A program made the translations under genes and the position numbers. Under the pieces are notes generated by a model. That model made no database searches and was not told the DNA's origin. It saw only the letters and a program-made list of their open reading frames with translations. Below, piece after piece: positions 1 to 25,699 of a DNA stretch of 25,699 nucleotides. The stretch comes from a virus: positions 1 to 25,699 of IMG/VR virus record IMGVR_UViG_3300042898_000881, one strand, 5' to 3'. Every line of letters begins with the position of its first letter. Position 1 is the first letter of the stretch.

Positions 1-2
1 AA

Positions 3-986
3 ACAGACAAGGTTTTAGTTACAGGAGCAAGTGGATTTATAGGTTCACATTTATTAAGGTTATTACATGAAAAGGGTTATAGAAACCTTCGTTCAACATC
101 GTTCAGTAGAGATTTAAGAAACGATTTCGAAGGAACATCAGAAGTAGAACACATAAAGGGGGATTTACAAAATGCAGAGTTTTGTGAGTTAATTAGTAAA
201 GATGTAGATGTAGTATTTCATTGTGCAGCAAACACATCAAATGCATTGGATACCAAATTTAATCCATTATTACACGTTACTCCAAATGTTGAAATGAATG
301 TAAACTTAATGGAACAAAGTTGGAAAAACAAAGTTAGAAAGTTTTTATTTATATCATCTAACACAACCTATCCTGATATGGGAACTGAGTTTTGTACCGA
401 AGATATTAATGTACATGCTACACCTATGTTACCGGTTTACAAAGCAGTTGGTGGTATGAAAAGATATGGTGAAATGTTATGTGATTTCTTTTCTAATCAG
501 ATTCACGAACCAATGCAATGTTTGATTGTTAGGCCGTCAAACGCATTTGGCCCTAATGATAAATTTGATTTTGAAAAATGTCACGTTACTCCTGCAAACA
601 TCCGTAAGGTAGCAGATGGTTTAAATCCAATCCCAGTTTGGGGCGATGGAACAGAAGTAAGAGATTTACTACACGTTGAAGATATGGCAGATGGTTTTAT
701 CTTTGTAGCAGAAAACAACGACACATATGATATCTTCAATGTATGTTATGGTGAAGGGTTTACAGTAAACGAAACACTTGCAACAATTAAAGAATTGGAT
801 AACAATAAAAATCCAATTGAATATGTAAATAACAAAGCTCCTATGATTCCTATTAGATTGTTATCTTCTAAAAAGATTAATGATTTGGGATGGAAACCAA
901 AGAGAAATTTAAAAGAAGCTTTAAAAGAAACCATTGAGTGGTATAAAGCAAATAAGCATTTATATAATCTAAATTCAAAACCATAA
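3..986 (+). CDS. NAD-dependent epimerase/dehydratase (extended SDR), 5'-truncated by window edge
   Basis: The reading frame is open from the first full codon at base 3, so the start lies upstream of the window. The visible product begins almost at once with the Rossmann glycine motif TGASGFIGSH, which binds NAD(P). It continues with VFHCAANTS, a central segment VYKAVGGMKRYGEML, the substrate-loop segment IVRPSNAFGPND and RDLLHVEDMADGF, all typical of nucleotide-sugar epimerases/dehydratases of the extended SDR family. The usual YxxxK catalytic pair is not spaced normally: the nearest tyrosine is seven residues before the lysine. Such enzymes convert NDP-sugars for glycan synthesis. The stop codon overlaps the next start by one base (TAATG), suggesting translational coupling. 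The exact substrate cannot be read from the sequence. Confidence 0.88.
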   Translation, partial: TDKVLVTGASGFIGSHLLRLLHEKGYRNLRSTSFSRDLRNDFEGTSEVEHIKGDLQNAEFCELISKDVDVVFHCAANTSNALDTKFNPLLHVTPNVEMNVNLMEQSWKNKVRKFLFISSNTTYPDMGTEFCTEDINVHATPMLPVYKAVGGMKRYGEMLCDFFSNQIHEPMQCLIVRPSNAFGPNDKFDFEKCHVTPANIRKVADGLNPIPVWGDGTEVRDLLHVEDMADGFIFVAENNDTYDIFNVCYGEGFTVNETLATIKELDNNKNPIEYVNNKAPMIPIRLLSSKKINDLGWKPKRNLKEALKETIEWYKANKHLYNLNSKP

Positions 987-1528
987 TGAGTACACCACAA
1001 ATGTCTCCATATAAAGATGAACTTACCAAAGCAATGACATTTCTTGCTGAAAAAGAAGATACTATTTTTATAGGACAACAAATAGTTTACGCAGGAAATC
1101 CAATGAGTACAACCTTAACGGAAGTACCAAAGGAAAAAATGATTGAAGTACCTGTTATGGAAGAAACACAAATGGGTATGAGTTTAGGACTTGCTATAAC
1201 TGGTAAATCGGTTATAACATTCTATCCTCGTTGGGACTTTTTAGTATCAGCTGCAAATCAATTAATAAATCATGCCGACAAATTTGAACATATGACTGAT
1301 AAAAAAGTCAATATAATCATTAGAGTTGGGGTTGGTAGTAAAGACCCATTAGACCCAGGAATTCAACATAGAAATGATTATACACAAGAATTTAAATCTA
1401 TATTACAGTTTACAAAAGTACATGAATTAAAAAATTCGGAAGATATTTATAACATATACACAAACGCATACAACGAAGGTGGTGTTCATATTATTGTTGA
1501 ATGGCCGGAGTTATATTATAAAAATTAA
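986..1528 (+). CDS. Stand-alone ThDP-binding pyrimidine (Pyr) domain, transketolase / PDH E1-beta-like
   Basis: This 180-residue protein resembles the N-terminal domain of pyruvate dehydrogenase E1-beta and related split transketolases. It has EVPVMEETQMGMSLGLAITG (Glu59/60 fits the glutamate that activates the ThDP pyrimidine ring), then ITFYPRWDFLVSAANQLINH and a central beta-strand, INIIIRVGVG-like. It lacks the C-terminal transketolase domain of E1-beta, and no pyrophosphate-binding (PP) domain with a GDG...N motif is visible here. A functional enzyme would need a partner, probably encoded just upstream of the window. It starts on the last base of the epimerase stop codon, so the two are probably co-translated. 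Context suggests a role in making an unusual sugar or acyl group, but the reaction is unknown. Confidence 0.8.
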   Translation: MSTPQMSPYKDELTKAMTFLAEKEDTIFIGQQIVYAGNPMSTTLTEVPKEKMIEVPVMEETQMGMSLGLAITGKSVITFYPRWDFLVSAANQLINHADKFEHMTDKKVNIIIRVGVGSKDPLDPGIQHRNDYTQEFKSILQFTKVHELKNSEDIYNIYTNAYNEGGVHIIVEWPELYYKN

Positions 1529-1533
1529 TTATT

Positions 1534-1662
1534 ATGTTGAAAAAATTACCTATCATTTCATTTTTCGTTAAAAAATACGAAGATTATAAAATGAAAAAAA
1601 AATTAAAGAAAAAACTAGAAGAACTTCGTAAAAGAGACCCATTTATTTACAAAAATTTTTAA
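1534..1662 (+). CDS. Small basic hypothetical protein (42 aa)
   Basis: A short ORF exactly fills the gap between the Pyr-domain gene and the glycosyltransferase-like gene. It starts with ATG five bases after the previous stop, and its TAA directly abuts the next ATG (TAAATG). The product is very lysine-rich with a central KMKKKLKKKLEELRKRD helix-like segment and an aromatic end (FIYKNF). Similar tiny basic proteins often accompany glycosyltransferase genes, but I do not recognise a family. The tight fit is the main support for it being real. Confidence 0.5.
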   Translation: MLKKLPIISFFVKKYEDYKMKKKLKKKLEELRKRDPFIYKNF

Positions 1663-3099
1663 ATGAACGATAAGATAATACTTGGATATGATGTAATGAC
1701 ATATAATGGTGAACAACCGAATTGTTTAAATCCAAAATTTTTAAATACAATATATAACGCTTCTGATTTTTATTTTTCGGACTCTCTTGAGTTTTTTGCA
1801 AAAAGATGGAATAACAATTGGGCACTTTACAATAGTAATATGTACAATGATTATGCAGAAAAAAAATCAATATATCAAATAGTAGAAGATAGAAAAAAAG
1901 GAATTCAATACGATTGGTTTTATATAATAGAACCATTTGCTAGCTTGGAAAACTTTTTTGGAAACGATGGATTTTATAATGAATTTTGTTTAAATAAAAT
2001 TTCAAAACCAGCATTAAATGAAATTTCAAATGGTAATGGTAAATTACTTATTAATTATGTCTGTGATGGTGGTACTGCATTTAAAGTTCAAAATTTCGAA
2101 AAATTTATAAAATTTACAAGAGATAATAATATACCGGATGAAAAAGTATATTTTGTGTTTGCAGATTTTAAATTAAAAGATAATCTTAAACAATTGGGTG
2201 TAAACTATAAAGTTATAGATTATAGTTACAACATGGTTGGTAAGGCACAAGAATTTAATAATACACTAACAAATCCAAATTATAGTTATTGGGGAGAAGG
2301 TTCATATGAACCACAATTTGGTACAATTGAACAGAGAAAAAATTCAGTAGTATCATCACAAGAATTTTTAGAAAGTTTAGGAACAGAAAAAAAAGATTTT
2401 TTATTATTAAATAGACATTGGAAATTACATAGATTACTCCTATTAAGTCAATTGCATAAATTGGGTATTGAAAAAAGTTTAGTTTCTTGGGATAAACAAT
2501 TTTCATTTCAATTAAACGAACCACAATTTTTAGTGCACGATGATAATACGGAATTTATAAAATTAATTACAGAAACCAGTTCATTGTTAGATATAGAAGA
2601 TTTAACAAAGATTGCAGGTTTTGGATTTGAAAATAAAGAAATATATTTAAACACATATTTGAGTATAGTTACAGAATCAATATTTTTTCAGGAACATACG
2701 GATTTTCCTAGTGGTTATTTGAGTGAAAAAGTTTGGAAACCAATAGGACATTGCCAACCATTCATTTTGGCAGGCCCATCAAAATCATTGGAACACATTA
2801 GAGAACGTTTTGGATATAAAACATTTCATCCATACATTGATGAGAGTTATGATATGGAGGATGATGATTTAACAAGATTAAAAATGATTCAAATAGAGAT
2901 AGATAAATTTGCAAATAAAACTAAAGAAGAAAAAGACCAATTTTTAAATGATGTTAAAGAAATATGTCTTTATAATCAAAATTTGTTTTTAGAATATGGT
3001 AAAAATAGTTATAGAGTATTATGCAATAACAAAGAAATGCAATTAATTTTGAATTTTTTATTAGATGGTAAGTTAGAAATCTTTAATAGTGTGATTTAG
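1663..3099 (+). CDS. Putative glycosyltransferase-like protein
   Basis: A 478-residue protein with no signal peptide or membrane segment. The C-terminal third carries the conserved pattern TESIFFQEH...FPSGYLSEKVWKPIGHCQPFILAGP (about residues 337-371), then GYKTFHPYIDESYD (384-397). This pattern (SEK.xKPI...PF...GP...GfkTF...DEsYD) recurs in phage and bacterial proteins with a GT-B-like C-terminal half similar to family 10 fucosyltransferases, where SEK residues contact the nucleotide-sugar donor. The N-terminal half is rich in aromatic residues and not recognised. Its place after an epimerase and a ThDP domain supports sugar transfer, perhaps onto virion proteins, phage DNA or host surface glycan. 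The family call rests on motif memory, so substrate and linkage are open. Confidence 0.55.
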   Translation: MNDKIILGYDVMTYNGEQPNCLNPKFLNTIYNASDFYFSDSLEFFAKRWNNNWALYNSNMYNDYAEKKSIYQIVEDRKKGIQYDWFYIIEPFASLENFFGNDGFYNEFCLNKISKPALNEISNGNGKLLINYVCDGGTAFKVQNFEKFIKFTRDNNIPDEKVYFVFADFKLKDNLKQLGVNYKVIDYSYNMVGKAQEFNNTLTNPNYSYWGEGSYEPQFGTIEQRKNSVVSSQEFLESLGTEKKDFLLLNRHWKLHRLLLLSQLHKLGIEKSLVSWDKQFSFQLNEPQFLVHDDNTEFIKLITETSSLLDIEDLTKIAGFGFENKEIYLNTYLSIVTESIFFQEHTDFPSGYLSEKVWKPIGHCQPFILAGPSKSLEHIRERFGYKTFHPYIDESYDMEDDDLTRLKMIQIEIDKFANKTKEEKDQFLNDVKEICLYNQNLFLEYGKNSYRVLCNNKEMQLILNFLLDGKLEIFNSVI

Positions 3100-3102
3100 T
3101 AA

Positions 3103-3110
3103 TATTTATA
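3103..3110 (+). promoter_or_regulatory. TATTTATA motif upstream of the three-domain enzyme gene
   Basis: The octamer TATTTATA lies in the 14-base gap and ends 3 bases before the ATG at 3114. The same octamer occurs in the gaps before the genes at 9039, 11855 and 20565. It is the reverse complement of the T4 late promoter core TATAAATA. Here it sits too near the start codon for an ordinary promoter of this gene, so its role is uncertain. Confidence 0.3.
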
Positions 3111-3113
3111 CAC

Positions 3114-6023
3114 ATGAATTTATTAACCGAAAAGGATAAACCAAAAATACAAGGTGAAATAGTAGTATACGCTGGTCGTTTTCAACCATTTCATAGAGGA
3201 CACAATGATGCTTACCAAAGATTAGTAGATGAATTTGGTTCTGCAAATGTTTATATTGCAACATCAAACGATACATCATCCGAAAAATCTCCATTCTCTT
3301 TTAGTGAGAAAAAAGAAATTGCAACTAAAATGTTTGGAATACCATCATCAAAATTTATAAAAGTAAATAATCCATATAGACCCGTTGAAATATTAAAAAA
3401 ATACGATGGCCAAACTATTGCATACATTGCAGCAGTAGGTGATAAAGACGCAAGTAGATTACAAGGTAAATATTTTAAACCATACAGAGGCAAAGCTGGA
3501 TATGGTTATGATGAAATTGGTTATACATATCCAATACCGGCTGAAAAGAATCCAATAAGTGGAACAGATGTTCGTAATGGATTGGGTAGTGGTGATGAAG
3601 AAAAAGCAAAAAAGTTTTTTTTAAAAGCATATCCAACATTTGACAAAGGAATTTTTAAAATGATAACAACAAAATTAAACGAAGGATTTCCTGGTGGTAT
3701 TGGTGTAGGACTAACATTGCCGGGTGGATATATCAATGGTGCACCAACTGGTTCAACTAATGAAAAATTTAACCCAATTCAAGAAATTGAAAACGATGTT
3801 AATACTTTTATAAATAAATATTTTAATGAAGGTATATCGGAATCAAAACAACAATCCATTCAGCATTTCGTAGAGTTTGCAACTAAAAGATTGAAATTAA
3901 AAGAATCACCAAAAATAAGTTTAGTAGCAGGTAGAGAATTTGCAGAAGTAAAAACAAGTTTAGGTGGATTCGACCCAGTATCAAAAGAAATATATGTTGC
4001 AACCGAAGGTAGATTGACTGCTGATATTTTAAGAACTCTTGCACATGAAATGGTTCATAGGAAACAAGATGAATTGGGACTGGTAAGAAATCCAATGAAA
4101 GATGGTGCGGATGGCTCTCCAATAGAAAACCAAGCACATGCCGTAGCAGGCATCTTAATGAGAGAATATGGTAGAGTTAATAAACAAATTTACAACGAAG
4201 ATATTAACATAGATGTTGATAAAGGTGATACCATCTTAATGGGTAAATTTAAAAATAAAAAAGTACAAGTTAAAGATATAGGAAAGGATGATTACGGAAT
4301 GCCAACTATAAATGGTAAGAAAGCTACTACTTTTAGATTAGGACAAAAAGGACAAAACATATATGAAATGGGTAATAAAGATGTCCATTTTATCAATATC
4401 ATAAAATTATATAGAAATGCAACATTCAGAAAAAGAATAAATGCATATCTTTTTGGTAGAGCAAATATGCCAGCAAATCCAAACGCAGTTGCAAGAGCAC
4501 TTCGTAATATGGGATATGATGAAATAACTCAAATGGAAAAGGAGTTAAATATTCAACCAGATTTGAATGAAGTTAGTAATGTTGCAATTGCAAATACCGC
4601 AGACGTTCCGGATGGTTCATTTATTCAAAAAGGTAAAAAAAGAAAATTAAATACCGATAAGAGTGAAGATTGGTATAAGAATGGTGGATATACACAAACT
4701 GAATTCCCGAAAGCAGATGCAATATTTGGTGATGAGGACGCTGAAGAAAGAATTGTAACATATAGTATACAAAATCTTCCTGATGTAGACTATGTAAAAA
4801 CAGATTTTATCAAAGAAGGTTTGTTGATGGAAGGTGGTGCATATGGACATATGTCACATCCGTTTGATGATATGGATTTAACCTTCGGAGATTTAAAAAA
4901 CATTATCACAAATGCACTTAATGGTGAATTGGGTATAGTAAGAGAAAAAACCGATGGCCAAGCTTTGGCAATAAGTTGGAAAAATGGTAGATTAATTGCA
5001 GCACGTAACAAAGGGCATTTATCAAATGCAGGTGCAAGTGCATTGGGAATAGAAGGCGTTGCATCTAAATTTCAAGGAAGAGGAGGGTTAACAGATGCAT
5101 ATAATTTTGCTATGAGAGATTTGTCTGCTGCAATATCATCTTTATCTCAAAAACAAAGAGAAAAAATATTTGACGAAGGTAAAAACTTTATGAACATTGA
5201 AGTTATATGGCCAACATCGGTGAATGTAATTCCTTATGGACAAGCTTTATTGGTATTTCACAATTGTATACAATATAATGAAAAGGGTGTTGCAATAGGA
5301 CAAGTAGATGGTGCAGAAAACATATTGGCAGGAATGATTAAAAGAGTTAATGCAGACGTTCAATCAAAATATACAATTCAAGGACCACCAATTACAAATA
5401 TACCAAAAAGTGATAATTTAAGTTCTAAACAGGGTAGATATCTTTCTAAATTAAATAAATTACAAAATGAATTTGGTTTAAAAGATTCAGACAATGTTGC
5501 AGATTATCATCAAAGCTGGTGGGATTGGTGGATTGAGTCAAATTCACCAACTAAAATTGATAAACTTACAAAAGAAGCATTGATTAGAAGATGGGCATTT
5601 GGTGAAAAATCATTTCGTTTAAATACAATATCTAATCTAGAATTACAAAAATGGGCAACTCAAAATGATAAAGTAAATGTTGCAAAACAACAAAAAGATA
5701 ACATTAAACCATTTGAAGAACTATTTTTAGGAGTAGGTGCAGATGTTTTAGAATTTGTAGGAAGTGTTTTGACTGTTCATCCTGACAACGCAATACGTGC
5801 AATGAAATCTAAATTAAAATCTGTGGCAGCACAGGTTAGAAATAGTGGCAGCCCTGCACAAATTCAAAAATTAAAAACAGAATTAGAAAGATTAAATCAA
5901 TTGGGTGGTATAGAAAAAATAGTTGCAAATGAAGGTTTGGTTTTTGTTTATAATGGAAAAACATATAAACTTACAGGTACGTTTGCACCATTAAATCAGA
6001 TACTTGGTATTTTTTACTCATAA
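3114..6023 (+). CDS. Three-domain protein: NMN adenylyltransferase-like, zincin-like and ligase-like nucleotidyltransferase domains
   Basis: The 969-residue product has three recognisable parts. Residues 16-180 carry YAGRFQPFHRGH (the HxGH-type nucleotide-binding motif of cytidylyltransferase/NMNAT folds) and ISGTDVR (148-154, the ISSTxxR motif). Residues 240-350 contain LAHEMVHRKQDE (HExxH at 311-315), a zinc-metalloprotease signature, with downstream acidic or His candidates in ENQAH (338-342) as third ligand. Residues 575-969 carry VREKTDGQALAI (KTDG at 612-615, the lysine-adenylation motif I of ligases), MNIEVIWP (about 693-700), ANEGLVFVY (motif IV-like, 938-946) and YKLTG (motif V-like, 951-955). 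It could handle nicotinamide nucleotides and adenylate or ligate a nucleic acid, but activity is inferred. The ATG has no Shine-Dalgarno sequence. Confidence 0.75.
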   Translation: MNLLTEKDKPKIQGEIVVYAGRFQPFHRGHNDAYQRLVDEFGSANVYIATSNDTSSEKSPFSFSEKKEIATKMFGIPSSKFIKVNNPYRPVEILKKYDGQTIAYIAAVGDKDASRLQGKYFKPYRGKAGYGYDEIGYTYPIPAEKNPISGTDVRNGLGSGDEEKAKKFFLKAYPTFDKGIFKMITTKLNEGFPGGIGVGLTLPGGYINGAPTGSTNEKFNPIQEIENDVNTFINKYFNEGISESKQQSIQHFVEFATKRLKLKESPKISLVAGREFAEVKTSLGGFDPVSKEIYVATEGRLTADILRTLAHEMVHRKQDELGLVRNPMKDGADGSPIENQAHAVAGILMREYGRVNKQIYNEDINIDVDKGDTILMGKFKNKKVQVKDIGKDDYGMPTINGKKATTFRLGQKGQNIYEMGNKDVHFINIIKLYRNATFRKRINAYLFGRANMPANPNAVARALRNMGYDEITQMEKELNIQPDLNEVSNVAIANTADVPDGSFIQKGKKRKLNTDKSEDWYKNGGYTQTEFPKADAIFGDEDAEERIVTYSIQNLPDVDYVKTDFIKEGLLMEGGAYGHMSHPFDDMDLTFGDLKNIITNALNGELGIVREKTDGQALAISWKNGRLIAARNKGHLSNAGASALGIEGVASKFQGRGGLTDAYNFAMRDLSAAISSLSQKQREKIFDEGKNFMNIEVIWPTSVNVIPYGQALLVFHNCIQYNEKGVAIGQVDGAENILAGMIKRVNADVQSKYTIQGPPITNIPKSDNLSSKQGRYLSKLNKLQNEFGLKDSDNVADYHQSWWDWWIESNSPTKIDKLTKEALIRRWAFGEKSFRLNTISNLELQKWATQNDKVNVAKQQKDNIKPFEELFLGVGADVLEFVGSVLTVHPDNAIRAMKSKLKSVAAQVRNSGSPAQIQKLKTELERLNQLGGIEKIVANEGLVFVYNGKTYKLTGTFAPLNQILGIFYS

Positions 6024-6070
6024 TTTGATATATATTATAATAATAAACAGTTACAAAAAGAAAGATTAGT

Positions 6071-6739
6071 ATGGCAAAAAGAAAAAGTTTTGATGAGAAA
6101 TCAAAAGGGATGCACAAATCTCGTAAACTCATTATAGACACGGTTTTTGGAAGACAAGATAATACTCAAAGAGTGTTTGGTTACGAAAAAGAAGTTGAAC
6201 AAAAAAGAGAAGTTGGAGAACGATGGGTTGATAAAGAAGGTAAAGAGTGGGAACAACAAAAAGGATTTGTTTCCGCAGTAACTCAAATGGATGACATTAG
6301 AAAGTACTTAGATAAATTGAGTACATGTAGTAATACAGAATGTCAAACTACAAAATTATCAACAGCAGATAAAAAATTAATTCGTAAAACTGGAATGTGT
6401 GTAACTTGTTTGGCGAAATATGAAATAGAGTTAAAAAATGATGGTACATATCCATTTTATGAAGATTATAAAATAACTCTTAATAAATTGGGATTTGTTA
6501 GAGATATAAAAGCCCAATATGAAGAAGCATTACTGGGAATTAAACAACAAATAGAGCAAGTTACCGAAGATGGTAGAATTGAAAAGTGGACATGGGATGT
6601 TGATATTGAAAAAGTAAAACAGGATTTAAGAAAAGACATCGATGGAGCGTATGAGGCCATTGAATTATTAATAGAAAGAAAAAGGTTATTAGAAGAAAAA
6701 TTGGTTGAGTTAAATCATCCAGAATTAATTAAAAAATAA
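6071..6739 (+). CDS. Zinc-ribbon and coiled-coil protein of the packaging block; possible small-terminase equivalent
   Basis: A 222-residue protein with a basic start (MAKRKSFDEKSKGMHKSRK), a segment GERWVDKEGKEWEQQKGF, and four cysteines in a C-x4-C-x18-C-x2-C array (Cys86, 91, 110, 113) that look like a zinc ribbon. The last 80 residues are highly charged and helical, probably coiled coil. I recall similar proteins in other T4-like phages without a proven function. It lies two genes before the large terminase, near where T4 carries gp16, so a small-terminase or DNA-recognition role is possible. That is inference from position only. Upstream (6024-6070) is AT-rich with an AGAAAG purine stretch but no clear ribosome binding site. 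Confidence 0.7.
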   Translation: MAKRKSFDEKSKGMHKSRKLIIDTVFGRQDNTQRVFGYEKEVEQKREVGERWVDKEGKEWEQQKGFVSAVTQMDDIRKYLDKLSTCSNTECQTTKLSTADKKLIRKTGMCVTCLAKYEIELKNDGTYPFYEDYKITLNKLGFVRDIKAQYEEALLGIKQQIEQVTEDGRIEKWTWDVDIEKVKQDLRKDIDGAYEAIELLIERKRLLEEKLVELNHPELIKK

Positions 6740-6744
6740 AAATT

Positions 6745-7398
6745 ATGAAAAAATTATTGAATTTTAAAAACATTGCAATTGCAGCTTTAATCATTTTTAT
6801 ATTATTACAATGGTTTAACCCAGGTGATATTCTACCTGGTAAAAAAGTTTACATTGAAGGTAAAGCATACGAAGTTATTAAACATGAGATTGATACAATT
6901 GATATTGTAAAAACAAAAGTAGTAACTAAAAAAGGTGAAGATATTTATCACGAAACAATCGTTGAAAAAGAAGTACAAGTACAAGTTCCTGCAATCGTAG
7001 ATACTATGGCTTTATTAAAAGATTACTATTCAAAAGTATTATACAAAGATACATTGGTTTTACCTGATTCATTGGGTATCGTTTCTTTATTAGATACAAT
7101 TTCACAAAACAGAATATTGGGTAGAACATTTAATGCAAGTGTTAAACAAAGAACTATTAAAGAAACTATGATTGTTAAAGAATTACCAAAAACACAAGTA
7201 TATTATGGTTTAACTGGTGGATTTAACAAAGCAGATGTAGTTTCAAATGTAGGTGCAGGATTACTTATAAAAACTAAAAAAGACAAAATCTATAATTTAG
7301 GTGTTGGTGTTTCTAATAGAGTATCCGATGGAACCAATGGAACATTATCTCCATATATTGGTGGTGGTGTTTATTGGAAGCTTAAATTGAAAAAATAA
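6745..7398 (+). CDS. Membrane-anchored protein with beta-rich C-terminus (DUF6808-like)
   Basis: A 217-residue protein. Residues about 10-23 (IAIAALIIFILLQW) form one N-terminal membrane anchor after a lysine-containing start, so most of the chain would lie outside the cytoplasm. The middle (45-145) alternates valine, threonine and charged residues and has repeated KEV/VQV-type strands. The end (150-217) has alternating small and aromatic residues (YYGLTGGF, NLGVGVSNR, YIGGGVYWKLKLKK) like outer-membrane beta-hairpins. The overall layout recalls the DUF6808 family of Bacteroidota and their phages. It ends in the TAATG overlap that starts the large terminase. Candidate roles include a spanin-like lysis protein or an envelope-contact factor; neither is proven. 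Confidence 0.7.
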   Translation: MKKLLNFKNIAIAALIIFILLQWFNPGDILPGKKVYIEGKAYEVIKHEIDTIDIVKTKVVTKKGEDIYHETIVEKEVQVQVPAIVDTMALLKDYYSKVLYKDTLVLPDSLGIVSLLDTISQNRILGRTFNASVKQRTIKETMIVKELPKTQVYYGLTGGFNKADVVSNVGAGLLIKTKKDKIYNLGVGVSNRVSDGTNGTLSPYIGGGVYWKLKLKK

Positions 7399-9008
7399 TG
7401 GGAGTTCAAGGGCAACCTAAGAAATCATTAAAAGAGATAATTGCTGAAGAATATCGTAAATGTGCGTTAGACCCAATTTACTTTATGAAGAAGTATTGTG
7501 TCATTCAGCATCCGGTGAGAGGAAAAATACCCTTTCACCTTTATCCATTCCAGGAAAATTGTTTAACAGACTTTAAAGATAATCGTTTTAACATTATTCT
7601 TAAATCCCGTCAGTTGGGCCTATCGACCTTATCTGCAGGATATATTTTATGGAAGATGTTATTCAATCAAGACTTTAATGCGTTGGTAATCGCAACGAAA
7701 GTGACCGTAGCTAAGAATCTGGTAGAGAAGGTAAGAGTTATGCACGACTTACTTCCTGTTTGGTTAAGAGATGGTGGTAGTAGTTCGGTAGAAGATAATA
7801 AACTTTCCCTTAAATTAAAAAATGGTTCACAAGTAAAGGCAATCGCAAGTTCTCCGGATGCAGGTCGTTCTGAAGCCCTATCCCTATTAGTTGTGGATGA
7901 AGCTGCATTCATTAGAGATATCGATGAAATTTGGTTATCTGCACAATCAACTCTATCAACGGGCGGTGCTGCAATCGTATTATCTACTCCAAATGGTGTG
8001 GGTAACTGGTTCCATAAAATGTGGGTAGAAGGTGAGAGTGGTGCAAACGGATTTAATTGTATTAATTTACATTGGACAGTACATCCAGAAAGAAATCAGG
8101 CATGGAGAGACGAACAAACTAGAATTTTAGGAGTAAAAGGTGCATCACAAGAATGTGATTGTGATTTTGTTGGTTCAGGTGATACCGTAATAGACCCTGC
8201 ATTATTGACTTGGTATAAAGACACATATGTAATGGAGCCGGTTGAAAAAAGAGGTTTTGATGGAAATTTGTGGGTGTGGGAACATCCAAATTATAATAGA
8301 GCATATATGGTGTGTGCGGACGTTGCACGTGGTGACGGAGCTGACTATTCTACTGCACAAGTTATAGACATTGAAGATAGTTCACAAGTTGCAGAATATA
8401 GAGGTAAAATTGATACAAAAGATTTTGGAAACTTTTTAACTGCATTAGCAACTGAATATAATAATGCACTTTTAGTGGTGGAGAATTCAAATGTAGGTTG
8501 GGCATGTATTCAACAAATTATCAATAGAGGATATGGTAATTTATTTTATATGTCAAATGATTTACAATATATTGATACCGAAAGACAAATGTCAAACAAA
8601 TATTATAGAGATGAACGCCAAATGGTTGCAGGATTTTCGACAACCAGTAAAACTCGTCCACTTATCATATCAGCATTGGACACATATATGAATGATAAAG
8701 ATATTCTAATTCGCTCAAGTAGATTAATAGATGAAATGTTTACATTTATTTGGCATAGTGGAAGAGCAGAAGCAATGAAAGGATACAATGATGACCTTAT
8801 TATGGCACTTGCAATCGGATTATGGGTTCGTAATACTGCATTGAGATTGAAACAAGAGGGGATTGATTTAACAAAAACTATGTTAAATTCATCATATGTA
8901 AGTAAATATGAAAGTGTGTATACTACAAATACACATTTAAAACAAAATCCATACGAAATGGACTTGGGTAAAAAGGGAACTGAAAATTTAAATTGGTTAT
9001 TGGGATAA
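7398..9008 (+). CDS. 17: Terminase large subunit (gp17-like)
   Basis: A 536-residue T4-type packaging motor subunit that pumps DNA into the prohead and cuts the concatemer. The N-terminal ATPase shows the phage-type Walker A SRQLGLST (residues 70-77), Walker B LSLLVVDEAA with Asp167 and catalytic Glu168, and the coupling motif VLSTPNG (194-200). The C-terminal RNase H-like nuclease has its acidic triad in VCADVARGDGADYS (Asp308), LLVVENSN (Glu362) and YNDDLIMALAIG (Asp465/466). Length is close to other members of the family. It starts on a one-base overlap with the membrane-protein gene, with no ribosome binding site. Roughly the first 550 bases use more CGT arginine codons and more G/C than the nuclease half. 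Confidence 0.96.
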   Translation: MGVQGQPKKSLKEIIAEEYRKCALDPIYFMKKYCVIQHPVRGKIPFHLYPFQENCLTDFKDNRFNIILKSRQLGLSTLSAGYILWKMLFNQDFNALVIATKVTVAKNLVEKVRVMHDLLPVWLRDGGSSSVEDNKLSLKLKNGSQVKAIASSPDAGRSEALSLLVVDEAAFIRDIDEIWLSAQSTLSTGGAAIVLSTPNGVGNWFHKMWVEGESGANGFNCINLHWTVHPERNQAWRDEQTRILGVKGASQECDCDFVGSGDTVIDPALLTWYKDTYVMEPVEKRGFDGNLWVWEHPNYNRAYMVCADVARGDGADYSTAQVIDIEDSSQVAEYRGKIDTKDFGNFLTALATEYNNALLVVENSNVGWACIQQIINRGYGNLFYMSNDLQYIDTERQMSNKYYRDERQMVAGFSTTSKTRPLIISALDTYMNDKDILIRSSRLIDEMFTFIWHSGRAEAMKGYNDDLIMALAIGLWVRNTALRLKQEGIDLTKTMLNSSYVSKYESVYTTNTHLKQNPYEMDLGKKGTENLNWLLG

Positions 9009-9013
9009 TTATA

Positions 9014-9021
9014 TATTTATA
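9014..9021 (+). promoter_or_regulatory. TATTTATA motif, candidate late-promoter element before the Cys-rich gene
   Basis: The octamer TATTTATA in context TATATTTATATG lies 17 bases before the ATG at 9039, in the 30-base gap after the terminase. The context also fits TAnnTTT, close to the Bacteroidota -7 element TAnnTTTG. The recurrence of the motif upstream of other genes in the window is the main support. Confidence 0.35.
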
Positions 9022-9038
9022 TGTTGAAACTCTTATAG

Positions 9039-10016
9039 ATGAACGAAGATTTAAATAAATGGTTTAAAGAAAAATGGGTAAACATTGGCAAAAAGGTCGA
9101 TGGTAAACACCCACCATGTGGAACTTCGGGAGAAAAAAAGGGTTATGCAAAATGTGTTCCTGCAGCAAAAGCAGCCGGAATGAGTAAAAAAGAAAAAGAA
9201 AGTGCTACTAGAAGAAAGAGAGATGCACAAAATGATGCAGGAAGAGGTGGAAAAGATAGTAGTGGACAAGGTAAAACACCAATATATGTTTCAACAAAAC
9301 CAAAAAATGAAACTATGAACATAGAAGAAAGAATAAATTTATTTTTAGAAAAGAATTGCCCAACTGACCCGGGTAAGTGGTCTGCAAGTAAATCCGCAGC
9401 TAAGTCTAAGTTTGATGTATATCCATCAGCTTACGCAAACGGATGGGCTGCAAAAAACTACAAATCAAAGGGTGGTGGATGGAAAACTTGTAATGAAGGT
9501 GAAGTTAATGGACTTTGTGAGGCATGCTGGGATGGATATAAACAAGTTGGTGGTAAAATGAAAAATGGTAAGATGGTACCAAATTGTGTACCTGTAAGTG
9601 AAGATATAGATAGTGATGACGATGTAAATTATGGTTTAGTTGAACCTGAAGAATATGATGTTGAGGATGAGGATATGGAGGATTTTATTTCATTTATGAG
9701 AAATTACGCAAAAGACTTAAATGAAGAAACCTGTCCTTGTATGCATGAAGCAGAATATCAAGGTAGAGAAGTTAAGTTAGGTAAACCAATGAGAGGTGAT
9801 GTTAAGAAGTTTAAAGTATATGTAAAGAATCCTGCAGGTAATGTTGTTAAAGTAAATTTTGGACATGGTGGAACATCGGCAGCGGCTAAGGGTGAGAAAA
9901 CAATGAAAATAAGAAAATCTAATCCAAAAGCAAGAAAATCTTTTAGAGCTAGACATAATTGTGATAGTCCAGGTCCAAGACATAAGGCAAGATATTGGAG
10001 TTGTAGGAAATGGTAA
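9039..10016 (+). CDS. Cys-rich basic multidomain protein between terminase and portal (DUF5872-like N-terminus)
   Basis: The 325-residue protein looks modular. Residues 1-75 (LNKWFKEKWVNIGKKVDGKH, then CGTSGEKKGYAKCVPAAKAAGM) match my memory of the phage DUF5872 family. Residues 105-190 hold a lysine/tryptophan-rich segment (KWSASKSAAKSKFDVYPSAY) with CNEGEVNGLCEAC and CVPVSED. An acidic linker (190-215) follows. Residues 240-325 form a basic domain with KFKVYVKN, VVKVNFGHGG and FRARHNCDSPGPRHKARYW, ending SCRKW, a pattern seen in many T4-like phage head-region genes. Nine or more cysteines suggest metal binding. The basic, Cys-rich ends fit an internal head or DNA-associated protein, but no function is proven. 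Confidence 0.75.
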   Translation: MNEDLNKWFKEKWVNIGKKVDGKHPPCGTSGEKKGYAKCVPAAKAAGMSKKEKESATRRKRDAQNDAGRGGKDSSGQGKTPIYVSTKPKNETMNIEERINLFLEKNCPTDPGKWSASKSAAKSKFDVYPSAYANGWAAKNYKSKGGGWKTCNEGEVNGLCEACWDGYKQVGGKMKNGKMVPNCVPVSEDIDSDDDVNYGLVEPEEYDVEDEDMEDFISFMRNYAKDLNEETCPCMHEAEYQGREVKLGKPMRGDVKKFKVYVKNPAGNVVKVNFGHGGTSAAAKGEKTMKIRKSNPKARKSFRARHNCDSPGPRHKARYWSCRKW

Positions 10017-10027
10017 ATTTGGAAAAG

Positions 10028-10041
10028 TGGAAAATTTTCCA
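10028..10041. repeat. 14-bp perfect palindrome before the portal gene
   Basis: TGGAAAATTTTCCA reads the same on both strands and lies in the 54-base gap before the portal start at 10071; a half copy, TTGGAAAA, sits just upstream. It could be a protein-binding site. As RNA it would have no loop, so a terminator is unlikely. Confidence 0.5.
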
Positions 10042-10070
10042 TATATTTAGAAAAATAGAATTATATAAAA

Positions 10071-11807
10071 ATGGCAGATAAATCAATATTTAGTAGGTTA
10101 CAGAAATTATTTTCAACAAACACCATTGTTCGTAAAACACAAGATGGTGTAAAAGTGGTAGATACGGATGAGTGGCAAAATATGACCACTAATCTGGTTG
10201 ACCGTTTTATGAAAATGAAGGTGACAAACTATGGAACCGGTGCAACTCAATCATCGATGGCATACCAACAAGTTAGAATTGATTTGTTTAGAGACTATGA
10301 TTCTATGGATATGGACCCGATATTATCATCGGCTTTAGATGTCTATTCGGATGAAACTACGGCTAGAAATGAAATGGGTAATGTATTAAAAATACATCAC
10401 GAAGACGACCAAATAAAACAAATATTAGAAAATTTATTCTATGATGTTCTTAATGTAGAATTCAACCTCTGGCCATGGACTAGAAATTTAGTTAAATATG
10501 GTGATTTCTTTTTACAATTAGAAATAGCAGATAAATTGGGTATTGTAAATATAATGCCACTATCTACATATGAAGTTAGTAGAGTAGAACAATTTGACCC
10601 AGAAAATCCACAAAGAGTTAAATTCATATATGCACCATATCAAAACCCATCGGGTGGCTATGGACAAACTCCAAAAAAAGAATTTGAGAATTATGAAATG
10701 GCCCACTTCCGTTTAAATTCGGATTCAAACTTTTTACCTTACGGAAAATCAATGATTGAAGGAGCTAGAAGAGTTTGGAAACAATTAATGTTGATGGAAG
10801 ATGCTATGTTAATCCACAGAGTGATGAGAGCTCCTGAAAAGAGAATCTTTAAAATTGATGTGGGTAATATTCCCCCAAATGAAGTTGATAACTACATGCA
10901 AAAAATCATCAATGGTTCAAAGAAAGTTCCATTTGTAGATGAAAGAACCGGTGAGTACAATTTGAAATACAATATGCAGAACCTAATTGAAGATTATTAT
11001 ATGCCAGTTCGTGGTAATGATAATGGTACTTCAATTGATACCCTAAAAGGTTTGGAATACAATATGATTGATGATATTAATTACTTAAAAGGTAAGTTAA
11101 TGGCAGCATTGAAAATTCCAAAAGCATTCTTAGGATATGAAGAAGATGTGAATGGTAAAGCAACGCTTGCAGCACAAGATGTTAGGTTTGCAAAAACAAT
11201 TGAAAGAATACAGAGAGTATTGATTTCTGAATTAACCAAAGTAGCAATTATTCACTTATATGCACAAGGTATCACCGATGATAGACTAACTGATTTTACA
11301 TTAGAACTTACAATTCCATCTAAAATTTACGAACAGGAACAAGTTGAATTGTATACTTCAAAAGTAGCATTAATTCAACAAATGCAACAAACAAAAATGT
11401 TCTCAAAAGAATGGATGTATGAAGCAGTAATGAAAATGGCAAAAGATGAACAAGATGAAATGACATTACAAGTATTGGATGATACAAAACAAACATTCCG
11501 TTTAACTTCAATTGAAACACAAGGTGTAGACCCTGCAAAAGAAACGGGTACAGAAGGTACTACAAATGTTGAAGAAGAATTGGACAAACTAAAATTGGAA
11601 TTGGAAGATAAAGGTGGTAGACCAAAAGATGCAATTAGATATGGTAAGGATGACCACCCACAGGGTAGAGACCCTTTGGGAATTAAAACTCTTAAACAAA
11701 AAGAGGGTTCGGTTAAATATAAAGCAAGAGATTCTTATTTAGAGATATTTAAAGATATGAACGGTAATAAGAAGACTATTTTAACCGAAGATTTAACAAA
11801 AGAGTAA
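10071..11807 (+). CDS. 20: Portal vertex protein (gp20-like)
   Basis: A 578-residue T4-type portal protein, which forms the dodecameric ring at the unique capsid vertex, nucleates prohead assembly and serves as the DNA channel. Diagnostic segments are DPILSSALDVYSDETT (83-98), LVKYGDFFLQLEI (140-152), the HRVMRAPEKRIFKIDVGNIP core (249-268), LIEDYYMPVRGNDNGTSIDT (305-324), LKGKLMAALKIPKAFLGYEE (339-358) and the following helix-rich crown segment. The C-terminal 80 residues are charged and probably flexible. It follows the Cys-rich gene rather than gp19, so the T4 genes 18 and 19 are absent from this position. Confidence 0.95.
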   Translation: MADKSIFSRLQKLFSTNTIVRKTQDGVKVVDTDEWQNMTTNLVDRFMKMKVTNYGTGATQSSMAYQQVRIDLFRDYDSMDMDPILSSALDVYSDETTARNEMGNVLKIHHEDDQIKQILENLFYDVLNVEFNLWPWTRNLVKYGDFFLQLEIADKLGIVNIMPLSTYEVSRVEQFDPENPQRVKFIYAPYQNPSGGYGQTPKKEFENYEMAHFRLNSDSNFLPYGKSMIEGARRVWKQLMLMEDAMLIHRVMRAPEKRIFKIDVGNIPPNEVDNYMQKIINGSKKVPFVDERTGEYNLKYNMQNLIEDYYMPVRGNDNGTSIDTLKGLEYNMIDDINYLKGKLMAALKIPKAFLGYEEDVNGKATLAAQDVRFAKTIERIQRVLISELTKVAIIHLYAQGITDDRLTDFTLELTIPSKIYEQEQVELYTSKVALIQQMQQTKMFSKEWMYEAVMKMAKDEQDEMTLQVLDDTKQTFRLTSIETQGVDPAKETGTEGTTNVEEELDKLKLELEDKGGRPKDAIRYGKDDHPQGRDPLGIKTLKQKEGSVKYKARDSYLEIFKDMNGNKKTILTEDLTKE

Positions 11808-11825
11808 TAAACCAATAATAAAATA

Positions 11826-11833
11826 TATTTATA
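11826..11833 (+). promoter_or_regulatory. TATTTATA motif, candidate late-promoter element before the prohead core block
   Basis: The octamer TATTTATA in context TATATTTATATC lies 21 bases before the ATG at 11855, in the gap after the portal gene. The flanking bases match the copy at 9014. It may mark a transcription start for the prohead core genes. Confidence 0.35.
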
Positions 11834-11854
11834 TCAGAATAATTGTATAATTTG

Positions 11855-12727
11855 ATGAAAAAAATAAAACATTCGAAATTTAAAAATACTGGATTTATAT
11901 TTGAATTGCTAGTAAGACAAATTACCGCAGAAGTAATGTCATCAAGTAAATCAGTAGCAGAAAAATTATTAAAAGAGCATTTTAATTCTAAAAAAGAATT
12001 ATCTAAAGAATTAAAACTATATCAATATCTTATAAATGAAAAATATAATTCAGAATCAAAAGCTGAACAATTTATCAATACAATATTAGAAGCTCGTAAA
12101 AAAATTGATGAGAAAAAACTTACAAAAGAAAAGTATAATCTTATCAAAGAAATAAAAGAAACTTATAATTTAGATGAGTTTATCAAATCTCCAATTTCTA
12201 ATTATAAAATGTTAGCATCTATTTACAAAATATTTGAAACAGTAACAACTGATGCACAATACGAACCAACCGACATAGTATCAGCTAGATTTACAATAGC
12301 CGAAAATATTATCAATACATCTATTCAAAATAAAGATGTAAAAGTAAAAGATGCGGTTTTGGAAGAATATAGAAAACAAGATGATGATTTAAGAGCGGTT
12401 TCTTATAAATTATTGGTAGAATCCTTTAATAAAAAATATAGTAATCTTACAAATGACCAAAAGGGTTTATTGAGAGAATATATTAATAATATTAATAATA
12501 CAGGTAAATTAAGTGAATATGTTTCAACCGAAGTAACTAAATTAGTAGAAGGATTAAAAGAAGTTGGTTCTAAAATTTCAGACAAAGTTACAAAAATAAA
12601 ATTAGCAGAAACAATTGTAAATATAAGAAAAATTAAATCTGCTAAAAAAATTAAAGAACAACATTTGTCTGCTATGATGATGACTTATGAATTATTAAGT
12701 GAATTAAAACAATCAATAAAAAAATAA
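11855..12727 (+). CDS. Helical Lys-rich protein between portal and protease
   Basis: The preferred start is the ATG at 11855 (MKKIKHSKFKNTGFIFELLV), because this N-terminus matches my memory of a conserved protein of T4-like marine phages; an in-frame TTG at 11843 would add four residues but is unlikely. The 290-residue product is almost entirely charged helix, with LLVRQITAEVM near the start and KIKLAETIVNIRKIKSAKKIKEQ near the end. No catalytic motif is visible. In T4 the interval between genes 20 and 21 encodes the small prohead core proteins gp67 and gp68, so a core or scaffold-partner role is a reasonable inference from position. No Shine-Dalgarno sequence precedes the ATG. Confidence 0.75.
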   Translation: MKKIKHSKFKNTGFIFELLVRQITAEVMSSSKSVAEKLLKEHFNSKKELSKELKLYQYLINEKYNSESKAEQFINTILEARKKIDEKKLTKEKYNLIKEIKETYNLDEFIKSPISNYKMLASIYKIFETVTTDAQYEPTDIVSARFTIAENIINTSIQNKDVKVKDAVLEEYRKQDDDLRAVSYKLLVESFNKKYSNLTNDQKGLLREYINNINNTGKLSEYVSTEVTKLVEGLKEVGSKISDKVTKIKLAETIVNIRKIKSAKKIKEQHLSAMMMTYELLSELKQSIKK

Positions 12728-12730
12728 AAA

Positions 12731-12961
12731 ATGTCAAATTATAGAATTTATAAAGTAGAAACATTTACATCATCGAGTGTAACTGGTTCGGTATCCGGAA
12801 AAGCTTGGGGTGTTATGAAAGACCACAATGGAACATTAGGTGGGGTTGTAATGGAAGGCGGTGGTACATTGATTGGTTCACATATGATTGTGGGTCAAGT
12901 ATATCCTTGTTATCCACGACAAATTAGTTGTTCAACTGGTTCATTTAGTATTTTTTCATAA
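12731..12961 (+). CDS. Small Gly/Ser-rich hypothetical protein (76 aa)
   Basis: A short beta-rich product with GSVSGKAWGVMKDHNGTLGG, then VVMEGGGTLIGSHMIVGQ and a C-terminal cysteine pair (CYPRQISC). It contains few charged residues and no helix-forming stretches, unlike its neighbours. It starts three bases after the previous stop. I do not recognise a family. The strand-and-turn pattern resembles fragments of virion surface proteins, so a minor structural role is possible. Confidence 0.6.
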   Translation: MSNYRIYKVETFTSSSVTGSVSGKAWGVMKDHNGTLGGVVMEGGGTLIGSHMIVGQVYPCYPRQISCSTGSFSIFS

Positions 12962-12972
12962 ACTAATTAGAA

Positions 12973-13569
12973 ATGCCAGCAGTATCAAAAGCACAACAAA
13001 GATTTATGGGTATGGTTCATGCCGCTCAAAAAGGTGATATGGAAAATCCATCTCCTGAAGTTAGTAAAGCAGCCGACTCAATGAGTGATAAAGATGCTAA
13101 AGATTTTGCATCAACATCTCATAAAGGATTGCCTGATAAAAAAGAAGAACAAATCAAACAACTTAAAGAGAAAATTCGTCAACTTGTAAGAGAAAAAATG
13201 GTTGATGAAATGAATGTTACTGGAAATGTACAAGGATATAATAGTCCACATGCATTTGGTAAGAGAGGAGACGAAAAATCAAAAGGAAAGAAACAGGCCG
13301 ATTTGACTGGGTATACCGTTGTTAATGAAAATAGATGGTTGGATTTAAAAAACGAAGAATCAACCGCACAAGCTAAAATTGGTAGAGGTATATCTAATAT
13401 CAATAAACAATTAAAAGAAATGGAAAGATTTCTTAATTGGTATGGTAAAATCAAAAATGAAAGTGGTGTTGATAACAAATCTTATTGGAAAAGGACAAAT
13501 GGTCATATTTATAGTATAAAAGAGCGATTAATTAAATTAGACCAAAAAATCAGACAAATATCAGAATAA
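12973..13569 (+). CDS. DUF3008-like protein with coiled-coil extension
   Basis: The 198-residue protein begins with MPAVSKAQQRFMGMVHAAQK and continues through EVSKAADSMSDKDAKDFAST to SHKGLP (about residues 1-53), which matches the DUF3008 family as I recall it. Next comes IKQLKEKIRQLVREKMVDEM (about 60-79), a segment very like the N-terminus of the following gene product (LKELIRQVVKEE). The remainder is charged and helical. DUF3008 proteins are short and widespread in bacteria and phages, with no firm function known to me. The stop overlaps the next ATG by one base, linking it to the EF-hand-like gene. A head-core role is inferred from position. Confidence 0.75.
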   Translation: MPAVSKAQQRFMGMVHAAQKGDMENPSPEVSKAADSMSDKDAKDFASTSHKGLPDKKEEQIKQLKEKIRQLVREKMVDEMNVTGNVQGYNSPHAFGKRGDEKSKGKKQADLTGYTVVNENRWLDLKNEESTAQAKIGRGISNINKQLKEMERFLNWYGKIKNESGVDNKSYWKRTNGHIYSIKERLIKLDQKIRQISE

Positions 13570-13862
13570 TGAAGCATACAGAATTAAAAGAACTTATCCG
13601 TCAGGTAGTTAAAGAAGAAGCAGACTACCAACAATTGTTTAAACATATGTTAGATAGAACAGGTAAATCTATTCCGGATATGTCAGCTGGCGAGAAAGTT
13701 AAATTTTTTAGTGCAGTAGATAAAGCATATAAAGCAAAATCCGAAGGTAAATTAACAGGATACAACGAAGCCGAATTATCTGCGGGACAAAAGAAATTAG
13801 ATGTGGATAAGGATGGTGAAATTGAAGGTTCTGATTTAGCAGCATTAAGAAAGAAAGATTAA
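13569..13862 (+). CDS. Small protein with EF-hand/dockerin-like calcium loop
   Basis: A 97-residue product. The N-terminus (MKHTELKELIRQVVKEEADY) is a short amphipathic helix shared with neighbouring proteins. Near the C-terminus, DVDKDGEIEGSDLAALRKK contains a 12-residue loop with Asp at positions 1, 3, 5 and 12, Gly at 6 and Ile at 8, close to a canonical EF-hand or dockerin calcium loop. Only one loop is present, so it would need to pair with another molecule or act as a dockerin-like half. It lies one base into the previous stop and just before the protease. It could be an internal head protein; the calcium role is inferred from the loop. Confidence 0.7.
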   Translation: MKHTELKELIRQVVKEEADYQQLFKHMLDRTGKSIPDMSAGEKVKFFSAVDKAYKAKSEGKLTGYNEAELSAGQKKLDVDKDGEIEGSDLAALRKKD

Positions 13863-13863
13863 T

Positions 13864-14454
13864 ATGAATAAAGGATTATTAATAGAAACTCATTTGTTTG
13901 AAGCAAAACTTCAACAAGAAGAAAACGGAACTTATTTAGTTAAGGGAATCCTACAAAGAGCAGGTGCTCCAAATCAAAATAATAGAAGATACCCAAAAGA
14001 AATCCTAGAAAGAGAGTGTCAAAAGTATCAACAACTTATTAAAGAACGTAGAGCATTGGGTGAATTAGACCATCCAGAATCTCCGGTTATCAATTTAAAG
14101 AATGTATCACATAACATTAGAGAAATCTATTGGGAAGGCGATGATGTATGTGGAGTGGTAGAAATACTTTCAACCCCATCGGGCAACATCTTAAAAGAAT
14201 TATTAAAAAATAATATTCGTTTAGGCATTTCATCAAGAGGATTGGGTTCGGTAAAAGAATTGAGAGATGGAACTGTAATGGTAGCAGAAGATTTTGAATT
14301 GGTGGGTTGGGATTTTGTTTCAAATCCGTCAACACATGGTGCATTTATGGCCCCTATGAACGAATCAAAGCAATGGGCAAAGGTAGCTGAAGAATGTGGT
14401 AAGTGGTGTAAGTCACAAGATTTAATGAGAGAAATTATAATTGAACTTAATTAA
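13864..14454 (+). CDS. 21: Prohead core protease (gp21-like)
   Basis: The 196-residue protein has the layout of T4-type prohead proteases, which cleave scaffold, core and capsid proteins after L/I-x-E during head maturation. Visible signatures are NNRRYPKEIL (about 39-48), the catalytic His in GELDHPES (His70), the nucleophile in IRLGISSRGLGSV (Ser123 or Ser124), and the acidic triad candidate in VGWDFVSNPSTHGAFM (Asp150). Its own N-terminus contains LIE and LFE, possible self-cleavage sites. It sits between portal and scaffold, as in T4, with the start one base after the previous stop. Confidence 0.94.
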   Translation: MNKGLLIETHLFEAKLQQEENGTYLVKGILQRAGAPNQNNRRYPKEILERECQKYQQLIKERRALGELDHPESPVINLKNVSHNIREIYWEGDDVCGVVEILSTPSGNILKELLKNNIRLGISSRGLGSVKELRDGTVMVAEDFELVGWDFVSNPSTHGAFMAPMNESKQWAKVAEECGKWCKSQDLMREIIIELN

Positions 14455-14463
14455 TATAGAGAT

Positions 14464-15786
14464 ATGGTTAATGAAATGAGTTGGCATCAGTTTTCTACTT
14501 TACCAGGAATGAATAAAGTTCCACAACATGAAGTTGAAAGACAATATAGAATATATCTAAATGAAATTGCAGAACAAAGAATTGCAATACATTTGATACA
14601 AGAAGCAGCTATGACCCAAGCAGAAGCTATGGCAGTAGCAGCATCAAATGGTGGTGGCTCTTACATTATCCAACAAGAACAAGGTGATTTACCATCAAAC
14701 GCTATTGAATTAGTAGTATCAGCAGCAAATGGTAGTTCATTTGGTATGAGTGATATTATTGTATCCGCTCTTACTACAATTGATGTTGATTGGGGTGATG
14801 GAGCTACTGATACTTACGAAATTGCAAGTGATGATGGATTTTCGCATACATTTGATGTAAGACCAGAACCTTATACGATTAGAATGACTTTTAGTGATAT
14901 AAGTTTGGTAACTGAATTTTATGTAAGTAATAATAGTGCAAATGTAACAGAAGCAATAGGTTTACAAAACCTTATAAATCTTACACATTTAGAAATAGAT
15001 AATAACGCACTTACATCAATTGATGTATCAGGGATGTCAAATCTTATAAGTTTAGATGTGAGTGATTGTGTTATTGATGGGACAAGTACACCATCTTTAA
15101 CTTCTGTTAATGTATCAGGATGTACATCTCTCGAAACACTTCGTGTTGATGATAACGATTTCTCATCAGGATTCCCTGATTTATCGGATTGTACTGCATT
15201 AGTTAGTATAGATTTTGACCAATGTGGTTTAACAGGTTCCGTAGATATATCTAATTTACCTGCATTAGAATACCCTGATTTTGGTGGTAATACTCAATTA
15301 ACTGAAATAATCATATCAAGAACTCAACCATTGGGTGCGAATGCTAATGAAATATTATTTAATAACTGTGCTTTAACTCAAACTTCGGTAGATAATATTC
15401 TTTTAGAGTTAGCTAGTGGTAGTGTTTCAAATGGGTATATCAGTTTAAATGGTGGAACAAACGCTACACCTGGTGAAGTAGGTAGAGAATCACTTTTTGT
15501 TCTTGATTCAAGAGGTTGGAGCTTTACTATCACCAATGGTAATCATACTTCATTGGACGTAGCGTACGAACTACTTCAAACTAATATATGTGCTAGTACA
15601 AATACAGTCAACCGCTATATTGTAAGTGGCTCGGCAGTAGAAGTTGGTAATAAATTATATCAAAATTCAGAGGCATGGAATCCTGCACCTGCCGGTTGGT
15701 ATAGAATTGATGGAGATGGTTCGGTTAAATTTGAAGTAAGTGGTAGTAAAGGTGAAATCATATCTACTGCACCTTGTGGAGTATAA
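14464..15786 (+). CDS. BspA-like leucine-rich-repeat protein in the head operon
   Basis: The 440-residue protein has four parts. Residues 1-60 (EMSWHQFSTLPGMNKVPQHE...) form a charged helix ending in a low-complexity AMAVAA stretch. Residues 75-160 include IDVDWGDGATDTYEI and SHTFDV, a PKD-like WGDG strand found before BspA-type LRRs. Residues about 165-310 form irregular leucine-rich repeats (LINLTHLEIDNNALTSIDVS; MSNLISLDVSDC; TSLETLRVDDNDF; TALVSIDFDQCGLTGSV). Residues 340-440 form a C-terminal beta domain with GRESLFVLDSRGWSF and PAGWYRIDGDGS. No signal peptide or anchor is seen. Position next to the protease suggests a capsid component or decoration protein, perhaps attached by the N-terminal helix; BspA-type LRRs usually bind host surfaces or proteins. 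Confidence 0.8.
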   Translation: MVNEMSWHQFSTLPGMNKVPQHEVERQYRIYLNEIAEQRIAIHLIQEAAMTQAEAMAVAASNGGGSYIIQQEQGDLPSNAIELVVSAANGSSFGMSDIIVSALTTIDVDWGDGATDTYEIASDDGFSHTFDVRPEPYTIRMTFSDISLVTEFYVSNNSANVTEAIGLQNLINLTHLEIDNNALTSIDVSGMSNLISLDVSDCVIDGTSTPSLTSVNVSGCTSLETLRVDDNDFSSGFPDLSDCTALVSIDFDQCGLTGSVDISNLPALEYPDFGGNTQLTEIIISRTQPLGANANEILFNNCALTQTSVDNILLELASGSVSNGYISLNGGTNATPGEVGRESLFVLDSRGWSFTITNGNHTSLDVAYELLQTNICASTNTVNRYIVSGSAVEVGNKLYQNSEAWNPAPAGWYRIDGDGSVKFEVSGSKGEIISTAPCGV

Positions 15787-15805
15787 AAAATAAAATAAAA
15801 ACGAA

Positions 15806-16057
15806 ATGGCAAAGTTAATAAATTTAGTACCTGGTAGAGAAATTGTAAAAGAAGAATTAGATGATATGGACGTATCGTTACCAGCATCTGCTGAAAGATT
15901 TTTAGATAGAGCAATTAAAGCATTAAAAGGATACAGTCTTAGTAGAAAAAAAGAACAATATGTAATTGCAAAATTAATCGATGCATTGGATATGACCCCA
16001 ACTCAACTTCAACAAGCCGTTCAAAAATTAAAGAGAAATAAAATTGTAAATAAATAA
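15806..16057 (+). CDS. Small hypothetical protein with shared KLINLVPGREI N-terminus
   Basis: An 83-residue protein. The start MAKLINLVPGREIVKEELDD closely parallels that of the gene at 16863 (KLVNLIPLKEIEE). The rest is helical and basic (FLDRAIKALKGYSLSRKKEQ), with a possible small helix-turn-helix-like segment, YVIAKLIDALDMTPTQLQQA. I do not recognise a family. The gene lies in the small-gene cluster between protease and scaffold, with an A-rich leader (AAATAAAAACGAA) and no Shine-Dalgarno sequence. Confidence 0.65.
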   Translation: MAKLINLVPGREIVKEELDDMDVSLPASAERFLDRAIKALKGYSLSRKKEQYVIAKLIDALDMTPTQLQQAVQKLKRNKIVNK

Positions 16058-16060
16058 CTT

Positions 16061-16489
16061 ATGATAAAGTTAAAACATATATTAAGAGAAACCGAAGAAT
16101 TTCAACAACTTCCAAGTGAATTAAAAAAACACTTTTTAGAAATTATTTCTACTTACGGACAACATAGAGAATCAATGAGTAGAAAATCTGATATTAGACA
16201 GGTTGCAGAAACATTGGGTGGTATAGCTGACGCAGCACAAGAATATACTTTAAGAGAGGGTGGTGATTGGTTTGATAGAGTAACTATTAAAAGAAATATG
16301 GGTGAGCTAAAGAAATTACAATCCGCATTTGAGAAAGAATCAATTGAAGCAAAATCACAAGAACAAAGATTGGAATCTCTATACGAAGATATGGGTCATG
16401 TGTTGGGTAGATATTTTGAAATAGCAGATATTACCGAAGATGTTATGAAACAAAGATTGGGATTACAAGAATGCAAAACTTGCAAATAA
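16061..16489 (+). CDS. Conserved helical phage protein (142 aa)
   Basis: The start MIKLKHILRETEEFQQLPSE contains the same kind of short amphipathic helix with an acidic end as its neighbours. The body has IRQVAETLGGIADAAQEYTL, then GGDWFDRVTIKRNMGELKKL and LYEDMGHVLGRYFEIADI. This pattern (DWFD.vT..RNM...LYEDmG..L.RYFeI) recurs in T4-like phages as far as I remember, without an assigned function. The last residues, CKTCK, hold a CxxC pair. The stop is directly followed by the ATG of the next gene. Probably a minor head-associated protein. Confidence 0.7.
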   Translation: MIKLKHILRETEEFQQLPSELKKHFLEIISTYGQHRESMSRKSDIRQVAETLGGIADAAQEYTLREGGDWFDRVTIKRNMGELKKLQSAFEKESIEAKSQEQRLESLYEDMGHVLGRYFEIADITEDVMKQRLGLQECKTCK

Positions 16490-16861
16490 ATGGAACAATT
16501 AGCATCGTTATTATTACATAGTAGAACACAGGCACATTCATTTCATTTAGGACAAAGGGGTGTTGGTTCATTATCTGCACATTTAGCATTGGGAACATAT
16601 TATGATTCAATTGGTGATATGATTGATGGGTTAGTTGAAGTTTATCAAGGACAATATGGTTTAATTAAATTACAACCTGTTAGTGGTTTAGATACAAACA
16701 ATGATATCAAAAATGTAATTGCATATTTCGATAAATTGATTGCAGCAGTTGCAAAACTAAGAAAAGAAGAAAAATTGCAAATGAGTTGGTTACAAAACGA
16801 CATAGATACGGTTGTAACTTTATTATACTCTACAAAATATAAATTGGTTAATTTACAATAA
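16490..16861 (+). CDS. Ferritin/Dps-like helical protein (DUF5856-like)
   Basis: A 123-residue helical protein beginning MEQLASLLLHSRTQAHSFHL, continuing SLSAHLALGTYYDSIGDMID and GLVEVYQGQYGLI. The spacing of His, Asp and Glu in SRTQAHSFHL...AHLALGTYYD...D.iDGLVEVYQG resembles the four-helix bundle of ferritin-like/Dps proteins and matches the DUF5856 phage family as I recall it. Candidate metal ligands include His16, His19 and Glu50, though not every di-iron residue can be confirmed by eye. It starts immediately after the previous stop. A role in binding DNA or iron inside the head is possible but unproven. Confidence 0.65.
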   Translation: MEQLASLLLHSRTQAHSFHLGQRGVGSLSAHLALGTYYDSIGDMIDGLVEVYQGQYGLIKLQPVSGLDTNNDIKNVIAYFDKLIAAVAKLRKEEKLQMSWLQNDIDTVVTLLYSTKYKLVNLQ

Positions 16862-16862
16862 T

Positions 16863-17168
16863 ATGAAATTAGTAAATCTTATACCATTAAAAGAAATTGA
16901 AGAACCTAGAAAAAAGGATATGGAAATATTCAATCCAATTGCAAAAGAGTATACCGATGCATTAAGTAAATTTGATACATTATCTCAAAGACAAAAAGAT
17001 TTTTCCAAGTCATATTTTAATGCAAAAAACGAAGATGATAAATTACAGGCTTTATCGAACTTAAAATCAAATCAAAATAATTTATCAAATGCTAAAACAT
17101 TATTAGATAGATTACACGATAAATACGAAAGAGCTTTAACAAAGGCACTGGCCGGTTACAAACATTAA
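16863..17168 (+). CDS. Small helical protein with shared KLVNLIPLKEI N-terminus
   Basis: A 101-residue protein starting MKLVNLIPLKEIEEPRKKDM, nearly the same opening as the gene at 15806. The remainder (EYTDALSKFDTLSQRQKDFS, LKSNQNNLSNAKTLLDRLHD) is charged helix, probably a coiled coil. LKE and IEE near the N-terminus fit the L/I-x-E consensus cut by T4-type prohead proteases. This supports, but does not prove, an internal head protein that is trimmed during maturation. Confidence 0.65.
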   Translation: MKLVNLIPLKEIEEPRKKDMEIFNPIAKEYTDALSKFDTLSQRQKDFSKSYFNAKNEDDKLQALSNLKSNQNNLSNAKTLLDRLHDKYERALTKALAGYKH

Positions 17169-17181
17169 TGGTTATATAAAT

Positions 17182-17358
17182 ATGTTAATAGTTAGCGTTA
17201 AAGGTGGAAACATAGAGTGGGCGGTAAAAGAATATAAAAAGAAAGTTCAATCCACAAAACAAATAGAAGAACTTAGAGATAGAAAGAATTTTACTAAACC
17301 TTCCAAAAGAAAGAGGTTACAAAGAGAAGAAACTATAAGAAAAAATAAATTATTTTAG
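17182..17358 (+). CDS. rpsU: Ribosomal protein bS21, phage-encoded
   Basis: A 58-residue ORF with the bS21 pattern: MLIVSVKGGNIEWAVKEYKK (beta start and first helix), then TKQIEELRDRKNFTKPSKRK and a basic helical tail ending RKNKLF. The core RxxFTKPSxxR is the hallmark of bS21, and the MLI-V-VK start is like Bacteroidota and phage versions. bS21 joins the small ribosomal subunit near the 3' end of 16S rRNA and takes part in initiation; in Bacteroidota it helps hide the anti-Shine-Dalgarno sequence. The gene lies 13 bases after the previous stop, with no Shine-Dalgarno sequence, directly upstream of the scaffold and capsid genes. It may bias host ribosomes toward phage mRNAs. Confidence 0.85.
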   Translation: MLIVSVKGGNIEWAVKEYKKKVQSTKQIEELRDRKNFTKPSKRKRLQREETIRKNKLF

Positions 17359-17404
17359 TAGTTTTCTTTAGTTTTCTAAAAAATTTACATATATATTATC
17401 AAAT

Positions 17405-17426
17405 ATCTCATTTTTTATTATGAGAT
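17405..17426 (+). other. Hairpin in the scaffold-gene leader
   Basis: ATCTCAT and ATGAGAT pair into a 7-bp stem around an 8-base loop (TTTTTATT). It could be a weak stop, an mRNA-stabilising element or a regulatory hairpin. No U-run follows, so a classic terminator is unlikely. Confidence 0.45.
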
Positions 17427-17532
17427 TACAAGACATCGTTGATTAATGAATACCCTTCTCTATAAGGTGTGACCGAACAATCAACATAATTACATTGGAG
17501 TTCCCTACAAGAATAACTTCACAACAAAATTT

Positions 17533-17537
17533 AAGGA
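17533..17537 (+). promoter_or_regulatory. Shine-Dalgarno site of the scaffold gene
   Basis: AAGGA lies six bases before the ATG at 17544. It is the only clear intergenic Shine-Dalgarno-like site in the window. A second AGGA before 21775 lies inside the end of the upstream coding sequence and may be chance. Confidence 0.55.
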
Positions 17538-17543
17538 AAAAAG

Positions 17544-18806
17544 ATGGCAAATTCAAAATTATTGAAAGAAGCAATCGCTGATGCCAAAGCCGTTAAAGAA
17601 ACTGCTTTAGCAAACGCTAAAATCGCGCTTGAAGAGGCTTTTACTCCTAGACTTCAATCTATCTTATCTCAAAAGATGAGAGCAGAAGCTGAAGCACAGG
17701 ATGATGAAGTTGAAAAAGTGGACGAAGAATTGAGTTCAACTGGTATCGGGTCTAAAGTAGACGCAGGATACGCTGAAACTCCAGGTGCAACCCCAGCTTA
17801 CGATGCAATGACTGATTTATCAGTTGGTGTAAAGAAAGATAGTGGTAAACCTGAACAAGCTGGTACTGACTATAAGAAAGTAGCAGACATTTCTGAAGAA
17901 GAAAACCCATTTGCACAACAAGATGATGCTATGGCTGGTGATGACAAAGATGCAGAAATTGCAGAATTGAAAGCTAGACTTGCAGAATTAGAAGGTGAAA
18001 ACGGAGAAGAAACTGAAGAAAATCCTTTCGCAGCAGCAGAAGGTGAAGATGAAATGGGCATGGATGACATGAGCATGGATTCTCAAATGGGTGACGATTC
18101 AATGGACATGGGTTCTGAAGATGAAGAATCAGAAGATGACATGGACTTAGAAGCAATCATCAGAGAATTGGAAGCATCTATCAATGGTGATGACAACGAA
18201 GAAGAAGCAGAAGAAGGAAGCATGTATGAAAATCTTGCTGATGGTTCTGAAGCGGGCACTGACAAAGGTGAAACTCCAAAAGTTGTTGTAACTAACGAAG
18301 CGGAAGAAGATGACAAAGAAGATGACGAAAAAGTTGTTGACTTAGAAGAAATCTTACGTGAAATGGAAGCAGACATGAAAGGTGATGACAAAGAGAAAGT
18401 TGATGAAGAAAAAGAAGAAGATGAGAAAGAAATGAAAGTTGAATTAAACGAAGCTTACAAAGTAATCAAATCTTTACAAAAAACAATCAATGAAGTTAAT
18501 TTGTTAAACGCTAAATTGTTATTCGCAAACAAATTATTCAGAGCACACAACATGACTAACGAACAAAAAGTTAAAGTGATTGAAACTTTGGATAGAACAA
18601 ACTCAGTTAGAGAAGTTAAATTGGTGTATTCTACATTAGCAGAAAACTTCAAATACTCTTCTAACAAATCTACTAAAAAATCTATTTCAGAAGGAATTGC
18701 AAGCAAAGTAACAAAATCTACTAAGCCAGCACAAGCTAAGCAAGTAATTGCTGAGAATACAAATTTCTCTGACAGATTTAAGAAATTAGCAGGTATTATT
18801 AAATAA
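17544..18806 (+). CDS. 22: Prohead core scaffold protein (gp22-like)
   Basis: The 420-residue protein fits the T4-type scaffold: a helical N-terminus (MANSKLLKEAIADAKAVKET, then IALEEAFTPRLQSILSQKM), a long acidic low-complexity middle (about 95-300, with repeated MGMDDMSMDSQMGDDSMDMG, EESEDDMDLEAIIRELEAS and VDLEEILREMEADMKGDDKE units), and a helical C-terminus (AYKVIKSLQKTINEVNLLNA ... NFSDRFKKLAGIIK). It would fill the prohead core and be degraded by gp21; LKE, LEE and similar L-x-E sites are abundant. It is longer than T4 gp22 mainly through the acidic middle. Codons are richer in C-ending and GCT/ACT/TCT forms than elsewhere, as in the next gene, suggesting high expression. Confidence 0.88.
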   Translation: MANSKLLKEAIADAKAVKETALANAKIALEEAFTPRLQSILSQKMRAEAEAQDDEVEKVDEELSSTGIGSKVDAGYAETPGATPAYDAMTDLSVGVKKDSGKPEQAGTDYKKVADISEEENPFAQQDDAMAGDDKDAEIAELKARLAELEGENGEETEENPFAAAEGEDEMGMDDMSMDSQMGDDSMDMGSEDEESEDDMDLEAIIRELEASINGDDNEEEAEEGSMYENLADGSEAGTDKGETPKVVVTNEAEEDDKEDDEKVVDLEEILREMEADMKGDDKEKVDEEKEEDEKEMKVELNEAYKVIKSLQKTINEVNLLNAKLLFANKLFRAHNMTNEQKVKVIETLDRTNSVREVKLVYSTLAENFKYSSNKSTKKSISEGIASKVTKSTKPAQAKQVIAENTNFSDRFKKLAGIIK

Positions 18807-18825
18807 AATATTAAAAAAACAAACA

Positions 18826-20442
18826 ATGGACATTAAAAAATTAATGACTGGCGCTAACCCTCAAAGCGTAATGCTTGAACAAACTAGAGGTTTGAAAAGC
18901 AAATGGGAAAAAACAGGTCTACTTGAAGGAGTAGGTTCTGAAACAACTAAGCATGGTATGGCAGTAATGTTAGAAAACCAAGCTAAACAATTATTAGATG
19001 AGGCTACAAGAACAGGTACATCTTCTGGTTCAGAAGAGTGGGCAGGTGTTGCGTTACCTTTGGTGAGAAGAATCTTCGGTTCTATCGCAGCTAAAGAATT
19101 CGTTTCAGTTCAACCAATGAACTTACCTTCAGGTCTTATTTTCTACATGGACTTTAAATATGGTACTAACACAACTTTAGGTAGACCAGCAGTAAGTGAA
19201 TCATTATTCGGTAATGGTGGTACTTTCGGTAAAGATAACTTATCTCCTGCAGGAAACAAATTAGGTTCAACTCAAGCAGCTGAAGGTGGTTTGTATGGTG
19301 CTGGTAGATTTGGATACACAATCAACGATACAACTGCAGCAGCAGTTGCAACTGTAACTTCTGGTTCTGCATCTGATTTCTTAGGTAACGAAACATTATC
19401 TGCATCTTTTGCAGCAACTCCAAACGGTTGGAGAAAAGTAAAAGTAGGTTTACCTTCTAACGCTGATTACAATGGTGTAAGAGCATTTAAAGTTTCTGGT
19501 TCAACTGCAGTAACTTTATTCCCTGAATTAACTACTGTAGATAGTTTAGGTTCTGCATCTTTCTATGTATCTTCTTCAGCTGTATTGGTTGCAACTGACT
19601 TAGTAACTCAAACTTTGACTTACCATGTACAACCTAATGATATCTCAAGAGGTGATTTTGAAGATAGAGGAACCGATTTAGCAATCCCAGAAATCGAATT
19701 AGAATTGAAATCTGAGCCTATCGTTGCTAAGACAAGAAAATTAAAAGCAATTTGGACTCCTGAATTAGCTCAAGACTTAAACGCTTACCATAGTGTAGAC
19801 GCTGAAGCTGAGTTAACTCAAATGTTGTCTGAGTACATCTCTTTAGAAATCGACTTAGAAATCTTAGAAATGTTACAACAAAACGCTTTCACAACTGACT
19901 ATTGGTCAGCTAGAGTTGGATACGATTATGATTCTGCTTCTGGTAGATTCGCAGTTGATTCTAACGCAGCAGCTGCTTCTGCTTACACAAAGAGCACTTG
20001 GTATCAAACTTTGGGTATTAAATTACAAAAAGTTTCTAACAAGATTCATCAATTAACTATGAGAGGTGGTGCAAACTTTATCGTTGTATCTCCAAACGTA
20101 GCAACAATTTTAGAATCAATGAATGGTTTCTCTGCTAATCCAGGTAAAGACGCTTTATCTTTCGCAGCAGGTGTTTCTAACATCGGTTCTATCTCTAACA
20201 GATATGACGTTTACAAAAACCCATACATGACTGAGAATGTAATCTTATTAGGTTTCAAAGGTTCTAACTTCTTCGAAACAGGAGCAGTTTACGCACCATA
20301 TGTACCATTGATTATGACTCCATTAGTTTATGACCCAACTAACTTCACTCCAAGAAGAGGTGTTATGACTAGATACGCTAAGAAAATCGTAAGACCAGAA
20401 TTTTACGGTAAGATTATCGTTGATGGTTTAAACACTTTATAA
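18826..20442 (+). CDS. 23: Major capsid protein (gp23-like)
   Basis: The 538-residue protein has the T4-type HK97-fold capsid layout. The N-terminal delta domain (about 1-59) ends in AKQLLDEATRTGTS, where L-D-E at 57-59 fits the gp21 cleavage consensus, as at T4 gp23 Glu65. Next come LPLVRRIFGSIAAKEFVSVQ, PMNLPSGLIFYMDFKYG, the repeated-strand insertion, KTRKLKAIWTPELAQDLNAY, ISLEIDLEILEMLQQNA and the C-terminal RGVMTRYAKKIVRPEFYGKI. It would form the hexamers of the head shell. The codons prefer AAC, TTC, TAC and GCT, unlike most neighbours, consistent with very high expression. No Shine-Dalgarno sequence precedes the ATG, only an A-rich leader (TTAAAAAAACAAACA). A strong terminator follows. 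Confidence 0.95.
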   Translation: MDIKKLMTGANPQSVMLEQTRGLKSKWEKTGLLEGVGSETTKHGMAVMLENQAKQLLDEATRTGTSSGSEEWAGVALPLVRRIFGSIAAKEFVSVQPMNLPSGLIFYMDFKYGTNTTLGRPAVSESLFGNGGTFGKDNLSPAGNKLGSTQAAEGGLYGAGRFGYTINDTTAAAVATVTSGSASDFLGNETLSASFAATPNGWRKVKVGLPSNADYNGVRAFKVSGSTAVTLFPELTTVDSLGSASFYVSSSAVLVATDLVTQTLTYHVQPNDISRGDFEDRGTDLAIPEIELELKSEPIVAKTRKLKAIWTPELAQDLNAYHSVDAEAELTQMLSEYISLEIDLEILEMLQQNAFTTDYWSARVGYDYDSASGRFAVDSNAAAASAYTKSTWYQTLGIKLQKVSNKIHQLTMRGGANFIVVSPNVATILESMNGFSANPGKDALSFAAGVSNIGSISNRYDVYKNPYMTENVILLGFKGSNFFETGAVYAPYVPLIMTPLVYDPTNFTPRRGVMTRYAKKIVRPEFYGKIIVDGLNTL

Positions 20443-20484
20443 TCTTTGAGTAGATTAGATAAGTAATAGACTTACAATAAAAAG

Positions 20485-20518
20485 AAAAGGGGAGAGTAGA
20501 AATACTTTCCCCTTTTTT
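20485..20518 (+). terminator. Intrinsic terminator after the major capsid gene
   Basis: AAAAGGGGAGAGTA (20485-20498) pairs with TACTTTCCCCTTTT (20503-20516) around a GAAA tetraloop. This gives a 14-bp stem with one G-U pair, followed by more T. It lies 42 bases after the gp23 stop and is the only strong intrinsic terminator seen in the window. Confidence 0.9.
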
Positions 20519-20540
20519 ATTTATATAATTCATATTTATA
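20518..20540 (+). promoter_or_regulatory. Two TATTTATA motifs before the neck block
   Basis: TATTTATA occurs at 20518-20525, overlapping the terminator tail, and at 20533-20540, 24 bases before the ATG at 20565. A new promoter is expected here because a terminator has just ended the previous transcript, which makes this the best-supported place for the motif to be a promoter element. Confidence 0.45.
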
Positions 20541-20557
20541 GTAGTAAAACTATAAAT
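20534..20557 (+). other. Inverted repeat upstream of the neck gene
   Basis: ATTTATAGT (20534-20542) and ACTATAAAT (20549-20557) can pair into a 9-bp stem with a 6-base loop (AGTAAA). It overlaps the second TATTTATA motif and could be an operator or a 5'-UTR hairpin. No function can be assigned. Confidence 0.4.
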
Positions 20558-20564
20558 TTTAGAT

Positions 20565-21773
20565 ATGTCCCTAAACTTAAAATGGCCAGGCAGTGGTTCA
20601 GCTATATCAGGCTCAACTCCATTTGGATTGTACGATAATGATATAGATTTCAGAAATGATGGCCCTAAAACGGCAACATGGGTTGCAAAACGATTAGGAT
20701 ATCCAATTGTTGATGTAGAATTATTGGATGAACAAATATATTCTTGTTTTGAAGAATCTGTTTCGGAATATTCAGCACAAGTAAACCAATTTAATCTTCG
20801 TAATAATCTTGATATTTTAAGAGGTCAACCAAAAGGTAGGGTTGCAAATTATTCACAAACACTTGTAGATGGTTCATTTTTACCAACAACAATCCGTATG
20901 GCCCAACAATATGGTACATTAGCCGGAGTTGGTGGTTCTACTGCTATTAAAAAAGCATATATTGATTTAATACCAGGTCAGCAAAAATATGATATAATAA
21001 CATCGGCGGTAGATGTAGAAGTATTGGCAGCATCTGGAAGTGTATCGGCATCATTTTCAACATTATTTACAGGAAGTTCTACAATTGATGTGACTAGAGT
21101 ATTTCACGAAGCAACTCCTGCAATTGCACGTTTCTTTGACCCGTATTCGGTTGGAGCACAGGGTACATTGAATTTAATGAGTGAATTGGGATTTGGTCAA
21201 TTTTCACCCGCAGCACAATTCTTAATGATGCCTCTTTATGAAGATGTTTTAAGAATGCAACAAATTGAATTTAATGACCATATAAGAAAATCTGCACATA
21301 GTTTTAATATTGTAAATAATATATTAGAAATATTTCCAATACCAACTACCGGTACATTAAGCAGAATATATTTTGAATATATGAGTAGAGATGAATTTGA
21401 ACATGATTCACAAACTATTCAAGCCGATTCACTTTCTGATTATTCCGACATTCCATATGATTTTATTCAGTATTCAAATATAAACGATGTGGGTAAACAA
21501 TGGATTAGAAAATATACATTGGCATTATCAAAAGAATTATTAGGAGCAATTAGAGAAAAATATAACTCTATTCCAATTCCAGATGGTGAAGTTAGTTTAG
21601 ATGGTGCTGCATTGAGAGCGGAGGCCCAAGTTGAAAAAGATGCACTAATAGACCAATTGAGAGATAATTTGGAAGAAATGAGTAGAAAGAATGTGATGGA
21701 AAATAAAACACATGAATCGAATCACCATCAAGAAATGTTAAGAAAAGTTCCTTTAAAATTATATGTAGGATAA
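20565..21773 (+). CDS. 13: Neck protein (gp13-like)
   Basis: The 402-residue protein has segments typical of T4-like head-completion neck proteins: WVAKRLGYPIVDVELLDEQI with EESVSEYSAQVNQF near the N-terminus, then KQWIRKYTLALSKELLGAIR and IPDGEVSLDGAALRAEAQVE with EKDALIDQLRDNLEEM near the C-terminus. Gp13 with gp14 closes the filled head and prepares it for tail joining. It is longer than T4 gp13 (about 309 residues), as expected if the extra length lies in the central part. It starts after the capsid terminator, so it likely opens a separate transcript. The assignment rests on remembered family patterns and on the two gp14/15-like genes that follow. Confidence 0.65.
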   Translation: MSLNLKWPGSGSAISGSTPFGLYDNDIDFRNDGPKTATWVAKRLGYPIVDVELLDEQIYSCFEESVSEYSAQVNQFNLRNNLDILRGQPKGRVANYSQTLVDGSFLPTTIRMAQQYGTLAGVGGSTAIKKAYIDLIPGQQKYDIITSAVDVEVLAASGSVSASFSTLFTGSSTIDVTRVFHEATPAIARFFDPYSVGAQGTLNLMSELGFGQFSPAAQFLMMPLYEDVLRMQQIEFNDHIRKSAHSFNIVNNILEIFPIPTTGTLSRIYFEYMSRDEFEHDSQTIQADSLSDYSDIPYDFIQYSNINDVGKQWIRKYTLALSKELLGAIREKYNSIPIPDGEVSLDGAALRAEAQVEKDALIDQLRDNLEEMSRKNVMENKTHESNHHQEMLRKVPLKLYVG

Positions 21774-21774
21774 T

Positions 21775-22260
21775 ATGCCAAAATTTATATCCAATAGAGA
21801 TGTTAGTTTCTTCAAAAGTATAGCGAGAGAACTTGTAGATACCGTTATACAAAATACCTGTGTTTTATTTAAAATTAATATAAATGAAACCAAAGTAAAT
21901 TTGTATGGTGAAGCTATGAATAAGACCTGGTATCCTGGTGTAGAATTATATACCTTAATTGCAAAAGAACCACGTGCAGTTCAATACGAAGGATTTGGTG
22001 CAGACACTTCTCAAAATATAGAATTTCGTTTTGACAGATATATGTTAGAAGAAAAAGAAACATATCCAGAAATTGGAGATGTTATTTATTTTGACAATTC
22101 ATATTATGAAATCGATAATGTAAACGAATCACAATTTATAGGTGGTAATCCATTTTTAACGGATGATTTAGAATCTGATTTTAGTAGAAATATGAGTATA
22201 ATATGTTCTACATTTATGGTTTCAAAATCTAATTTAAATATAGAAGAAAGAATTAAATAA
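21775..22260 (+). CDS. 14: Neck protein (gp14-like)
   Basis: A 161-residue beta-rich protein beginning MPKFISNRDVSFFKSIAREL, with INETKVNLYGEAMNKTWYPG and YPEIGDVIYFDNSYYEIDNV followed by NESQFIGGNP. This PEIGDVI-x-F-x-N-x-YYEIDNVNE pattern is shared with gp14 of T4-like phages as I recall. It starts one base after the gp13-like stop; AGGA lies eight bases before the ATG but inside the upstream coding end. Shorter than T4 gp14 (about 256 residues). Confidence 0.55.
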   Translation: MPKFISNRDVSFFKSIARELVDTVIQNTCVLFKININETKVNLYGEAMNKTWYPGVELYTLIAKEPRAVQYEGFGADTSQNIEFRFDRYMLEEKETYPEIGDVIYFDNSYYEIDNVNESQFIGGNPFLTDDLESDFSRNMSIICSTFMVSKSNLNIEERIK

Positions 22261-22262
22261 TT

Positions 22263-23393
22263 ATGTCTACAAATCCACTAAGGCCCGATTTAAATAGAGG
22301 CAACGAAATAAAGTCTACAAAAGGAGATTTGAAACAGAGTATAACTTTGTTTGATATAGACTATGCAATGATGACATATTTGGAAGACACCGTTTTACCC
22401 AATATAAACGACAATGGTAAAGCATTAAAAATTCCAGTTATTTATGGTAATGCGGAAAGATGGAAAGGTGCAAGAAGAGATGGAATTTTTAGAGATAATA
22501 AAGGTAAAATTCAATTACCTCTATTAATGATAAGAAGAACATCTATAACTAAAGATGAAACAATGTCAATGCCAAATAGGCATGTATCATATCAGGGTAT
22601 TACAAAATACTCAAAAGATAATCGATATGATAGATTTAATTTGTTGGGTAAATCGGTAAATCCAAAATATGAAATTTATAAAATAACAATGCCGGATTAT
22701 GTTGAAGTAAACTATGATTGTATGTGTTGGACTTCATACACCGAACAATTGAATCAAGTAATAGAGCAATTAAACTTTGCATCATCCTATTGGGGAGACA
22801 AAGATAAGTTTAAATTTAGAACGTCTGTTGGTGATTTTAATGTTGTAAATGAGGTTGGAGAAGGAACGGAAAGAATTAATAGAGTTGAATTTTCATTAAA
22901 TGTTAAAGCGTATTTACTTCCTGAAAAATTTGATGGTGAATCTCCTATTAAAAAATTCATGTCAACAAAGAGAGTTGTAGTTGCAACGGAAACCGATGTA
23001 ACTGGAAATGGTAGATTGGAGGGTATGTTAACAACACCTTCACCATATTATGATAACAAAGATTTAATAGATTTTTTATCTTTGAATAATAGTAGAATTG
23101 AGCAAATACCAATCACGACACCACCAACGACTAATACTATAATATTCACAGGAATAAAATTAATAAAAACACCACCAGCATTAACATCAGTAGTAACTGC
23201 TGGAATAAGTGTTGGTAGTGATTCATATGATATAAAAGTTTATATAAATGGTACAAGATATTATTTTACAACACATTTTACAGTTTCAATAACTTCATCA
23301 ACTTTTCAAATTAATTTCAATGCTGCAAATTTAGGATTTATAGTAGAAAGTAGTGATGAAATTTCTATAACAGGTAAATTTATAGATTTATAA
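22263..23393 (+). CDS. 15: Tail completion / sheath stabiliser protein (gp15-like) with C-terminal extension
   Basis: The 376-residue protein parallels T4 gp15 in its first 250 residues: LKIPVIYGNAERWKGARRDG matches the 'IRVPITYASKEHF' segment, YEIYKITMPDYVEVNYDCMC then EQLNQVIEQLNFASSYWG matches 'IYELSIFTRYEDDMFQIVEQ', and ERINRVEFSLNVKAYLLPEK matches the 'RRIEWSLTFEVNGWMYPP' segment. Gp15 caps the tail and connects it to the neck. The C-terminal 90 residues (from about 285) are a threonine/isoleucine-rich beta segment not present in T4 gp15. This is a comparison from memory of the T4 sequence, not an alignment search. It overlaps the next gene by one base. Confidence 0.65.
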   Translation: MSTNPLRPDLNRGNEIKSTKGDLKQSITLFDIDYAMMTYLEDTVLPNINDNGKALKIPVIYGNAERWKGARRDGIFRDNKGKIQLPLLMIRRTSITKDETMSMPNRHVSYQGITKYSKDNRYDRFNLLGKSVNPKYEIYKITMPDYVEVNYDCMCWTSYTEQLNQVIEQLNFASSYWGDKDKFKFRTSVGDFNVVNEVGEGTERINRVEFSLNVKAYLLPEKFDGESPIKKFMSTKRVVVATETDVTGNGRLEGMLTTPSPYYDNKDLIDFLSLNNSRIEQIPITTPPTTNTIIFTGIKLIKTPPALTSVVTAGISVGSDSYDIKVYINGTRYYFTTHFTVSITSSTFQINFNAANLGFIVESSDEISITGKFIDL

Positions 23394-23722
23394 TGAAAAG
23401 AAGTTTACTGGACATAACTCAAAAGATAAGTAGAAAGGTAAATAAAGCTGTTTTAACTCCAAAAGATTTAAACGATTCTACATATTTTATTTTTGAAGCA
23501 AGAGGTTGGAGATTTGTAGAAATATTAAGAGAAGTTGAATATAGAATTGAACAAGATAGATTATCAGTTTATATAAACACACAGTGTATTAATGCCAGAG
23601 ATTATATAGTTGAACAACATGGAAGTGGGTTATTTATTAAATTTATAAAATCTAACTTCGAATTTGAATTAGACAATGACGATTATATTGAAATAAAAGG
23701 TGATATAGAAAGATATGCTTAA
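23393..23722 (+). CDS. Hypothetical protein of the tail-completion block (109 aa)
   Basis: A short protein starting on the last base of the gp15-like stop (TAATG). It contains ISRKVNKAVLTPKDLNDSTY, then EARGWRFVEILREVEYRIEQ and a beta-rich end (LFIKFIKSNFEFELDNDDYI, EIKGDIERYA). I do not recognise a family. The tight coupling on both sides indicates it is co-translated with its neighbours, probably as a small tail or fibre-attachment part. Confidence 0.65.
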   Translation: MKRSLLDITQKISRKVNKAVLTPKDLNDSTYFIFEARGWRFVEILREVEYRIEQDRLSVYINTQCINARDYIVEQHGSGLFIKFIKSNFEFELDNDDYIEIKGDIERYA

Positions 23723-24266
23723 TAGATTTAGTTCAAATACGAAAAAACTAAATAGGATTATTCCAAAAATAAATCCTAATAATTTAAATGATGATTTATA
23801 CATTACAGGTAGTTTATTAAACATTGAAATTCCAAATGCAACAAAATTTCAATCTAAAACAAAATCAAATCCAAACCCAACAAAACTGATAAATAACAAA
23901 ACAACAATATATAATTTTCATCAAGAAATATTACAAAATAGTGCAAGATATAATCAGAGAACAATTGATGAATTTGATAATATTGAAAATACACTTACAA
24001 TATTAAATGTTGCATTGGATTATGGAACCGAAGGTGCATCACCTGAAAATTTTGAAGTATTAGTATATGGTTTACACATTCCTGGAGATTATACAATTAG
24101 GGAAATTGAAAACAATGTTGTAATTACGTTGGGAAGTGAATATATAGATTTCGATAATGTAAGTGTAAATGATATTTATGTTATGGGTAAGTTGCTAGAT
24201 ATTCCAATTGCAACAGAGAATGATTTTAACATAACAACCGAAGATGGTTTGGATATAATAATATAA
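23715..24266 (+). CDS. Hypothetical tail-region protein (183 aa)
   Basis: It overlaps the previous gene by eight bases. The N-terminal 75 residues are Asn/Lys-rich and probably disordered (KLNRIIPKINPNNLNDDLYI; KFQSKTKSNPNPTKLINNKT). The rest, with IDEFDNIENTLTILNVALDY and FEVLVYGLHIPGDYTIREIE then NNVVITLGSEYIDFDNVSVN, resembles a small beta domain found in phage fibre or virion proteins. I have no specific function to offer. Its stop lies three bases before the fibre gene. Confidence 0.65.
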   Translation: MLNRFSSNTKKLNRIIPKINPNNLNDDLYITGSLLNIEIPNATKFQSKTKSNPNPTKLINNKTTIYNFHQEILQNSARYNQRTIDEFDNIENTLTILNVALDYGTEGASPENFEVLVYGLHIPGDYTIREIENNVVITLGSEYIDFDNVSVNDIYVMGKLLDIPIATENDFNITTEDGLDIII

Positions 24267-24269
24267 TAA

Positions 24270-25699
24270 ATGGCAAACGTAAGAAAACGAATATCAGAGT
24301 TAACGGAATTAACTTCCGCATCACTAAATACTACATTGGTTGGTGTTGATGGTGGTACAACTTATAAAATTGAGTTAGACACTCTTGCAGATGCCGTAAC
24401 TGCTAGAGTAAACATATTAGATAGAGATAGATTATTATCTTTAGAAAGTGTAACATCTTCTTTTGAAATAAAAGGTAGAAGTGTAATAAGTTCATCTGCA
24501 CAAATAACGACATTAGGATTTATTAGTTCTTCTACAACAATTCCAGCTGGAACTATATCTTCATCTGCACAAATTACATTATTTGGATTTGTTAGTAGTT
24601 CAATTGATATAACTTCTTTAAATTCATTCACATCTTCACAATCATCATTAAATACTGCATTTACAAATGGAATAAATGCGAGATTACAAACATCTTCGTT
24701 TAACGAATATACCGCATCACAATCCACATCATCATTGGTGAATAGATTGAATGCAATTGAGAGTGTAACGGGTTCATTTTTGACATCATTAAGTGGAGCA
24801 ATAAGTTCTTCGTCTCAATTAACATCATCATACGATACAAGATATACTTTGAGTGGTAGTATTCCAAATATACCAACGGGTTCATTTGCAACAACTGGTT
24901 CAAATACTTTTATAGGTGAACAAATAATAAGTTCTTCTTTAATCGTAACTAATGAAATTAAAGGTATTGGAAATATATTTTTACAACCTGATGTTAATGA
25001 TGCAAGATATTTTCAAATTTATAATACTGCAGCACCTTCGGGTAATGATATTCACTTTAAAGGTAATACAGATTTCAACTACTTTGGTGATGATACCAAT
25101 TACTTAAAAATAGATGATAGTGCACAAACAATAACAATCACCGGTGTTAATGGTGTATTTGTTAGTTCTTCATTAAACGCAACATCTATAACGGGTTCAA
25201 TAGCAGCAACCAATGGTGTAATAAGTGGTTCTTCACAATTGACATCATCATACGATGTAAGATATACTTTAAGTAGTTCATTTTCTTCAATATCATCATC
25301 ATTTAATAGTAGATTTAATGGATTGGTAACTACTGGTTCAAACACATTTAGTGGGTCACAAATATTTAGTGGTTCAATGGTTGTTACATCAGGACAAATA
25401 ATTGCATCTGCAATTACGAACAATAGTTCATCACTATTCTTACAAAGTGGTAGTAATTTATATGTTCAAAATAATGGATTAGTAGAAATTACAGGTTCAT
25501 TAAACGCAACATCTATAACGGGTTCAATAGCAGCAACCAATGGTGTAATAAGTGGTTCAACTCAATTGACAACTGCATTCCCATCAAAAACAACGGGAGC
25601 TTGGTCAGTACCAGCAGGAGCATCTACACAAAGTTTTACAGTTGAAGCCGGTGCTTCATATACAATGTGGGTAAATGGTAATATTCCAAATGGTATTAT
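24270..25699 (+). CDS. Ser/Thr-rich repeat fibre-type structural protein, 3'-truncated by window edge
   Basis: The frame runs open from the ATG at 24270 to the window end (476 codons). The start MANVRKRISELTELTSASLN followed by TTLVGVDGGTTYKIELDTLA is the common N-terminal attachment-like pattern of phage fibre proteins. The rest is dominated by Ser, Thr, Asn and Gly, with units such as ISSSAQITTLGFISSS, SSSSQLTSSYDTRYTLSGSI and SLNATSITGSIAATNGVISG. A 63-bp exact repeat encodes part of this. Near the end is GAWSVPAGASTQSFTVEAGA, a beta-sandwich-like domain. The repeats fit a long fibrous shaft. Minus-strand ORFs here are mirror images of the Ser-rich frame. Confidence 0.85.
   Translation, partial: MANVRKRISELTELTSASLNTTLVGVDGGTTYKIELDTLADAVTARVNILDRDRLLSLESVTSSFEIKGRSVISSSAQITTLGFISSSTTIPAGTISSSAQITLFGFVSSSIDITSLNSFTSSQSSLNTAFTNGINARLQTSSFNEYTASQSTSSLVNRLNAIESVTGSFLTSLSGAISSSSQLTSSYDTRYTLSGSIPNIPTGSFATTGSNTFIGEQIISSSLIVTNEIKGIGNIFLQPDVNDARYFQIYNTAAPSGNDIHFKGNTDFNYFGDDTNYLKIDDSAQTITITGVNGVFVSSSLNATSITGSIAATNGVISGSSQLTSSYDVRYTLSSSFSSISSSFNSRFNGLVTTGSNTFSGSQIFSGSMVVTSGQIIASAITNNSSSLFLQSGSNLYVQNNGLVEITGSLNATSITGSIAATNGVISGSTQLTTAFPSKTTGAWSVPAGASTQSFTVEAGASYTMWVNGNIPNGI
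25169..25558 (+). repeat. 63-bp exact direct repeat pair inside the fibre gene
   Basis: Bases 25169-25231 and 25496-25558 are identical (offset 327 bases, a whole number of codons). Each encodes SLNATSITGSIAATNGVISG plus one more serine codon. The spacing keeps the frame, so recombination between copies would delete or add one unit without breaking the protein. Diverged relatives of the flanking CATCATCATACGAT segment occur at about 24821-24834 and 25243-25256. Confidence 0.85.

Follow-up and report, generated by a model that had tools for sequence, protein, structure and literature searches.

The locus analysed here can be compared with several known kinds of protein: the internal proteins of T4, polyvalent proteins, and the NMNATs and RNA ligases of phages. 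The T4 proteins Alt, IPI, IPII and IPIII carry a short N-terminal sequence with a gp21 site at its end, are head cargo and are probably injected. The gp21 protease of T4 cleaves after L/I-X-E, and IPIII needs no more than its first ten residues to be incorporated into the head (PMC9026906). The N-terminus of IPII and IPIII is MKTYQEFIAE/A (a slash stands after the Glu of the motif here and below). T4 makes one such protein per gene, whereas the protein described here holds several enzymes in one chain, has sites in nearly all linkers and carries other enzymes.

Polyvalent proteins (PMC5512222) are large multidomain phage chains with unrelated enzymes, including a zincin, and are predicted to be injected. 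The protein of this study likewise joins catalytic domains of several unrelated kinds in a single polypeptide. It differs in that its gene sits in a T4-like head cluster, and in that cutting is ascribed mainly to the zincin there and to a separate gp21 protease here. No NMNAT or ligase-type domain was found named among polyvalent proteins in the accessible part of that report.

The cyanophage virion NMNAT/cytidylyltransferase proteins (PHROG 395/3041) share the NMNAT-like domain and a capsid-targeting-like N-terminus, have been detected in virions, and have a neighbouring KxDG protein (DUF6267). There the genes are separate, and the sequence link between DUF6267 and the C-terminal ligase-fold domain of our protein (NTL) is not significant. 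Naegleria Rnl, T4 Rnl1 and T4 Rnl2 share with NTL the covalent nucleotidyltransferase fold, as modelled, and motifs I, III, IV and V. NTL differs from ATP-dependent RNA ligases in three respects: about 180/396 of its residues superpose at 10–15% identity, motifs III and IV are set apart by a large helical insertion, and no Pfam RNA-ligase model matches it. Our search of the open-access literature gave no description of an enzyme polyprotein that is shuffled and has maturation-protease sites in the linkers, and none of an NTL-like ligase-type family.

The window is the whole stretch of 25,699 nucleotides that was analysed, a linear IMG/VR virus fragment (IMGVR_UViG_3300042898_000881, positions 1 to 25,699) from a T4-like phage. 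The polyprotein gene is part of the head cluster, which also holds the terminase, portal and scaffold genes.

3114..6023, + strand: modular polyprotein, 969 aa, an open frame with relatives in 453 candidate IMG/VR stretches
7398-9008, + strand (same strand as the polyprotein ORF): terminase
10071-11807, + strand (same strand as the polyprotein ORF): portal
13864..14454, + strand: gp21-type head maturation protease (PHROG 207, E 4e-53)
18826..20442, + strand: major capsid protein, gp23-like (PHROG 138, E 1e-72)

The first-pass annotation had described the polyprotein as a three-domain fusion. The 969-aa open frame and the motifs that it gave were correct (GRFQPFHRGH is at 21, ISGTDVR at 148, HEMVH at 311, KTDG at 612, EGLVF at 940 and KLTG at 952), and all three motif sets belong to true conserved domains. 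The count was too low, as the protein contains at least six modules.

3114..3131, + strand: N-terminal propeptide or capsid-targeting-like sequence MNLLTE/, with MN..[LI]xE conserved among relatives
3156..3683, + strand: NMNAT module (residues 15-190), with GRFQPFHRGH and ISGTDVR, ending in LNE190/GF
3684..3842, + strand: linker (residues 191-243), in which E224 and E243 each close an [LI]xE site
3843..4199, + strand: HEMVH gluzincin-like module (residues 244-362), from HExxH, AF2 and structural matches
4206..4361, + strand: small module 'SH3' (GDTILMGKFKNKK..., residues 365-416), found at differing positions in relatives; 'SH3' is a mere label and not a fold assignment
4368..4565, + strand: small helical module 'HEL' (residues 419-484), AF2 helices with pLDDT about 70-84
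4572..4811, + strand: module 'GGY' (YKNGGYTQTEFPKAD..., residues 487-566), without a confident fold
4812..4832, + strand: double predicted prohead-protease site IKE568/GLLME573/GG, with [LI]xE/G[GA] here in 191/197 relatives
4833..6020, + strand: NTL, ligase-fold nucleotidyltransferase (residues 574-969), from AF2, VIA and motifs

In the window protein, three further small modules thus separate the zincin from the ligase-like domain, and the relatives have two more. The relatives contain up to eight modules in shuffled order, and the window protein is among the shorter ones in this modular family. Profiles of the eight modules gave more than 60 arrangements, many of them truncated at contig ends. 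For the small modules that lie between zincin and NTL, the orders SH3-HEL-GGY, GGY-HEL-SH3 and GGY-SH3-HEL were seen. The profiles also showed that modules are lost or gained between relatives, that some relatives have no zincin and that NMNAT is placed C-terminally in two. Microcystis phage Mel-JY01 has NMNAT and NTL and no other modules, in a chain annotated as 'cytidylyltransferase like protein'. The cyanophages B23 and S-SRM01 encode the HExxH module as a small protein of its own. In most relatives the linker after NMNAT holds the TMI and TM2 modules (about 400 aa). The AF2 model of residues 221-573 was poor outside the HExxH and helical modules, and therefore 'SH3' and 'GGY' are given no fold assignment.

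The two modules inserted after NMNAT, one with long hydrophobic helices, were seen at residues about 230-690 in L007, L046 and their relatives; both are absent from the window protein. An uncultured huge phage (L086) encodes a stand-alone ligase-like protein (5977-7239) whose N-terminus is targeting-like, and the next gene (7262-9232) encodes 657 aa with an NMNAT-like domain at the end.

The NMNAT module matched PF01467 (E 1e-6), PHROG 395 (5e-12) and PHROG 3041. A family profile of 25 sequences matched archaeal NMNATs at 2e-11 (about 1e-11 for MJ0541 and the M. thermoautotrophicum-type NMNAT), with PPATs far behind. These matches bear out the NMNAT domain proposed earlier. Residues 15-190, with the GxFxPxHxGH and SGTxxR motifs, are classified by sequence as an archaeal/NadM-type HIGH nucleotidyltransferase and predicted NMNAT. 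NadV is the usual partner of phage NMNAT. It was found in only 1/13 relatives, whose records may be incomplete, and a full two-step NAD salvage pathway is unsupported. Since NadV is rare, host NMN would be the substrate of the NMNAT.

HExxH was present in 100/100 complete domains, and a downstream Glu (GS..E motif) was invariant. The AF2 block of this module had pLDDT values of mostly 75-89. Its VIA structural matches, with Z from 9.0 to 7.0, were SPRTN (9.0), Wss1 (8.8), selecase, IrrE and ArdC. On this model the module is a putative gluzincin/M78-SprT-like metallopeptidase. PF20573, PF20352 and M78 were rejected as its Pfam family because every match was below the cut-off.

In NTL, Lys612 is motif I, E940-G is motif IV and K952 is motif V. 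The motifs EKxDG, EGxxF/W and (Y/F)KxTG were each present in 197/197 C-terminal domains, and Lys612 was invariant in a 31-sequence alignment with identity down to 35%. The AF2 model had a pLDDT of 84. Its VIA matches had moderate values (Naegleria Rnl Z 7.9, T4 Rnl1 7.2, T4 Rnl2 6.2), and the best 40 rows were RNA and DNA ligases throughout. From these moderate Z values and the KxDG, III, IV and V motifs, NTL is assigned to the covalent nucleotidyltransferase (RNA/DNA ligase, capping) superfamily. The first-pass annotation had proposed zincin and nucleotidyltransferase domains; both folds were recovered in the models and HExxH and Lys612 are conserved, so that neither of its own grounds for refutation applied. 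A Pfam search with four NTL members gave no ligase family at E ≤ 1, and a PHROG search of NTL gave nothing at 0.1. A match to the ribosomal protein eS6 profile (E 5e-4) was rejected as compositional; it covers mostly a charged helical part and conflicts with the motifs and the model. An Rnl1-type ligase is also encoded in 4/13 relatives, and therefore a packaged NTL probably serves another job.

In cyanophage loci L330-L341 and L394-L400, DUF6267 (PHROG 455) lies directly upstream of an NMNAT with a capsid-targeting-like N-terminus. Its KWDG, EGFV and KL motifs recall those of ligase-type nucleotidyltransferases, and DUF6267 may correspond to NTL as a gene of its own. It was not accepted as a proven relative: the two share a layout (HxxH..ED, KxDG, EGFV), but hhalign of alignments of 24 and 34 sequences gave P of only 0.035-0.085.

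Nine [LI]xE motifs occur in the 969 aa (E6, E190, E224, E243, E264, E418, E486, E568 and E573). Eight of them coincide with module boundaries, and E264 alone lies inside the gluzincin module. The boundaries were first set from BLAST breaks, before the motif was considered. Compared with shuffles across the family, [LI]xE was 2.2-fold enriched in linkers and depleted to 0.41 in the NMNAT, HE and NTL interiors, the strict form ([LI]xE followed by G, A, S, N, D, E, V or M) gave 3.0-fold and 0.23, and same-phage controls gave 1.16 (TerL), 1.64 (epimerase) and 1.10 (transketolase-like) with no depletion; these ratios are descriptive and not probabilities, because the motif is short and kin sequences are not independent, and shuffles overstate the significance. 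Control patterns with other spacings or other residues did not combine linker enrichment with domain depletion. The polyprotein linkers are predicted from this pattern to be gp21 cleavage sites. The gp21-type protease gene lies 8 kb downstream of the polyprotein gene, and such a gene was also present in 13/13 larger relatives tested. The gp23-like capsid protein has an N-terminal propeptide with LDE59/A, which is likely a substrate site of the same protease.

An ordinary multi-domain enzyme for NAD salvage and RNA/DNA ligation, neither processed nor packaged, would carry linker [LI]xE motifs that are incidental. In its favour, every catalytic motif is conserved, and NAD synthesis and RNA ligases of phages are well-known counter-defence (PMC9503650). 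However, the enrichment in linkers with depletion in domains, the shuffling of modules and the head-gene neighbourhood argue against it, as do the N-termini and virion data given below, and we consider it improbable.

The [LI]xE/G[GA] motif before NTL was seen after seven different preceding modules; six junctions were without it. The junction between HE and 'SH3' had [LI]xE in 5/72 and YNE in most relatives, and therefore this pair may stay joined. The junctions also bear on which protease would cut. The first-pass annotation had suggested that the HExxH domain is an autoprocessing protease between the enzymes, and Iyer et al. (2017; PMC5512222) put forward zincin self-cutting for polyvalent proteins, in which zincins are the most frequent domain. 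The HExxH domain would then cut its own chain, in the head or after injection, and free the other enzymes. Such a role fits a conserved, gluzincin-like domain. However, relatives without the zincin keep the same pre-NTL motif in 37/39 complete ORFs, the motif is of the gp21 type, and in B23 and S-SRM01 the HExxH domain is a protein of its own. Autoprocessing is therefore given little credence, and cleavage by the gp21-type protease is preferred.

An [LIVF]xE motif stands between the start Met and NMNAT in 89/99 relatives. Stand-alone cyanophage NMNATs begin with MKKFSDFLTE/A, MKKFSAFLIE/A, MKNFHQFITE/A, MRFRQFIIE/A or MKFIEFLKE/A, the B23 HExxH protein with MNYKQFLRE/S, and the stand-alone NTL of the uncultured huge phage with MKFLKSYEEFLNE. 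In sequence, the cyanophage stand-alone NMNAT and HE N-termini resemble the T4 capsid-targeting sequence. The S-SZBM1 NMNAT, which has the N-terminus MRFRQFIIE/A, was detected in CsCl-purified virions (PMC9146016). NMNAT-like proteins were also detected in S-CREM2 and S-SCSM1 virions (PMC10665884, PMC9602691), and the authors of one virion proteome noted possible carry-over of highly expressed proteins (PMC10665884). These mass-spectrometry data concern distantly related NMNAT-like proteins of cyanophages and not the window phage or its close relatives. A tblastn search with the window NMNAT did not reach these proteins; the window NMNAT and the cyanophage proteins both match PHROG 395 and 3041 and are distant relatives. 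The targeting-like N-termini and the detection in virions are not expected of an unpackaged enzyme.

A short element lies directly upstream of the polyprotein gene.

3102..3110, + strand: ATATTTATA, a conserved element that stops 3 bases short of the polyprotein start codon

It precedes the polyprotein gene at 28/29 homologous loci (window included), amid varying surrounding DNA. The window has 7 copies versus 1.8 expected, and copies at 9013-9021, 11825-11833 and 20532-20540 also lie just upstream of head genes, those at 9039, 11843 and 20565. The element is likely a late-promoter-like element, a candidate proposed from these positions.

The location among head genes, next to those for terminase, portal and scaffold, would also suit a packaged and cut protein that is mainly part of the prohead core and aids head assembly or DNA packaging (e.g., nick sealing) and is not ejected. 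T4 IPIII influences head morphogenesis (PMC9026906). A core role of this kind seems unlikely to us, as the catalytic residues are strictly conserved and the modules are dispensable and exchangeable among relatives.

The domains, their conserved catalytic residues, the shuffled modules and the way in which the cleavage motif is placed and depleted lead us to infer, with a probability of roughly 0.7, that the protein is a late capsid-cargo polyprotein. It would be made late, together with the head genes, and its N-terminal peptide would take it into the prohead core. The gp21-type maturation protease would cleave the linkers at [LI]-x-E, and the mature head would keep the NMNAT, the gluzincin, the ligase-type nucleotidyltransferase and the small modules as separate proteins. 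These enzymes would be ejected with the DNA, like T4 Alt and IPI-III. In the host cell, before phage gene expression, the NMNAT would add to the NAD supply, and RNA (or DNA) would have its ends joined or modified by the ligase-type enzyme; the gluzincin would act on some host protein. The anti-defence role suggested in the earlier annotation is plausible for such cargo. Ready-made counter-defence enzymes carried in the head could act ahead of any phage gene expression.

We speculate, at about even odds, that a tailed phage here follows a picornavirus-like strategy: injectable enzymes are strung together in a shuffled polyprotein, the capsid maturation protease frees them in the prohead, domain interiors are purged of its motif, and preformed NAD synthesis and nucleic-acid repair, with a new ligase-type family, arrive at the moment of infection. 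If so, a tailed phage uses its maturation protease to split several enzymes from one chain, and [LI]xE-flanked modules would let injected effectors be read directly from T4-like genomes. Such effectors would include the 'cytidyltransferase' of many cyanophages and the NTL family, which has no Pfam or PHROG model.

Other products of the head cluster also contain [LI]xE motifs. The 294-aa protein between the portal and protease genes (11843-12727) has 19 of them, far above its neighbours, and may be a core or scaffold component that the maturation protease breaks down. The 440-aa protein directly after the protease gene (14464-15786) has a leucine-rich-repeat-like sequence, with LNE, IAE and IQE near its N-terminus.
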